From NCBI GenBank assembly GCA_021776245.1, contig JAJFGF010000068.1, forward strand, positions 186,001 through 250,000: DNA of 64,000 nt, written 5' to 3'. The position numbers were made by a program, and so were the translations under genes. The first letter of the stretch is position 1; the number at the start of each line of letters is the position of its first letter. The notes beneath the pieces are model-generated. The model ran no database searches, was not told where the DNA came from, and saw only the letters and a program-made list of their open reading frames with translations. Shown here in pieces: positions 1 through 64,000 of the stretch. The stretch comes from Hyphococcus sp. Lineage in GTDB: Bacteria; Pseudomonadota; Alphaproteobacteria; Caulobacterales; Parvularculaceae.

Positions 1-179
1 GCGCACGCGGCAATGGCGCCCTCATCAAGGTGCGCGATTATGACAAGGCGGCGGCGGCGCTATCGGCAGCCGGCGTCTGCCACGACACGCGCCTTGGAAC
101 AGTAAGGGTCTCTGTTCATCTTTATAATGATGAAGCGGATATCGACGCGATTGTGGATGTTCTAACGCCCTATTTATAG
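1..179 (+). CDS. PLP-dependent aminotransferase class V, C-terminal end (partial)
   Basis: The window opens inside a reading frame whose codons begin at position 3 and which ends with TAG at 177-179, giving 58 residues. The end reads RVSVHLYNDEADIDAIVDVL followed by TPYL, the typical C-terminal small domain of class V (SufS/cysteine-desulfurase-fold) aminotransferases, where the RxSxHxYN stretch contributes to the active site. The substrate cannot be told from this fragment; many such proteins are annotated only by fold. The stop codon overlaps the end of the convergent exonuclease III gene by six bases. The family is seen in the sequence; the exact enzyme is unknown. Confidence 0.75.
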   Translation, partial: ARGNGALIKVRDYDKAAAALSAAGVCHDTRLGTVRVSVHLYNDEADIDAIVDVLTPYL

Positions 180-977
180 CGACAATTTGAGCGTCACTGG
201 CGCATGGTCCGAAGGCCGTTCCCAACCGCGTACGTCATCATGAATTCGATAGGCTTTGCGCCCGCCATTAAGCGCCGCTTTTTTCAGCGCCGGGCTCACC
301 CAGATATGATCGAGCCGGCGGCCGCGATTGGATGCGCGCCAGTCGCGCGCCCGATAAGACCACCAGCTAAATAGCTTTTCCGGTTCCGGCACAAGTTCCC
401 GGGCGACGTCCAGCCAGTCGTGAGAATCAATTACCTGGCTTAGTTTTTCAACTTCGACGGGCGTGTGCGAGACGACCTTTAGGAGCTGCTTGTGGGACCA
501 GACATCATGTTCGGCCGGCGCCACATTGAGATCGCCGACGAGGACTGATTTCGATCGTGGCCCAAATTCGGAAAACCATGCGGTCATTTCATCGAGAAAA
601 TCGAGCTTATGGGCGAATTTATCGTTTTTCACCGGGTCCGGTTCATCGCCGCCAGCAGGCACGTAAAAATTATGGATGCGCACGCCGCCAGGCAGCGACG
701 CCGCGATATGACGGCTGTCGCTCTTTTCGCAAAAACTGCGCTTTTCGATCTTCTTCAAGGGCAGTCGCGAAGCAATGGCGACCCCGTGATATCCCGCCTG
801 CCCGGATATTGCGAGATGCTCATAACCCGCCTGATGAAACGCCTTTGACGGAAAACTATCTTCGATACATTTGATTTCCTGCAGACACAAAACGTCCGGC
901 GCTTCCTTTTTCAGAAATCGCGTAACCTGATCGATACGTAAGCGGACGGAATTGATATTCCAGGTCGTAATTTTCAT
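174..977 (-). CDS. xthA: exodeoxyribonuclease III
   Basis: A 267-residue EEP-fold nuclease (endonuclease/exonuclease/phosphatase superfamily) that cuts DNA at abasic sites and trims 3' ends in base excision repair. It begins KITTWNINSVRLR, the usual XthA opening, with the metal-binding glutamate in LCLQEIK (about residue 34), the GDLNVAP motif (about 150) and the C-terminal SDHAPV box, whose His acts as general base. Length matches the family. It lies convergent to a class V aminotransferase with a six-base overlap. lolA and xthA are near neighbours in many alphaproteobacteria; here two further genes lie between them. Confidence 0.95.
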   Translation of the reverse strand: MKITTWNINSVRLRIDQVTRFLKKEAPDVLCLQEIKCIEDSFPSKAFHQAGYEHLAISGQAGYHGVAIASRLPLKKIEKRSFCEKSDSRHIAASLPGGVRIHNFYVPAGGDEPDPVKNDKFAHKLDFLDEMTAWFSEFGPRSKSVLVGDLNVAPAEHDVWSHKQLLKVVSHTPVEVEKLSQVIDSHDWLDVARELVPEPEKLFSWWSYRARDWRASNRGRRLDHIWVSPALKKAALNGGRKAYRIHDDVRGWERPSDHAPVTLKLSL

Positions 978-1031
978 GAGTGTGACAAGCTTTGAGAGCG
1001 GCGGGAATGCGCAGGCCTAAGCGGGCGCCCC

Positions 1032-1856
1032 TTGCCCGTCAAGACGCGTTTGCGGCGCGGCCCGGGGCGCCATAAGAGCGTTATTGTGGAGCTCATCATT
1101 TCCCTATTGCCTGACGGACTGCCCTTGTGGGCGGCTATTGCGGCAATTTTCGCGAGCTTTTTTACAGCCGCATTGACAGCTGCTTTCGGACTTGGCGGCG
1201 GACTGGCGCTGCTTGCGGTGATGAGCGCGGTTTTTCCAGCGCCAGCCGTGGTCCCCGTCCATGGGGTCGCGCAGCTCGGCTCCAATGCCGGCCGCTTTTT
1301 TCTGCAGCGTAAGGATGTGGTCTGGCCGATCGTCCTGTGGTTCACGGCGGGCGGCGTGCTCGGCGCAAGTCTTGGCGGGCGTATTGCTGTTGAAATGCCT
1401 GTCTGGGCGCTGAGGGCCGGGGTCGGCGTTTTTATTCTTTTGACCATTTGGGGACCGCGCCCGAAAAGTTTTTCCCCAGGCGTGATGACTTTTTTTTCAA
1501 CAGGGGCGCTCGGGGCGTTTCTGACAATGTTCTTTGGCGCAACAGGCCCCATCGCTGCGACGATGCTGGCGGCGGCCAGGCTTGACCGGCTCAATCTCGT
1601 CGCCACCCATGCCGCCTGCATGTCAGCTCAGCACGGGCTGAAGATCGTCGCTTTTGGGCTGCTCGGCTTTGCCTACGGTCCTTGGGCCGTGGTTATCGCT
1701 GCGCTCCTGGCGTCAGGGTTTGCCGGCACAGCGCTGGGGACTCGTTTTTTGCGGCGGATGCCTGAAAAAACCTTCACGCACGGCTTCCGATACATTCTGA
1801 CCGCAATAGCACTCTACCTGCTTGCAGCCGCAGCGCTCGATTTCAAAACAAATTGA
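1032..1856 (+). CDS. TauE/SafE-family sulfite exporter-like permease
   Basis: A 274-residue polytopic inner-membrane protein with about eight hydrophobic segments and the small-residue helix FGLGGGLALL near residues 53-62, typical of TauE/SafE (DUF81) permeases, which export sulfite, sulfoacetate or other small organosulfur and carboxylate anions. Two pseudo-symmetric halves can be seen, the second carrying FFGATGPIAATML. The first 18 residues are basic and unlike a membrane start, so GTG at 1086 (protein of 256 residues) is a serious alternative start. Substrate unknown. The 3' end overlaps the convergent downstream gene by 14 bases. Confidence 0.85.
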   Translation: MPVKTRLRRGPGRHKSVIVELIISLLPDGLPLWAAIAAIFASFFTAALTAAFGLGGGLALLAVMSAVFPAPAVVPVHGVAQLGSNAGRFFLQRKDVVWPIVLWFTAGGVLGASLGGRIAVEMPVWALRAGVGVFILLTIWGPRPKSFSPGVMTFFSTGALGAFLTMFFGATGPIAATMLAAARLDRLNLVATHAACMSAQHGLKIVAFGLLGFAYGPWAVVIAALLASGFAGTALGTRFLRRMPEKTFTHGFRYILTAIALYLLAAAALDFKTN

Positions 1857-2439
1857 ACGACGAGCCGGCAATCCCAACCGGCCAGCGCCCAAACTCGAAT
1901 AAGCGGAGTTTTGCGGCAAAGGGATGATCTTCAGCGTCAAAATCCGGATCCGTTGCGGCAATGAGCGCCAGCGCAGCGCCATGAGCAGCCTGCACTGCGG
2001 CGCCGACGGCCAATCGTTGAGCCGCAGCGTCCTCCATGTCCCAGATAAAAGACGCCTGCTCCATAGCCTCCTTGGCTGGCGACGACACTTTGTCTGAAAT
2101 CAGCGTCAGGCCAATCTGCAGGGCCTCTTCGGACATTGCAGCCAGGGCGCGGGTGGTCAGGTCCGCGCGCAGCAGTTCCTCCGTTTCCCAGGCCGGATTG
2201 TTCCAGTCGAGGCTTTCAGCAGCGGCAGCCGCATCCTCCCAATCAACCAGGATCGCTACGCCGGCATCCGGAAATCCGAGGCCATCCACATAAGCCTCAG
2301 CGGCTGCGCGCGCGCCGGGCGTTAGCGGTTCGCCCATATTGGCAAACCAGGGAATCCGGTCCAGCGATCGCGCAAAGCGCGACAGCGTGGCCAGACCAGG
2401 CAATTCCCGCTCAAGCTCCTCGAGGGCGTCGTCGTCCAT
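1843..2439 (-). CDS. hypothetical acidic alanine-rich protein
   Basis: A 198-residue soluble protein I do not recognise. It is rich in Ala, Glu and Asp and predicted largely helical, without signal peptide or membrane segment; Trp-containing segments (DRIPWFANMG, LVDWEDA, LDWNNPAWETEE) look conserved rather than random. The ATG is preceded by AAAGGA about eight bases upstream. A strong intrinsic terminator and a candidate structured RNA lie immediately upstream, so transcription is either independent or depends on read-through. Codon use resembles neighbouring genes. No function proposed. Confidence 0.7.
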   Translation of the reverse strand: MDDDALEELERELPGLATLSRFARSLDRIPWFANMGEPLTPGARAAAEAYVDGLGFPDAGVAILVDWEDAAAAAESLDWNNPAWETEELLRADLTTRALAAMSEEALQIGLTLISDKVSSPAKEAMEQASFIWDMEDAAAQRLAVGAAVQAAHGAALALIAATDPDFDAEDHPFAAKLRLFEFGRWPVGIAGSSFNLF

Positions 2440-2482
2440 GGGGGCGATCCTTTAGATAACCGGGGCCGTTTCTAGCGCACCC

Positions 2483-2526
2483 CAAGAAAAGAAAAAGGCG
2501 TCCGACCTTTTTCAAGATCGGACGCC
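2483..2526 (-). terminator. intrinsic terminator downstream of lolA / candidate sRNA
   Basis: Reading the minus strand, a perfect 9-bp stem (GGCGTCCGA paired with TCGGACGCC, 12-base loop) is followed directly by TTTTTCTTTTC. This is a textbook rho-independent terminator. It would end transcripts coming from lolA and/or from the structured element just upstream of it, before the unknown gene starting at 2439. Confidence 0.8.
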
Positions 2527-2637
2527 AAGCTGCGCTGTTGCGCCTACGCCGGGAGGGGATTTTCCGGCGACGCGGCAGACTGTCGGACCTGCAAGCGGGG
2601 GGGCAACGCTGGTCCAACCTAAAAGCCCGTCGCGTAC
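2485..2637 (-). ncRNA. candidate structured small RNA ending in an intrinsic terminator
   Basis: Between lolA and the terminator, the minus strand holds about 110 bases of strongly self-complementary, non-coding sequence. One fold has GUUGGACC pairing with GGUCCGAC around an AGCG/CGCU helix, then a CGCCGG/CCGGCG hairpin. An alternative long-range fold pairs UUGGACC-aGCGUUGC with GCAACaGC...GGcGUCCGA, giving a rod with a central bubble. A promoter-like TTGAAA-18 bp-TAATGT (2671 to 2642) would start a transcript near 2635 of about 150 nt. Size and rod fold recall 6S RNA, but I cannot assign a family; a lolA 3'UTR RNA or a cis-leader for the downstream gene are alternatives. Confidence 0.35.
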
Positions 2638-2734
2638 TGTTACATTAACGCATCACTAACGAGATTTTCAATAGGCTGGCAAAAAAAAGCTTGCCTGTGA
2701 CTATGCGACAAATCCGGGCTATTTCCCCGACTTG

Positions 2735-3505
2735 CTAATTTTTAAGAAATTGCCCCCCGGCGTCAGGGGTCCGAAACAGGCGATTGGCGAGTTTCTCACC
2801 GGATTTCACGTTGTCGAGAGACACGACCGTAATGCCATTTTGAATATCGCGGACGACCCACCTGACCAGCGACAATTCCGGCGCCTTGACGATCATGGTC
2901 AGCTCGCCTTCGGTTTCTTCGTCGTCGGACCCGAGCGTGACCGCAAATGAATCAACGCCCCGATCAACGCCGACAACTTTCGTCGGCCCGAGATCAATCT
3001 TTTTTCGAAGCAGGAATTTTAGCGGGGTCCGTCCAACCGGATAAGAATCGGTCGTTTCTAGCGCCTCATCGCGTACATACACCATACCGCCATTGGCGAC
3101 GATCAGGAGCGGCGTTGGCGGGTCATATTCAAACCGCAAAAACCCCGGGCGGCGAATATAGAACCGGCCGGAAGAAATTGCCCCGGAGGGCGCGATTTGC
3201 GTGAAATCACCATTCAGCGTTTCGATTTCCTGAAGATAGTCCATCAGGCGATCGACCAGCGCATCATCGCTTTCGCCGTCAAAAACCAGGGGATCGTCAG
3301 CTGGCTCCTCGCTGACAGTCTGCTCATCCGTAGAAGGATCAACCATCGGCGATTGATTTTCGATGTCGTTGTCCGGCGGCGCCGTTAAACTGGGCGCTTC
3401 GCCAGCGCTTTGTACGGCCATCAGCGGCGCAACGCCGAGCGGCCGCGCCGCCATGGCGGCGTCCATACAAATCAGCGATAGGGCGGACAGCATTGCGATG
3501 CTCAT
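2735..3505 (-). CDS. lolA: outer-membrane lipoprotein carrier protein LolA
   Basis: A 256-residue periplasmic chaperone that ferries lipoproteins from LolCDE to the outer membrane. The start at 3505 is chosen because GGAGGT sits five bases upstream and the protein then begins with a signal peptide (MSIAMLSALSLICMDAAMA). The LolA fold begins around residue 95 with LNGDFTQIAPSGAISSGRFY, followed by RPGFLRFEYDPP, a hallmark of the half-barrel. Between the signal peptide and the domain lies an unusual Pro/Asp/Glu-rich linker of about 60 residues, making the protein longer than typical LolA. A strong terminator follows. Confidence 0.93.
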   Translation of the reverse strand: MSIAMLSALSLICMDAAMAARPLGVAPLMAVQSAGEAPSLTAPPDNDIENQSPMVDPSTDEQTVSEEPADDPLVFDGESDDALVDRLMDYLQEIETLNGDFTQIAPSGAISSGRFYIRRPGFLRFEYDPPTPLLIVANGGMVYVRDEALETTDSYPVGRTPLKFLLRKKIDLGPTKVVGVDRGVDSFAVTLGSDDEETEGELTMIVKAPELSLVRWVVRDIQNGITVVSLDNVKSGEKLANRLFRTPDAGGQFLKN

Positions 3506-3675
3506 CAAATACCTCCAGCAATCCGGCCGCCCGAGACGGCTCGTAGCAATGCCATAGCTAGGTTTTTCCGGTGACGAAAGCGCGATACGATCATGGCGGC
3601 GAAAAGGCGGCGCCCACACAATATTGTTACCAAAAACCAATATGCCCGGAGTTTTTACTCCGCCGCACGCGCCGA

Positions 3676-4347
3676 TTATTTGACGATCCCGTAAGGCCCG
3701 CCGCGCTCAAGCGCTCTTTGATAGGCAGGCCGCGCGTGAATACGTTTGAGAAACCGGGAAATATTAGACGCATTGTTACTCACCGCGCCGCGTGAAACGC
3801 CGGCCTCGAGGGGAAAGCTCATGATAATGTCGGCGCCCGTAAGATCCCGGCCGGCAAACCACTCGGATTTGCCGAGTTCGGATTCGATGAAGTCAAAATG
3901 CAGCCGTAATTGAGGAATCACAAATCCGTCCAGAGCGCCCTGAACTATCTTTTTTGCAATCGGTTTAGCAAAAAACGGCATTTTCGCTGACGCCATGCGC
4001 ATCAATATAAGCCGCAAAAGGAGAGGCGGAAAAACCGACCCTTCCGAGTAGTGAAGCCAGTAACGATAGCGTTCAAAGTCGTCGGTGCCTGTCGCTGGAC
4101 GCAGCCGTCCCTCTCCATAGTGATCGAGAAGATAGTCAATCATGGCGCCGGTCTCAGCGATAATCTTACCGTTGTTTTCGATGATCGGCGACTTACCCAG
4201 GGGATGAATTTTTTTCATCTCCGGCGGCGCCAGGCTTGTTATCTTGTCGCGCTCATAGCGTTTGACTTCATAATCAACGCCCAACTCTTCAAGCAGCCAC
4301 AACACGCGCTGGGAACGCGAGTTTTCGAGATGATGAACAATGATCAA
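3676..4347 (-). CDS. glutathione S-transferase
   Basis: A 223-residue cytosolic GST: N-terminal thioredoxin-like domain (residues 1-80) with a possible catalytic Ser in HHLENSRSQRVLW, the cis-Pro loop KSPIIE and the glutathione-binding ETGAMIDYLL, then an all-helical C-terminal domain. It would conjugate glutathione to electrophiles; the substrate is unknown. It starts ten bases after the Old Yellow Enzyme stop on the same strand, so the two probably form a small operon for detoxifying reactive electrophiles (operon and role inferred). Confidence 0.9.
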   Translation of the reverse strand: MIIVHHLENSRSQRVLWLLEELGVDYEVKRYERDKITSLAPPEMKKIHPLGKSPIIENNGKIIAETGAMIDYLLDHYGEGRLRPATGTDDFERYRYWLHYSEGSVFPPLLLRLILMRMASAKMPFFAKPIAKKIVQGALDGFVIPQLRLHFDFIESELGKSEWFAGRDLTGADIIMSFPLEAGVSRGAVSNNASNISRFLKRIHARPAYQRALERGGPYGIVK

Positions 4348-4357
4348 TTTATTCTCC

Positions 4358-5461
4358 CTATGAAAGCGTCGTTAAAGCGTCTTTCGAAAACGCGGCTAAT
4401 TCATTATCCCGGCCTTCGCGAATTTTTCTCGCCCAAAGCGGATCCTGCAAAAGCGCCCGGCCAACTGCGATGAGGTCAAATTCCTCAGCCTCCATACGTT
4501 TAACAAGGTCATCGAGACTTGCGGGTTCCGATATTTCGCCGGCATAGGCCGCGGTAAACTCACCGGAGAGCCCTACCGAGCCGACCGAGATCGATGGTTT
4601 TCCCGTCAGCTTTTTGGCCCAGCCGGCAAAATTGAGATCAGAGCCGGAAAAGGCTGGCTCCCAAAAGCGGCGCTGCGAACAATGAAAAATATCGATCCCC
4701 GCCTCAGCAAGCGGGGATAACCATTCGAGCATTTCATCGGGCGTTGCGGCGGTGTTCACTGAAAAATCCTGTTGCTTCCATTGCGAAAGGCGGATGATCA
4801 GCGGAAAGTCAGGTCCGACCTGCGCCCGGGTGCGACGAATGATCTCACAGGCAAAGCGGGTTCTGCCCACCCAATCGCCGCCCCATTGATCGCCGCGCAG
4901 ATTGGTTTGGTCCCAGAAGAAACTGTCAATCAAATAGCTGTGGGCGCCGTGAAACTCGACGCAATCAAACCCCAGCGCTTTCGTCGTGACTGCGCCGCTG
5001 ACAAATTCCTCTGTCGCGATCTCGATTTCCGCGTCGGTCATTGGCGCCCAAAGTTGTTTTCCGGGAACCTTAACGCCCGAGGCCGACCATGATGGAATTT
5101 CGGCATGCGCGGTTTTTGATGGATTACGGTATGGACCTTCATGCCAAAGCTGCAGGCCCATCATGCCGCCAGCGGCTTTAACCTCGGTGATAACCTTTTT
5201 CCAGCCTGCTTTTGCCTCATCACTCACGATATTCGGGACATTCCGCGTTCCGGTTGCCGTAATCATATTCGGCGAAACGCCCTCGGAGAGGATCAGCCCG
5301 ACACCGCCTTCGGCGCGGCGGCGATAATAGGCCGCGACATCCTCGCCTGGCGCATTGCCCGGGGAAAATGACCGGGTCATCGGCGCCATGACGATGCGGT
5401 TCGGCAATTGCAGATTGCCAAGATTGGCGGGTTCAAAAAGAACATCGATATTGGCGGCCAT
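4358..5461 (-). CDS. NADH:flavin oxidoreductase, Old Yellow Enzyme family
   Basis: A 367-residue FMN-dependent TIM-barrel ene-reductase. The start at 5461 is preferred because AGGGAG lies seven bases upstream and the protein then opens with the family sequence VLFEPANLGNLQLPNRIVMA. The active-site signature HGAHSYLIDSF (His/Ala-Tyr) and the C-terminal phosphate-binding VGRALLQDP are present. It reduces activated C=C bonds of alpha,beta-unsaturated carbonyls, maleimides or nitro compounds with NAD(P)H; the physiological substrate is unknown. It is co-directional with and ten bases upstream of a GST, and divergent from obgE across a 116-bp gap that must hold both promoters. Confidence 0.9.
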   Translation of the reverse strand: MAANIDVLFEPANLGNLQLPNRIVMAPMTRSFSPGNAPGEDVAAYYRRRAEGGVGLILSEGVSPNMITATGTRNVPNIVSDEAKAGWKKVITEVKAAGGMMGLQLWHEGPYRNPSKTAHAEIPSWSASGVKVPGKQLWAPMTDAEIEIATEEFVSGAVTTKALGFDCVEFHGAHSYLIDSFFWDQTNLRGDQWGGDWVGRTRFACEIIRRTRAQVGPDFPLIIRLSQWKQQDFSVNTAATPDEMLEWLSPLAEAGIDIFHCSQRRFWEPAFSGSDLNFAGWAKKLTGKPSISVGSVGLSGEFTAAYAGEISEPASLDDLVKRMEAEEFDLIAVGRALLQDPLWARKIREGRDNELAAFSKDALTTLS

Positions 5462-5496
5462 GAGCGCTCCCTGATCATCAATCTCACCGAGCTTAA

Positions 5497-6633
<1,137 letters not shown>

Positions 6634-6711
6634 TTTTCGTTAGATCTACCCTTTTTATTGGACTTCGCTCGCTCTACACCTATTTAACAGGTCGCACTCG
6701 CCGCAGCCCTT

Positions 6712-7335
6712 TTGGAATCGCCCTTGCCGTCCGCAAATACCGTCCGTCGCTCGATCGGCCTGCTCGGCGGCTCTTTCAATCCACCCCATGAAGGCCATCG
6801 TGAGATTTCCCTTACGGCGATGAAGCGGCTCGTCCTTGACGCTGTATGGTGGCTGGTGACGCCAGCCAACCCCTTAAAAGACCCGGCGCAATATGCGCCG
6901 CTTGATGAACGTCTGAAACTAGCGAGAAAAAAAGCCGACCACCCGCATATCATTGTCAGTGATTTTGAACGCCGCCAAAATTTGCAATTCACTGTCGATA
7001 CGATTGAGCGTCTTCAGCTTCTCAATCCCAACATAAACTTTGTCTGGATCATGGGCGCCGACAGTCTGGCGAATTTCCATGAGTGGAAAGACTGGCGGCG
7101 TATCGCTGAACAAATCCCCATCGCCATTTTCAATCGCCCCGGGATTGGCGATAAGGCGCTTGCAAGCCCTGCGGCGACGGAATTGGCGTTATTTCGCCTT
7201 GCGCCGAACAAAGCGTCAGCCCTGGCGCAAGCCGAACCGCCCGCCTGGGTCTATTTCGCCGACATCGATAATCCAAGCTCGTCGACGGCCATCCGAAAGG
7301 CGCAGCGAAATTCAACGGAGACGCCTGAAACGTGA
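6712..7335 (+). CDS. nadD: nicotinate-nucleotide adenylyltransferase
   Basis: A 207-residue enzyme converting nicotinate mononucleotide and ATP to deamido-NAD in NAD biosynthesis. The nucleotidyltransferase fold shows GLLGGSFNPPHEGH (the GxFxPxHxGH motif, residues 16-29), the FVWIMGADSL substrate loop and the C-terminal ISSTxIR-like SSSTAIRKAQ. The start codon is TTG at 6712; no better ATG precedes the first motif and no clear Shine-Dalgarno is seen, so the start is approximate. Its stop overlaps the egtD GTG start by four bases, indicating translational coupling. Confidence 0.93.
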   Translation: MESPLPSANTVRRSIGLLGGSFNPPHEGHREISLTAMKRLVLDAVWWLVTPANPLKDPAQYAPLDERLKLARKKADHPHIIVSDFERRQNLQFTVDTIERLQLLNPNINFVWIMGADSLANFHEWKDWRRIAEQIPIAIFNRPGIGDKALASPAATELALFRLAPNKASALAQAEPPAWVYFADIDNPSSSTAIRKAQRNSTETPET

Positions 7336-8315
7336 CCGATTTGAAGGCGCCCTATGGCGCGCTCGCATATTTTCTCGATCTTCATCCGGATGTCGGCGAT
7401 TTTAAAACCGATGTGCTGACTGGTTTAGCGCAGCCGCAAAAATCGATATCACCGAAATATTTTTATGATGAGTGCGGATCAAAACTCTTTGATAAAATCA
7501 CGGCATTAAAAGAGTATTATCCAACGCGCACCGAAAAAACGCTCCTCCTGAGCAGCGCCGATGAGATTACCGCTGCAATCGGCGCCCGGTCCGCAATATT
7601 TGAATATGGGTCCGGTTCAAGCGAAAAGGTGGAGTGGCTGGTTCGCGGCCTTGAGGACCCCGTCGCCTATGTTGCGATGGACATTTCAAAAGATCATCTG
7701 ATCGACAGCGCTACCGCGCTCGCCGACGCCTTGCCGGTTCCGGTCGCCGCCATCTGCGCCGATTTTCATGCGCCTGTGACACTACCGCAAGGAGGTTTCC
7801 CGCAACCGAAGCAATGGCTCGGTTATTTCCCGGGATCGACCATCGGCAATATGCTGCCTGAAACAGCCGTGCAGTTTCTCGACCGCGCCAGCCAGACTCT
7901 CGGTAGAAACGCCAAATTTCTGATTGGCGTCGACCTTGAAAAAGACAAACTGGTCCTTGAGGCCGCCTATGACGACACGTCAGGCGTAACCGCAGCGTTT
8001 AACCTCAATTTATTGCAGCGCATGCGGCGTGAGCTGGATGCCGTGCTGACTCTCGAGGATTTTGAACATTTCGCCTTTTACAACCAGAAAAAATGCCGGA
8101 TCGAGATGCATCTGCGCGCGATGCGGCCAACCACCGTCGCCATCGGCGAGCAGAAATTCGTCTTTCTGGAGGGCGAAACGATACATACGGAAAACTCCCA
8201 TAAATATTCGATCGACCGGCTCAGAGACCTTATAGAACAAACGCCTTGGCGGCTTAACCATGTCTGGACCGATCCAAAAAACTGGTACGCGGCGTGCCTT
8301 TTAAGCAACAATTAA
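7332..8315 (+). CDS. egtD: L-histidine N-alpha-methyltransferase (EgtD-like)
   Basis: A 327-residue SAM-dependent methyltransferase of the EgtD family (Methyltransf_33), which makes hercynine, the first intermediate of ergothioneine. Family marks seen are SISPKYFYDECGSKLFDKI (about 36-54), the SAM motif FEYGSGSSEKV, YFPGSTIGNM, and the C-terminal TENSHKYSID, where EgtD recognises histidine. The GTG start overlaps the nadD stop, so it is read as part of the nadD operon. No egtB is nearby, so whether ergothioneine is made depends on genes elsewhere. The placement between nadD and rsfS departs from the usual gene order and suggests insertion. Confidence 0.85.
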   Translation: MTDLKAPYGALAYFLDLHPDVGDFKTDVLTGLAQPQKSISPKYFYDECGSKLFDKITALKEYYPTRTEKTLLLSSADEITAAIGARSAIFEYGSGSSEKVEWLVRGLEDPVAYVAMDISKDHLIDSATALADALPVPVAAICADFHAPVTLPQGGFPQPKQWLGYFPGSTIGNMLPETAVQFLDRASQTLGRNAKFLIGVDLEKDKLVLEAAYDDTSGVTAAFNLNLLQRMRRELDAVLTLEDFEHFAFYNQKKCRIEMHLRAMRPTTVAIGEQKFVFLEGETIHTENSHKYSIDRLRDLIEQTPWRLNHVWTDPKNWYAACLLSNN

Positions 8316-8500
8316 TTTTTGGGCTTATGCTTGGACGTTGAATTGAACGTGATTATATTTGCTGGGCGGGGGCGTTCTCGCGTTGCTCATGGAGGAGAAA
8401 GCTGAATTCACAGCCCGGCACCGCGGCCGCCGGCAAGGCCGCACTAAAACTCGTCGCCGAAAATGACACCGCTGGCGGCGGGGCCCTTGAAACAGAGGGC

Positions 8501-8875
8501 GTGCTCACCGGACTCTCGCCCGACGAGCGCAGTCGAGAAATTCTCTCCCTAATCTTACACGAACTTGACGAAGACAAAGCCGAAGACGTCGTCACGATCG
8601 ACCTTGCCGGCAAGTCTGATATTGCCGACGCCATGGTGGTCGCTTCCGGGCGGTCGCAACGTCATGTCTCTGCAATGGCGGACAAAGTTATGCGCCGCCT
8701 GAAACACGCCGGCTTTGGTCGCGCGAAGGCGGAAGGCGCGGGCGCCAGCGACTGGGTGTTGATTGACGCTGAGGATGTGATCGTGCATCTTTTCCGGCCC
8801 GAAGTGCGCAGCTTTTATAATCTCGAACGCGTGTGGTCCGAAGCGGCGCATGCGCCCATTAAGACTGACGCGTGA
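8501..8875 (+). CDS. rsfS: ribosomal silencing factor RsfS
   Basis: A 124-residue protein of the RsfS/Iojap family, which binds L14 on the 50S subunit and blocks subunit joining during starvation. The core DDKAEDVVTIDL-like segment (here DEDKAEDVVTIDLAGKS), MVVASGRSQRHVSAMAD and DWVLIDAEDVIVHLF are diagnostic. The start is doubtful: GTG at 8501 has AGAGGG almost touching it, whereas the frame stays open to 8342 without ATG, GTG or TTG, and a CTG at 8402 sits five bases after AGGAG, which would give 157 residues. Gene order nadD-(egtD)-rsfS-rlmH is otherwise conserved. Confidence 0.9.
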   Translation: MLTGLSPDERSREILSLILHELDEDKAEDVVTIDLAGKSDIADAMVVASGRSQRHVSAMADKVMRRLKHAGFGRAKAEGAGASDWVLIDAEDVIVHLFRPEVRSFYNLERVWSEAAHAPIKTDA

Positions 8876-9001
8876 CCGTCACGCATTGTAGCAAAATGCA
8901 AAAAGCTTGAATCGGCAATTTACTGTAGACTGTTGTTTTTCGGATGGTTATCGCGAAGAACCGGTTCCGGCTTTTTCGCGTCATCGCCTGAGGAGCGCGG
9001 G

Positions 9002-9484
9002 ATGAAAATCCTGATCGCCGCAATCGGCAAGCTCCGCGCAGGACCGGAAGCATTGCTCGTCAAGGATTACCTTTCGCGCGCCAATAGCAGCGGGCGCAAT
9101 ATCGGGTTTTCCGGACCGCATCTGTCAGAGATGGAAGCGCCAAATAACTTACCGCGCGTCAATCGGCAAATTCGCGAGGGTGAACTTCTGCTGAAGTCAG
9201 CGCGTGACCATGAGCGCCTGATTGTTCTGGACGAAACCGGCGTTAATCTTTCGAGCGAAAAACTATCCGCAATGGTGCGGGAGATGCGCGACCAAGGCGT
9301 CGGGGGCGCTGCGTTTCTGATCGGCGGGGCTGATGGTCATGGGGAAGAAATAAAGACCCGCGCTGCGGAAACTTTGTCCTTTGGCGCAGCGACATGGCCG
9401 CATATGCTTGTCAGAGTGATGCTTGCCGAACAGCTTTATCGGGCCATGACAATCTTATCGGGACACCCTTATCACCGCTCATGA
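9002..9484 (+). CDS. rlmH: 23S rRNA (pseudouridine1915-N3)-methyltransferase RlmH
   Basis: A 160-residue SPOUT methyltransferase modifying the pseudouridine at position 1915 of 23S rRNA. The knotted SAM site shows AAFLIGGADGHGEE, FGAATWPHMLVRVMLAEQLYRA and the C-terminal HPYHR, all hallmark RlmH segments. The ATG at 9002 is supported by GAGGAG eight bases upstream and by the family opening MKILIAAIGKL. The stop overlaps the start of the envC-like gene (ATGA), showing translational coupling. Confidence 0.95.
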   Translation: MKILIAAIGKLRAGPEALLVKDYLSRANSSGRNIGFSGPHLSEMEAPNNLPRVNRQIREGELLLKSARDHERLIVLDETGVNLSSEKLSAMVREMRDQGVGGAAFLIGGADGHGEEIKTRAAETLSFGAATWPHMLVRVMLAEQLYRAMTILSGHPYHRS

Positions 9485-10707
9485 TGTTGCGCCTTTTCAT
9501 ATCAGCTTTGCTTGCTTTTGGCGCTGTCGCTCCGGCTGCGGCTCAGACCGGCGAAAACGAATTGCAGGAAGTCGAACGTCGCCTGAAAGATCGCGCGCAA
9601 GAAGAAAAGCTTCTGCGCGATGAGGCCGAAGCCCGGCAGCGAGAGGTGGCGGCGCTGCGCCATCGGCTGATCGAAACCGCGAACTCATTGCAGGACGATG
9701 AAAGAAAGATCACAGCTCTTGAAGAATCGATTGCTGCGCTTGAGGCTGAGCGCCAGGAAGCCGATGCCGCCCTGCGTGCTGAAAGCAGGAATTTGAGCGA
9801 AGTGCTGGCGGCGCTGCAATCGCTGGAATTATCGCGCCCGCCAGCCCTCTTGGTGTCGCCCGGAGACGCCAACAAAGCCGCCCGCGCGGCAATGTTGCTG
9901 GCTGACGCGGCGCCGGAGGTTGAGGCGCGCGCGGCGCGGTTGCGGCAGGCTATTGAACGGCTTGCCGACCTTGCAGCGACACTTGAACAAGATCGCGCCG
10001 CCTTTGCGACCACCAATCAAGAGCTCGCCGCCCGCCGCGACGTCCTGACGGAATTAATGGCCCAGAAAGAACAAGAGCGCGATGTCGCCGCCCGGCTCGC
10101 CTCAACTGCACAAAGAGAGACGGCGCAACTGGCGGCGCGCGCGACATCGCTGCGCGATATTTTGCGGCGGCTGGAAAGGCTCGCTCACTCAGTAACGCCG
10201 CGCATAAAGCCGCCCGCCCCCAAACCGTCAGCGCCGGTCGCCGCTGATCCCGTCGCCCGGGCCATCAAGCCTGACACGCCAACGCCCTTCGTCGCCGCCA
10301 GGCCCTTTGCGGACGCCCGCGGCGCCCTCAGATCACCGGTCGCAGGAAGGTTAACGGGAAAATTTGGCAATGCGCGGCCGGAAGGCGGCAAATTTGAGGG
10401 ATTAAGGTTTACCGTGCGCGATCAGGCGATTGTGACCGCTCCATTTGAGGGGCGTGTTGTTTTTGCACGGCCTTGGCCGCCGATCGGCAACCTCATAGTT
10501 CTGGACGTTGGCGGCGGATTCCATGTACTGTTATTGGGTGTCGGATCATTTCTGGTCGACGAAGGCCAGCGTATTGCCGCTGGCGAGCCGGTGGCGGAAA
10601 TGGCCGGACGGGGCGCGAATCTGGATCTTGAGATCCGAAAAAACCGGGAGCCTGTTAACCCGGCATTGTGGCTCTCAAGGAAGAGTATGGAGGAGCTGGC
10701 GAATTAG
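9481..10707 (+). CDS. EnvC-like murein hydrolase activator (degenerate M23 domain)
   Basis: A 408-residue periplasmic protein: signal peptide (LRLFISALLAFGAVAPAAAQ), a long coiled coil (about residues 25-240), a Pro/Ala linker and a C-terminal LytM/M23 domain (about 290-405). The metal-binding residues of active M23 peptidases are missing: the YxHL position reads FHVLLLGVG and the HxH position reads LDLEI. As in E. coli EnvC, this implies an activator of an amidase rather than an enzyme. It is read by ATGA overlap from rlmH and followed by ctpA, the standard order in this class, for septal peptidoglycan splitting. Confidence 0.88.
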   Translation: MMLRLFISALLAFGAVAPAAAQTGENELQEVERRLKDRAQEEKLLRDEAEARQREVAALRHRLIETANSLQDDERKITALEESIAALEAERQEADAALRAESRNLSEVLAALQSLELSRPPALLVSPGDANKAARAAMLLADAAPEVEARAARLRQAIERLADLAATLEQDRAAFATTNQELAARRDVLTELMAQKEQERDVAARLASTAQRETAQLAARATSLRDILRRLERLAHSVTPRIKPPAPKPSAPVAADPVARAIKPDTPTPFVAARPFADARGALRSPVAGRLTGKFGNARPEGGKFEGLRFTVRDQAIVTAPFEGRVVFARPWPPIGNLIVLDVGGGFHVLLLGVGSFLVDEGQRIAAGEPVAEMAGRGANLDLEIRKNREPVNPALWLSRKSMEELAN

Positions 10708-10729
10708 CCAGTGATAATAGGTGTAGATT

Positions 10730-12166
10730 ATGAGAAAAACAGCCCTTCGCGCCCGCGCCAACCGGCGCCCGCCAAACCTGAAATCCCCGTCGAAAGGTTA
10801 TTCCGCGGGCGCCTTGCTCGCCGCCGCCTTTGGCGGCGCCCTGGTGTTTGGCGCCCTTTCAAGCGCGGTTTTTGCCAGGGCGTCTATTTCCGCCGATACG
10901 TTCCGACAGCTCGACCTGTTTGGCGAAGTGTTTGAACAGATCCATGAAAACTACGTCAGCGAGCCGGAAGACAGCGAACTGATCAAGGGCGCCGTCGACG
11001 GCATGCTGGCGACGCTTGACCCTCATTCAAATTACATGACCGCCGAAGACTTCCAGACCATGCAGGAGCAGACCCGCGGCACATTTGCCGGGCTCGGCAT
11101 TCAGGTGACCATGGACAACGAGGGCGCTGACAAGGGGCTGATTAAAATCATCGCACCGATCGACGACACACCGGCCGCAAGAGCGGGCCTTCAAACGGAT
11201 GACCTGATCGTCAAGATTAACGGCGAAGACGTCCTGGGCATGTCAATCGACGAAGCGATATCCAAGCTGAAAGGCGAGAAGGGCACAAAGGTCGATATTT
11301 CAATCCTGCGCGAACGCGACAAGGATGCTTTTGACCTAACCATCGTACGCGACATTGTCACCGTCCAGTCTGTCACACATCGCGTAGAAGGCGATTTTGG
11401 CTATGTTAGGATTTCAACATTCAGCGAACAGACCGCGGATGGCCTGAAAAAAGCGCTGAAAAAGCTGTCGAAAGAAATTCCCGGGGGACCGAAAGGCGTG
11501 ATCCTGGATTTGCGATCCAATCCCGGCGGTTTGCTGGACCAGGCAGTTGCCGTCACAGATGCATTTCTCGAAGGCGGTGAAATCGTCTCAACCCGGGGGC
11601 GCCGTGCGCGCGACACTTTGCGCGAAATGGGCACACCCGGCGACAGGTTGAATGGCAAGCCGATGATTGTCCTCGTGAACGGCGGCTCTGCATCTGCTTC
11701 AGAAATTGTCGCTGGCGCTTTACAAGACCGCAACCGCGCGTTGCTGCTTGGCACAAAGAGCTTCGGTAAAGGATCCGTACAAACCGTAATCCCCTTGCAA
11801 AATGGCCTGCAGGGCGCCCTGCGATTGACCACAGCGAAATATTATACGCCCTCCGGTCGGTCGATACAGGCGCTCGGCATTGTCCCGGATATTCGCATGC
11901 CCGTGATCTATCCGGGTCAGGAGACCCCCGCTGCTCGACCCGCGGAAAGCGATCTTCCTGGTGCCCTTGCCGCCGAAAATGCGGTCGCAGCAAATGAGGC
12001 GGTATTGGATGAGGACGGTCTGACGCCCGTCGAACCAGTGCAATGCGGTGAGGACGAAGATGGCGCGGTTAAGGATTGCCAGCTCGAACGGGCGCTCGAA
12101 ATCCTCGCCGACGCCACCGTTTATCGACAAGCCCTTGCCGACGCTGGAGCCGCGCACGCTCAATAA
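10730..12166 (+). CDS. ctpA: S41 family C-terminal processing peptidase
   Basis: A 478-residue envelope serine protease. An N-terminal membrane anchor or signal (about residues 25-47) is followed by a PDZ domain (about 110-190, GLGIQVTMDNEG to IVKINGEDV) and the S41 catalytic domain with Ser in GGSASASEIVAGAL and Lys in GTKSFGKGSVQTV, the Ser-Lys dyad. It trims or degrades periplasmic proteins, in relatives including peptidoglycan hydrolases, which fits the upstream envC-like gene. The tail beyond residue 400 is acidic with two Cys. AGGTG lies six bases before the ATG. A GC-rich hairpin follows the gene. Confidence 0.94.
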   Translation: MRKTALRARANRRPPNLKSPSKGYSAGALLAAAFGGALVFGALSSAVFARASISADTFRQLDLFGEVFEQIHENYVSEPEDSELIKGAVDGMLATLDPHSNYMTAEDFQTMQEQTRGTFAGLGIQVTMDNEGADKGLIKIIAPIDDTPAARAGLQTDDLIVKINGEDVLGMSIDEAISKLKGEKGTKVDISILRERDKDAFDLTIVRDIVTVQSVTHRVEGDFGYVRISTFSEQTADGLKKALKKLSKEIPGGPKGVILDLRSNPGGLLDQAVAVTDAFLEGGEIVSTRGRRARDTLREMGTPGDRLNGKPMIVLVNGGSASASEIVAGALQDRNRALLLGTKSFGKGSVQTVIPLQNGLQGALRLTTAKYYTPSGRSIQALGIVPDIRMPVIYPGQETPAARPAESDLPGALAAENAVAANEAVLDEDGLTPVEPVQCGEDEDGAVKDCQLERALEILADATVYRQALADAGAAHAQ

Positions 12167-12183
12167 ATCGACAAAAGCGCCAA

Positions 12184-12224
12184 AAACGGGGCGGTTTGCG
12201 TAATCAACGCCCGCCCCGTTTCCT
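12184..12224 (+). terminator. GC-rich hairpin after ctpA, possible terminator
   Basis: An 11-bp perfect inverted repeat (AAACGGGGCGG at 12184-12194 with CCGCCCCGTTT at 12211-12221) starts 17 bases after the ctpA stop. Only a short T run (TTT) ends the stem and no longer U tract follows, so it may be a weak terminator or an RNA-stabilising stem limiting read-through into the deacetylase gene. Confidence 0.4.
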
Positions 12225-12307
12225 ATTGGTTAACTGTATTATTCGTAATTTCCACAGGCGACAAAAGTGGATGCGGTTCCGCAGCATCACCATGCAGGCT
12301 ATAGAAA

Positions 12308-13582
12308 ATGCACCGCCGCCGACAATTTCGACGCCCGATTTTGGGCCGCCTGACCTGGGCGTGGCTTAGCGCGTTTGGCGTAATTGCCTCGCTGGCTGGC
12401 GTATTTCTGTATGCGACACTGACCGATGACGGCGCCGGGCGCATCGCACTGCCTGTCGAACAGCTCGAACAATTTGCCAGAGCCGCCGTGGCGCCGCAGG
12501 TCAACGAAGCGCCGGACAAAAATGCTGCAGCGGGCTTGCGTCTTTCCCCGCCCCATTTGCGCGAAGGTGAAGCTGCCAGAGGGCCCGAGGGTTTCGGCGG
12601 CGATCACGGCGAAGACGCCGACGACGCACTCGCTTATATGGATGAAGCGCTGCCGGATATTGCCGGCAACGATCCGGTCACAGACGTCATTATCACCATC
12701 GACGGAAAACAACAGGGCGACGCCCCACGCGATGCCGGCGCGGCGACAAACGCGCCTCGCAGGACGCCCATTCCGGATCCGGATCCGGATCTCCTGCGCG
12801 CCACACCGCTCGGTAAAGTGCCGCGTATCGCTCCCGACGGCCGCAAGGCGCTCAATGCCTATGCGCGACCTTTCAGGGGAGACTATTCGAAACCGCGAAT
12901 CGCAATCATCGTTGGTGGCCTCGGCCTCAATATCGCGCTAACTGAACGGGCAATTGACGAATTGCCGCCGGAGATATCGCTTTCTTTTGCGCCATACGCC
13001 AAGGATCTCGATTTTTGGACCAAAAAGGCGCGCGATGCCGGTCACGAAATCCTTATTGAGTTGCCGATGGAAGGCTATGGCGAAAACCAACAGGCGCTCG
13101 GCGGCGCCGCATTATTGTCAACGCGAACGGAACAGGAAAACCTTCAGCGCCTCGATTGGCTACTTTCGAGATTTGGAGGCTATTTTGCCGCGACCAACTA
13201 TATGGGATCAAAGTTTTCGACAAATGAGGCGGCGTTAACGCCAATATTACGAAAGCTGCACGAAGCAGGCGTCGGCTATATTGACGATACCGGCGCAGCT
13301 TTCAAGGCAGGCGCCGCGTCGGGCGCAGCGCTGACGATGATCGACAAGATTATTTCCGCAGCGCCCGACGACAGCGGGCGCCGCACCGTCAGGCGCGAGC
13401 TCACAAGGCTTGAACAGATAGCAAAGGCCGAGGGCGCAGCGATCGGCAAGACCTATGCTTACGCAGCCACTCTCGACGAAATTGCCGCATGGGCAGCAAA
13501 GCTTGAGGATAAGAGTCTCAGTGCTGCGCCGGTTTCGGCAATCCTGCAGGCTCGTACCGCGAGCCGCCAAAAACTCAATTAA
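12308..13582 (+). CDS. divergent polysaccharide deacetylase family protein
   Basis: A 424-residue protein with an N-terminal membrane anchor (about residues 15-38), a low-complexity periplasmic linker to about 175, and a divergent polysaccharide deacetylase (YibQ-like) domain starting at KPRIAIIVGGLGLN. Typical segments are LPPEISLSFAPYAKDLDFW, HEILIELPMEGYGE and ATNYMGSKF. The usual metal-binding triad is not obvious, as in the family. In many alphaproteobacteria it follows ctpA and precedes rppH, as here, suggesting an envelope role; the substrate is unknown. Confidence 0.87.
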   Translation: MHRRRQFRRPILGRLTWAWLSAFGVIASLAGVFLYATLTDDGAGRIALPVEQLEQFARAAVAPQVNEAPDKNAAAGLRLSPPHLREGEAARGPEGFGGDHGEDADDALAYMDEALPDIAGNDPVTDVIITIDGKQQGDAPRDAGAATNAPRRTPIPDPDPDLLRATPLGKVPRIAPDGRKALNAYARPFRGDYSKPRIAIIVGGLGLNIALTERAIDELPPEISLSFAPYAKDLDFWTKKARDAGHEILIELPMEGYGENQQALGGAALLSTRTEQENLQRLDWLLSRFGGYFAATNYMGSKFSTNEAALTPILRKLHEAGVGYIDDTGAAFKAGAASGAALTMIDKIISAAPDDSGRRTVRRELTRLEQIAKAEGAAIGKTYAYAATLDEIAAWAAKLEDKSLSAAPVSAILQARTASRQKLN

Positions 13583-13598
13583 TGACATCAAATCACCA

Positions 13599-14123
13599 AT
13601 GAGCCAGAATGATCTAATTTGCAGCTACCGCCCAAATGTCGGCGTCGTTTTGTTTAAGCGCGACGGCCGCGTTTGGTATGGCCGGCGCGTCGGAACAATC
13701 GCGGACATTGGCTCCAAAGACGGCGGCCATCGCTGGCAAATGCCCCAGGGCGGCGTTGACGATGGTGAAGACATCGCCGCGGCCGCGATTCGCGAACTGA
13801 AAGAAGAGACCGGCGTTGTTTCTGCGCGCCTGCTAATCGTAACACCGGGCTGGCTCGCCTATGATTTCCCGCCCAAATATATGAAGAATCACTGGAAGGG
13901 CCAGCGCCAGAAATGGGCGGCTATGATATTCGAAGGCGATGAGTCTGAAATCGATCTTGAGGCGGATGATCATCAGGAGTTTGACAAATGGCGATGGGGA
14001 GAGCTGGAAGAAGCCCCATCGCTGATCGTGCCGTTTAAGCGCAAAATATATGATGAGCTGGTCACGGCGTTCGCACCGCTACGCGATTATTTGCGCGAGG
14101 CCAGCGCGCAGCAAAGAAAATAG
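13599..14123 (+). CDS. rppH: RNA pyrophosphohydrolase (Nudix)
   Basis: A 174-residue Nudix hydrolase that removes pyrophosphate from 5'-triphosphorylated mRNA and so opens it to decay. It starts YRPNVGVVLFKRDGRVWYGR and carries the Nudix box GGVDDGEDIAAAAIRELKEE followed by TGV (GX5EX7REUXEEXGU). KWRWGELEEAPSLIVPFKR matches the RppH C-terminal part. The ATG at 13599 is chosen because the family begins just before SYRPNVG; a longer open frame upstream overlaps the preceding gene and has no family match. Convergent with a luxR-type gene. Confidence 0.95.
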   Translation: MSQNDLICSYRPNVGVVLFKRDGRVWYGRRVGTIADIGSKDGGHRWQMPQGGVDDGEDIAAAAIRELKEETGVVSARLLIVTPGWLAYDFPPKYMKNHWKGQRQKWAAMIFEGDESEIDLEADDHQEFDKWRWGELEEAPSLIVPFKRKIYDELVTAFAPLRDYLREASAQQRK

Positions 14124-14181
14124 ATCATTGAGCGATTCCCTTTAATTCGCCTGATGATCTAACCTCAATCATGCAAAGCGC

Positions 14182-14919
14182 TCAGATCTTTTCAATATCG
14201 CCAGGCATGATCTCGCCAAGCTTTAAGCCTCTGATAATGGCGCTGAGCTTATTGCGCGCGCCAAGTTTGCGCTTGCAGCTTTCAAGATGCGTGCGAACCG
14301 TAAAAGGGCTGATACACAGAAGTTGCGCGGATTGTTTTTCGGTCAGTCCTTTGGCCGCTGCAACCAGGCATTGGCGCTCGCGGGTCGTCAAAACCGCAAC
14401 ATTAGCGTTAGCGGGCATCGCAGATTGCAGTTTTTCGAGCGCATCCAGGCAATAGGAATATACAAGCCGCAATTCCATTGCGCTCAAAACCCGCTCACGG
14501 CTGACCACGCCAGAAACATAGAGCGCACCAGAGAGATCGCGAAAGGGCAAATAGTAGGCCGAGCAATAGTCCGTTTTGCCAATCGCATCCAGAAAAGCAG
14601 CAATATCGGAATCTTCGCCAGGGAGTTCAGCGGCGCTGGAGAGGTCAAATGGCGTAAAGCGGCTTTTGCCCAAGCGCAAACCCGGATGCGTGTTTTTTTC
14701 TATCAGCCGATCGCATGCCGCTTCCACATCAGCGTCAAGTTCCGCTTCGCGCCGTCTGCCCGGAATCTTCTCAAACCCGCGCTCGCTTTCAAACAGCAGA
14801 CCGCAATAACTCAGCGCACTGCGGCGGTAGACTGCCTCCAGCGCGTCTGAAAACCCTTCCGGATCCAGAAACGGCGACGTACCTGGCTTGTTCGTCATTG
14901 CAGCAGCCGCGCAGTTCAA
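14182..14919 (-). CDS. LuxR-type transcriptional regulator (solo)
   Basis: A 245-residue regulator with an N-terminal sensor-like domain (about 20-165) and a C-terminal GerE/LuxR helix-turn-helix (LTTRERQCLVAAAKGLTEKQ ... SPFTVRTHLESCKRKLGARN). The N-terminal part resembles autoinducer-binding domains only in outline; I cannot confirm the Trp/Tyr/Asp ligand residues, and no luxI gene lies nearby, so the signal is unknown. Start: TTG at 14919 is preceded by GTGAGG with about five bases spacing, better than the ATG at 14898, which has no Shine-Dalgarno. A perfect 8-bp inverted repeat lies just upstream (14933-14953). Confidence 0.82.
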   Translation of the reverse strand: MNCAAAAMTNKPGTSPFLDPEGFSDALEAVYRRSALSYCGLLFESERGFEKIPGRRREAELDADVEAACDRLIEKNTHPGLRLGKSRFTPFDLSSAAELPGEDSDIAAFLDAIGKTDYCSAYYLPFRDLSGALYVSGVVSRERVLSAMELRLVYSYCLDALEKLQSAMPANANVAVLTTRERQCLVAAAKGLTEKQSAQLLCISPFTVRTHLESCKRKLGARNKLSAIIRGLKLGEIMPGDIEKI

Positions 14920-14932
14920 AAAAACCTCACAA

Positions 14933-14953
14933 TCTTCCGCGGGATGCGGAAGA
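14933..14953. promoter_or_regulatory. inverted repeat upstream of the luxR-type gene
   Basis: TCTTCCGC, a five-base GGGAT spacer, then GCGGAAGA: a perfect 8-bp inverted repeat 14 bases upstream of the TTG start of the LuxR-type gene. There is no T run in the right place for a terminator on either strand, so an operator (for example autoregulation) or a 5'UTR hairpin are the options. Function inferred only from position and symmetry. Confidence 0.4.
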
Positions 14954-15297
14954 AAAACTCATACGACATAGATGGCCGGCCTCACTTTACGCCGCGCCGC
15001 CAACGCCTCGTTTGCTGCACACATCTTATGAAATTCCAGCCCAAGCGCTGAGCTGTGGCGTATTGTTCAGGAGTTTGTACATGTGATCAACTAGTCGTGA
15101 GCGGGTATTGACATTTAGTGCAAATCAGCCGCCGCCGGCAGATTTTCAGCGCGGTTCATCGCTGGAATGAGGCGCCGTCTAGTCAGTTTAGGGGATAGGC
15201 GCTGTGGAAAAAATAATTTCTACTCAGCGTTGAGGGAGATGGCGCATTAATTATTTGTTGCGACTCGCGCCACCGCCGTTAATGGAGAATCCGTAGC
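14954..15297. other. intergenic region without recognised gene
   Basis: About 340 bases between the solo LuxR regulator and a small unknown gene. I see stop codons in all frames, no tRNA-like or repeat structure, and only the usual AT-rich patches that could host promoters (for example around 15095-15120 and 15205-15255). Nothing further supported. Confidence 0.5.
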
Positions 15298-15714
15298 GTG
15301 GAACCAGTAAAAAAAGCCCAAGCAAGTGATATAAAGTCACAATCGGCAAAACAGTCTAAACTTTTGGATGCAGATGGAGCGTTGGGGGAAGCTGCAACGA
15401 TTGCAGAGATTTGCACGGCCATTGAAAAACTTGTGGACGCTGCCAGCGAAGCGGGCGGCGAAACGGATCCACAAACCGGTTTCCCGCGCGTTACGGGAGA
15501 CTGTGCGGATACGCTCTGGCAGAATGTATGCGATTTCGCAGCGCAATTGGCGCGCGCGCGCTCGTCATCGTTCGACGATATAAGCGGTAAGATCAGTATC
15601 TGGCGGCATCTGGCGCCGGAACAGAGCCTTGCGGACAAATTTGCGACGATCGACGAAACGCTTTTGCAGTCGATCATCGGCGATGTGGAACGGCTGAATT
15701 CGGAGCAGAGCTGA
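15298..15714 (+). CDS. hypothetical protein, small soluble
   Basis: A 138-residue protein of unknown function starting with GTG; GGAG stands ten bases before the start. It is helical, hydrophilic and Ala/Glu-rich, with a Lys/Gln-rich N-terminus and conserved-looking segments DPQTGFPRVTGDCADTLWQN and KISIWRHLAPEQSLADKFATIDETLL. No signal peptide or membrane segment. An overlapping open frame on the other strand is Ser/Ala/Cys-rich and looks like a shadow. The gene stands alone between luxR and the ATP synthase operon, convergent with atpC. Confidence 0.6.
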   Translation: MEPVKKAQASDIKSQSAKQSKLLDADGALGEAATIAEICTAIEKLVDAASEAGGETDPQTGFPRVTGDCADTLWQNVCDFAAQLARARSSSFDDISGKISIWRHLAPEQSLADKFATIDETLLQSIIGDVERLNSEQS

Positions 15715-15744
15715 AAAACGCCGGAAAATTAGCGCAGGACGGCG
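15714..15744 (-). terminator. possible weak terminator after atpC
   Basis: On the minus strand, eight bases after the atpC stop, CGCCG and CGGCG form a short 5-bp stem around a 16-base loop, followed at once by TTTTT. Placement at the end of the ATP synthase operon fits, but the stem is short and the call tentative. Confidence 0.3.
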
Positions 15745-15751
15745 ACGGGTG

Positions 15752-16147
15752 CTAAAGCGCCGCCTGCAGTTCTTTCAGGCGATCAAGGCCTTGCTGAGCG
15801 TTAAGTTTCTTCTCATCAGTATCGGCGTCGGCGAAATCTTCTTCTGCATCCTTGATACGCTGGGCAATCGCGGCGGCGTCCAGTTCCGCCGCCGGCATGG
15901 CTTCTTCCGCGAGGATCGTAAGCCCCGACGGCGAGATTTCCGCGAACCCACCGCGTACGAAAATGCGGCTTTCCTCAGCGCCGTTTTTAATACGCAACAT
16001 ACCCGGCGCCAGCGTCGTCATCAGCGGCGCATGATTTGGCAAAACGCCGATCCAGCCTTCTGTTCCCGGAATATCGACTTCGTCGACATCGGCGGACATT
16101 AGTTGCCGTTCCGGCGAGACTAAATTGAAATGAAGTTTGTCTGCCAT
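15752..16147 (-). CDS. atpC: ATP synthase F1 subunit epsilon
   Basis: A 131-residue epsilon subunit, the rotor-stalk part that links gamma to the c-ring and can inhibit ATP hydrolysis. The N-terminal beta-sandwich shows FNLVSPERQLMSADVDEVDI, GTEGWIGVLPNHAPLMTTL and a Gly-Phe-rich FVRGGFAEISPSGLTILAE; the C-terminal helical hairpin follows from about residue 88. Last gene of the atpHAGDC operon, five bases after atpD. Confidence 0.96.
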   Translation of the reverse strand: MADKLHFNLVSPERQLMSADVDEVDIPGTEGWIGVLPNHAPLMTTLAPGMLRIKNGAEESRIFVRGGFAEISPSGLTILAEEAMPAAELDAAAIAQRIKDAEEDFADADTDEKKLNAQQGLDRLKELQAAL

Positions 16148-16152
16148 TTTTG

Positions 16153-18485
<2,333 letters not shown>

Positions 18486-18498
18486 TTAGCGCGTCCCT

Positions 18499-20028
18499 TT
18501 ACGCAAAGCTTTTCGTGAATGCGTCGAGAACGCTGATGAGCTTTTTCTCGGTTGCATCGTCGAGCTTGCCGGTGTCGCGAATGCTCTTCAAAATGTCACC
18601 GTGATCGCCATGCAGCTTGCGCAGGAATTCCCGTTCGAAATGGCCAACCTTCGCCTTATCGATGCCGTCAAGATAGCCCTGCGTGCCTGCGAAGATGACA
18701 CAGACCTGTTCTTCCACCTGCAGCGGCGAGAACTGACCCTGTTTCATCAGTTCTGTCAGCTGGTCGCCCCGGTTCAAAATCTTCTGGGTCGTGGCGTCGA
18801 GGTCGGAGCCGAACTGCGCAAAGGCCGCAAGCTCGCGATATTGCGCCAGCTCGCCTTTGATTTTACCCGCGACCTGTTTCATCGCCTTGACCTGCGCAGC
18901 GGAGCCAACGCGTGAAACCGACAGCCCCACATTCACCGCCGGGCGAATGCCCTGGAAGAAAAGATCAGTTTCAAGAAAAATCTGACCGTCCGTGATCGAA
19001 ATCACATTTGTCGGGATATAGGCCGAGACGTCATTTGCCTGCGTCTCGATAATCGGCAGCGCCGTCAGCGAGCCGGAGCCATTATCTTCGTTGAGCTTCG
19101 CGGCGCGCTCCAATAGGCGCGAGTGCAAATAGAAAACGTCGCCGGGATAAGCTTCGCGTCCCGGTGGACGGCGAAGCAAAAGCGACATCTGGCGATAGGA
19201 AACGGCCTGCTTTGAAAGATCATCATATATGATCAGCGCATGCATGCCATTGTCGCGAAAATATTCACCCATGGCGCAACCGGAAAATGGCGCAAGGAAT
19301 TGAAGCGGCGCAGGCTCGGATGCAGTCGCCGCAACAACGATCGAATATTCCATGGCGCCGTTGTCTTCGAGCGTCTTAACAATCTGCGCCACTGTGGAAC
19401 GCTTCTGGCCGATCGCAACATAAACGCAATAGAGCTTTTTCGATTCATCGCCCGACGCGTTGATGTCTTTTTGGTTTAAGATCGCATCAATGCAGATTGC
19501 AGTTTTTCCCGTCTGGCGATCGCCAATAACCAGCTCGCGCTGGCCGCGGCCGATCGGGATCATAGCGTCCACTGCCTTGATCCCCGTCTGCATCGGCTCG
19601 TGTACGGATTTGCGCGGCAGAATGCCCGGCGCCTTGACGTCAACCAGCCGGCGCTCGGTTGTCTCGATCGGGCCTTTGCCGTCGATCGGATTGCCCAGCG
19701 GATCGACAACCCTGCCGAGAAGACCTTTGCCGACCGGCACATCAACGATCGTCTTGGTGCGTTTGACAATATCGCCTTCGCCAATCTCCCGGTCTTCACC
19801 GAAGATCACCACGCCGACATTATCGGCCTCCAGGTTCAGCGCCATTCCTTTGACGCCATTGGCGAATTCTACCATCTCGCCAGCCTGAACATTATCAAGG
19901 CCGTAAACGCGGGCGATCCCGTCTCCGACGGACAATACCTGGCCGATTTCGGAAACTTCGGCGTCCTTGCCGAAATCCTTGATCTGCTGCTTCAGGATGG
20001 AGGAAATTTCTGCGGCATTGAGCTCCAT
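18499..20028 (-). CDS. atpA: ATP synthase F1 subunit alpha
   Basis: A 509-residue non-catalytic nucleotide-binding subunit. Walker [16 protein letters not shown] (about 170), [20 protein letters not shown] with Walker B, and the ATP synthase alpha/beta signature region [17 protein letters not shown] are intact. The start [18 protein letters not shown] is typical. Five bases separate it from atpH upstream. Confidence 0.98.
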
Positions 20029-20033
20029 AGCAA

Positions 20034-20591
20034 TCAGGCCTCTTTCATCACAGTTTTCAAACGATTGAGTTTTGTTTTGAGCGATGCGTCGATCATCTTG
20101 CTGCCGATCTTGACGACAAGGCCGCCAAGCAGTTCGGGATCAACGCGGGTTTCCAGTTTGACGGCTTTGCCCACCATGGCTTCAATTTCATGGCGCAAGG
20201 CCTTGGTTTGATCGTTATTGAGCTCGGTCGCCGATACGGCCTCGGCGAAAACTTCGCCGCGATGTAGCGCGGCAAGGGCGTCAAACGCCTTAATCATATC
20301 CTCAAGCGCAAACAGCCGGCGGTTTTTTGCAACAAGGGCGAGAAAATTCGATGTCAGCCCGTTGAGGTCCGCCTTTTTTGCGATCGCCGCGATCGCATTT
20401 GCCTGATCATCACGGCCGTAAACCGGACTTTTGAGAAATTCGCGAAGATCATCAGAGCCGTCGATGGCGGCGCCCAATGTTCCAAGATCAGCTGCGACAG
20501 CTTCCAGCGCGCCTTCGTCCCGGGCAAGACCAAACAGCGCCGCTGCGTAGCGGCCGGCGACGCCGGATAAGGAGGCGAGGTCGCGTGACAC
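20034..20591 (-). CDS. atpH: ATP synthase F1 subunit delta
   Basis: A 185-residue subunit that ties F1 to the peripheral stalk. I prefer GTG at 20591 because the protein then starts [20 protein letters not shown], the usual opening; a TTG at 20633 would add 14 Arg-rich residues. GGAG lies twelve bases upstream of the GTG, a rather long spacing. The C-terminal signature [21 protein letters not shown] is clear. It heads the five-gene operon. A perfect TTGACA lies at 20660-20655 on the minus strand, but no good -10 follows at normal spacing. Confidence 0.95.
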
Positions 20592-20633
20592 TTCTGATCG
20601 ATGCTCCTGTTGGAAACGGCGCCGCGGGCGCAA

Positions 20634-20957
20634 CGCCTAAAACATTGAATTTACTGTCAAAATGACGGCCGAAAATACGAGGCCCCCAACGCCCCATTGC
20701 GGGATCGCGCGTGGCGATAGCATGGGCCTCGCCGCGACGCAACAATCGCGTCCTGCGGCGGCATCACAACAAGGGCGCAGGCGATGAAATACGGGCTAAA
20801 GCCGTTGTCGCTGCCGATCATTCGCCGCTCTGCCGGCCCGCCCGGGGACAAAGTCAAAAATTTGAACAGATCGCACTTGCACTTGCATGCTGTTTCGCCG
20901 ATTCTTGCCCTGCTGGCGCAGCGCTCGGGAAAATGCGCGATTTAATTGGGGACTATC
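20634..20957. other. divergent intergenic region between atpH and S9 peptidase
   Basis: About 320 bases separating the ATP synthase operon from the first S9 peptidase gene. It must contain both promoters. A TTGACA box faces atpH (20660-20655, minus). No RNA gene, repeat or clear operator was seen; the short open frames here look non-coding. Confidence 0.5.
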
Positions 20958-22946
20958 ATGAAAAGACTGGTTGCGGCGATCGCCGCATCGCTTGCGGCTG
21001 TGTTCTTGTCATCCGGCGCTTGGGCGCAAAAGGCCGACCCCGCGGTTTATGGCTCCTTGCCCAATGTAACCGAGGCCAGGATTTCACCGGACGGGCAAAC
21101 AGTAGCGCTGTTGCAAAATGTCGGCGCGGCGAGCGCCGTTCTTTTTTATGATCTGAATAATCGCAGCGCCCAACCTATCGGCGTTGGCGTTGGCGACGCC
21201 AACGCTCGGGACATTAAATGGGCTAATAATGATGTCATTTTGTTGCGCGTATCTCAATCAAGCCGAGTAAATACCACTTCCGGTCTAGAACTCATGGAGT
21301 TTTTCCGATGGGTGTCGGTTTCGAAGTCAAAAGCAAAAGCAATTGTGCTCTTTGGTAACGAAGCCGGCTATTTTATCGGCAGCGAAGGCGATCTACTTGG
21401 TTTGTTGCCGGGTGAATCGGGCAAGGCGATTTTCGCACGGGCTTCAACCAGCGGCAAAGAACGCACAACTCGAAGTTCACGCCTTGGGGGTGATGGCAAA
21501 CCTGCCTATTCTCTTTTTTCAATTGACGTAAAAAATGGAAAGCAACGCCGCCTGGAAACGGGAAAAGAGGACACTGAAAGTTGGGTCATAAATCCGGCAG
21601 GGGACGCGATCGTTAGGATCGATTATGATGAGCGCCAACAAATCCGAAAAATTTACGCACGGCAGGACGGTTCATCAAAATTCGAACTTGTGCAGTCAAT
21701 TGATGAAAAGAGCGCCGGCGGCAAAACTATCAGTTTTTACGGCCCCTCAGGCAATCCAAACACGCTTTTCGCAACAACTTTCTCCAGACGTGACAAACGT
21801 TCGCTCGTGGAATTCGATTTAACGACCGGAGAAATTGGCGAAACGTTGTTTATTAATTCGTCCTATGACATTTCAAATGTCATTTATGATCCGAGAAAAG
21901 CAGCGGCGACGGGCGTTCAGTATGTGGACGATCTGCCGCGCACCTATCACCTTAGCGAGACAGACCGCTCGCTTCAGGCCAGCCTCGCTAATGCGCTGCC
22001 AGGCGCGGCGCCGATGATTACCTCAAAATCGGCAGATGGGACACGGATGATTGTTGAAGCAATCTACACGGATCATCCAAAACAATTTTTCCTTTATGAC
22101 CAATCTGCCCGCAGTCTGAATATGCTTTCCCCGAGCTATTCGGCGCTGGACGGAAAGGTCGCCGCGAAAAAGGAAAAATATGATTATCTTTCGTCCGATG
22201 GCTTGCAGATTAACGGCTATCTGACGGTCCCGGCGGGCGCCTCCAAACAGTCGATGCCGTTGATTGTCCTCCCTCATGGCGGCCCGCGTTCGCGGGACGA
22301 TCAAACATTCGATTGGTGGGCATTTTTCTATGCAGCGCGCGGCTATTTGGTTTACCAGCCAAATTTCCGAGGATCATCTGGTTATGGATATGATTTTGTT
22401 TCGGCCGGATACGGCGAGTGGGGCCGCAAAATGCAGGACGACATCACAGAAGGCGTTAAGAAATTGATCGCAGACGGTTTTGTCGACCCCAATCGCACAT
22501 GCATTGTCGGCGCCAGTTATGGCGGCTACGCGGCGCTCGCCGGCGCAACGCTGACGCCGGATCTTTATGCCTGCGCCGTCAGTGTCAACGGCGTCTCAAA
22601 TCTTCCGCAGATGCTGGGCCGGGCGGCGCAGTCAAGCCGGCTCGCGGAAGATTATTGGGAGGTGCTCATTGGCAGCCGTTTTCGGGACGGTGATGCGCTG
22701 AATGCGGTCAGCCCGGCAAAAATCGCCGATAAGGCTGGACCGCCGATCCTGTTGATCCACGGTAAAGATGACACCGTTGTGCCGCTCGAACAAAGCCGCC
22801 AGATGCGCGATGCCCTTAAGGCTGCCGGCAAGCCTCATGAATATGTGGAGCTCGACGGCGAAGATCACTGGCTCTCAACCAGCAAATCACGCACCGAAAT
22901 GCTGCGTGCGTCAATTGACTTTATCGATCAGCATATCGGGAATTAG
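20958..22946 (+). CDS. S9 family prolyl-oligopeptidase-like peptidase (copy 1)
   Basis: A 662-residue secreted serine peptidase. After a signal peptide (KRLVAAIAASLAAVFLSSGAWAQ) comes a seven-bladed propeller-like region (about 25-400) and a C-terminal alpha/beta-hydrolase with nucleophile GASYGGYAAL, Asp in HGKDDTVVPLEQ and His in GEDHWLS. It probably cleaves peptides in the periplasm; specificity unknown. ATG at 20958 has GGGGA six bases upstream and puts the signal peptide at the N-terminus. The next gene is a close paralogue 22 bases away, so the two are co-transcribed. Confidence 0.92.
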   Translation: MKRLVAAIAASLAAVFLSSGAWAQKADPAVYGSLPNVTEARISPDGQTVALLQNVGAASAVLFYDLNNRSAQPIGVGVGDANARDIKWANNDVILLRVSQSSRVNTTSGLELMEFFRWVSVSKSKAKAIVLFGNEAGYFIGSEGDLLGLLPGESGKAIFARASTSGKERTTRSSRLGGDGKPAYSLFSIDVKNGKQRRLETGKEDTESWVINPAGDAIVRIDYDERQQIRKIYARQDGSSKFELVQSIDEKSAGGKTISFYGPSGNPNTLFATTFSRRDKRSLVEFDLTTGEIGETLFINSSYDISNVIYDPRKAAATGVQYVDDLPRTYHLSETDRSLQASLANALPGAAPMITSKSADGTRMIVEAIYTDHPKQFFLYDQSARSLNMLSPSYSALDGKVAAKKEKYDYLSSDGLQINGYLTVPAGASKQSMPLIVLPHGGPRSRDDQTFDWWAFFYAARGYLVYQPNFRGSSGYGYDFVSAGYGEWGRKMQDDITEGVKKLIADGFVDPNRTCIVGASYGGYAALAGATLTPDLYACAVSVNGVSNLPQMLGRAAQSSRLAEDYWEVLIGSRFRDGDALNAVSPAKIADKAGPPILLIHGKDDTVVPLEQSRQMRDALKAAGKPHEYVELDGEDHWLSTSKSRTEMLRASIDFIDQHIGN

Positions 22947-22968
22947 TGCAGCAGGGAAAGGAGCCGTC

Positions 22969-24933
22969 ATGCGGTTTTATTGTTCTTTTCTTTCAGCGTT
23001 ATTTGCTTTCGCGACGGTGCTGACCACAGCATCTGCGCAGAAAGCAGACCCTGCGGTTTACGGCGCACTGCCGACTGTTTCCGCGGCGGAAATTTCTCCG
23101 GATGGCAAAACCATCGCACAGCTGCAGTCAAAAGACGGTGTTCGCGCGATCGCATTTTATGATTTGTCGGGCAAGGCGCCTCCCATCGGTGTAGAGCTTG
23201 GCGATGTAAATTCGCGGCTGTTGCAATGGGCCGGGCCAAATCATGTCATTGTCATGGTATCCGCCAGCAAAACATTTGGTTGGGGGCACGGCCTTGAAAC
23301 ACACGAGATTTGGCGGTGGATATCTGTCAACCGTCAAACCGGTGAGTTCTCGTATCTGTTCGACGGCGCGAACCGATTTAATTTTTATTCTGGAACCGGC
23401 CGTGTCCACTCGACGCTGCCGAACGAACCAAACCGGATTTTGATGGGACATTATTCACGACGCGGAGAATATTCGCTTTATCGCATAAACCTAACCACCG
23501 GCAAAGAAGCGCTGTCTACGAAAGGCAGCCGGGAAGATTGGTATGCGCCCTCAGAGTTTGTCGGGACGGTCGATTGGGTTGTTGACGCTGCGGGCGAACC
23601 TGCAGTGCGCATAGGTTATGATCTTGACAATGAAGAGCGCCTATTTTTCAAACCGGCGGATAATCATGAAGGCTGGACGCTGGCCAGCGCCATTCCGGAA
23701 AAAGAAGAAGAAGACATTTCCGTTATCGCCCATGGGCTTGCAGGCGCCCGCAACCTCATCCACGCAACGATGACGGTCGACGGGTATCGTGGGCTTCATA
23801 TTTTCGACATTGACCAAGGGAAGATTTCTGAGCCGGTTTTTAGCGCTAAGAATTACGATATCGATGATGCGGTCGTTGATCCATCAACCGCCGCTGTCAT
23901 TGGCGTACAATACGTAGATGATTTTCGACGAACGCATTTCATTTTACCGGCATTTAATCAGATTCAGAAAAAGCTCGAAACCGCACTATCTGGAGCCAAT
24001 CCGAAAATAACCTCATGGTCTGATGATTTCTCAAAATTTATGGTTCGCGTTTCCTATTCCGATCACCCGGATCAATTTTTTCTTTACGAGCAAGAGAAGA
24101 AATCACTTGTTATGACGGCGCCATCTTACGCCGATCTAGACGGAAAGGTTCGGGCAGAGAAGGAAAGATTTGATTACGTATCATCGGATGGATCAAACAT
24201 CCGCGGTTACCTGACAATGCCAGCTGGCGCCGAAAAAGCCGCTTTGCCGCTTATTGTTTTACCGCACGGAGGGCCCTGGGCGCGGGATGACCAGTCATTC
24301 GAATGGTGGTCGTTCTTTTATGCCGCCCGCGGTTACCTCGTCTACCAACCCAATTTTCGCGGCTCTGCCGGTTACGGCAAAGGATTTAAGGAAGCCGGCA
24401 ATGGCGAGTGGGGCCGGAAAATGCAGGACGACATTACCGAAGGCGTCCAAAAACTTATCACCAACGGCCTGGTTGATCAGGACCGGATATGCATTGTCGG
24501 CGGGAGCTATGGCGGTTATGCAGCGCTCGCCGGCGCCACGCTGACGCCTGATCTTTATGCCTGCGCGGTCAGCGTTAATGGCGTATCAAATGTGTTGCAG
24601 TTGCTTGCGGATGCGTCGGGGCGTGATCCGGAAAACGAATACTGGAAAGAGCGAGTCGGCAGCCGCTTCTCCGACAACGATTCCCTTCGACAAATCAGCC
24701 CACTTTACCACATATCGTCCGCTACGCCGCCGATTATGCTTATCCACGCCGAGCATGACATCGTCGTACCCGAAGGCCAGAGCCGCCGCATGCGCAACGC
24801 CCTGCGGGACAAGGGCAAAGAGCATGAGTTTGTCTTGCTCAAAGGCGAAGATCACTGGCTCTCGACCGGCGAGATGCGCACCGAAATGCTTCGTGCGTCA
24901 ATTGACTTTATCGATCGGTATATTGGCGAGTAA
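22969..24933 (+). CDS. S9 family prolyl-oligopeptidase-like peptidase (copy 2)
   Basis: A 654-residue paralogue of the gene just upstream. It has a signal peptide (RFYCSFLSALFAFATVLTTASAQ), the same mature start QKADPAVYG, a divergent propeller, and an alpha/beta-hydrolase domain nearly identical to copy 1: nucleophile GGSYGGYAAL, Asp in HAEHDIVVPEGQ and GEDHWLS. Start supported by AAAGGAG six bases upstream. The N-terminal halves differ much more than the C-terminal catalytic halves, so the pair may have diverged in substrate gating. Convergent with a PagL-like gene three bases away. Confidence 0.92.
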   Translation: MRFYCSFLSALFAFATVLTTASAQKADPAVYGALPTVSAAEISPDGKTIAQLQSKDGVRAIAFYDLSGKAPPIGVELGDVNSRLLQWAGPNHVIVMVSASKTFGWGHGLETHEIWRWISVNRQTGEFSYLFDGANRFNFYSGTGRVHSTLPNEPNRILMGHYSRRGEYSLYRINLTTGKEALSTKGSREDWYAPSEFVGTVDWVVDAAGEPAVRIGYDLDNEERLFFKPADNHEGWTLASAIPEKEEEDISVIAHGLAGARNLIHATMTVDGYRGLHIFDIDQGKISEPVFSAKNYDIDDAVVDPSTAAVIGVQYVDDFRRTHFILPAFNQIQKKLETALSGANPKITSWSDDFSKFMVRVSYSDHPDQFFLYEQEKKSLVMTAPSYADLDGKVRAEKERFDYVSSDGSNIRGYLTMPAGAEKAALPLIVLPHGGPWARDDQSFEWWSFFYAARGYLVYQPNFRGSAGYGKGFKEAGNGEWGRKMQDDITEGVQKLITNGLVDQDRICIVGGSYGGYAALAGATLTPDLYACAVSVNGVSNVLQLLADASGRDPENEYWKERVGSRFSDNDSLRQISPLYHISSATPPIMLIHAEHDIVVPEGQSRRMRNALRDKGKEHEFVLLKGEDHWLSTGEMRTEMLRASIDFIDRYIGE

Positions 24934-24936
24934 GCG

Positions 24937-25497
24937 CTAAAATCGATAGCCGAGCCTGATGCCGGCATTATCAAGGCCTTCATTGGGGAAACAGATGCCC
25001 GCATTGGAAAGATGGTCGACGTGCAAAGAAAGCCGCGCACGCTCCGTCACCGCATAACCGACATCGGCGCTAACGCGAAACAAGACACGGCACCCTAAAA
25101 AAACCGTGTCGGCGGCGCGGGCGGCATCAGCAACAGGGTCAAATTTTGTTTCCCCGGTATGGACCGCCAGTCCGGCGCCCGCAGCGGCGAAAAACTTGCC
25201 GCCCAACGACACATCCCATTCGAGCCCGCCGTAAAACTGATGGGTCGCATCGAAATCGGCCGCGATCGTTGCGCCGAGATTTGGCCGCGGCGCGCCGATT
25301 ACGGAAAGAAAGCGCGGCGAGCGAAACAAGGCTTCGATATTGACGCTTGGCGTCTGCTCTTTATCCGATCCCGGCCCGCCCCAACTTTGACCAAAGACGC
25401 CGACGCGAACTTCGTCCAGCGCTTTTTCTGTCTGGGCGCCTGCCGGCGACACTAACGACAGGATTGAAACAGCAAACGCCAACACGCGAACAATCAT
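24937..25497 (-). CDS. PagL-like lipid A 3-O-deacylase / acyloxyacyl hydrolase
   Basis: A 186-residue outer-membrane beta-barrel with signal peptide (VRVLAFAVSILSLVSPAGAQ). The C-terminal segment HLSNAGICFPNEGLDNAG ending in LGYRF matches the PagL active site (His, Ser and a downstream acidic residue) and a barrel ending in aromatic Phe, as required for BAM insertion. PagL removes the 3-linked acyl chain from lipid A and so remodels the outer membrane. Alternating hydrophobic strands (GGLEWDVSLGGKFFAAAGAG) support the barrel. Stands alone between the S9 pair and an antiporter. Confidence 0.8.
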   Translation of the reverse strand: MIVRVLAFAVSILSLVSPAGAQTEKALDEVRVGVFGQSWGGPGSDKEQTPSVNIEALFRSPRFLSVIGAPRPNLGATIAADFDATHQFYGGLEWDVSLGGKFFAAAGAGLAVHTGETKFDPVADAARAADTVFLGCRVLFRVSADVGYAVTERARLSLHVDHLSNAGICFPNEGLDNAGIRLGYRF

Positions 25498-25573
25498 GGT
25501 TTTTCCCCAGCACAGTCAGGCGTCAACGGCCTGCGAAAATGGCTAGCCAAGTTTGCCGCCAGAGGAAAGGCCG

Positions 25574-26938
25574 CTATTTTACCGCTTGTTCTGTCAGGCT
25601 TTCTTCCCGCGCAGCCGCCAGTCTGGCCTTCCGGATTCGGCGCATCCGCGGCAATGCCCGCGCGCGCCATACGATATGGCGCGTGGTTCTTTTCATTTTC
25701 TGCGTCCCGGTTTCAAAGTCGTGGATTTCGTCAGCATAGACCTGCGCCAGGGCCAGCCGGAAATCGGTGACGCCCGCTTTTGCCACTTCGTGAAAGCGCC
25801 TGATCGAAATCATCCAGATCGGACTGACCAGCAGCGAAATCGCGATGACCGCAATCGCGAGCTTATAGGCTTCGGCGTCGAGCGCCCCATTGGCTGCGCC
25901 AGCGCCGGCAAGCACAAAGGAAAATTCGCCGATCTGCGCCATCATTAACGCAGCCGGAAACGCCTGTTCCCACCGCTGACCGGCGCTTTTTAAGAGGAAA
26001 AGATTGAAAAGTGTTTTAACGACGATAACGCCGAGCACAAAGAAGAAGACCAGCGCAAGATTGTCGAGAATATAACGCAAATCGATCAACAATCCGATGG
26101 AAAGGAAGAAGACAACGATCAACACGCTCTGTATCGGTTCGCTGACGCGGACTGCTTCGGCGCGCAGTGTCGAATTGGCGACCACAAGACCGGCGACAAA
26201 GGCGCCATAGGCAGGCGAGAGGCCGATCAGTCCGCTCAACGCCGCGGCGCCGAAACACGCCGCCAGCGCCGAGAGAGCGACAAGATCGCTGCGCCCGGCA
26301 ATGGCGCCTGTCCCCGGCAGACGCAATTTTCCCCGTCGCGACAATACGCGGATAAGCAAATACAAAAAGGCGATGGCGGCAAATATCTTCAAGGCGACGC
26401 CGAAACCGAGCGGCGTTCCCGCACCCAGAGAATCGATAATGATCAACATCGGCACGATCGCGATGTCCTGCGCGATCAACACCGCAATGGTGATCTCACC
26501 GGTGTGGGTCCGCAACTCGCCAATATCCTCGAGCATGCGGATCGCCACCGCGGTCGAGGAAAGGGCGACGATAAAAGCAAGGACAAGCGCCTGGCCGGCA
26601 GGCCAGCCCAGGGCGACTCCAAAGCCAAAGCTGATCAAGAGCGCCGCGGCGATCTGACCCCCGGCGACCAGTGACGCCGGCCCGATCTCGCGCATAAAAG
26701 CTTTCAGACTCAATTCCATGCCGACAATAAAGAGCAGCATCAAGACGCCAAGTTCGGCAAGGGCGCCGATATAATCGGCGTTTTCAATCAGGCCGAAACC
26801 GGTCGGGCCCAGCGCCACGCCGGTGATGATATAGCCAACAATAGCCGGCTGTTTTAACCGGGAAAGAACGCCGCCGAACAAAACCGCGGCCGCCACAATA
26901 ATCGCAACGCCGGTCAAATCGAGTGTGTGGCCGTCCAT
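25574..26938 (-). CDS. CPA2-family cation:proton antiporter
   Basis: A 454-residue integral membrane protein with about 12 segments, related to KefB/KefC and GerN transporters exchanging K+ or Na+ for H+. Seen: LKQPAIVGYIITGVALGPTG, ALAELGVLMLLFIVGMELSL and LSSTAVAIRMLEDIGE, the conserved crossed-helix regions. There is no C-terminal RCK/TrkA-N domain, unlike KefC, and the C-terminal tail is Arg-rich and cytoplasmic. Start at 26938 is preferred: GGAG lies six bases upstream and the previous 28 residues do not look membrane-like. Confidence 0.88.
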   Translation of the reverse strand: MDGHTLDLTGVAIIVAAAVLFGGVLSRLKQPAIVGYIITGVALGPTGFGLIENADYIGALAELGVLMLLFIVGMELSLKAFMREIGPASLVAGGQIAAALLISFGFGVALGWPAGQALVLAFIVALSSTAVAIRMLEDIGELRTHTGEITIAVLIAQDIAIVPMLIIIDSLGAGTPLGFGVALKIFAAIAFLYLLIRVLSRRGKLRLPGTGAIAGRSDLVALSALAACFGAAALSGLIGLSPAYGAFVAGLVVANSTLRAEAVRVSEPIQSVLIVVFFLSIGLLIDLRYILDNLALVFFFVLGVIVVKTLFNLFLLKSAGQRWEQAFPAALMMAQIGEFSFVLAGAGAANGALDAEAYKLAIAVIAISLLVSPIWMISIRRFHEVAKAGVTDFRLALAQVYADEIHDFETGTQKMKRTTRHIVWRARALPRMRRIRKARLAAAREESLTEQAVK

Positions 26939-27099
26939 TAGCGCTCCATGCGGTCGAATGCCGGTTATCGGGCTCACTTGCGGCGCGAGAGAACCGCTCC
27001 GCCGGAGTCCGCAGACTTTCAATTGTCAGCAATGTATTCTTTATACCGCGTAAACGCCCGGAAATCAAGGGTTAGGCGCCGTATTGTTTATACTTTTAT

Positions 27100-29316
27100 T
27101 TAAAGAAACGAGTACGGATTAATATCAACCACCCGGCGCACCGATGAAGGCGACTTAACGCGGCGCAGCCAATCATGAAGATAGGCCTGCAAATTAACGT
27201 CACGGCGCGCCTTGACTAAAAACCGCATTCGCATCTCGCCGCGTAGACGATAGATCGGCGCGCGCGCCGGTCCCAGCACTTCAACACCATCGCCATTCGG
27301 GGCTGCATCGCGCAATGCCGAGGCGGCGCGATCAAGCGCAGTTTCATCGCGCGAACGCAAAATGATCGCAGCGAGCCGCCCATAAGGCGGAAAGGATAAT
27401 GCGCGGCGCCCCGCCGCCTCGGCGGCAAGGAATGCATCGCGGTCGCCTGCGACCAGCGCTTTTAGAACAGCAGCCTCGGATTGATAGGTCTGCAAAAGCG
27501 CGCGCCCGGGTTTTTCCGCGCGGCCGGCGCGGCCAGTCACCTGGCTTAAGAGCTGATAAGTCCGTTCAGCAGCGCGCAGATCGCCCCCTGCAAGCCCCAA
27601 ATCGGCATCGACCACGCCCACGAGGGTGAGATTGGGAAAATGGTGGCCCTTGGCCGCAACTTGCGTCGCGATCAGGATGTCGATCGCGCCGTCGCGCATG
27701 GCGTCAAGGACGTCGCGAACGCTGCGCGGGTTTGGCGCAGTATCTGATGACAGAACGCTGATTGCGGCGTCAGGCCAGCGCATCCGCGCCTCTTCAGCAA
27801 CGCGCTCGACGCCGGGTCCGCAGGGCGCGAGCGCGTCAACCGCGTTGCAGGCGGGGCACGCCAGCGGTTTGGGCATGGAAAAACCCGTGTGGTGACAAAC
27901 AAGGCGGTTTTCGAACCGATGCTCCACAAGCATCGTGTCGGAATTCGGCGCCGTCATTTTATGACCGCAACGACGGCACAGCGTCAAAGGCGCGTAGCCT
28001 CGGCGGTTGAGAAAAAGCAGCGATTGTTCGCTGGCGGACAGATTTTCACTGACCGCGGCGGCAAGCGGCGGCGACAGCCAGCGCCCGGATTCCGCCGGAT
28101 CGGCGCGCATATCAATGAGGGAAATGTCGGGAAGCGTTGCGCCGGAAAAGCGCGACGGCAGGCCAATCGCATCATAGCGGCCCTCGTCGACATTAACGAC
28201 AGTTTCCAGCGACGGCGTCGCCGACGCAAGAATGACTGGAAACTCGTTTTGAGCGCCGCGCGCCACGGCAAGATCGCGCGCATGGTAAATTACGCCGTCT
28301 TCCTGCTTGTAAGCGCCGTCATGCTCTTCATCGACGATGATGAGTTTTAGATTCTGATAGGGAAGAAACAGCGTCGAGCGCGCGCCGACGACGATCCGCG
28401 CCTGCCCCTCAGCGACCCGGCGCCAGGTGCGGCGGCGCGCCGCCGCGGTCAGTTCGGAATGCCAGGGCGCGGGCGCGGCGCCGAAGCGCTCTTCGACGCG
28501 CGACAGAAATGACACAGTCAGCGCGATCTCCGGGATCAAAATGGCGATTTGCGCCGTCGGATCTTTCGCCAGCGCCGCGGCAACGGCCTCCAGATAAACC
28601 TCGGTCTTGCCGGCGCCGGTAACGCCGTCTATGAGAATGGTCCGATGGACGCCCCGATTGATGTGTTGAACGATCACCGCGACGCCATCCGCCTGATCTT
28701 CGCTCAGCATGTGGCCGCTTCGCGACAAATCTGGCGCGTCAAACGGCGGGTCGGGATCAAGGTCGACCTTTGAAAGCCCGCCTGACGACGCCAACCCCCT
28801 GACGACAGCATCGCTGACCTGCGCGCGCGCAGCCAGATCGGCGGCAGTCCTCGGCGCCGCACCGGCGGCCGCCAGCACAGCCTGCCGCTGTGGCGTTAAG
28901 CGCCTCGGCGAGACGTCGGACAGCACATAGCCTGACTGCATTTTAGGCGGCGACGCGAAATCGCCGGAACGGATCACCATCCGCAATACCGAGCCAAGGG
29001 GAAACATCGTGTAGCCGGCGGTCCAGGCGATAAAGTCAACGAGATCGCCGGCCAATGGCGGCGCATCGATCCTTTCGGCAATTGTTTTCAGCTTTTCCGG
29101 AGGCGCCTCATCAGAAGCGCCGGGCCAGACAACGCCAATAATCTCGCGCGGACCGAACGGCGCCCGGACAAAAGCGCCCGGCGGGAGAATCGCCGCAGGC
29201 GGCGCCAAATAATCATACGGCTTGAAAAGCGGCAGCGGAAACAACACCTTGACGCGCCGGGGCGGCGCTTCGTCGAACGCTTTAGCGCGTGGATTTGCAA
29301 TCTCTTTCACGTTCAT
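27100..29316 (-). CDS. priA: primosomal protein N' (PriA helicase)
   Basis: A 738-residue replication-restart helicase that loads the replisome at stalled forks. The 3'-DNA binding domain is at the N-terminus; helicase motifs include Walker A GVTGAGKTEV (231-240), DEEH (329-332) and SATPS. The zinc region is unusual: C447/C450 and C487/C490 remain, but the inner pairs read APNS (456-459) and CHHT (474-477), so one of the two zinc sites has lost three of its four cysteines. From memory this variant also occurs in other alphaproteobacteria. In many relatives priA borders atpH; here about 6 kb of accessory genes intervene. Confidence 0.96.
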   Translation of the reverse strand: MNVKEIANPRAKAFDEAPPRRVKVLFPLPLFKPYDYLAPPAAILPPGAFVRAPFGPREIIGVVWPGASDEAPPEKLKTIAERIDAPPLAGDLVDFIAWTAGYTMFPLGSVLRMVIRSGDFASPPKMQSGYVLSDVSPRRLTPQRQAVLAAAGAAPRTAADLAARAQVSDAVVRGLASSGGLSKVDLDPDPPFDAPDLSRSGHMLSEDQADGVAVIVQHINRGVHRTILIDGVTGAGKTEVYLEAVAAALAKDPTAQIAILIPEIALTVSFLSRVEERFGAAPAPWHSELTAAARRRTWRRVAEGQARIVVGARSTLFLPYQNLKLIIVDEEHDGAYKQEDGVIYHARDLAVARGAQNEFPVILASATPSLETVVNVDEGRYDAIGLPSRFSGATLPDISLIDMRADPAESGRWLSPPLAAAVSENLSASEQSLLFLNRRGYAPLTLCRRCGHKMTAPNSDTMLVEHRFENRLVCHHTGFSMPKPLACPACNAVDALAPCGPGVERVAEEARMRWPDAAISVLSSDTAPNPRSVRDVLDAMRDGAIDILIATQVAAKGHHFPNLTLVGVVDADLGLAGGDLRAAERTYQLLSQVTGRAGRAEKPGRALLQTYQSEAAVLKALVAGDRDAFLAAEAAGRRALSFPPYGRLAAIILRSRDETALDRAASALRDAAPNGDGVEVLGPARAPIYRLRGEMRMRFLVKARRDVNLQAYLHDWLRRVKSPSSVRRVVDINPYSFL

Positions 29317-29394
29317 CGGCAGTCGCGCTTGATCCTGGCGTCGGTTTCGGCTGAATTACCGGCCACCCTTTCGGTAAATTGCGGGCATAGCGCA

Positions 29395-30405
29395 ATGCGT
29401 ATTGTTTTTCTTTCTATTTTCGTCCTCGCCCTGAGTGCAACAAGCGCCAGCGCGAAATACAGTCTGTGCAACAAGTCAAGTTATGCGCTATCCGCTGCGA
29501 TCGGCTATGTTGACGGCGACCGGCTCGCCACGCGGGGCTGGTGGCGTTTGCGCCCCGGGCAATGCAAAGTCGTTTTAACTGAACAATCCAATCCCGGTCG
29601 CTATTTTGTCTATGCAGAGGCAATTCCAGGCCATAAGGGGCCGTTGCGCGCATGGTCGGGCGATACGCCGCTTTGCGTCGAAAATTCCGGTTTCTTCAAT
29701 CTCAGAAATCAGGATGTCTGTCGCGGCGATCCATCCCGGCAGCGTAAATTCTTTGATGTAGAAGTGACCGAAGCGGCCGCCGGCAATTGGCAAACCGATT
29801 TTACCGAGGCCAGCAATTACACTGTTTATTCAGCGGAAGTCGCCGGCGTGCAGCGTTTATTGCGCGATGTCGGCGAAAGCATTCGCCGCGTTGACGGCGC
29901 CATGGGCCGAGAGACGCAACTGGCGCTCGCCAATTACAGAAAAAGCAAGGGGCTCACCGAAGGCTCCAATATTGATGATGAAGTCATCGATGCGTTGATC
30001 GAAGATTCCAACACGAGGGAAGCAAAACTCGGATTTTTCTATTGCAACAAAACCGATAGCCCGGTGTGGAGCGCAATCGCGACGCCCGCCGAGGGAGAGA
30101 GTTATTCTTCCAAAGGTTGGTGGAAGCTTGACCCCGGTAATTGCTCCAAAATTATCAAGGGCGAGCTTAAAAAAGACCATTATTATGTGTTCGGCGTCAT
30201 CGAAGACGGCGCCGCTGAAAAGCCAATTGTCAACGGCGACAAGGCGTTTTGCGTCAATGCGGTAATGTTTAATCTGACCGATGAATTGACCTGCGCTGAT
30301 CAGGATCTGGAAGAAAAGATGTTTCGCCGCGTCGAAATTGGCGGATCGCCATCGGCGACTTTTGATTTTTTGCCCGACATGTTTGTCGCGCCGCCAACCC
30401 AATAG
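29395..30405 (+). CDS. secreted protein with two DUF1036 domains and a PG-binding-like middle
   Basis: A 336-residue exported protein: signal peptide (RIVFLSIFVLALSATSASA), a first DUF1036 domain (YSLCNKSSYALSAAIGYVDG ... RGWWRLRPGQC), a middle segment resembling a peptidoglycan-binding_1 domain (VQRLLRDVGESIRRVDGAMG), and a second DUF1036 domain (FFYCNKTDSPVWSAIATP ... KGWWKLDPGNC). Conserved Cys pairs probably form disulfides. DUF1036 has no established function; the cell-wall-like insert suggests an envelope role. Start chosen for the signal peptide. Divergent from priA. Confidence 0.82.
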   Translation: MRIVFLSIFVLALSATSASAKYSLCNKSSYALSAAIGYVDGDRLATRGWWRLRPGQCKVVLTEQSNPGRYFVYAEAIPGHKGPLRAWSGDTPLCVENSGFFNLRNQDVCRGDPSRQRKFFDVEVTEAAAGNWQTDFTEASNYTVYSAEVAGVQRLLRDVGESIRRVDGAMGRETQLALANYRKSKGLTEGSNIDDEVIDALIEDSNTREAKLGFFYCNKTDSPVWSAIATPAEGESYSSKGWWKLDPGNCSKIIKGELKKDHYYVFGVIEDGAAEKPIVNGDKAFCVNAVMFNLTDELTCADQDLEEKMFRRVEIGGSPSATFDFLPDMFVAPPTQ

Positions 30406-30418
30406 GCGGGCGCTCCTC

Positions 30419-31123
30419 ATGACTGACCTGTCTCATGTCGAAAGCTGGGTTTTCGATCTCGACAACACGCTTTATGCGGCAGAATGTCAGCTGTTTGCGC
30501 AAATTGACGTGCGAATGGCGGACTTTATCCGAGACCGTCTTTCCCTCGACCATGAAGAGGCTCGGCGGCTGCAAAAACATTACTACGTTAAATACGGCAC
30601 AACCATGAGTGGGTTGATGACTGAGCACGATGTGTGCCCCGACGCGTTTTTGGCGTATGTACATGATATCGACCTTGCGCCGATAAGGGAAAATCTGCCG
30701 CTCGCCGAAACGCTAACCGCCCTGCCGGGGCGCAAATTCATCTATACCAATGGCTCCATGCGCCATGCGGAAAATGTCAGCCGGGCGCTTGGCGTATATC
30801 ATGCCTTTGACGAAATTTTTGATATCAAAGCCGCCGGTTATACGCCTAAGCCGAGGCGCGAGCCCTATGAGCTTTTCCTGAAAAGCCACGATATTGATCC
30901 GGCGCGGGCTGTGATGTTTGAAGATCTTACGCAAAACCTTGAAGCGCCGCACGCGCTTGGCATGACAACGGTGCTGGTTTGTTCAGACGCTGCGTGGCTT
31001 GAGGATGAACCGCACGATAAGCGCCCGGCCCGCCAGGGCGAAACGGCGCCGCATGTTCATTACGCCACAAATGATTTAACGGCATTCCTGCAAGGCGTTC
31101 GAACAGAAGCGCCCGCCGTTTAG
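30419..31123 (+). CDS. HAD-family pyrimidine 5'-nucleotidase-like hydrolase
   Basis: A 234-residue HAD-superfamily phosphatase with motif I WVFDLDNTLYAAE (two catalytic Asp), motif II YTNGS, and motifs III/IV PKPRREPY and MFEDLTQN. It belongs to the SSM1/PhoE-like group annotated as pyrimidine 5'-nucleotidases. It lies 24 bases before dapD, a pairing often seen in alphaproteobacteria, though no link to lysine synthesis is established. Start at 30419 begins directly before the DLDNTL motif; a longer frame would overlap the preceding gene. Confidence 0.88.
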   Translation: MTDLSHVESWVFDLDNTLYAAECQLFAQIDVRMADFIRDRLSLDHEEARRLQKHYYVKYGTTMSGLMTEHDVCPDAFLAYVHDIDLAPIRENLPLAETLTALPGRKFIYTNGSMRHAENVSRALGVYHAFDEIFDIKAAGYTPKPRREPYELFLKSHDIDPARAVMFEDLTQNLEAPHALGMTTVLVCSDAAWLEDEPHDKRPARQGETAPHVHYATNDLTAFLQGVRTEAPAV

Positions 31124-31147
31124 CGCAACGTGAAAGAGCAGACCATA

Positions 31148-31978
31148 ATGACGACAAATGCCGGACTTGAAGCGACCGTCAACGATGCTTGGGAGCACCG
31201 TGCGGAAATCTCCGCTTCGACAACAGGCGACATTCGTGACGCAGTCATTTCAGCCATTCAATTGCTCGACAGCGGTGAGGGCCGTGTGGCGGAAAAAGTT
31301 GGCGGCGACTGGGTTGTCCATCAGTGGCTCAAAAAAGCCGTGCTTTTATCATTTCGTCTGTTTGCCAATGAAGTGATTGAAAACGGTCCGGGCGCCGGAC
31401 GGTGGTGGGACAAAGTACCTTCAAAATTTGACGGCTGGGGGTCAGAAGATTTCAACCGCGCCGGTTTTCGCGTTGTTCCTCCGGCGACAGTGCGCCGCGG
31501 ATCTTTTGTGGCGCGCAATGCCGTATTAATGCCGTCTTTTGTCAATATCGGCGCTTATGTAGGCGAAGGGACGATGATCGACACCTGGGCGTCTGTCGGT
31601 TCCTGCGCGCAGATCGGCGCGCATTGTCATATCTCTGCGGGAACTGGCATTGGCGGCGTTCTCGAACCGCTGCAGGCCAACCCGGTAATTATCGAAGATA
31701 ATTGCTTTATCGGCGCACGCTCGGAAGTCGTCGAAGGCGTCATTGTGCGTGAAGGCTCTGTCCTCGCGATGGGGGTTTTCATCACTGCATCGACAAAAAT
31801 CGTCAATCGCCAAACGGGGGCCGTTATTTTCGGCGAAGTACCGCCCTACTCGGTTGTCGTGCCCGGAAATTTGCCGTCAGAAAAAGGAGGGCCAAGCCTT
31901 TATTGCGCGGTAATCGTCAAACAGGTTGATGAAAAAACCCGGGCAAAAACATCTGTGAACGAATTGCTGCGCGCCTAA
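31148..31978 (+). CDS. dapD: tetrahydrodipicolinate N-succinyltransferase
   Basis: A 276-residue trimeric left-handed beta-helix enzyme that succinylates tetrahydrodipicolinate in the lysine/meso-diaminopimelate pathway. Hexapeptide-repeat rungs run from [20 protein letters not shown] to [12 protein letters not shown] and [15 protein letters not shown]; the opening helical domain contains [12 protein letters not shown]. Start at 31148 gives the usual N-terminus; a GTG at 31130 would add six residues. It ends with a four-base overlap with a convergent cupin gene, and dapE follows beyond it. Confidence 0.97.
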
Positions 31979-32442
31979 TAAGCCACGCCGCTTTTCTTAT
32001 ACGCAACCCATGAACCGCCAGACGCTTTGGCCATTTTGAGGTCGATGTCCGGGTCGGTATAGGATGAAACTTCTTCGTCGGCGCGCGTGCCAACTTCCAG
32101 AAACACAGCGTCCTGATCGCTCCGGTTGACCAGCATGTGCCCATTTTCAACGCCTGCCTTAAATGTTGCAACATCGCCTGCCCGCATGACGGTGTCGCCG
32201 CCATCCTCAACAAGCACCGCCTCGCCCTCAAGCATGTAGACAAGCTCGTCTTCATTTTTATGCCAGTGCTTGTGGGCTGAAGCTGCGCCAGGCGCGAGGC
32301 GCGTGAGATTAACGCCGAATTGCGTTAACCCGCCCGCATTACCCAACGCCTGCTTTGAGCGCCCCGCACAATGCACATCATAAGGCGCGGGATATGCGCA
32401 TGTTGTTCTAACCGGCGCAGATGAAAGGTCGACTTTTGGCAT
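31975..32442 (-). CDS. cupin-domain protein
   Basis: A 155-residue single-domain cupin. Metal-binding motif 1 is seen as [20 protein letters not shown] (three His and the Glu) and motif 2 as [18 protein letters not shown]. Similar proteins bind a metal and carry out sugar isomerisation, dioxygenation or simple binding; the reaction here is unknown. GGGAG lies seven bases upstream of the chosen ATG. It sits between dapD and dapE on the opposite strand, interrupting an otherwise typical dap block. Confidence 0.82.
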
Positions 32443-32495
32443 GGCGGGGCTCCCGTGAGCTTGTTTGAAAGGCGCGCGTAGATTAGGTGACGATG

Positions 32496-33659
32496 ATGGC
32501 CGAAATCGACCCCATAGAACTCGCACGCGATCTTATTCGCCGCCCTTCAGTTACGCCAGCCGATGAAGGCGCATTAGATGTTCTGCAAGGTGCGCTTTCG
32601 GACCTGGGTTTTGCGTGCACGCGCCTCAAATTTGAAGATGTCGACAATCTCTATGCATGTATTGGGACGAAGTCTCCCCGTTTTTGCTTTGCTGGACACA
32701 CAGATGTTGTCCCGGCGGGCAATGTAGCGGGCTGGTCGTCGCCGCCTTTTGATGCCGTGCTGAAGAACGGGAAACTGTGGGGCCGCGGCGCCGCTGACAT
32801 GAAGGGCGCGATCGCTGCTTTTGCCGCTGCGGCGGCCCGCGCCGTTAGATCTGGCGCGATCAAAGGATCGCTTGCGTTTTTGATTACCGGCGATGAAGAA
32901 GGCGCCGCTCAAAACGGCACGAAAAAAGTGCTCCAGTGGCTTAGAGACGAGAATATACAGATCGATCATTGCCTGGTCGGCGAGCCGTCGAATCCGGACG
33001 CCATCGGCGATATGATCAAGGTTGGCCGGCGCGGCAGCATCAATTGCTGGCTGACCGTTACCGGAAGGCAGGGCCATGTCGCCTACCCTCACCGCGCAAA
33101 TAATCCTATTCCCGCGCTGTTGCGAAAGCTCCATTTTTTAAGCGAAACGCCGCTTGATGAGGGTTATGAACGCTTTCAACCGTCAAGCCTTCAAATCACG
33201 GACATTCATATCGGCAATGCCGCGCACAATGTTATTCCGGAAAAAGCAACCGCCCGGTTCAACATTCGCTTCAACCCGACATGGACCGGCGTCTCTATCG
33301 AAGCATGGCTGCGCGACAAACTCAGTCATCTTTCTGATGACCTCGGCGCCGCATATAAACTTGAGACGATTGTATCCGGCGAAGCCTTCCTGACGACCGA
33401 TATGAAATTTCTCGGGCTTGTCGCCGACTGTGTCGAGGAAAAAACCGGCAGGCGGCCCGAATACTCAACGTCCGGCGGCACGTCCGACGCGCGCTTCATC
33501 AAGGACGTTGCGCCAGTGGCCGAATTCGGCCTGGTCGGTGCAACCATGCACCAGACCGATGAACATGTCGCTGTCGCCGATATCGAGAAGCTGGCGGATA
33601 TTTATGAGGCCATCATCACCAATTATTATAAGCGTTTTGCCAATGCGCAAAAAAAATAA
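32496..33659 (+). CDS. dapE: succinyl-diaminopimelate desuccinylase
   Basis: A 387-residue M20 metallopeptidase-family enzyme releasing LL-diaminopimelate from its succinyl derivative. Signature segments: RPSVTPADEG, FAGHTDVVPAGN (metal His and Asp), GRGAADMKGA, DEEG (catalytic Glu pair), VGEPS and the C-terminal STSGGTSDARF and MHQTDE metal ligands. Both ATGs (32493, 32496) are possible; AGGTGA is better placed for 32496. Follows dapD across the antisense cupin gene and converges with truA. Confidence 0.96.
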   Translation: MAEIDPIELARDLIRRPSVTPADEGALDVLQGALSDLGFACTRLKFEDVDNLYACIGTKSPRFCFAGHTDVVPAGNVAGWSSPPFDAVLKNGKLWGRGAADMKGAIAAFAAAAARAVRSGAIKGSLAFLITGDEEGAAQNGTKKVLQWLRDENIQIDHCLVGEPSNPDAIGDMIKVGRRGSINCWLTVTGRQGHVAYPHRANNPIPALLRKLHFLSETPLDEGYERFQPSSLQITDIHIGNAAHNVIPEKATARFNIRFNPTWTGVSIEAWLRDKLSHLSDDLGAAYKLETIVSGEAFLTTDMKFLGLVADCVEEKTGRRPEYSTSGGTSDARFIKDVAPVAEFGLVGATMHQTDEHVAVADIEKLADIYEAIITNYYKRFANAQKK

Positions 33660-33670
33660 TGCGTCAAGCG

Positions 33671-34417
33671 TCAGCTTGCGTCGTAATCGGCGCGCACGAA
33701 ATAAAGCCCGTCAGAAGGCGCCACCGGCGCGCAGCGTGATCTGTCCCGGGCCTTCAGCGCGCCCTTGACATCTTCAATGCGCCATTTCTGACGCCCCACT
33801 TCAACAAGCGCGCCTGCAAAGGAACGCACCTGATGATGAAGAAAAGACCGCGCAGCGCAGCAAATAAACACCTCTTCGCCGGCGCGCGTCACAGAAATTT
33901 CATCCAGCGTCTTGATGGGCGACGCTGCCTGACACGCGGCGGCGCGAAAGGTCGTAAAATCGTGCTTCCCGACCAGCGCTTGCGCCGCCTCGTTCATCGC
34001 GTCCGCATCCAAAGGATCAGAGACGCGCCAGGCGCGGTGCGCATCAAGGGTCAATCTCGGGCGGCGATTGATGATGCGGTATTGATAAGCGCGGCCAATG
34101 CAGGAAAAGCGGGCGTGAAAATCTTCATTCACGCGCTCCGCGTGAAGGACGACAATCGGCGCCGGTCTTAAATGATGACTAAGCCCGTCACGCACCTTGT
34201 TGGCGGAAAACTCTTTGTCAAGATCAATATGCGCGGCCATGCCAAGCGCATGCACGCCAGCATCGGTTCTGCCGGCAGCGTGCGCAGTAGTGCGCTCGCC
34301 TGATAACGCGAAAACCGCATCCTCGAGAGCAGCCTGAACGGAAGGACCGTTTTCCTGAAACTGCCAGCCGACAAACGGCGTGCCGTCATATTCGAGAGTG
34401 AGCTTATAGCGCGCCAT
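33671..34417 (-). CDS. truA: tRNA pseudouridine(38-40) synthase TruA
   Basis: A 248-residue enzyme making pseudouridine in the anticodon stem-loop. It starts ARYKLTLEYDGTPFVGWQ and has the catalytic aspartate in AAGRTDAGVHALG, with DFTTFRAAAC and FLHHQVRSFAGALVEVG further on. Last of the def-fmt-truA operon, starting six bases after fmt. Confidence 0.96.
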   Translation of the reverse strand: MARYKLTLEYDGTPFVGWQFQENGPSVQAALEDAVFALSGERTTAHAAGRTDAGVHALGMAAHIDLDKEFSANKVRDGLSHHLRPAPIVVLHAERVNEDFHARFSCIGRAYQYRIINRRPRLTLDAHRAWRVSDPLDADAMNEAAQALVGKHDFTTFRAAACQAASPIKTLDEISVTRAGEEVFICCAARSFLHHQVRSFAGALVEVGRQKWRIEDVKGALKARDRSRCAPVAPSDGLYFVRADYDAS

Positions 34418-34423
34418 GGCGGA

Positions 34424-35341
34424 TTAAAGCTTGTCGCCAGGGGCGACAGGAAATCCGCGCAAAAATTCACGCGCCTCCTGCGCACGCTTGCCCGCTCGCT
34501 GCAGCGAAAGGAGTTCGACTGCGCCGCTCCCGCAAGCGACAACGAGATTGTCCTCGGCCCGCAAAACCGTAGCGGGCGCGCCTTCGCCGCCAGCAACACG
34601 CGACAGCAACACTTTTACGCGGCTCCCGTCATGTTCGAACCACGCCCCGGGAAAAGGCGATAAGCCGCGAATATGGCAATCGACTTCCCGCGCGGCTCTG
34701 GTCCAGTCGATGCGCGCTTCCGCCGGCGTGATTTTTTCAGCATATGTTGCGCCTTCTTCATGCTGCGGCGTTTCGATCAATCCGCCCCGCTCAAGCGCCG
34801 CCAGCCCCCGCGGCGCGAGTTGCGCGGCGGTTTGCGAGAGTCGGTCATGCAGCGTTCCGGCCGTGTCGTTTTTAAATATCTCCACCGTCTCCGATAGAAG
34901 CACCGGGCCGGTGTCGAGACCCGCCTCCATCCGCATCAGCTGAACGCCGGTGACATTATCACCAGCCATAATCGCCCGCTGGATCGGCGCCGCCCCGCGC
35001 CAGCGCGGCAATAATGAGGCGTGAAGATTCAGGCAACCATGGCGCGGCGCATCAAGAATTGCGCGCGGCAGGATTAACCCATAAGCAACAACGATGGCGA
35101 CATCGAGCTTGAGGGCCGCAAACGCGCCGACATCTTTTTCATGCTTGAAATTTTTCGGCGTGCGCACTTCTATGCCCTGGGTTTGTGCAAATTGATGCAC
35201 CGGCGAGGGATTGAGTTTTTTGCCGCGGCCGGAAGGCTGCGGCGCCCGCGTATAAACAGCGACAATATCATGGCCCGCCGCGCTAAGTTCGCGCAGGACA
35301 GGCACAGAAAATTCAGGCGTTCCCATAAAAGCCAGGCGCAT
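34424..35341 (-). CDS. fmt: methionyl-tRNA formyltransferase
   Basis: A 305-residue enzyme that formylates initiator Met-tRNA. The N-terminal formyltransferase domain shows [14 protein letters not shown], the catalytic Asn-His-Asp region with [17 protein letters not shown] and [11 protein letters not shown]; the C-terminal OB-like domain contains the LSPFPGAWF segment. Forms an operon with def (upstream) and truA (downstream), the common order for this class. Confidence 0.97.
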
Positions 35342-35381
35342 TGGGAACTCTCTCCTTAATGACGTGAAAATGACGCGGCGA

Positions 35382-35900
35382 TTATTCCGCCGCCGCCAGG
35401 CGTTGCTCTTTTTTCAGCTTTTTTAATATCCGTTCACGCTTCAACCGCGACAGATAATCGATAAAGAGCGTGCCTTCGAGATGGTCCATCTCGTGCTGAA
35501 TACAGGTCGCCAACAAACCGTCGGCCTCAAGAATTTGTTTTTTGCCGTCATAGTCGAGATATTCGACACTGCATTTTGCCGGCCGCTCCACCTCTTCAAA
35601 ATATTCCGGCACTGAAAGACAGCCTTCTTCATAGACCGCCGTTTCTTCCACGACGTCGAGTATAACCGGATTGATAAAGTAGCGCGGCTCCGGCTCATCA
35701 TCCTTGCCGGCCAAATCCATGACGATAATCTGCAAAGGCTCGCCGATCTGGATTGCCGCAAGACCGATGCCCGGCGCGTCATACATCGTCTCCAGCATAT
35801 CATCCATGAGCGCGCGCGTGCCGTCGTCGACCGTCTCGACAGGCTTTGAAACCTCCCGAAGGCGATGATCAGGCGCGGTAATGATAGATCTGATGGCCAT
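35382..35900 (-). CDS. def: peptide deformylase
   Basis: A 172-residue Fe/Zn metalloenzyme removing N-formyl groups from nascent proteins. All three motifs are present: [19 protein letters not shown] and [17 protein letters not shown] (HEMDH metal site). The ATG at 35900 is used; a GTG three codons upstream is less well spaced from AGGTG. Head of the def-fmt-truA operon, divergent from the RmuC-like membrane gene. Confidence 0.97.
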
Positions 35901-36005
35901 GGCGTTCACCTATGGTCGCGAGCCGCCCTCGTCAAGACGAAGCCGTTCCCGGGGCCGAAAATCATGGTTAATGCTAACCCCTCGCTTTTTATAGGTTTTT
36001 CTCAT

Positions 36006-37988
36006 ATGATCCGGGTTGTCGTGCAACACGATTTGGGGTTTGGGATGCAGACGCTAACGCCATCGGCCCAGGAAGGGACCGAGGGTCTTCAGGGTGTTCA
36101 GGAAGCAGCGCCGAATCTGCCGCCATTGATCGATGGTTCGGCAGCGGCGAAATGGGTCGGCGCCGGCTCATTCATCGCCATTTTTATCATCGTTATGATC
36201 CTGATCATTCGCGGGCGCGTGTTACGGCCAGCACAGCGCAAAGCGGCAATCAAATCTGCGGTTTTCGAACCGGCTGGCGAGGACGCCGAAATTACTTTTG
36301 ACGATGAATTCGATGCCCCCGCCCAGGCGCTTTCCGCGCCAGCCGGTGACGAAGATGTTAGCGAGGACGGGCTCGCCGCCAGCGACCTCGCCGAAGATGC
36401 AGACACCAGCGATGCGGAATCTGGGCTTAACGCGGAGCGTCCGGCGGAAAAGCCAAGACGATCGCCCTTCGCCGGCTTGTTTTCAAGAAAACCAAGTCAC
36501 GAGCAATCAGACGTCGAGGACGCGCAAGATATTGGCGCCCTTGAAGAGCACGAAGATGACGACGCGCGGCCAAGCTCAGAGGATGACAGCAGCGATAGCG
36601 GTTCACGAAGCGGCAGCGATTTTGATGCTGCAGATAGCCGGCAAAAAAACGAAGAGGACGAGGCCGCGAGACTGATCGAAGCGCGCGAGCTCGAGGAAAG
36701 GCGCGCCGAAGAAGAAGCGCAGAGGCAAGCTGAACATGAAGCGGCATTTGAGCGACGCAGAAATCAGGCCGCCATCGAGCAAGGCCTGCAGTCATTTGCA
36801 GCGATGGACGACGCAAAACACGCGGTCGTCGCCGCACCGGTTGCGAATGCTGATGAGATCATTCACCAAGTCAGTGCGGCGATTGATGACCGGATGGCGG
36901 CGCTATATGACCGGATCGGCGCAAAAATTGAGAGCGCCGCATATGCTGCTGCGCCGCGCGAGGCCGCCAGCGATCATGAGGTTATATCCGAAGCGCATTT
37001 CTCCGAATTTGCAGAGCTGTTGAGCGAGCAAATTGCATCACTGCGTGAGGCCGCAAACTCTGCGATTGAAGGCCTGAGCGGCCGCATTGCAGCGCTGGAG
37101 ACGGCGCCAGCCGGCGCCGCGGCGTTGTCTTCGCAAATTGCAGATCTCAATCGCATTCTGGGCGGCGCGCTCAACACCGCGCCCGAATCTCTGGCCGCAC
37201 TTGGCGACATCATAACGCGCGCCCTGCCGCCAAAATCCTACGCGCTGTCCCACAAACTTTCTAATGGCAAGATCGCTGCAGCGCTGGTCACCATGCCGGC
37301 CGGCGGAGCGCCAATTGTCGTCGATGATCATTTTCCGGTTGATGCCTTTGCCGCTTATCAACGCCAAAGGCTGGGGACCGGCAGCAGCGTTACTGCAGAA
37401 AACAATTTCCGGAGCATTGTCAGACGTCACATCGCGGACGCCGTTGTGAGTTTTGTTATCCGCGGCGAAACCGGCGGCCACGCTTTCATGCTCGTCCCGT
37501 CGGAAGCTTTGTTTGCATCGCTTCACGCCGATTTTGCCGACCTTGTTCAGGAAAGCCGCAATGCCGGCCTGTGGATGATGTCGCCGGCAACGCTCACCGC
37601 AACACTGCAAAGTCTGCACGCCATAATGGACAGCGCGCAAGGAAATGCCGGTAGCGGTGAGTTGCTTGAAGAAATCATCGCCCTGCGCGAACGGGTCTCG
37701 TCGCTTGAAAAAGATCCAACGCTTGGAGCCCCTTCGCCGGCCGGCGCTGCCGCGCCGCAAGCCGCATTGTGGGATAACGGCGAATCCACCGAAAAATCGA
37801 CCTTGGACGAGAAAGCGGCGAATGTTAGAGCGGCGTCCGCCGCCGCGCAGCCGCGACGCGTCGGCAATCGTCATTTGTCGCCTGAAGAAGAAGCTTTCGA
37901 ACGGCTTGAGCGCGAGGAAACCCTGGCAGATACCGGCGAGAAATCCCGTCCCGATAAGGGCGACCGGCCGCCATTCCCGTTGCGTTAA
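36006..37988 (+). CDS. membrane-anchored protein with degenerate RmuC-like domain
   Basis: About 660 residues: a short N-terminal segment, one transmembrane helix (about 50-70, GSFIAIFIIVMILIIRG), a long acidic low-complexity stretch (about 80-215), a charged coiled coil (about 220-260), further helical sequence, and a domain at about 410-545 that aligns by eye with RmuC encoded next door: VVDDHFPVDAFAAY matches RmuC VDSKVSLGAYLDA, FMLVPSEALFASL matches MFVPGENYFSAAL, and MMSPATLTATLQSL matches IASPTILIALLKSA. The nuclease-like D-S-K is replaced by D-D-H, so it is probably not catalytic. Start uncertain (36006 or 36048). Convergent with rmuC. Confidence 0.72.
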   Translation: MIRVVVQHDLGFGMQTLTPSAQEGTEGLQGVQEAAPNLPPLIDGSAAAKWVGAGSFIAIFIIVMILIIRGRVLRPAQRKAAIKSAVFEPAGEDAEITFDDEFDAPAQALSAPAGDEDVSEDGLAASDLAEDADTSDAESGLNAERPAEKPRRSPFAGLFSRKPSHEQSDVEDAQDIGALEEHEDDDARPSSEDDSSDSGSRSGSDFDAADSRQKNEEDEAARLIEARELEERRAEEEAQRQAEHEAAFERRRNQAAIEQGLQSFAAMDDAKHAVVAAPVANADEIIHQVSAAIDDRMAALYDRIGAKIESAAYAAAPREAASDHEVISEAHFSEFAELLSEQIASLREAANSAIEGLSGRIAALETAPAGAAALSSQIADLNRILGGALNTAPESLAALGDIITRALPPKSYALSHKLSNGKIAAALVTMPAGGAPIVVDDHFPVDAFAAYQRQRLGTGSSVTAENNFRSIVRRHIADAVVSFVIRGETGGHAFMLVPSEALFASLHADFADLVQESRNAGLWMMSPATLTATLQSLHAIMDSAQGNAGSGELLEEIIALRERVSSLEKDPTLGAPSPAGAAAPQAALWDNGESTEKSTLDEKAANVRAASAAAQPRRVGNRHLSPEEEAFERLEREETLADTGEKSRPDKGDRPPFPLR

Positions 37989-38004
37989 GGTCGGGCGCGG
38001 CAGG

Positions 38005-39450
38005 TCAGGCGGCGTCCTCCTCAGGATCGCCGTCTCCGGGTAAAAACAGATCACTGTCGCCGCGCAATTCACGCGGCGCGCTTTCAACCACCTGCAATAT
38101 TTCTATATCCGCCTCGACGCCGGGCAATTCATATTCCGCAAATTTACGTGCGCGCGGCATTACGCGCTGCTCCAGCCCGCCAATTGTTGAATTGTATTTT
38201 TTGACGGCGCCTTCAAGCGCCTTGCCCAGGCCACCCAAATGGCCGCCCATCACCCGAAGGCTGTCATATAAATCCTTGGCCATCGCGGCGACGGCTTGTG
38301 CATTTTCTGTAATTTTTTCCTGACGCCAGTTGAGCGCCGCCGATTTCAGGAGCGCAATCAGGATCGTTGGGCTTGCAATCAAAATCTTTCGGTCAAACGC
38401 ATCCTGATAAAGCTGCGGGCGCGCTTCAAGCGCTGCTGAGAAATAATTTTCTCCGGGTACGAACATAACAACATAATCGAGCGAATCGCGCAGTGATGCC
38501 GCGTAATCTTTTGCCGATAGAGCTTTTACATGCGCCCATAAATCATCTGCGTGCCGTCCGAGACAGGCTGCACGAATGTCGTCGGTTTCCGCCTCTACTG
38601 CATCAAGATAGGCGCCGAGGGAAACTTTGGAATCAACCGCAATAACGCGCCCGCCAGGCAGGCTGACGACCATATCCGGGATTTTGCGCTTGTCGCCGTC
38701 ATCATGAGAGGCTTGCTCTGTGAAATCCACATAGGCGATCATGCCGGCGATCTCGACAACATTGCGCAACTGCTCCTCGCCCCAGCGGCCTCGGGTTTTG
38801 GGGCCGGCGCGCAAGGCTGTCGCGAGTTTTTGCGCTTCCCGCCTGACATCATGAGTTGATTGTGCGAGGGCGCCAATCTGTCCCTGTAATTCACCGCGTG
38901 ATTTTTGCTGCTCCGCCCGCATATCAGCGAGCCCTTTTTCGTAACGCGTCAAGGTTTCGCTGACCGGTCGCAAAAGATCATCAAGCGCCTTGCGCCGGTG
39001 CTCGCCTTCGGTTTTGGCGCTTTCGCGATGGCGCTCAAAAGATTCGCCCGCGCGCTGCAAAAAAGCTTTATGCGCGCCATCGAGTAATTCAGCGGTCGTT
39101 GCTTTGAATTCCTGCTCCATCCGTGATTTGAGCTCCGCCATGGCGCGCTCGCGTTCGGCAAGCTTTGCTTCGCTGGCGGCGGCCTCAGCGTCAAGGCGCT
39201 GGCGCAGGGTGCGCTCCTCTGCGAGTGCCGCTTTAACTTCGTCCGCTTCGTCAGCGCGGGCCTGCACGCCAGCAAGCGTGATTCGCGTATGTTCAAGTTC
39301 GCGGCGAAATATTGATGCGCGGCGCGACTGTTTCCGCATTTGGGTAATAAAAAATACAGCAGCGACAGCAAGAAAAAGGACAAGCCAGAACGCCGGCTGG
39401 TCCGGCGGCATTCCCGCGGCATTAAGGGCATCAATAATCATCATCAACAT
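38005..39450 (-). CDS. rmuC: DNA recombination protein RmuC
   Basis: A 481-residue inner-membrane-anchored protein: TM helix about 17-38, coiled coil to about 200, then the RmuC domain with RWGEEQLRNVVEIAGM, IPDMVVSLPGGRVIAVDSK (predicted PD-(D/E)XK nuclease motif), MFVPGENYFSAAL and IASPTILIALLKSAALNWRQ. In E. coli RmuC limits recombination at short inverted repeats. It faces an RmuC-like paralogue end to end, 16 bases apart. Confidence 0.93.
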   Translation of the reverse strand: MLMMIIDALNAAGMPPDQPAFWLVLFLAVAAVFFITQMRKQSRRASIFRRELEHTRITLAGVQARADEADEVKAALAEERTLRQRLDAEAAASEAKLAERERAMAELKSRMEQEFKATTAELLDGAHKAFLQRAGESFERHRESAKTEGEHRRKALDDLLRPVSETLTRYEKGLADMRAEQQKSRGELQGQIGALAQSTHDVRREAQKLATALRAGPKTRGRWGEEQLRNVVEIAGMIAYVDFTEQASHDDGDKRKIPDMVVSLPGGRVIAVDSKVSLGAYLDAVEAETDDIRAACLGRHADDLWAHVKALSAKDYAASLRDSLDYVVMFVPGENYFSAALEARPQLYQDAFDRKILIASPTILIALLKSAALNWRQEKITENAQAVAAMAKDLYDSLRVMGGHLGGLGKALEGAVKKYNSTIGGLEQRVMPRARKFAEYELPGVEADIEILQVVESAPRELRGDSDLFLPGDGDPEEDAA

Positions 39451-39565
39451 TTACAGCGATTCGCATCGACGCCCGGGGCTGTCTTTTCCCGATTTTCGGT
39501 CGATGACAGCAGCGCCCGCGTAAATCAATAATTCTTTGTTTAAACCTTAATGATAGGTCTTTCCG

Positions 39566-40789
39566 ATGGCAAAGCCTATTGGATATGGTTCGGTTGATTT
39601 CACCAAATTCCGTCTGACGCCGTTGCAGGCGGGGGTTGGCGTGACAATCCTCGCCTTGATCATGTATGGCTCCTTGGCGCTCGAATTTGCCAAAGCGAAA
39701 GATTTCATCCTTCCCGGAGGCGCGCTTATAGGTGGCGATTTTGTCGCCTTCTGGGGCGCTGCGAAGCTGATGGCCGGAGGCATGGCGTCAGAGATTTATG
39801 ATCCCATTTTCCTTCCGGCCAAACTCATGGAGTTCATGCCGTCAGCCGAAGACCTTTATTTAACTTGGCAGTATCCGCCCACCTATTTTTTCGCTGTTTC
39901 GTTTCTTGCATTCCTGCCTTACGGTCTGGGTTACGCCGTGTGGACCGGTGGATCCTTTGCCATTTTCGCCGCAACGATCCGCAGCGCCGGCGTCACGGGC
40001 ATAGCGTTGTTGATCGTGCTCGCCGCGCCGGCAACGTTTCATGCAATAATTACCGGACAGAACGGATTTCTCACGGCCAGCCTTCTTATGGGGGCCGCGC
40101 TTTATCCGGATAAGCGGCCAGCCGTGGCTGGTCTTTGCGCAGCACTTTTGACCATGAAACCTCAGCTTGGCGTTCTCATTCCATTTGCGTTTATCGCCGG
40201 CGGGTATTGGCGTGCATTTAGCTGGGCGGCAGCGGGATCGCTAATGCTTGGCCTCGCATCCATCGCGGTCTTCGGATTCGGCCCATGGATCGCCTTTGTC
40301 GACTCTATTTTCCGCGTATCAACGTCGGTAAGCGGCGGCGCTTTGCCCCTGTCCAAAATGCCAACAGTATTTGCCGCTTTTAAGTTCGCGGGCGCGCCGG
40401 ATGTCGTTGCGCAGGTGATGCAGGGACTCAGCATTATTATGGCCGTTTGGGCGACAGTCGCTATTTGGCGGCGCTACGACGACAGAGCACTGCGTGCGGG
40501 CGTTGTTTGCGTTGGCGCATATTTTGTCTCTCCCTATCTGTTTCATTATGAGCTTGTTATTCTGGCGGCGCCCATCGCCCTTCTGGCGTTGCAGGCGCGC
40601 GAGGATGGGTGGCGGCGCCGTGACAGAATACTACTGACGTTATTCTTTTTGGCGCCGTTGTTTATTCCAAACGACCCTCACCAGAATGGGTTCAATCTTG
40701 GCTTTGTGGTTACGGTGTTCGCTTTTATTTTCGTTTTGCGCCGCATGCAGACTCAATCATTGTCCGTGCACGAAATGCAAAGAGCCTGA
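39566..40789 (+). CDS. GT87-family (DUF2029) membrane protein, copy 1
   Basis: A 407-residue polytopic protein with about 10 hydrophobic segments and the GT-C-fold marks of glycosyltransferase family 87/DUF2029: [40 protein letters not shown] and [12 protein letters not shown]. Such proteins use polyprenyl-phosphate sugars to build envelope glycans; the acceptor is unknown. The gene is a close tandem copy of the one at 41388, with an IS relic between. A hairpin straddles its stop codon. Confidence 0.83.
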   Translation: MAKPIGYGSVDFTKFRLTPLQAGVGVTILALIMYGSLALEFAKAKDFILPGGALIGGDFVAFWGAAKLMAGGMASEIYDPIFLPAKLMEFMPSAEDLYLTWQYPPTYFFAVSFLAFLPYGLGYAVWTGGSFAIFAATIRSAGVTGIALLIVLAAPATFHAIITGQNGFLTASLLMGAALYPDKRPAVAGLCAALLTMKPQLGVLIPFAFIAGGYWRAFSWAAAGSLMLGLASIAVFGFGPWIAFVDSIFRVSTSVSGGALPLSKMPTVFAAFKFAGAPDVVAQVMQGLSIIMAVWATVAIWRRYDDRALRAGVVCVGAYFVSPYLFHYELVILAAPIALLALQAREDGWRRRDRILLTLFFLAPLFIPNDPHQNGFNLGFVVTVFAFIFVLRRMQTQSLSVHEMQRA

Positions 40790-40800
40790 AGGCTCTCTTT
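40781..40800 (+). terminator. hairpin overlapping the stop codon of GT87 copy 1
   Basis: AGAGCC-tgaa-GGCTCT (6-bp stem, tetraloop holding the TGA stop) followed by CTTTC. A compact terminator-like hairpin, but the T tract is poor. It may protect or end the GT87 mRNA. Confidence 0.35.
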
Positions 40801-40849
40801 CATCAATGAAATGCGCCTCTCTGGCTCCAGGCGCCCCGCCTTGTGAATA

Positions 40850-41330
40850 ATCGGCTTTCAAGCCGGGTTAAGCTTTGTCTGGCAAAGATCGATGATCGTG
40901 ATTTTGCACCACAAATACTTCCGCCACTGGCCGAGGCGTCTGCAGTTGTATCCGGCGGCGGCGAGGATAGCGTCGATGCGGTCGCCCTCGCCGCCTTTGA
41001 AAAAGATTCAGCCCATGCGGTGGTCATCCCAAGATGGGCGACGCCGGTTCGACTGCCGATCGTCGTCTGCGTTGCGTATTAATTGTCCCTGAACGCCGCG
41101 CTTTTACCTGAGCGAAAAACCGACTGCGGATTTGGCGCATCGAGACCGACACAGCTATTGTCGACATAAGTCCGTTCTGGCGGGGGGGGGCCGACCCAGC
41201 CGGTCAGTTCCTCAATGAAGCTGCGCAGCGAATGGATGCCGTGAGGCGCGCCATGCAGCGCTCTTGCGTAAGGATGAGCATGTGCCGCCGGGGGCGCTGT
41301 CTATCCTCGATACCCGGCCGATCGCGGGAG
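40850..41330 (-). pseudogene. degenerate IS5-type transposase remnant
   Basis: The minus strand carries broken pieces of an IS5-family DDE transposase C-terminal half. Reading towards lower coordinates: SFIEELTGWVGPPPPERTYV then DNSCVGLDAPNPQSVFRSG (about 41230-41090), RRRSAVEP (about 41070), then in another frame and after a stop FFKGGEGDRIDAILAAAGYN (about 40985-40925). The order matches intact relatives (IEELTGW..PPER.YVD, then RRRSAIEP, then LKG..GD.INA.LAAAGYN). A G9 run, stops and at least one frame change show decay. The 5' half of the gene and clear terminal inverted repeats are missing. Confidence 0.75.
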
Positions 41331-41387
41331 CTCCAAAGGCGATGGCGCGATAATCCTTTCTTTAGGCGTTAACCATAGGTTTTGCCC

Positions 41388-42611
41388 ATGGCAAAGCCAT
41401 TTATCAATATGATCGCCGGTATGGCCGATATACGCCTCACCGCACGGCAAGCAATGATCGGCGCGATTGTCGTCGCGCTTTCCATGTATGGCGTCTTTGC
41501 CGTTCAAATTGCCTTGGCGAAAGATTTCATCACGCTTGCCGGCGCCCCGGTTGGAGGAGATTTTGTCGCTTTCTGGACGGCGGCGAAAGCGGTCGCCGCA
41601 GGTGATTTTTCGGGGCTTTATGATCCTGCGGGTTTTGAAGCCTGGCTTTCGGAATTTGCGCCGCCGCTCGAAACTTATAATTTGACCTGGCAATATCCGC
41701 CGACATTTTTCTTCGCAATCTCATTTCTGGCTTTCCTGCCCTTCGGTCTCGGTTATGCCGCCTGGACCGGTGGGAGTTTTGCAGTTTTTGCGACAACGCT
41801 GCGCAGCGCTAACGTCACAGGGCTGCCGCTGTTATTCGTACTCGCAGCGCCGGTCGTGTTTCAGGCAGCGATAACCGGGCAAAACGGATTTATCGCCGCC
41901 AGCCTGCTTATCGGCGCTGGTTTATTCCCGGACAAACGCCCGATGATCGCGGGCCTTTGCGCAGCGTTGTTGACAATGAAACCGCAGCTTGGCGTTCTTT
42001 TACCGATTGCCTATCTCGCTGGCGGTCATTGGCGCGCATTTGGCTGGGCGGCGGCGGGAACCATAGTGCTGTGCCTTGGAAGCCTTGCTGCGTTTGGCCT
42101 TGACCCGTGGATTGCTTTTTTAACCAGCCTCACACGCACCTCTGTCGCCCTCAATGACGGCGTGATGCCGCTATTTAAGATGCCAACGATTTTCGCTGCT
42201 TTCACACTTGCCGGCGCGCCAAAAATAATTTCGCTGGCCACGCATGGGGTCGGCGTACTTGCGGCGCTTTGGGCCACAACCGTCATCTGGAAGCGCTACG
42301 ACAACAAGGCCCTGCGCTTAGGGGTCATTTGCGCAGGCGCTTATTTTATCTCACCCTATCTTTTTTACTATGAGCTGGTCATTCTCGCAGCGCCCGTCGC
42401 CCTTCTGGCGCTGCAGGCGCGCGACGAAGGCTGGCGCCCCCATGACCAGCTCATCCTCGGCGCGTTATTTCTGATGCCGCTTTTTGTTCCCGGTGATCCG
42501 CGACAGGCCGGGTTCAATCTTGGTTTTGCCGTTACAACGCTCGCGTTTATTTTCGTCCTGCGCCGAATGCGGCCGCAATCGTTGCCTGTAAGCGAAAAAC
42601 TGGGCGCCTAA
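41388..42611 (+). CDS. GT87-family (DUF2029) membrane protein, copy 2
   Basis: A 407-residue close paralogue of the gene at 39566, with the same motifs ([61 protein letters not shown]) and matching C-terminal ends. ATG at 41388 is preferred over one two codons upstream because both copies then begin MAKP after a shared TAGGT-like leader. The role is probably transfer of a lipid-linked sugar at the inner membrane. Its stop overlaps the convergent recR end by four bases. Confidence 0.83.
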
Positions 42612-43213
42612 AAAGGGCGGCGGGTTTTCATTGCTGCCGCGAGGGTTCCTTCATCAAGATAATCAAGCTCGCCGCCCACAGGAACGCCTTGCGACAGGCG
42701 CGTTACCGACACGTCAGCGCCTTCAAGATGCTCGGTAAGGTAATGCGCTGTGGTTTGACCATCGACAGTGGCGGCAAGCGCCAGCACGACTTCTTTTACC
42801 GCATCGTTTTTTGCGCGAGCGACCAATGCGCCAATGCTGAGATCGTCCGGTCCAACCCCATCGAGCGGCGACAACAACCCGCCAAGCACATGATAGCGCC
42901 CCTTATGAGCGCCTGCGCGCTCCAGCGCCCAAAGCGCCGACACGTCTTCAACGACGCACAGCACGCCGGCTTCGCGGTCGCCATCGGCGCAGACGGCGCA
43001 AGGATCGATCGAATCCCAATTGCCGCACGCTGAACAGGCTTTGACTTTGTTTGCCGCGTCATCAAGTGCGAATGCCAGGGGACGCATCACCGGCTCACGT
43101 TTTTTTAACAGATAAAGCGCGGCGCGCTTGGCCGATCGCGGACCGAGCCCCGGCATTTTCGAAAGAAGGTCAATGAGGCGCTGTAACTCTGGACCAATGG
43201 TGGCGGCTGGCAT
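42608..43213 (-). CDS. recR: recombination mediator protein RecR
   Basis: A 201-residue RecR of the RecFOR pathway, which loads RecA on gapped DNA. It has the N-terminal helix-hairpin-helix ([20 protein letters not shown]), a four-Cys zinc finger ([16 protein letters not shown]), the Toprim core ([14 protein letters not shown]) and the C-terminal [15 protein letters not shown] (Walker B-like end). In most relatives it follows dnaX-ybaB directly; here an MFS gene and a DUF1294 gene separate them. Confidence 0.96.
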
Positions 43214-43303
43214 TTCTACTCTTCACTCCAGGCGTGTAATCAGGAATTAAAAACCTTACTTTCAACGCTAATCGTTTGATCGCTCAACAACAATAATTCA
43301 GTG

Positions 43304-44521
43304 TTACTCTGCTGCCAGCGGGCGCGGCGCCAAAACCGTTTCCTGCCCTATTTCAGGGTGACGTGGAATTAAAAACGACAGGATCAGCGATCCAACCGCC
43401 ATGGCCGCGCCAAGGAGAAACACCAGTGTGGGGCTGACCAGCCAGACCAGGCCAAAACTTACCGGAATAATGACTGCCGCGATATGATTGATGGTGAAAG
43501 CAAAGCCCGCCGTGCCCGCAATATCCTTCGGATCGGCAATTTTTTGAAAATAGGTTTTGATGGCGATCGCCATCGCAAAAAAAGCGTGATCGACAATATA
43601 GAGCCCGGCCGCCGCCCACGGATTTGAAACGAAGGCATAAGCTGCAAAAACGCCGATAAGGCCGATATATTCTACCCGCAAAGCGTTGCGTTCGCCGAAC
43701 CGTCCGATTAGCGCGCCAATTCTTGGCGCGAAAGCAATATTGAATCCGGTATTGACGAGGAACAAGATCGCGATTTCATGAACGTCGTAACCAAACTTTT
43801 GCACCATCAACAGCGCGGCAAAAACAGTAAAAATTTGCCGCCGCGCGCCCGACATGAAGGTGAGTGCATAATAGAGCCAATAACGTTTGCGGATAACAAG
43901 ATGTTTGTGCTGAGGCGTTTCTTCTTTGAAATAGGGAAAGGCGCGCCACAGATAAAAAACGATGGCCAGAGTCAATGCGCCAAAAAACGTGAATGTGGTT
44001 TCAAAATTCAGGGAAAAAGTTTTCCAGATAAGCGCGATAATTCCATAGACCGCCAGCTGCGCGCCAGCGGCCACGGCAATCAGCCGGCCGAGCTGTTTTG
44101 GCGCATCGCGTTTCGGCAACCACTGCAATTGCAGCGACTGATTGACGGTTTCGAAATAATGAAAACCGAGCGACATCAAAAAGGTCGTCAGATAAAACGC
44201 CCAGACATTTGGAAAGTATCCGGTGACCGCGACGCCGACGGCGAGCAGCGCCAGCGAGATCAGCGCCAGGGTTTGCTCTCGCATCAGGAGCAGAACATAA
44301 ATCACCAGAAACGCGAGAAATCCCGGGATTTCCCGGATGGTTTCCTGAAGGCCCACTTCGGCGCCGGTCATGCCGACGCCGTCCACCGCAAAATTCTTCG
44401 CAAGCGTGTACCACGCTGCAAATGAAAGCTGCATAGCGACAGCCATCAAAGCCAGCGCCATGAATGGGGAACGGTCGGCGGCAAGGCGCTTAAAGAACGC
44501 TGACAAATTCACCAAACACAC
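43304..44521 (-). CDS. MFS transporter
   Basis: A 405-residue major facilitator with about 12 membrane segments. The N-terminal half includes LSFAAWYTLAKNFAVDGVGM and GLQETIREIPGFLAFL, the cytoplasmic middle loop FKEETPQHKHLVIRKRYWL, and the C-terminal half KTYFQKIADPKDIAGTAGF. The substrate is unknown. The start is a GTG; a second GTG three codons later is equally possible. It splits ybaB from recR on the same strand, so it may be an insertion into an ancestral dnaX-ybaB-recR run. Confidence 0.82.
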   Translation of the reverse strand: MCLVNLSAFFKRLAADRSPFMALALMAVAMQLSFAAWYTLAKNFAVDGVGMTGAEVGLQETIREIPGFLAFLVIYVLLLMREQTLALISLALLAVGVAVTGYFPNVWAFYLTTFLMSLGFHYFETVNQSLQLQWLPKRDAPKQLGRLIAVAAGAQLAVYGIIALIWKTFSLNFETTFTFFGALTLAIVFYLWRAFPYFKEETPQHKHLVIRKRYWLYYALTFMSGARRQIFTVFAALLMVQKFGYDVHEIAILFLVNTGFNIAFAPRIGALIGRFGERNALRVEYIGLIGVFAAYAFVSNPWAAAGLYIVDHAFFAMAIAIKTYFQKIADPKDIAGTAGFAFTINHIAAVIIPVSFGLVWLVSPTLVFLLGAAMAVGSLILSFLIPRHPEIGQETVLAPRPLAAE

Positions 44522-44715
44522 CCCGGCGTTTTTGCGCGGACGCCACTGGCGTGTTGCGGTTCGGAATCAACTGGGAGTGCAGACATTGCCCTTGATAGCG
44601 CTTGCCGCAGCCTTTGTTAAGGATCAGGCTTTCCGAAGCGGTTCAAGCAGAATAGCTGCATCTTCCCTTTTTTCGATAACGGAAAAGTAACAAGCGCGGC
44701 TATCATATTCCCGGA

Positions 44716-45018
44716 ATGCAAGAGCCTTCAATGATCACGCATATTATTCTCGCTCTGTCTATTCTCAACGCGGGCGCCTTTCTCGTTTATTTCTATGACA
44801 AAGCCGCGGCCAGAAGAGGCGCTTGGCGCATTTCAGAATCCACATTGCTCGGCGTAGCAATGCTCGGCGGCTCCCTCGCCGCGATCATTGCTATGTATTG
44901 TTTTCGCCACAAAACGCGAAAAATGAAATTCAAACTCGGCCTGCCGCTCATCTTGCTGTCTCAGGCAGGACTGATCGTCTATTGGCGCCTGACCGGCGAT
45001 TTGCCGATTTTGGGTTAA
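44716..45018 (+). CDS. DUF1294 small membrane protein
   Basis: A 100-residue protein with three hydrophobic helices and the DUF1294 marks YFYDKAAARRGAWRISESTL, LLGVAMLGGSLAAIIAMYCF and RHKTRKMKFK. The family is widespread and of unknown function; some versions are fused to cold-shock domains, but not this one. ATG at 44731 is an alternative start. Convergent with ybaB, one base apart. Confidence 0.85.
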   Translation: MQEPSMITHIILALSILNAGAFLVYFYDKAAARRGAWRISESTLLGVAMLGGSLAAIIAMYCFRHKTRKMKFKLGLPLILLSQAGLIVYWRLTGDLPILG

Positions 45019-45019
45019 A

Positions 45020-45340
45020 TCAAAAAGGCAGCTTCATGCCCGGCGGCAAGGGCATGCCAGCGGTCATCGCCTTCATTTGTTCTTGCGACTGTTCCTCAAG
45101 CTTTGACTTGGCGTCGTTGATCGCCGCTGCGATCAAATCTTCAAGAATTTCCGCATCATCTTCTTTGACCAGCGAGCGCTCAATCGCGACGGCTTTTGCA
45201 TAGCCCTTTCCGTTCAAAATGACCTTGACCATGCCGCCGCCAGCTTCGCCGGTGACTTCCAATTCGGCGAGTTTTTCCTGCATTTCCTGCATCTTCGCCT
45301 GCATTGCGCCGGCTTGTTTCATGATCTCGCCAATATCCAT
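45020..45340 (-). CDS. ybaB: YbaB/EbfC family nucleoid-associated protein
   Basis: A 106-residue DNA-binding protein forming a tweezer-like dimer. It begins with the helix [20 protein letters not shown] and continues [21 protein letters not shown] and [19 protein letters not shown], as in EbfC. Its ATG overlaps the dnaX stop (TAATG), showing translational coupling with the clamp-loader gene, the usual arrangement. Confidence 0.95.
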
Positions 45341-47151
45341 TACGCGTTCCTTTTGTCGGTTTTTGTTTTCGCCGTTTCCGGCAAGCCGGGAAATTCTACA
45401 TCCGGATCCATTGGCGGATCCTCTTCAGTATCGGCAATTGCCGGTGTGGCGGTGAGGTCCGGTTCCCGAATGGCCGTAACTTTCGCGCCGGGAAAAAGCT
45501 CAAGCGTTTTTCTCACCATTGGATGGGCCATTACTTCTTCCTGGCGTGCATCGCGCAGGGTCTGGTTGCCATTTTTTTCCGCGGTGACGGAAATTACCCA
45601 TTGGCGCTTGGTCCATTCCTTGAGGCGCAGGGCAAGCCTGTTTGCAAGGTCGCCGGGCGCATCGCCATGAAGGCGCAATTCAATTTTGCCGGGCGCAAAT
45701 GAAACAAGATGCACATAGCTTTCAAGTTCTGTTCTGAGTTTTGCGTCACGCTTTTTCCCGGCCAGCAAGACAACCTCCTTAAAGGAATAAATCTCGCCGT
45801 CGGGCGCCGGGACGTCATTACTTGGCGTCCCGACTTTTATTGCTGGCGGCATTTTGACCGCCGCAGGCCCGGCATTATCGCGGCCAGCGGGCTTTAACGA
45901 GGCGCCGGCGTCGTCTGTACTATTTTTTTTTAGGGCTCTTAACGCTTCGTCGGGCGTCGGCAAATCCGCAGCATAACAAAGACGAATAAGCGCCATCTCG
46001 CCCGCCGCCGCAGGGTCCGGCGCCATTTGCGTTTCCGTTAAACCTTTCATCAATAAGGACCAGGTCCGCGTCAACGCATTCATTTCAAAGCCGTCCGCCA
46101 TGGATTTCGCGCGCGTTGCGTCCGCTTCGCCTGCCGGCCCATGGGCGGCGGCGTCCGGGCCGGCGGCTTTAACGCGTGTCAACAGATGGACGAGGTCAAG
46201 CATGTCGCGAATGATCACCGTGGGTTCGGCGCCGGCGTCATATTGTCTGCGAAAGCCGGTCAGCGCCGCTTTTGCGTCGCCTTTCATCGAAGCGGCCAAC
46301 AGATCCCACACACTGCTGCGATCAGCGAGTCCCAGCATGTCGCGTATGGTATCGGCGTTTACTTCGTCGTCCGCTCCTTGGGCCGTATGCTGAACGATTG
46401 CCTGGTCAAGAATTGAAAGGGCGTCGCGGACCGAACCTTCGGCGGCGCGGGCAATCATCCACAGGCCGTCGCGGGCGATCCTGACATTTTCTTTTTCCGC
46501 GATTGCCGCCAGATGATCAGTCAGTATTTCAGGATCGATGCGGCGCAAATCGAAACGCTGGCATCGTGACAGCACGGTCACCGGAAGCTTGCGGATCTCT
46601 GTTGTCGCAAAAATAAATTTAACGTGTGGCGGCGGCTCCTCGAGTGTTTTCAATAGCGCGTTAAACGCCGCGGTCGACAGCATGTGCACTTCGTCGATAA
46701 TATAGACCTTGTAACGCGCCTCGATCGGCGCATAGCGAACCCCCTCAATCAGCTCGCGAATGTCGCCGACGCCGGTGCGCGAGGCCGCGTCCATTTCGAG
46801 AACGTCAGGATGACGGCTTTCGGCGATGGCGCGGCAATGCAGACCCTCTTTTTTCATCTCCATCTGCGGGCCGGAATCGTCTCCCTCCGGCCCAACATAA
46901 TTCAGCGCCCGGGCGAGAATGCGCGCCGTTGTTGTTTTACCGACGCCGCGCACGCCGGTCAGAATATAGGCGTGAGCGATGCGGCTTGAAGCAAAGGCGT
47001 TTTTGAGCGTTCTGACCATCGCCTCATGGCCGATCAGATCCTCAAAACACTGCGGGCGATATTTTCGCGCCAGCACTTGATAGGCGCCCGGCTTTTCGCC
47101 GGGGTCTTTATCGGGCTCGCTGCCGGTAGAGGGATCACTCATAAGCGCCAT
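45340..47151 (-). CDS. dnaX: DNA polymerase III subunits tau/gamma
   Basis: The 603-residue clamp-loader ATPase. Walker [14 protein letters not shown], Walker B/DExx IIDEVHMLS, sensor 1 FATTE and SRC (arginine finger, [12 protein letters not shown]) are present. The zinc-module cysteines are mostly missing (only one in [12 protein letters not shown]), as I recall for other alphaproteobacteria. At codons 407-409 the coding strand has CTAAAAAAAAATAG: nine A then TAG out of frame, so a -1 slip or an extra A would end translation after residue 410 and make a gamma-like product. Start 47151 or 47142; an upstream extension would run through the SRP RNA and is rejected. Downstream ybaB is coupled. 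Confidence 0.96.
45920..45933 (-). promoter_or_regulatory. candidate A9 slippage / frameshift site in dnaX
   Basis: The coding strand reads CTA AAA AAA AAT AGT in frame (Leu-Lys-Lys-Asn-Ser). Nine consecutive A span 45931-45923. One added A, or a -1 ribosomal shift, gives CTA AAA AAA AAA TAG and an immediate stop. The location, after domain III, matches the gamma end points in E. coli (-1 frameshift) and Thermus thermophilus (transcriptional slippage at an A9 run). Activity here is inferred. Confidence 0.6.
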
Positions 47152-47215
47152 TATGAAGGTTCGGGCGCTCGGATCAAATGGGCGCTTTGGCCAAAAGGTA
47201 AGCTGGGGAAAATTA

Positions 47216-47314
47216 GGGTGGAAGACTGAAACGACCCGCGCAAAAACTCGTTGCGGCTGCTTCCTTCCGGATCTGACCGGGTTGGCGAGAAGCGCGTCCG
47301 CCAGCCTTCCGCGG
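47216..47314 (-). ncRNA. ffs: signal recognition particle RNA (4.5S-type)
   Basis: The minus strand contains the diagnostic domain IV hairpin: CTCGCCAACCCGGTCAG followed by ATCCGGAAGGAAGCAGCC, including the GGAA tetraloop and the Ffh-binding internal loops. The closing helix GGAAGgCTG (from 47310) pairs with CAGtCTTCC (to 47220), which fixes the ends to within a few bases and gives a core of about 91 nt. It lies just upstream of dnaX on the same strand, a position seen in many alphaproteobacteria. Confidence 0.92.
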
Positions 47315-47456
47315 CGGAATATCTGCGCTCGAGCGCGCGATTGCAAGGGGCTGCGTTGAGGAAGCCCGGACCGGCAAATCTGGACCGATAGAATTTCTCA
47401 TTCCTGCAACAACACACCGCCGTTGCGCGGCGACAGCGGCGGCCATAAAAGACCCC

Positions 47457-48371
47457 ATGAAACCCGGCAATAATCCGAACTGGTTTGCAGGAAATCCCGT
47501 TGACCGCGCCTATGAAAAACGCGCGCAAGATGGTTTTTTGAATTCCCTGCTCTCTGACCCCGACAGCATCCTCATTCCCCTATGGCACGGCGATCCTTTA
47601 ATTGCGGACGGACGGGCGCTGTTTCTTACCATGGCGGCGCGCAGCGAATTCCCGGCAAATGCGCCCCTGGTATTTTTGGGACTCCATGACGGCAAGGCGC
47701 ATTTTGCAGTCGATGTCTCAAATGCGGCGCAAACACCGGATGCTGCGCCCTTTGCTGATCTTGGCGAATATGCGCCAATCCGCGCCGCCGCGGCAGTAAT
47801 CACACGAGACGACCTTGCCATGATCGGCCATGCGCGCTGGCTTTTTGAGTGGCACCGCAAGCATCAGTTTTGCGCCGTCTGCGGCGCGAAAACCGAAATC
47901 CGCGACGGCGGCGCCAAACGCCAATGCGAAAAATGTGAAGCGGAACATTTTCCCCGTTCTGACCCCGTGGCGATTGTGCTTGCCATTCATGAAAATGCCT
48001 GCCTGCTTGGTCGTGGACCGCATTTTCCACCGGGTTTTCTATCCGCCCTTGCGGGATTTGTGGAGGCGGCGGAAACCCCTGAAGAGGCGGCAAAACGCGA
48101 GCTTTTTGAGGAAGCCGGCGTTCGGCTCACCAGTGTGCGATATCAGTTTTCACAGCCCTGGCCGTTTCCTTCCTCGCTGATGATGGGTTTTATCGCTGAC
48201 GCTGAGGATCGAACACTTACTCTTGATACGAATGAAATCGAAGAGGCCCGCTGGGTCACGCTTGGCGATACTAAATCGCTCCTCAGGGGCGAGGAAATTG
48301 ATGGGATTTTCCTGCCGCCCAAATTCACCATCGCCAGACAGTTGCTCGAGCGATGGACTGAAGCCAATTAG
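47457..48371 (+). CDS. nudC: NAD(+) diphosphatase / NADH pyrophosphatase
   Basis: A 304-residue Nudix enzyme that splits NAD(H) and can remove NAD caps from RNA. The zinc ribbon is intact (CAVCGAKTEIRDGGAKRQC with EKC), followed by FPRSDPVAIVLAI, the Nudix box GFVEAAETPEEAAKRELFEE then AGV, and SQPWPFPSSLMMGF, the NudC-specific motif. Divergent from the SRP RNA-dnaX unit and convergent with pheA (four-base overlap). Confidence 0.95.
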   Translation: MKPGNNPNWFAGNPVDRAYEKRAQDGFLNSLLSDPDSILIPLWHGDPLIADGRALFLTMAARSEFPANAPLVFLGLHDGKAHFAVDVSNAAQTPDAAPFADLGEYAPIRAAAAVITRDDLAMIGHARWLFEWHRKHQFCAVCGAKTEIRDGGAKRQCEKCEAEHFPRSDPVAIVLAIHENACLLGRGPHFPPGFLSALAGFVEAAETPEEAAKRELFEEAGVRLTSVRYQFSQPWPFPSSLMMGFIADAEDRTLTLDTNEIEEARWVTLGDTKSLLRGEEIDGIFLPPKFTIARQLLERWTEAN

Positions 48372-49210
48372 CGTTTGCGTCCGGCTTTATAAACCCCGAG
48401 AACGTTCAGCGAAGCGGAAAAAAAGCTGAGTTCCTCAAGCGCCAGCCGCAGCGCTGTGTCTTGAGGGTGACCTTCAACATCGGCGTAAAACATGGTGGCG
48501 CTGAATGAGCCTTCGAGCTGATAGCTTTCAAGCTTGGTCATGTTGACGCTGTTGGTCGCAAACCCGCCCAGAGCCTTGTAGAGCGCTGCCGGAATATTGC
48601 GCACCTGAAAAACGAAGCTTGTCACCACCGCGCCGTCATCGGGCGATGCGTCATTAGGCTCGGCCGACATTTCAAGAAACCGTGTCGTATTGTGATCTGC
48701 GTCCTCAATGTTGCGCTTGATGACTTCAAGATCATAAAGTTCCGCAGCGCGTATGGAGGCCGCAACCGCTTCCTGGCGATGACCTGATTCTGCCAGGCGG
48801 CGGGCCGCGCCTGCCGTGTCGCCAGCCACCTCCGGGCTGATGCCGCTTTCGCGCAGGAAATCACGGATCTGCCCCAGCGCTACAGCGTGAGAGCGGATGA
48901 CTTTGACCTCTTCAAGCTTGACGCCTGGCTTGACCAAGACATGGTGTTCCACCGGTAAAAAATGTTCGGCGACAATGTGAAGGCCGGCTGTGGGCAGAAG
49001 ATGGTGGATATCCGCGACCCGTCCCGCCAGTGAGTTTTCAATCGGTAACATCGCGCGGTCGGCGCGGCCTTCAGTGACCGCGGCAAAAGCGTCTTCAAAT
49101 ATGGCGCAGGGCAAGGGCGTCAAATGCGGCGCAAATTTGATGCAGGCCAGCTCGGAAAAAGCGCCGGGCTCACCCTGATAGGAAATATATCGCTCTTTCG
49201 ACGCTGTCAT
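48368..49210 (-). CDS. pheA: prephenate dehydratase
   Basis: A 280-residue monofunctional enzyme turning prephenate into phenylpyruvate for phenylalanine synthesis. The PDT domain contains YQGEPGAFSELAC, LPIENSLAGRVADIHHLL and the catalytic Thr region NTTRFL; the C-terminal ACT domain has FATNSVNMTKLESYQLEG (ESRP-like motif as ESYQ), for Phe feedback. ATG at 49210 gives the standard N-terminus. Divergent from the cytochrome c gene across about 200 bases, a pairing conserved in alphaproteobacteria. Confidence 0.95.
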   Translation of the reverse strand: MTASKERYISYQGEPGAFSELACIKFAPHLTPLPCAIFEDAFAAVTEGRADRAMLPIENSLAGRVADIHHLLPTAGLHIVAEHFLPVEHHVLVKPGVKLEEVKVIRSHAVALGQIRDFLRESGISPEVAGDTAGAARRLAESGHRQEAVAASIRAAELYDLEVIKRNIEDADHNTTRFLEMSAEPNDASPDDGAVVTSFVFQVRNIPAALYKALGGFATNSVNMTKLESYQLEGSFSATMFYADVEGHPQDTALRLALEELSFFSASLNVLGVYKAGRKR

Positions 49211-49412
49211 CTTGTTCTGGCCTAGCTCCCCGGAAACCGCGGGGCTTATGCACAATGGGCGCCGCAAGCGCAATGCCCGCAGAGTGGCCGTGCGAAAAAG
49301 CCGCGCCCGCCCGTTGATGCTGCCGATTGCGCGGTCCCTGGAAGATCGTTAGAACCCGGCGCGATTTCCGACAATTCCCTCACCCTGGCGGTTGAGGATT
49401 TCAAGGCAGAGC

Positions 49413-50162
49413 ATGAAAGACCCACTTTTAACCAACAAAATCGCCGGCGCCGTATTGGCGGCCCTTCTTCTTGTTTTTGGCCTGCCGCAGCTGACGGGCG
49501 CGGTTTTGGGCGGCGGTCATGGCGGCGGGCGCGGCGGGGAACTTCATCTCGCCTATTGCTGCGTTGACCTTGAAGTGCAGGATCATGCCGCTGCCGATGA
49601 GCCAGCGCCCGTTGATCTTGGAACGCTGCTTGCCAATGCGAGCGTTGCCGGCGGTGAACGCAGGGCCGCGCTCTGCAAATCCTGCCACACACTCGAAGAA
49701 GGCGGGGCGAATGGAACGGGTCCCAATCTCTGGAATGTTGTAAACCGCAATGTCGCAAGCGTGTCCGGCTTTAATTACACTGGCGCGTTACAAGCGGCCG
49801 GGGGCGTCTGGAGCTATGACCGCCTCGACGAATATTTAAAGAACTCGCAAGCCTACGTGCCGGGAACGGCGATGGCCCAGCGTTTTGCGCGTGACGATCA
49901 GCGCGCCGACATCCTCGCCTATCTCGGCTCACTGTCCGCAAACCCCGTTGCGTTTCCCCAGCCTGCGGCCGCCGCTACGCCAGCAGAAGCGGCCTTGGGG
50001 GCAACCGGTCACGACGCCAGTCCCGTCAACCACGCAGCGAAAACCATTGACAGCGCCGCGGCTGAAATCGCCGACGCTGCAGGTGAGACGGTCGATGAAA
50101 CTGACCATGCGGGCGAAGATGACGTTGGCGAAAATGAAGAAGCGCTGCAGCCTGAAGAATAA
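49413..50162 (+). CDS. membrane-anchored c-type cytochrome
   Basis: A 249-residue class I cytochrome c resembling CycM/c552. An uncleaved N-terminal helix (about 8-31) anchors it; the haem site is CKSCH (about residue 88) and the distal Met is in YVPGTAMAQRF. It likely shuttles electrons from the bc1 complex to the terminal oxidase on the periplasmic face. The tail after residue 180 is Ala-rich then strongly acidic (EDDVGENEEALQPEE). Start chosen for the membrane anchor. The divergent neighbour is pheA, as in relatives. Confidence 0.9.
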   Translation: MKDPLLTNKIAGAVLAALLLVFGLPQLTGAVLGGGHGGGRGGELHLAYCCVDLEVQDHAAADEPAPVDLGTLLANASVAGGERRAALCKSCHTLEEGGANGTGPNLWNVVNRNVASVSGFNYTGALQAAGGVWSYDRLDEYLKNSQAYVPGTAMAQRFARDDQRADILAYLGSLSANPVAFPQPAAAATPAEAALGATGHDASPVNHAAKTIDSAAAEIADAAGETVDETDHAGEDDVGENEEALQPEE

Positions 50163-50167
50163 TGATC

Positions 50168-50206
50168 GGAGCGTGATCAGGAAAAGTGGGCGCCGGTTTT
50201 CCGGTT
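50168..50206 (+). repeat. intergenic palindromic repeat, copy 1
   Basis: GCGTGATCAGGAAAAGTGGG then CGCCGGTTTTCCGG, with GGAAAA...TTTTCC inverted arms. It matches a dispersed short repeat known from alphaproteobacterial intergenic regions (GATC-GAAAAGTGGGxACCGGTTTTC type). A second, diverged copy lies in the other orientation at 55341-55378. It follows the cytochrome gene. Confidence 0.6.
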
Positions 50207-50287
50207 CGCGCGCGCGATAAACAATAACTTTGAGCAAGGCTTGGCTTAAATAATGACAGTCCGCTTTTGCAGCGGCAGCCAATAGAA

Positions 50288-50716
50288 TCAAAAAATTCCA
50301 AACCGCTTTTTCTTTTTATGCCGTTTCAATGCAGCCCTGCCCTCATCAGACGCCATAAAACTTTGATAATCCCGCTCCGGCCGTTCTGTGCGCATAGCCG
50401 TTGCCTGCATCCCCTTGATCAAATCATCGCCATTAAAAGTCTGGTTCGCCATGTCCGGCGGGGTCATTTCCGCCGCGTTCCGGTCGTTGCGGCGGGCATT
50501 GCGTCCGAATTTCTTTTGCTGGCCTGCCAGCTTTTCACGCAAGGCAGTGAAAGCCGCCGCCGCCGGCGCATCGAAATTTTCCGGTAGAAGCGCCACGTCC
50601 TCGGCCGCATAATCCACACGATGGGGGACGGCGATATTGTCAATGCCGCCGCCGGTCAGGTGACGGCTCGTTGTTTCTTCGAACCCGGCCCAAATATTTC
50701 TTAAACGGTTACCCAT
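50288..50716 (-). CDS. hypothetical protein, basic C-terminus, partner of Ntn-hydrolase-like gene
   Basis: A 142-residue protein I do not recognise. It is hydrophilic, with an Ala/Glu-rich centre (LPENFDAPAAAAFTALREKL), a basic stretch (KKFGRNARRNDRN) and a very basic end KRHKKKKRFGIF. No signal peptide or membrane segment. It starts 18 bases after the proteasome-like gene on the same strand, so the two are likely co-transcribed and may work together; the basic tail could bind nucleic acid or an acidic partner (inference). Confidence 0.62.
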   Translation of the reverse strand: MGNRLRNIWAGFEETTSRHLTGGGIDNIAVPHRVDYAAEDVALLPENFDAPAAAAFTALREKLAGQQKKFGRNARRNDRNAAEMTPPDMANQTFNGDDLIKGMQATAMRTERPERDYQSFMASDEGRAALKRHKKKKRFGIF

Positions 50717-50734
50717 AGACCTTCTCCGATACGC

Positions 50735-52018
50735 CTAAAGTTCGGCTTTTTCACGCTTCCACTCAAGCCCGCCATTGCGCGTGATCACCGCAACGTCGAT
50801 TGGCCCGCCTACGGTTTCCACCGAATGCATGACTTTTTGCTGGAATGAATTCAGTTTGATCAGCGACGCCGCCGTTTCACCCAATTCCTTTTTCGGCAAC
50901 GAATTGATCGCCCGCAATATCGGCCGCGTATGAACTGAATATTGATAATTATCGACGGATCGGAAAAACTCATGCACTGCGTGCGCGAGATTGTTCTCGC
51001 TGTAATCTTTGTAAATTGCATTACGCTGGGCGTCGGTGAGATTTGGCGTACGGCTTACGATATCAGTAACAAGCCCCATCGAAAGCTTTACCGTTTCGCC
51101 GTAAACAAACATCCGCAAATATTGATCCATGCCGGTTAGGAACGTGCGGATCATCCGGTCCTGCGCGAAAGGCTGGAACACCGGGCCGCTTTCGGAATTG
51201 ATCGCAGCTTCGCGATCGCGTTTGCGCTTCAAGATGCCGAGAATGACGCTGGATGTCAGATAGGATCGCATTGACGGAAATTTTTCCCGTGCGCCAAAAC
51301 CGGCGAACACAACGCCCGTATAATGCTCAAAAAACGCATCTTTCGTAACCGCAAACACAGCGATCTCGCGCAACATGGATTTAGTGGCGTCGGACACAGC
51401 CAAGCCTGGATGATCGTTTTTCAACGATTGCAACAGGCTGCCGATCAACTGCTCAATTTCACCGCCATAGCGACGGCGCACCTGCTCGCCCATCCCGGCC
51501 GGAAAACAGGTGAGCTCTGCGCGCGGCGAATCGTCTGCGCAGCGCTGGTAATCAGCGTGCAGCTGCCCTACGACAAATTCGAACATCGCAGAAATCTGAT
51601 CGCGAATATGTCCGGAATTTGATTGCTGGTATTTTTGCACTTGATAGTCGAACTCTTCGGCAAGCACCGTATAGACGACAGCCACCACCTTGAAAAATTC
51701 CGTGTCCTGATGTTCAGGCGGAAACAAGTCGGGATTGCCGGATAAAAATTCCATGAAGTCTTCAGCGTAAGCCTGAACCGTGTCGAGCGCGCGGCCGCGC
51801 GCCTGTTCGCGATAAAGCGAGATCACCGTCTCCCACGGCGTCGACATGATTTCCGCATTATTATAAATCATCACCGCGACCGGCTGACCGTCGACCAGCG
51901 GAAACAGCTTATCGACCGATTGATAAGTCTTCAGATAGCGGTCGCCGGAAATGGTGACGGCGCTGTCGGCGGCCATCGCTACTGCCTGGCGGTTCATCAA
52001 CACGACTTCGGATGTCAT
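50735..52018 (-). CDS. proteasome-beta-like Ntn-hydrolase candidate with long helical insertion
   Basis: A 427-residue protein. ATG at 52018 has GAGGGG just upstream and leaves Thr as residue 1 after Met removal. The start TSEVVLMNRQAVAMAADSAV resembles proteasome beta/HslV N-termini, with Asp at position 17 in AADS exactly as in the catalytic site; a Lys follows at 36 (SVDKLFPL; canonical Lys33), then DGQPVAVMIYNNAEIM. The last residues GGPIDVAVITRNGGLEW look like closing strands of the same fold. Between them lie about 290 mostly helical residues not found in proteasomes. No family name known to me; activity inferred. Followed by a small basic protein gene. Confidence 0.68.
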   Translation of the reverse strand: MTSEVVLMNRQAVAMAADSAVTISGDRYLKTYQSVDKLFPLVDGQPVAVMIYNNAEIMSTPWETVISLYREQARGRALDTVQAYAEDFMEFLSGNPDLFPPEHQDTEFFKVVAVVYTVLAEEFDYQVQKYQQSNSGHIRDQISAMFEFVVGQLHADYQRCADDSPRAELTCFPAGMGEQVRRRYGGEIEQLIGSLLQSLKNDHPGLAVSDATKSMLREIAVFAVTKDAFFEHYTGVVFAGFGAREKFPSMRSYLTSSVILGILKRKRDREAAINSESGPVFQPFAQDRMIRTFLTGMDQYLRMFVYGETVKLSMGLVTDIVSRTPNLTDAQRNAIYKDYSENNLAHAVHEFFRSVDNYQYSVHTRPILRAINSLPKKELGETAASLIKLNSFQQKVMHSVETVGGPIDVAVITRNGGLEWKREKAEL

Positions 52019-52291
52019 TGACCCCTCACGACTTCCCCAAACCATGCCGGCCCGACCCCCGCCATCCGACTGGAAGGGCGATTGAAAACCGGCTGAAATT
52101 CGATGTTAGCGGGAAAATCGCCGCAAGGGAACAAGGCGGCAAAACCGGCCATTTCCCGAGTGTACGCCCTGTTTCAGGGGTTTAAATGGTGAGCACCCGC
52201 TTAACCAAGGGCCTCTAAAAGTTAGGAGAATTTTTCATCAATTTTGTCGAGAATTTACGTGAGGGTGGAGCGCTTGTAAGGGAGCGTTCGA

Positions 52292-52429
52292 ATGGAAGTC
52301 GTGGGTGTATTCGGAGGATTAAGCCTCGTGGAATTAATACTGTTCAGCTTTATCGGCGCGAATATGGCGATATGCGGCGCCTTCCTTTTACAATGCGGCG
52401 CAAAACGAATGACGGTCGACGACAAATAG
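52292..52429 (+). CDS. small membrane protein, 45 residues
   Basis: ATG at 52292 is preceded by AGGGAG with seven bases spacing. The product starts EVVGVFGGLSLVELILFSFI and continues GANMAICGAFLLQCGAKRM, then ends TVDDK: one hydrophobic helix with a short charged C-terminus and two Cys. It lies alone in a 400-base gap between the Ntn-like gene and selO, convergent with selO. The good ribosome site and clean membrane-helix composition argue for a real small protein; no homologue recognised. Confidence 0.5.
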   Translation: MEVVGVFGGLSLVELILFSFIGANMAICGAFLLQCGAKRMTVDDK

Positions 52430-52441
52430 GCGCGTAGTCGA

Positions 52442-53884
52442 TCATTTGGCCGTGTACGCCGAACTCCTAAATCCATACGCATCGCGCATTTCGGCAATCG
52501 CTTTCAGTTTGCCCTCAAGCAACGACCAATCGTCCTCATCCGCAATGCCGGCCCAAATCGCCTCGACCTCATCAATCAGCATGGTGCACGGCGCCCCGCC
52601 GGCGAAATAGGCGCCGGCCAATCTTTCGGGCCGGTCCGGTGTCAGCGCGACAAGACGCGCGCGAAGTTCAGGAAACTTATCCTGCGCATAGAGCGCGCCG
52701 GCCGGGCTGGCGGCGGCGCGCGTTATTGATTCCCGCCCACCAAACCAGTCGTAGAAAACCTGCTCATAGGGCGCGCCGGTTTCCGCCATCCACTGCAGAA
52801 GATCGCCTACAAATTCAAAATCCCTGTCGTCCGAACGCATCAGGCCCAGCCGTCTGAAAAAGGCGTCCGCCATCGCCTGTTCGTAGTGGCCGGCAAAGCT
52901 CTGCAACGCGGCGTTTAACGCTTCCCCATCAGCAATCAACGACAACGCACCGCCCAGTTGCGCCAAATTCCAGGCGCCGGCCTCCGGCTGACGGCCAAAG
53001 GCGTAAAGGCCGCTCTCGTCGAAATAGGCGGCGGTAAAATACGGATCGGCCGTGGGCGCAAAACGCCATGGACCATAGTCAAAGCTTTCGCCGGTAACAT
53101 TCATGTTGTCCGTATTGAGAACGCCGTGAACAAAGCCCGCCGCCATCCATTGCGCGGCAAGCCGCGCGGTGCGGGCGACAACATTTTCATAGAAAGAAAC
53201 TACTTTTTGTGCGCCTGTTTCGTCTTCAAGCACTGGATAAAAATGCGCGACGCAATAATCAACAAGATCGCCAAGCGCCTGCTCGTCCTTTTCAAAGGCG
53301 AGACGTTGAAACGCGCCGAAGCGCACATGGGAATGCGACAATCGCACCATGACCGAAGAACGCGTCGGCGATGGTTCGTCATGGCGCTGCAGCGCTTCGC
53401 CGGTTTCAATCAGGCTGAATGTTTTTGATGTGTAAACCCCAAGGGCTTCGAGCATTTCGGTTGCGAGAATTTCCCGAACGCCGCCTTTTAAAGTCAGACG
53501 CCCGTCGCCGAAACGCGAATAGGGCGTCTTGCCGGAGCCCTTGGTGCCGAAATCCAGCAAGCGTCCGTTTTTGTCGCGCAGCTGCGCAAATAGAAATCCG
53601 CGCCCATCGCCTATGTCGGGATTATAGTTGCGAAATTGGTGGCCGTGATAACGGATCGCCAATGGCTGTTTGAGGTTATCGCGTAGCGGTTCAAACCGGC
53701 CGAAATGTGCAATCCATTCGGCCCCGGAAAGCCCGCCAAGACCAACATTTTCCGCCCACCGCTGGTTGCGGTAGCGCAAAATGTGGTCCGGAAACGCCGC
53801 CGCCCTGACCGGATCGTAAAACGGCGCGCCGTCTTCTTGCCCAAGTCGGTCAAAAACCGGGTCCGGTTGATAGTTTTCCACCAT
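52442..53884 (-). CDS. selO: protein adenylyltransferase SelO
   Basis: A 480-residue pseudokinase-fold enzyme that AMPylates proteins, linked to redox stress. The YdiU/SelO family motifs are clear: IRYHGHQFRNYNPDIGDGRG, GTKGSGKTPYSRFGDGRLTL, and the metal/catalytic region GVLNTDNMNVTGESFDYGPW. ATG at 53884 begins the typical N-terminus; the upstream extension is Arg/Gly-rich and not family-like. A C-terminal selenocysteine/Cys seen in some SelO proteins is absent; it ends AYTAK. Divergent from ilvA. Confidence 0.93.
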   Translation of the reverse strand: MVENYQPDPVFDRLGQEDGAPFYDPVRAAAFPDHILRYRNQRWAENVGLGGLSGAEWIAHFGRFEPLRDNLKQPLAIRYHGHQFRNYNPDIGDGRGFLFAQLRDKNGRLLDFGTKGSGKTPYSRFGDGRLTLKGGVREILATEMLEALGVYTSKTFSLIETGEALQRHDEPSPTRSSVMVRLSHSHVRFGAFQRLAFEKDEQALGDLVDYCVAHFYPVLEDETGAQKVVSFYENVVARTARLAAQWMAAGFVHGVLNTDNMNVTGESFDYGPWRFAPTADPYFTAAYFDESGLYAFGRQPEAGAWNLAQLGGALSLIADGEALNAALQSFAGHYEQAMADAFFRRLGLMRSDDRDFEFVGDLLQWMAETGAPYEQVFYDWFGGRESITRAAASPAGALYAQDKFPELRARLVALTPDRPERLAGAYFAGGAPCTMLIDEVEAIWAGIADEDDWSLLEGKLKAIAEMRDAYGFRSSAYTAK

Positions 53885-53986
53885 TTTTATGGACCTTTTT
53901 ACAAAATGGCGCCAATAAAGGCGCTTTGCTGCGCCTGCGAAGAGATACCCTTCGACATTCCATAACGCCGAACGCCACATAACGCC

Positions 53987-55234
53987 ATGAAACAAGCTAA
54001 CGCCATGATCGACGACGCGCCCAACAACGCCCCGACGGCGGCAGACGTCTATGCCGCCCGCGCGCGGATCGACGGGCGCGTCATGCGCACGCCACTGGTG
54101 CAGGCCGGACGGCTTTCGGCGCTGACCGGCGCCGACATCTGGCTGAAACTCGAGAACCTGCAATATACCGGCGCCTTCAAGGAGCGCGGCGCCTTAAACA
54201 AGCTTCTTCTCCTGAGCGATGAAGATCGTGCGCGCGGCGTGATCGCAGCGTCAGCCGGAAATCACGCCCAGGGCGTTGCCTATCACGCGCGCGCCCTCAA
54301 TGTTCCGGCGACCATCGTCATGCCGGTAACAACGCCCGATGTAAAAGTGCGTCAGACCAAAGAGCTTGGCGCCGAAATTGTCCTTTCGGGGCATGCATTT
54401 GACGAGGCTAACGAGACCGCCAACGATTTAAGGCGCGAACGCAATCTGGTTTTTATTCATCCGTTTGACGATCCTCAGGTCATCGCCGGCCAGGGAACAA
54501 TCGCCCTCGAAATGCTGGAAGACGGTCCGGATTTTGACCTCATGATTGTGCCGATTGGCGGCGGCGGGCTCGTATCGGGCATGGCGCTGGCGGTAAAAGA
54601 CAAAAAACCGGCAATGAAGATCATTGGCGTCCAGGCCGCGCTCTTTCCATCCATGGTCAACGCGCTGGACGGGGCGGCGCGCGTTACCGGCGGCAACACG
54701 CTGGCCGAGGGCATCGCCGTCAAAGAAGCCGGAAAGCTGACTCGCAACATTGTCCGTGATTTTGTTGACGATATTGCGCTGGTCGACGAGCGCATTCTTG
54801 AACGGGCGCTCAGCATGCTGATGAATGAGCAAAAATTGCTGGTTGAAGGCGCAGGCGCTGCCGGGCTCGCCGCCATCCTGGCCGATCCGGGACGCTACAA
54901 CGGCAAAACTGTCGGGCTCGTCCTTTGCGGCGGCAATATCGATGCACGGCTTTTATCAATGATCCTGATGCGCGACCTCGCCCGCGCCGGACGGCTGGCA
55001 AGGCTGCGCGTTCAGTTGCTCGACATGCCGGGGCAACTTGTCAAAGTCGCGGCGATCATCGCTAACCAGGAGGGTAATGTGATTGATGTGGGTCACCATC
55101 GCACCTATTCGGACCTGCCGGCGAAAATGACATGTATGGATGTCACCATCGACACCCAGGGCCAGGACCATCTCAACCGAATCCTTCAAAACCTTCGGGA
55201 TGAAGGCTACGAGGTTGAAATCGCCGCTTATTAA
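53987..55234 (+). CDS. ilvA: threonine ammonia-lyase
   Basis: A 415-residue PLP enzyme converting threonine to 2-oxobutanoate. The PLP Lys lies in LQYTGAFKERGALNKL (about 65), the phosphate loop is IGGGGLVSGMA, and ASAGNHAQGVAYHA is present. The C-terminal domain (from about 335) is a single short ACT-like domain, as in catabolic-type or short IlvA, so feedback by isoleucine may be weak. ATG at 54005 is an alternative start; neither has a good Shine-Dalgarno. Confidence 0.93.
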   Translation: MKQANAMIDDAPNNAPTAADVYAARARIDGRVMRTPLVQAGRLSALTGADIWLKLENLQYTGAFKERGALNKLLLLSDEDRARGVIAASAGNHAQGVAYHARALNVPATIVMPVTTPDVKVRQTKELGAEIVLSGHAFDEANETANDLRRERNLVFIHPFDDPQVIAGQGTIALEMLEDGPDFDLMIVPIGGGGLVSGMALAVKDKKPAMKIIGVQAALFPSMVNALDGAARVTGGNTLAEGIAVKEAGKLTRNIVRDFVDDIALVDERILERALSMLMNEQKLLVEGAGAAGLAAILADPGRYNGKTVGLVLCGGNIDARLLSMILMRDLARAGRLARLRVQLLDMPGQLVKVAAIIANQEGNVIDVGHHRTYSDLPAKMTCMDVTIDTQGQDHLNRILQNLRDEGYEVEIAAY

Positions 55235-55262
55235 GCAGCAAGATTTGTATTGAAACCTTGCG

Positions 55263-55274
55263 GTAAGCGCTTAC
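55263..55274. promoter_or_regulatory. LacI-family operator-like palindrome
   Basis: GTAAGCGCTTAC is a perfect 12-bp palindrome with the central AAGCGCTT typical of LacI/GalR-family sites. It stands 28 bases after ilvA and about 135 bases before the nfeD operon. No LacI-type regulator gene is in the window. Assignment is by pattern alone. Confidence 0.4.
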
Positions 55275-55340
55275 TTTCCACTGCAGGATCGTTTTAATTC
55301 GGGTGGTGTCCTGCACGAGTTTCCTGTTGTTGTGTAATCG

Positions 55341-55378
55341 AGCCGGAAAACCGGTTTGCATTTATCCGGGTCACGCGC
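55341..55378 (-). repeat. intergenic palindromic repeat, copy 2 (diverged)
   Basis: Read on the minus strand this is GCGTGACCCGGATAAATGCA then AACCGGTTTTCCGGCT, aligning with copy 1 at 50168 (GCGTGATCAGGAAAAGTGGG / CGCCGGTTTTCCGG). The right arm is intact and the left arm diverged. It lies in the leader region of the nfeD operon. Confidence 0.5.
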
Positions 55379-55408
55379 CGGGAACGCGCTGGTCGAAGGG
55401 GTCAAGTC

Positions 55409-56914
55409 ATGAAATCAACCGATGCTGCTATGAATAATCCACAGGGCCGCACCGGGTTTTTTGTTTGGCTTTTCGTTTTCGGCGCAGCGATGTTCGGTCT
55501 TTCCGCTTACGCGCAAAATGCTGAAACTGCCGGCGGCAAGGACGGGGTGATCCTCACCCTTGACGGGCCGGTCACACCGCCTTCGGCGCAATATCTCGCA
55601 AGAGAGATCGCCGCCGCATCCGAGGCCGGCAAGGAACTCGTCATCATCGAAATCGATACGCCCGGCGGGCTTATGGATTCCATGAAGACGATCATCAAAG
55701 CGATCCTCGCATCTGATACGCCGGTGGCGACCTATGTTTCGCCTCAGGGCGCGCGTTCGGCGAGCGCCGGGCTCTACATCATGTATTCGGCGCATATTTC
55801 GGCAATGGCGCCGGCGACCAATACGGGCGCGGCGACGCCGGTCGAAATCGGCGGCGCGCCCAGCGATGACAGTCCGTTTGACAATAACGATCCGGGCCAG
55901 GATGACACTGAGACGCCGCCTGAAAACCAAGCCGGCGATGAGGCCACTGACGCCGCCGGTGAGAGCGAAGACGCCAGCCCGGCCGACCCCCTCTCGACCC
56001 CCGATGCGCTGCGGGCGAAAATCATCAACGATTCAGTTGCCTATATCCGAGCCCTTGCCGAAGAGCGCGGCCGAAACGCCGACTGGGGTGAAAGCGCCGT
56101 CAGGGATGCAGCTTCCGTCACCGCCAATGAAGCGCTGGAGCTTGGCGTCATCGATTTTATCGCATCCGACATCGACGACCTCCTGCAACAGATTAACGGC
56201 CGCGTTGTCACCGCTGCCTCGGGTGAGAAAACACTTGATACAAAGAATTTACGGCTTGAGCGCATCGAGCCGACGCTGGCGGAAAAAATTCTCGGTTTTA
56301 TCGCCGATCCCAATGTCGCCGTAATCCTGATGTCGCTCGCGACAACCGGCATCATTATCGAAATGTGGAATCCGGGCTCGATCTTTCCCGGCGCGCTGGG
56401 CATTGTTTGTCTCGTGCTTGGATTTTATGCCTTCCAGGTGCTGCCGTTTAACTGGCTCGGCCTTGCCTTGATGGGTATTGGCGTCATCTTCATGACCCTT
56501 GAAGCCTACACGCCCACCTTTGGATTAATCGGTCTTGTGGGGCTTTTATTGTTCGGGTTCGGACTATTTGTCGTATTCCCCGAGGGCTTTCGCGTTTCCG
56601 CCTCGGTGATCGGCACTATACTCGCCATCGGCGGCGCGCTTTTGGGCCTGGTGCTGGTCGCCGTAGTTGGCTCGCGCAGCCATGGGCCGATGATCGGCAG
56701 CGAAGCGATCCGGCGCCGCGAAGGCGTCGTTGATGATTGGGACGGCAAGGAAGGCTGGGTCATTGTCGAGGGTGAGCGCTGGCGCGCGCGCGCGGATAAA
56801 CCTTTGAGCCGCGGAGATAAAATCCGCGTCGTTGATGTCGACGGTCTTGTATTGGTGGTCAAACAGGCCAAAGCCGGAAGCCTGCTCGGCAATCTGGCGC
56901 CGAGGGAAGCTTAA
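55409..56914 (+). CDS. NfeD-family membrane serine protease (ClpP class)
   Basis: A 501-residue protein: signal/TM (about 15-35), a ClpP-like protease domain with the nucleophile in ARSASAGLYIMYSAH and Lys in LRAKIINDSVAYIR, four to five TM helices (about 290-415) and a C-terminal NfeD OB-fold (SRGDKIRVVDVDGLVLVVK). Between the Ser and Lys regions there is an acidic low-complexity insert of about 55 residues (GQDDTETPPENQAGDEATDA). In archaea the partner slipin is cleaved by NfeD; here a slipin gene is third in the operon, so a membrane quality-control role is likely. Confidence 0.92.
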   Translation: MKSTDAAMNNPQGRTGFFVWLFVFGAAMFGLSAYAQNAETAGGKDGVILTLDGPVTPPSAQYLAREIAAASEAGKELVIIEIDTPGGLMDSMKTIIKAILASDTPVATYVSPQGARSASAGLYIMYSAHISAMAPATNTGAATPVEIGGAPSDDSPFDNNDPGQDDTETPPENQAGDEATDAAGESEDASPADPLSTPDALRAKIINDSVAYIRALAEERGRNADWGESAVRDAASVTANEALELGVIDFIASDIDDLLQQINGRVVTAASGEKTLDTKNLRLERIEPTLAEKILGFIADPNVAVILMSLATTGIIIEMWNPGSIFPGALGIVCLVLGFYAFQVLPFNWLGLALMGIGVIFMTLEAYTPTFGLIGLVGLLLFGFGLFVVFPEGFRVSASVIGTILAIGGALLGLVLVAVVGSRSHGPMIGSEAIRRREGVVDDWDGKEGWVIVEGERWRARADKPLSRGDKIRVVDVDGLVLVVKQAKAGSLLGNLAPREA

Positions 56915-56923
56915 GGCGAGTGG

Positions 56924-57247
56924 ATGGACCAAATCCCCGGCATGCCGTCACTATACGCCGCACTGGCGATTGTTGCGGCCGGCGCCATTTTGTCTCTCGC
57001 GATCACGCTTGTTTGGGGCGCATCGCAATGGGGCAAAAAATCACCCCATCGCGTCGGCGACCAGATGAAAAACGCGCGCGTCATTGTTTCCGAATGGTCC
57101 GGCAATGAAGGCTATGTTCACGTCGACGGCGAATTGTGGCGCGCCTGCGCCGATGAAGCGCTGGCGCCCGGCGAAAATGTTGTCGTGACAAAAGTCGATG
57201 GTTTAATTCTAAAAGTAACGAAGAAGCAAACGCAGTCGAACACATAG
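56924..57247 (+). CDS. small NfeD-like protein with TM helix and OB-fold
   Basis: A 107-residue protein with one TM helix (about 10-32, LAIVAAGAILSLAITLVWG) and an OB-fold resembling the C-terminal NfeD domain of its upstream neighbour (WSGNEGYVHVDGELWRACAD ... VVVTKVDGLILKVTKK). It starts nine bases after the large NfeD gene. It likely sits in the same membrane complex, perhaps as an accessory to slipin assembly (inference). Confidence 0.82.
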   Translation: MDQIPGMPSLYAALAIVAAGAILSLAITLVWGASQWGKKSPHRVGDQMKNARVIVSEWSGNEGYVHVDGELWRACADEALAPGENVVVTKVDGLILKVTKKQTQSNT

Positions 57248-57281
57248 GCGACGCGAGAACGCCGCAACAAAGGAGAACGCA

Positions 57282-58043
57282 ATGCAAGGCTTAGGATTAC
57301 TAATGGCGTTAGGGGCATTCGCATTCGCCATCTTATCGATGATCGTCAAGGTCCTCAAAGAATACGAAAAGGGGGTCATCTTCACGCTCGGCCGCGTCGG
57401 CAGCAAAGCCTCAGGGCCCGGCCTTATTCTCCTTATCCCCGTCATCCAGGTGATGCGTAAAATCGACATGCGCACGCTCGTCCATGACGTGCCGACCCAG
57501 GATGTGATTTCCCAGGACAATGTCTCGGTGAAAGTCAATGCGGTGATCTATTACCGCGTGGTTGATGCGGTGCGCGCCGTTGTTCAGGTTGAAAACTATA
57601 TGGCGGCCACGAGCCAGCTGGCGCAGACCACACTGCGTTCTGTGCTCGGCAAGCACGATCTCGATGAAATGCTGCAGGAACGTGACAAGCTCAACAAGGA
57701 CATTCAGGCAATCCTCGACATTCAGACTGAAGCCTGGGGCATCAAAGTCTCGAATGTGGAGATCAAGCATGTGGACGTCGATCAATCGATGATCCGCGCC
57801 ATCGCCAGGCAGGCCGAAGCCGAGCGCGAACGCCGTTCGAAGATCATCATCGCCGAGGGCGAAGAACAGGCGGCGGCAAAGCTCGCGGAGGCCGCGACAA
57901 TTCTTGCAACCTCAAAAGGCGCCATGGAATTGCGCTATTTGAATTCGCTGCAGGAAATCGCCGGCGACCGGACCAACACAATCGTGTTTCCGTTTTCGAT
58001 GACCGACATCGCCAAAGCAGTCCGCGGCGACAATCACCGATAG
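57282..58043 (+). CDS. slipin / SPFH-domain membrane protein
   Basis: A 253-residue stomatin-like protein: N-terminal membrane segment (about 2-22), SPFH domain starting LKEYEKGVIFTLGRVGSKAS with ALRTLVHDVPTQDVISQDNV-like sequence (MRTLVHDVPTQDVIS) and VEIKHVDVDQSM, and a C-terminal coiled coil (RQAEAERERRSKIIIAEGEE). It builds oligomeric membrane scaffolds. AAGGAGAA lies directly before the start. Third in the nfeD-nfeD-slipin operon; a strong terminator follows. Confidence 0.93.
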   Translation: MQGLGLLMALGAFAFAILSMIVKVLKEYEKGVIFTLGRVGSKASGPGLILLIPVIQVMRKIDMRTLVHDVPTQDVISQDNVSVKVNAVIYYRVVDAVRAVVQVENYMAATSQLAQTTLRSVLGKHDLDEMLQERDKLNKDIQAILDIQTEAWGIKVSNVEIKHVDVDQSMIRAIARQAEAERERRSKIIIAEGEEQAAAKLAEAATILATSKGAMELRYLNSLQEIAGDRTNTIVFPFSMTDIAKAVRGDNHR

Positions 58044-58068
58044 AAAGCTGCTCCATTTTCTCGTCAAA

Positions 58069-58100
58069 AGGGCGCTTTCCTGGAAAGCGCCCTGTATTAT
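58069..58100 (+). terminator. terminator after the slipin operon
   Basis: A 10-bp perfect stem AGGGCGCTTT / AAAGCGCCCT around a five-base loop, 25 bases after the slipin stop, followed by GTATTATT. The stem is strong but the T tract is interrupted, so termination is likely though possibly not complete. Confidence 0.6.
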
Positions 58101-58207
58101 TGGCCGATATTGCTCATTTGAGGCGTTTGGCTGTTGAATTTGCGCAACACCGGATATTCAATAACAGTTAATCAGCGCTCGAATTCGACAAAGCGAGGTT
58201 TTGAAGG

Positions 58208-58235
58208 GCTTGCGGCAATTGGCGCAAGCGTTTTT
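58208..58235 (+). terminator. terminator-like hairpin in the leader of the TonB receptor
   Basis: GCTTGCG and CGCAAGC form a perfect 7-bp stem with an eight-base loop, followed by GTTTTTG. It stands about 95 bases upstream of the TonB receptor start. It is either a second terminator for the slipin operon or a 5'UTR attenuator controlling the receptor; position alone cannot tell. Confidence 0.5.
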
Positions 58236-58328
58236 GTCCTGCATCATGAAGGCGGCTAGAAAAATAACAAAAATGATTGGGCGCCGACGCCGGAATAAGC
58301 CGGCCCGGCGAATACAGGGAGAAGTCTT

Positions 58329-60701
58329 ATGAAACTGGGGTTCACCGCCAGAGCATCCGCTATAGCACTCGCCGCAGCAATGGCGGCGCCGGGCGCGGCT
58401 TACGCTCAATCCGCCGTTGCGACGCTTCGCGACTCAATTGTTGTCACCGCGACCAAAAAGGCCAACGCGGAGAATGTACAGGACGTGCCTTTGGCGATAA
58501 CCGCCTATGGCGCGGACCAGCTTGACGCATTGAAAGTGCGCGACCTGCAAAGCCTGAGTTATGCGATCCCGAATGTTTCCTTTGACGATATCGGCACTAG
58601 CCGGGGCGTGGCGAACTTTTCAATACGCGGTATCGGCATTAACTCATCAATTCCGTCCATTGACCCGACGGTCGGTGTTTTTGTTGACGGCGTTTATCTC
58701 GGCATCAATGGCGGCGTTGTCCTCGATATTTTTGACCTTGAGAGCATCGAAGTTTTGCGCGGCCCGCAAGGCATTCTTTTTGGCCGCAATGTCACCGGCG
58801 GCGCAGTGCTTCTCAATTCGAAAAGGCCCGGAGATGAATTTGAAGCGTCGTTCAAGGGCGCGGTCGAAAGCGGCCTCAGAAGCACCGGGCTTAATTATTA
58901 TGCCATGGGCGCCGTCGGCGGTCCGATCATTGAAGATGTGCTGAAAGCGCGCGTATCTTTCTACTATAATAAGGATGAAGGCTATTTCCGCCGCTATCAG
59001 GGCGGGCCTGTTCCAAATGCGATTGCCCCGGGCGTATTTGGCGCCCTTGCGCCGCTGGTCTCAACGTCGGGACCGGACGATTTTGCGGATTTCGGCGAAG
59101 CTGAAACCTGGATGATCCGCCCCTCAGTCGCCTTTACGCCAACGGATGATTTTGAGCTCCTCGTTCGTTATCAGCATTTCGAAAGCAACGGCGACGGCCC
59201 TCCGGCGCAAAACCACGTAAGCGGTTCGGGCGGTGTGAATCCGTTTTTTACGGCCCCGCGCGACAGCTTTGATTTTTCGATCGATGAAGTCGGATTTTAC
59301 GACACGACAAGCGACTCGGTGACCGCCGAAGTCAATTGGGATGTGCCATTTGGCGACGGCACGATCACTAATGTTTTCGGCTGGCGTCAGCTTGAGGGAA
59401 CAACCCGCGGCGACATAGATGCAACGCCGCTTTTCCTCTTTCACGCGGACTCAACGACCAATCAGGATCAGCTTTCAAACGAGCTGCGCTATGCGGGAAG
59501 GTTTTTCGACACAGTCGACCTTACGCTGGGCGGTTACTATTTCACCCAGGACATAGAATATAACGAAATTCGCAACATTCTCGGCGGCTTCCGCTTCTTC
59601 AATGGCGGCGGCGTGCAGGACCAGAAAACCTACGCATTTTTTGGTCAGGCGGACATTGATCTTTCTGACAGGTTCACGCTGATCCTCGGCGGGCGCTGGA
59701 CCCATGAAGAAAAAGACGTCGTCATCTCCAACCTCATTGCGAACACAACGCCCTGTGACGTCCGCATTGCCGGGTCGTGTAGTGAAGATTTTATTGATGG
59801 CGATACTTGGGAAAATTTCACCGGAAAAGTTGGCTTTGAATACGCCGCCCGTGATGATCTCAATCTTTATGCACACTGGACCCAGGGCGTTCGCTCGGGC
59901 GGATATAATTTCAGGAACACAGCGCCTGCCTCTCTGCCCTTTGTGCCGAACCCGGCGCCGCCTCCAGCGATTATTCCAAACCCAGTATTTGACCCGGCTT
60001 TCCTGCCGGGTCCATTCGACGAAGAAAAGGTCAATGCCTTTGAAGTCGGTTTCAAGGCGCAGCCCGCAGAGGGCAAGGCCACGGTCAATTTCGCTCTCTT
60101 CATGAGCGACATTGACAATATGCAGCGGGAACTAAATTTGTCCGATCCGATCGCAGGCGTTGTACAGGTTATCACCAACACTGCGGACGCGACGATCTGG
60201 GGTTTTGAAATTGAATCGCAAATCGCGTTTACCGACAACTTCCTGTTCCAGGGATCGCTTGGCTATAGTGACGGTCAATATGATTCACTGCTTTTTGACA
60301 TTGGCGCGCCGGCCGTCAGCCCCGGTGTCGTTGACGCCGCGGATCTTAATCTGGAAATTCCGCGTCTCGCGCCGTGGACCTGGGGCGTCGGTTTCATCCA
60401 TTCAATGGATGTCGGCTCCGTCGGCACCGTCAATACCCGCTTCCGGTATTATCATCGGGACGAGTCATTCTACACGGATAACAATCTCGGTTTCCTGAAT
60501 GAGATTGACTCGATCGACGCAAGTATCGGGCTGACGACATTCGGAGACCGGGCGACGATTTCACTTTACGGAAAGAACCTGCTGCACGAAGTGCAGTTCG
60601 GCGGCGATACGCAATTGCCTGGATCGCTCGGCGGCGGCACCTTCTCGCCGATATCCAAAGGGCGCATCGTTGGAATCGAATTGCAGCTCGCGACCAACTA
60701 G
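58329..60701 (+). CDS. TonB-dependent outer-membrane receptor
   Basis: A 790-residue receptor with signal peptide (LGFTARASAIALAAAMAAPG ...AYA), a TonB box (DSIVVTATK), a plug domain (about 45-165; NFSIRGIGINSS, GVFVDGVYLG, ESIEVLRGPQGILFGRNVTGG) and a 22-strand barrel ending IVGIELQLATN. It imports a large or scarce nutrient with TonB-ExbBD energy; the family resembles many receptors whose ligand (siderophore, glycan, other) is unknown. GGGAGAAG lies five bases before the ATG. No clear transport partner is adjacent. Confidence 0.94.
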   Translation: MKLGFTARASAIALAAAMAAPGAAYAQSAVATLRDSIVVTATKKANAENVQDVPLAITAYGADQLDALKVRDLQSLSYAIPNVSFDDIGTSRGVANFSIRGIGINSSIPSIDPTVGVFVDGVYLGINGGVVLDIFDLESIEVLRGPQGILFGRNVTGGAVLLNSKRPGDEFEASFKGAVESGLRSTGLNYYAMGAVGGPIIEDVLKARVSFYYNKDEGYFRRYQGGPVPNAIAPGVFGALAPLVSTSGPDDFADFGEAETWMIRPSVAFTPTDDFELLVRYQHFESNGDGPPAQNHVSGSGGVNPFFTAPRDSFDFSIDEVGFYDTTSDSVTAEVNWDVPFGDGTITNVFGWRQLEGTTRGDIDATPLFLFHADSTTNQDQLSNELRYAGRFFDTVDLTLGGYYFTQDIEYNEIRNILGGFRFFNGGGVQDQKTYAFFGQADIDLSDRFTLILGGRWTHEEKDVVISNLIANTTPCDVRIAGSCSEDFIDGDTWENFTGKVGFEYAARDDLNLYAHWTQGVRSGGYNFRNTAPASLPFVPNPAPPPAIIPNPVFDPAFLPGPFDEEKVNAFEVGFKAQPAEGKATVNFALFMSDIDNMQRELNLSDPIAGVVQVITNTADATIWGFEIESQIAFTDNFLFQGSLGYSDGQYDSLLFDIGAPAVSPGVVDAADLNLEIPRLAPWTWGVGFIHSMDVGSVGTVNTRFRYYHRDESFYTDNNLGFLNEIDSIDASIGLTTFGDRATISLYGKNLLHEVQFGGDTQLPGSLGGGTFSPISKGRIVGIELQLATN

Positions 60702-60726
60702 CGATTGTCTTCGAAAATCCGTCACG

Positions 60727-60757
60727 GGCCCCGCAATAATATTGCGGGGCCTTGTTC
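60727..60757 (+). terminator. terminator after the TonB receptor
   Basis: An 11-bp perfect stem GGCCCCGCAAT / ATTGCGGGGCC with a three-base loop, 25 bases after the receptor stop, followed by TTGTTCGTT. A strong GC-rich hairpin with a modest U tract. Confidence 0.65.
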
Positions 60758-60798
60758 GTTGATCCCCCTCCGCCCGCCTCGTGCTAAGCACGGCGCCA

Positions 60799-61050
60799 AT
60801 GACTGAAACGGTCCATCAATCCATCGATCTCGACCTTCGCGGTTATCGCTGCCCGGTGCCGGTAATCCGCCTCGAGGCGGCCTTAAGGGCGCTCGCGCCG
60901 GGCGCCGCAATCATCGCACTTGCCGACGATCCTGTCGCCGCCGTCGATATTCCCTTTTTTTGCCGCGAGGCGGGCCATGGGGCGGTTCGGCTCGCCGATA
61001 TCGGGAATTGCTGCGTCTTTCAGGTCACTCGAGCGCCAAAACTGCTCTAA
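60799..61050 (+). CDS. TusA-like sulfurtransferase family protein
   Basis: An 83-residue protein of the TusA/SirA fold. The active Cys lies in the CPxP motif (DLRGYRCPVPVIRLEAALRA), followed by ADDPVAAVDIPFFCREAGH. Family members relay sulfur for tRNA thiolation or molybdenum-cofactor and sulfur metabolism; without neighbours such as TusBCD or a sulfurtransferase the pathway is open. ATG at 60799 is chosen over a GTG six codons upstream. Ribosome site weak. Confidence 0.85.
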   Translation: MTETVHQSIDLDLRGYRCPVPVIRLEAALRALAPGAAIIALADDPVAAVDIPFFCREAGHGAVRLADIGNCCVFQVTRAPKLL

Positions 61051-61299
61051 GGTGTTGTTTGCGGCCCCGTTCGGCGCTCACCGGCGTCACCGAAACCGCA
61101 TGTTTGGCGGCAGAGGCGCCAACCGCAAGCGTCGCAACCTCTGCTTTCAACCGCTGAAAATGCTCGAAAAACAGCGCCCTACGGGGGCAAGCCGCTCGAC
61201 AATACGGCCGCCACATGGTCGCCATTTTGATTTCACAAAGTGTAAAGGTTAATATGGAGAAGCGCGCCAATGCGTGCTTATATAGCCCCGTGGCGCAAG
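61051..61299. other. intergenic region, no gene supported
   Basis: About 250 bases between the TusA-like gene and the hairpin-rich leader. Short open frames on both strands are low-complexity and lack ribosome sites. AT-rich TTAATAT near 61249-61255 and TTATATAG near 61278-61285 may mark promoter elements for the Sel1 gene. Nothing else seen. Confidence 0.45.
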
Positions 61300-61350
61300 C
61301 CGCCTTTAAGGCGGAGCCGTCCGTGGGGAACGGCCTGACAAGCGGTCAGG
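61300..61350 (+). promoter_or_regulatory. triple-hairpin leader upstream of Sel1-repeat gene
   Basis: Three perfect stems in 51 bases: CCGCC/GGCGG (61300-61314), GCCGT/ACGGC (61316-61334) and CCTGAC/GTCAGG (61334-61350, sharing one base with the second). A flanking GCCGCC...GGCGGC could close the whole array. It ends 33 bases before the start codon, so it probably forms a structured 5'UTR that affects translation or mRNA stability. No known riboswitch recognised. Confidence 0.4.
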
Positions 61351-61383
61351 CGGCAGTTGTCTGGTTGAGGGGAAGCTGGGGTT

Positions 61384-62691
61384 ATGAAGAGACATCATAT
61401 GAAATTTGTACGCAAAGCGCGCATCGCGCTTGGCGGGATCGCGGCCGCGTCCGCCCTCGCCCTCGCCGCCGCAACGCCGGCTCATGCAACTTACGAGGCT
61501 GGCCTTCAGGCTTATGTGAACGGCCAATATCAACAGGCGCTTGATCTTTGGCGGCGCTTTGCGGTCGCCGGCGACGTTCGCTCAATGAAAATTTTGGGCG
61601 ATGTTTATTCCGGCATGACCCTGGAAACATCGCAATCCGCGGCAACGCCGATTGAAGAGATTCCAGTCGACAATGTGCAGGCGCTCCTCTGGTACACGCT
61701 CGCCGCCTATCACGATTTTAGCGCGTATCAGCTGCCGACCGCGGAAGAGGTCAATGCGCAAATCCTCGGCGAGCGGCGTCTCACGGAAATCCGTTTCCGC
61801 ATGAGTTCCGGCGATGTCGCCAAAGCTGAAAAATTCATTGCACAGACATTCGAGTCCGGCAGCGCCTATGACATTTACCGCCTCGGTGAAATGTATCAAA
61901 AAGGCGCCGGCGTTGACAAAAACAACACCAAAGCGCTGCAAATGTATTCTCTCGCAAAAGAACGCGGCGTCGGCGAGGCGAGCGCAGCATATGAGTTTCT
62001 TGAGCCTTTGATGAATTCGAAGGAGGTGAAGACAGCGCTCGCCAATGCTGAAAAATGGCAACCGCCTTTGCCGATCGAGCACACTGGGAAAACCCGTCAG
62101 CAGGAAGAGCTTGAGCGCCTGAAACGTGAGCTTGAGGAAATCAAACTCGCCGAGGCCCTGAAAGCCGTCTCCGATATTGACGTCGAACTGGTGCAGCGGG
62201 CGCTCAATGCGCTTGGCTTCCGCGCTGGCGGCGTCGACAACAAGCTGGGGCCGTCAACGCGCGCCGCCATTCGCCGCTTCCAATATTCGACAGTCGCAAA
62301 AAATACGTCGATGAGCGAAGACGAAAAACAGGCCGTCGTCACCGGCGTTCTGACGCCGCGGCAGATCGTCGATCTTTTTAATGACGCCGCCAAGGCCAAC
62401 CATCCAATGTCTCAATATGTCTACGGCATCATGCATGTACGCGGCATCGGCGTAGAGCAGGACGGCGTTAAGGCTGTCTCGTGGCTCGATAAAGCCGCTG
62501 ACCAGGATCTCGCAATCGCGCATTACGCCCTTGGCGTCGTCTATCGCGACGGCACCACAGGGCTCAATGAAGTCTCTCCCGATGAACGCAAGTCCGCGCT
62601 TCATCTGGCGCAGGCCTCGGCGCTCGGATACTCGCCGGCAAATGATGCGCTGCGCCGGCTCAGCTTCGAATATACGCGCGATAATCAGTAA
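61384..62691 (+). CDS. exported Sel1-repeat protein with peptidoglycan-binding domain
   Basis: A 435-residue exported protein: signal peptide (ARIALGGIAAASALALAAAT, cleavage near AHA), Sel1-like repeats (AYDIYRLGEMYQKGAGVD; SQYVYGIMHVRGIGVEQD; IAHYALGVVYRDG), a charged helix (ELERLKRELEEIKLAEALK) and a peptidoglycan-binding_1 domain (VQRALNALGFRAGGVDNKLG then STRAAIRRFQ). Architecture suggests a periplasmic scaffold attached to the cell wall. ATG at 61399 is an alternative start. It starts an operon with the beta-helix protein 10 bases downstream. Confidence 0.83.
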   Translation: MKRHHMKFVRKARIALGGIAAASALALAAATPAHATYEAGLQAYVNGQYQQALDLWRRFAVAGDVRSMKILGDVYSGMTLETSQSAATPIEEIPVDNVQALLWYTLAAYHDFSAYQLPTAEEVNAQILGERRLTEIRFRMSSGDVAKAEKFIAQTFESGSAYDIYRLGEMYQKGAGVDKNNTKALQMYSLAKERGVGEASAAYEFLEPLMNSKEVKTALANAEKWQPPLPIEHTGKTRQQEELERLKRELEEIKLAEALKAVSDIDVELVQRALNALGFRAGGVDNKLGPSTRAAIRRFQYSTVAKNTSMSEDEKQAVVTGVLTPRQIVDLFNDAAKANHPMSQYVYGIMHVRGIGVEQDGVKAVSWLDKAADQDLAIAHYALGVVYRDGTTGLNEVSPDERKSALHLAQASALGYSPANDALRRLSFEYTRDNQ

Positions 62692-62701
62692 GGGGTTGAA
62701 C

Positions 62702-63766
62702 ATGAAACGCTTGACCAAGAAATATTTAGCCCCGATTGCCGCGCTGTTGGCTGGCGGCCTCATCGCTGCCGACGCAGCGAATGCACAATCGCTTGGCGGT
62801 TTTCCAATCCGCGAGCCCGGCGCAAATGCGCCTTCATCAGGTGACGGCGCAGGCCAGCCGGGTAAAAAAGGCCCGCTGCAGATCATTGTCGATGCAAATG
62901 GCCGCGGCCCATACAAAACCATTTCAAAGGCGATCAAGGACGTCGCCGAGGGCGGCGTCGTCTATGTCATGCACGGCGTCTATAATGAATCCATCAACCT
63001 TGAAAAATCGGTGTTCATTCAGGGCGACCGGGGACCCGGTTCCGGCGTTGAAATCAATGCGCCGATGAATGCAGCATGCCTTGAGTTTTCGCCGGACGAA
63101 CCTACCGCCCATGCGGTCGTCGCCAATGTGCTGTTCGCATCAAAAATTAATTCCAGCGCCAATGCGTGTATCGATGTGCGCCAAGGGGTGTTCACTCTCA
63201 AGGAAAGCGACGTTCTGGGCTCTGGGACGAGGCCGGCGGTCAAAATCTCCGGCGGCACGGTCATGCTTGAGAAGAACCGCATCAGCGCAGGCTCTGAAGG
63301 CGTCTTTGTTGAGCAGGCCCATTCCCTGTCGCAGAGCTTTATTATCGACAACAAGATCCTCCAGAACAAAGTCGGCGTAGACATTGCCGCGGGCAGCCGC
63401 GCCGACGTTGTGATCGCCGGCAATGAGATTTTCGACAATCTCGACACCGGCGTAAAATCATCCGGTTACGGCGCCGCAAAGCTGATCGGCAACAAAATCC
63501 GTAACAACAAAGGCTCGGGGATCATTCTCGACAAATACGCCAAGCTGTCGCTCGTGCGCTATAATGAAATCGTCCAGAATTCGGGCGACGGCGTCGCCAT
63601 TCCGTTTGGCGTCAATGGCGTCATCGAAGACAATGACATTGTCGGCAATGACGGCTTGTCAATTTTCGTGCGCGATGGCCTTGAGCCGAAAATCACCAAC
63701 AATTTCATCAACAATAATGCCGGTGATAATTGTTCACGACGCGATCGCCGCAAAGGCAAATGCTGA
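62702..63766 (+). CDS. exported right-handed beta-helix protein
   Basis: A 354-residue protein with signal peptide (LAPIAALLAGGLIAADAANAQ), a Gly/Pro/Ala linker, and from about residue 60 a parallel beta-helix made of PbH1-type repeats (GVDIAAGSRADVVIAGNEIF, GVKSSGYGAAKLIGNKIRNN, IILDKYAKLSLVRYNEIVQN). The early DANGRGPYKTISKAIKDVAE segment is the usual start of pectate-lyase-like folds. No catalytic residues can be named, so it may bind glycans rather than cut them. AGGGG precedes the ATG; the Cys-containing C-terminus is basic. Read with the Sel1 gene. Confidence 0.85.
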   Translation: MKRLTKKYLAPIAALLAGGLIAADAANAQSLGGFPIREPGANAPSSGDGAGQPGKKGPLQIIVDANGRGPYKTISKAIKDVAEGGVVYVMHGVYNESINLEKSVFIQGDRGPGSGVEINAPMNAACLEFSPDEPTAHAVVANVLFASKINSSANACIDVRQGVFTLKESDVLGSGTRPAVKISGGTVMLEKNRISAGSEGVFVEQAHSLSQSFIIDNKILQNKVGVDIAAGSRADVVIAGNEIFDNLDTGVKSSGYGAAKLIGNKIRNNKGSGIILDKYAKLSLVRYNEIVQNSGDGVAIPFGVNGVIEDNDIVGNDGLSIFVRDGLEPKITNNFINNNAGDNCSRRDRRKGKC

Positions 63767-63793
63767 TAATTTGCTTCAGGCAAGTTTCGATAA

Positions 63794-63826
63794 GAAAAAC
63801 CCCCCGGTGCGCCGGAGGGTTTTTCC
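63794..63826. terminator. bidirectional terminator between convergent genes
   Basis: AAAAACCCcCCGG-tgcg-CCGGaGGGTTTTT: a long near-perfect stem with A5 on one side and T5 on the other, between the beta-helix gene and the convergent partial gene. It suits intrinsic termination in both directions. Confidence 0.85.
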
Positions 63827-63838
63827 TTTGATCGTCTT

Positions 63839-64000
63839 TTATAGATATTGAACGCGCGCGCGCGGTGAACAGCCGCGATTGGCGATGCGCCTCAGGCGTC
63901 GATGCGGCACATAATGGGCTTCGCGGCCTTTGACGACAATCGAGCAGACAAGCTGCTCGCGGCCGCTGCGGGTCCAGTAAATTTCTTCAACCAGGGTAAT
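63839..64000 (-). CDS. unidentified protein, C-terminal end (partial)
   Basis: The minus strand is open from the window edge to TAA at 63841-63839. The last 53 residues begin ITLVEEIYWTRSGREQLVCS, continue IVVKGREAHYVPHRRLRRIA and end NRGCSPRARVQYL. It is basic, with two Cys, and has beta-strand-like openings. I do not recognise the family. The rest of the gene lies beyond the window. It shares the bidirectional terminator with the beta-helix gene. Confidence 0.55.
   Translation of the reverse strand: MTLVEEIYWTRSGREQLVCSIVVKGREAHYVPHRRLRRIANRGCSPRARVQYL

Follow-up and report, generated by a model that had tools for sequence, protein, structure and literature searches.

A predicted proteasome-beta-like threonine hydrolase that fits the PMI-4 kind, with a small candidate partner protein, in Hyphococcus sp. 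and other Parvularculaceae

The window, a stretch of 64,000 nucleotides from Hyphococcus sp. (positions 186,001 to 250,000 of contig JAJFGF010000068.1), carries on its minus strand a gene for a proteasome-like Ntn hydrolase of PMI type and, directly after it, a gene for a small protein that we call the partner. The enzyme ORF opens with the ATG at 52018 and stops at 50735; an alternative, longer mechanical ORF starts at 52045. M1-T2 is the common start of the enzyme, with Met at position 1 in all 62 aligned relatives, whose start positions are those given by the tblastn match. The partner protein ends in KRHKKKKRFGIF. The coordinates of this two-gene unit were correct in the earlier note on this DNA, as were the two lengths, the 18-base gap and the KRHKKKKRFGIF end. 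The features are as follows:

50735..52018, minus strand: proteasome-like Ntn hydrolase gene, PMI type, 427 aa, beginning Met-Thr (MTSEVVLMN)
52013..52015, minus strand: Thr2 codon, mature Thr1, predicted nucleophile
51965..51967, minus strand: Asp18 codon, mature Asp17
51908..51910, minus strand: Lys37 codon, mature Lys36, likely counterpart of proteasome Lys33
51740..52018, minus strand: core part 1 of the enzyme model, residues 1-93, N-terminal strands and H1/H2
51323..51739, minus strand: insertion 1, helical, residues ~94-232, at the 'pore loop' site after H1/H2
51131..51322, minus strand: core part 2, residues 233-296, four beta strands and H3
50897..51130, minus strand: insertion 2, helical, residues ~297-374, between H3 and H4
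50738..50896, minus strand: core part 3, residues 375-427, H4 and last strands, with the ETVGGPIDVAVITR motif
50288..50716, minus strand: partner gene, 142 aa, starting 18 bases past the enzyme stop
50291..50317, minus strand: partner C-terminal tail, KKKKRFGIF

Neither ORF is a chance one, since the enzyme is conserved across genomes and the dN of the partner lies far below its dS. The enzyme is matched in 39 of the 60 genomes searched, its own included, and the match is near full length in 35 of the 39 (manual count); identity reaches 92% to congeners, and Parvularcula and Marinicaulis are among the named relatives. For the partner gene, comparison with one relative gives a dN of 0.12 and a dS of 1.34. 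Eight partner pairs were compared, and the six that have a computable dS give dN/dS values of 0.07-0.29, to be read with dS above 1, near saturation, in most of the eight pairs and with one sequence common to two pairs.

The AlphaFold2 model of the 427-residue enzyme, built on an alignment of 62 relatives from several phyla, reaches a pLDDT of 89.6 and a pTM of 0.86. When it was compared with the PDB by Foldseek, all 29 matches at E <= 0.001 were entries of 20S or 26S proteasomes or of intermediates in their assembly; Anbu chains ranked just below them. The best of these matches has a TM of 0.55 by target and 0.29 by query with an rmsd of 17 A, and the modest TM and large rmsd are due to the insertions. 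Against viral models, Foldseek returned nothing at 0.001, the best match being a phage 'Proteasome beta type-2 subunit' with an E of 0.0018. The modelled enzyme has a proteasome-beta core fold; the earlier note had proposed such a fold and named structure prediction and fold comparison as the check, and the proposal is borne out by the model as a whole and by its proteasome matches, from which the proteasome-type alpha-beta-beta-alpha fold is read.

The predicted catalytic residues are conserved to the same effect. Among the 62 relatives, 60 have Thr and two have Ser at the position of mature Thr1, and all 62 have Asp17 and Lys36. Thus the Thr1/Asp17/Lys36 pattern that the earlier note read from the window alone extends across the alignment, and homologues without Thr or Ser at position 1 and Asp at position 17 are absent from it. 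G235, G240 and G242 are invariant too. The position presumed to correspond to Gly47 of the oxyanion hole is Gly in 33 of 62 and Asn in 20 of 62 as well as in the window enzyme, the equivalence having been counted by hand. All 62 aligned proteins start with M-[TS], as judged from tblastn matches, and the propeptide is absent.

The core is interrupted twice. Insertion 1 follows core part 1 and consists, in the model, of helices at 101-133, 138-158, 176-202 and 210-225; core part 2 then contributes strands at 234-240, 249-259, 262-272 and 280-284 and a helix at 288-295; insertion 2 has helices at 299-323 and 329-373; and core part 3 closes the protein with a helix at 376-396 and strands at 407-413 and 417-423. 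Conservation, taken as mean column identity, is only 0.28 in insertion 1 and 0.30 in insertion 2, against 0.63, 0.49 and 0.71 in the three core parts in order, and among relatives insertion 1 is 108-146 and insertion 2 68-81 residues long. Because the core strands at 234-284 split the stretch, there are two insertions and not one. The earlier note was right to see a large, helical interruption; its single insertion of ~290 residues is ruled out by the four core strands at 234-284, and two insertions around a core beta block take its place.

By sequence, kinship with the proteasome is far less apparent. The window enzyme has no Pfam, NCBIfam or PDB match, and the Pfam Proteasome model matches four of the 62 relatives at E <= 0.1 (best 2e-4). 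In a profile search of PDB sequences, the last strand, GGPIDVAVITR, pairs with GGMIDVAVITR of proteasome beta (whole-sequence E 5.3e-3), and an unrelated helical protein outscored proteasome beta on insertion 1 (5.6e-4). Profile comparison of the enzyme with the HslV of its own genome established no link (probability 0.6%, vs 0.2% for an unrelated control). What support the last strand and the Pfam matches give is thin, but its direction is that of the fold.

An enzyme of this description has a likely place among known families. Fuchs, Alva and Lupas (2021, PMC8665760) named 22 new proteasome homologues from sequence, and the largest new family in the table of that paper is PMI-4, 'Proteasome homolog with Multiple Insertions'. 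Its 501 nr90 sequences cover most bacterial phyla as well as Euryarchaeota and phages, and both the pore-loop and the H3/H4 site carry long insertions (PMC8665760). The window enzyme fits PMI-4 in its Thr/Ser1-Asp-Lys residues, in the absence of a propeptide, in its long insertions at the pore-loop (H1/H2) and H3/H4 sites and in its wide spread over bacteria, archaea and phages, and we infer membership from these features rather than from comparison with a PMI-4 reference sequence. Its relatives occupy at least one locus each in Proteobacteria, Firmicutes, Actinobacteria, Bacteroidetes, PVC, Cyanobacteria, Euryarchaeota and phages, as read from record titles, many of them of MAGs. The Parvularculaceae type is distinct in having a long, tailed partner and in having no C-terminal RKHYF extension, which most relatives carry. 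PMI-3 has insertions at the same two sites, but its entry in the same paper comprises 28 nr90 sequences from Proteobacteria, other bacteria and Euryarchaeota, with no phages (PMC8665760), and the present family is far wider. The earlier note had spoken of an undescribed peptidase, a view that does not hold for an enzyme that fits a kind named in 2021 (PMC8665760).

HslV shares the Thr1 Ntn fold, but it is compact and works with the ATPase HslU, whereas the enzyme here has two large insertions, and the genome carries a separate hslV-hslU pair. Membership in HslV, Anbu or BPH is ruled out by the insertions, and in the case of HslV the low profile probability given above agrees. Connectase is likewise a proteasome-like Ntn enzyme, has a helical element inserted in it and provides a precedent for a ligase, but its insertion lies at another site, between S3 and S4, and it is found in some methanogenic archaea. 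Among phage protein families, phrog_5990 (PHROGs v4) matches all 62 aligned members (E 3.6e-76 for the window enzyme, 1.3e-225 for the best), and its function entry in PHROGs v4 reads 'unknown'. The enzyme is real, well conserved and of a known but unexplained kind, and what is new is the partner and, with it, the two architectures described below.

Of 53 loci scanned in Parvularculaceae and related alphaproteobacteria, 52 have an ORF of 100 residues or more immediately behind the enzyme; the remaining one, L047, lies on a contig that stops 412 bases past the enzyme, where tblastn nevertheless detects the partner. The small partner that the earlier note placed behind the enzyme is therefore a regular companion in its own family, and the dN/dS values support its coding nature. 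Close relatives share the surroundings of the pair, which comprise selO-, threonine dehydratase-, cytochrome c-, pheA-, nudC- and dnaX-like genes (putative names). All 11 tested window neighbours are missing at many distant loci, such as L064-L069 and L075-L079, and the pair is retained; L070, L072 and L074 retain one or two of the 11. In a set of 13 chosen genomes, the partner is present in nine of nine with the canonical enzyme and in neither of the two without it, namely G513, which has no enzyme, and G523, which has solely a divergent enzyme type. G513 and G523 belong to one genus, so this co-absence may reflect a single loss. G545 and G675 were scored as lacking the enzyme, but the end of the partner sits at a contig edge, so the gap probably lies in the assembly.

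The partner itself has no NCBIfam match and one sub-threshold Pfam match (E 0.09). Its structure model is poor (pLDDT 71.2, pTM 0.28), has helices at low confidence and low-confidence linkers and is consistent with a flexible protein. We found no description of such a partner in the open-licence papers searched or in the Discussion of PMC8665760.

Outside this group, a shorter ORF is often found in the same position. The loci compared, phages and plasmids included, are non-redundant at 70% identity, and 59 of the 62 offer enough sequence. At 28 of these 59, a small ORF of 40-90 aa opens with ATG between -40 and +60 bases from the enzyme stop and is preceded by a Shine-Dalgarno-like site, vs 13 of 359 control genes (Fisher p ~1e-17). 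The controls are further genes, each 200 residues or longer, from these loci. The misses (31 of 59) arise partly because long partners (>90 residues) fall outside the 40-90 aa range. Under a looser rule, no ORF of at least 38 aa was found at seven of 81 loci, of which L095 and L164 are at sequence ends. As to whether the small gene always follows, a check that the earlier note had proposed, it does so almost without exception in Parvularculaceae and kin but at 28 of 59 loci elsewhere under the strict rule. Several phage records, and that of an Enterococcus plasmid, have such small downstream genes annotated, and an unannotated ORF of 49 residues follows the enzyme in an E. coli record.

Resemblance among these small proteins is partial. 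The motif [EDQ][FWYV]x3[YFLCWM]xP, picked post hoc after inspection of the sequences, occurs in 17 of 47 non-Parvularculaceae partners, short or long, against a shuffled mean of 0.5 (7 of 54 candidate partners, L029-L032, L094, L102 and L158, having been dropped before the count), and in 63 of the 4,942 small ORFs of these loci, partners included. L097 and L115, which were outside the training set, match the short-partner HMM (E 1.7e-4 and 1.5e-3). The same HMM finds no Parvularculaceae partner (best E 10), and homology between long and short partners was not detected by hhalign (E 0.55 and 0.03); homology of the window partner with the short ones is thus unsupported (HMM best E 10; hhalign E 0.55). 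By eye, 'LLPENF' looks like 'YYPESF', a likeness to which we give no weight.

The long and short partners belong to two architectures. Most relatives of the enzyme end in a C-terminal RKHYF...LN extension followed by a short ORF, and the chromosomal alphaproteobacterial type does without the extension, its partner being long and usually tailed. Across 81 loci (non-redundant at 70%, with a loose rule for the downstream ORF), extension and short ORF occur together at 54, and a long ORF without the extension at 17; three have a short ORF and no extension, seven have no ORF found, and a long ORF never accompanies the extension. Some rows of this count are misassigned: L102 has HKHYF and an unrelated 407-aa gene, L031 is probably off-frame, L174 is a broken gene whose 'partner' is its own end, and in L170 the RKHYF sequence is there but lies over 60 residues before the protein ends. 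In a tree built from 74 of the 81 rows, there are ~4 changes of the architecture label, and a single branch accounts for the main split. This pattern suggests that the tail of the partner may stand in for the RKHYF extension, an argument that is weak because of the loose ORF rule, the mostly single split in the tree and the misassigned rows.

The tail is the most distinctive part of the long partners. It takes the form RKKFLG[IL]F or KKRFG[IL]F, and the pattern [KR][KR].?[FWLI].?G[IL]F, set like the other tail patterns after inspection of the sequences, stands at the C-terminus of 33 of 1,814 proteins at 132 loci, all 33 of them partners. In set A3, where Parvularculaceae partners are 24-60% identical to that of the window, a looser pattern fits 41 of 47 partners and does not fit six. 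Partners of family f5, labelled 'Maricaulaceae-type' by way of Oceanicaulis (L110), end in FLG[IL]F in eight of eight aligned. The initial comparison of the two groups was circular because L110 is in A3; in the alignment reported here, which excludes L110 and L081-L083, Parvularculaceae and f5 partners align solely over the last 11 residues (E 2.8e-5, probability 74%). In the genome of the window, K-R-F-G-[IL]-F-stop is found just once, in the partner, and [KR]-x-F-L-G-[IL]-F-stop nowhere, with Arg covered as AGR only. A widely used tag is therefore unlikely. As far as the sequences indicate, the tail appears to be private to partners, and most of the alphaproteobacterial partners seen carry a basic-aromatic one. 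The HslU of the same genome ends in NADLSKYIL, which seems to resemble the tail only loosely, and the clamp-binding or HslU-like look of the tail is a resemblance that we take as an idea only.

How might the two proteins work? Thr is a small residue, and removal of the initiator Met is therefore expected; it would expose Thr1 directly, with no propeptide to be cleaved. Thr1 would then serve as the nucleophile, aided by Asp17 and Lys36. The insertions at the pore-loop and H3/H4 sites would probably obstruct the usual ring and ATPase cap, an argument made in PMC8665760, so the enzyme is likely to act independently of any dedicated ATPase, either as a selective peptidase or as an acyl-transferase. 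Enzyme and partner would be made from a common transcript, and the partner may dock on the enzyme via its tail and, once docked, control enzyme activity or bring the enzyme to its target. We thus favour a Thr hydrolase of PMI-4 kind, independent of an ATPase, with a tail-docking partner for control or targeting, a reading in which we have evenly balanced confidence. Since it recurs beside the enzyme, constantly in its own family and often elsewhere, the partner looks dedicated to it and is the best candidate for its control or targeting.

One may argue instead that the partner is the substrate of the enzyme, cleaved or ligated to something in the manner of connectase. One enzyme beside one small protein with a private tail fits a dedicated substrate, the genome having no second K-R-F-G-[IL]-F-stop pattern, and the related connectase is a specific protein ligase (PMC8665760). 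A conserved C-terminal end alone, however, is no cleavage or ligation site, the short partners of the 81-locus set have no tail, and no one motif common to long and short partners was seen. This alternative is unlikely.

The distribution of the family invites another explanation, in which the pair is a conflict module, of toxin-antitoxin or anti-phage type, that was domesticated in Parvularculaceae; the enzyme would harm the infected cell or the phage and the partner would restrain it. In addition to 209 confirmed genome loci, of which the best 80 were used, the family includes 48 viral contigs, 13 phage records and 10 plasmid records. In two streptococcal satellites viewed, the enzyme is next to the last gene, with only a small gene after it; in prophage Javan85 it is the last gene, and in a Providencia phage and a Stenotrophomonas phage it adjoins holin genes. 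At five loci, on four Rhizobium and Mesorhizobium plasmids and in one Caulobacter MAG, a multiubiquitin-ThiF-DUF6527 module lies within a few kilobases of the enzyme; the module comes in two arrangements and has a ClpP-like gene in the three Rhizobium plasmids. A multiubiquitin search of the window's genome gave no match, and its control also matched nowhere. Within Alphaproteobacteria the enzyme is sporadic (16 of 385 genomes), which would also suit such a module. On the other hand, the enzyme is near-fixed in its home family, being present in 57 of 60 genomes by manual count (G523 with its divergent type among them), provided that 199 other, unlisted genomes hold no more of the family. The window enzyme matches none of 5,027 defence models (PADLOC), and the 62 relatives show weak matches to five families (best E 0.0029), each matched by one or two of the 62. 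A neighbour scan covered 27 distant loci and 140 of 145 proteins, the five largest being left out; distant chromosomal loci have mixed neighbours, with a few restriction-modification and DUF1016 genes, which were counted without a control and are given no weight as support. A conflict module is, on balance, distinctly improbable.

Close to the view of the earlier note is a ring peptidase that forms its own compartment, as HslV or BPH does, with the partner as a minor assembly factor; the proteasome-like core fold and active site are in its favour. It is improbable, as both insertions lie at sites argued to hinder ring or double-ring assembly, although other orientations are left open in the same source (PMC8665760). 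That the partner is a mere neighbouring passenger of unrelated function is very improbable: short and long partners lack detectable homology, as passengers might, but the position recurs in several phyla and on mobile elements, the pair is absent together, and it persists where other tested neighbours are gone.

The favoured reading, an ATPase-independent Thr hydrolase with a tail-docking partner, can be extended into a bolder one, which as a whole is rather unlikely. Here, the pair would be a hitherto unrecognised two-component, ATPase-free module, a Thr-protease or ligase, in which the tail docks at the place of the RKHYF extension of most relatives and switches on or aims the enzyme; Parvularculaceae would keep it vertically as a cellular system, and phage satellites, prophages and plasmids would carry it as a weapon in conflicts, in some cases next to bacterial ubiquitin-like conjugation genes.

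In summary, the 22 homologues named in 2021 came with few functional clues, and the Discussion of that paper reports no genomic context or co-occurrence pattern hinting at the function of the new homologues (PMC8665760). The partner gene, found from phage satellites to alphaproteobacterial chromosomes, provides a concrete handle on PMI-4. If the partner binds and switches the enzyme, this would be a proteasome-family enzyme under the control of a small protein, with no ATPase ring.

Beyond the canonical Parvularculaceae pair, in which a long partner follows an enzyme without the C-terminal RKHYF extension, divergent extension-type copies of the enzyme, each with a short downstream ORF, occur in two Parvularculaceae genomes (L217 in G523 and L216 in G508), and G508 carries the canonical pair as well. 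The Hyphococcus genome also has its own hslV-hslU pair (L236), with the hslV start about 10.5 kb past the end of the window on the same contig, and its HslU ends in NADLSKYIL.

At residue 1, Ser replaces Thr in the enzyme relatives of Gracilimonas (L106) and Rhodohalobacter (L111); PMC5777263 likewise describes Ser1 in BPH and CodW.

Three other features were recorded in the window, and the match to Rickettsia sRNA47 may stem from conserved coding sequence:

47215-47312, minus strand: small signal recognition particle RNA of the bacterial type (Rfam RF00169, E 8e-9), adjoining a dnaX-like ORF
11510-11810, minus strand: Rickettsia sRNA47 match (Rfam RF02800, 72.7 bits), within a large opposite-strand ORF (10730-12166, plus strand)
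52292-52429, plus strand: divergent hydrophobic ORF of 45 residues, between the enzyme and a selO-like gene

The Mesorhizobium plasmid copy (L170) is 478 residues long, with a long basic C-terminal extension past RKHYF, and a search downstream of it found no partner ORF; this copy is possibly a fusion with the partner. On a Pantoea plasmid (L171), the enzyme is followed after 20 bases by an ORF of 35 residues that has a ribosome-site-like start and is shorter than the length limits applied in the partner counts (40-90 residues, or at least 38 under the looser rule).

A multiubiquitin/ThiF E1/DUF6527 module lies close to enzyme relatives on four Rhizobium and Mesorhizobium plasmids and in one Caulobacter MAG (L170, L174, L175, L176 and L103), in two differing gene arrangements, and is accompanied by a ClpP-like gene in the three Rhizobium plasmids.
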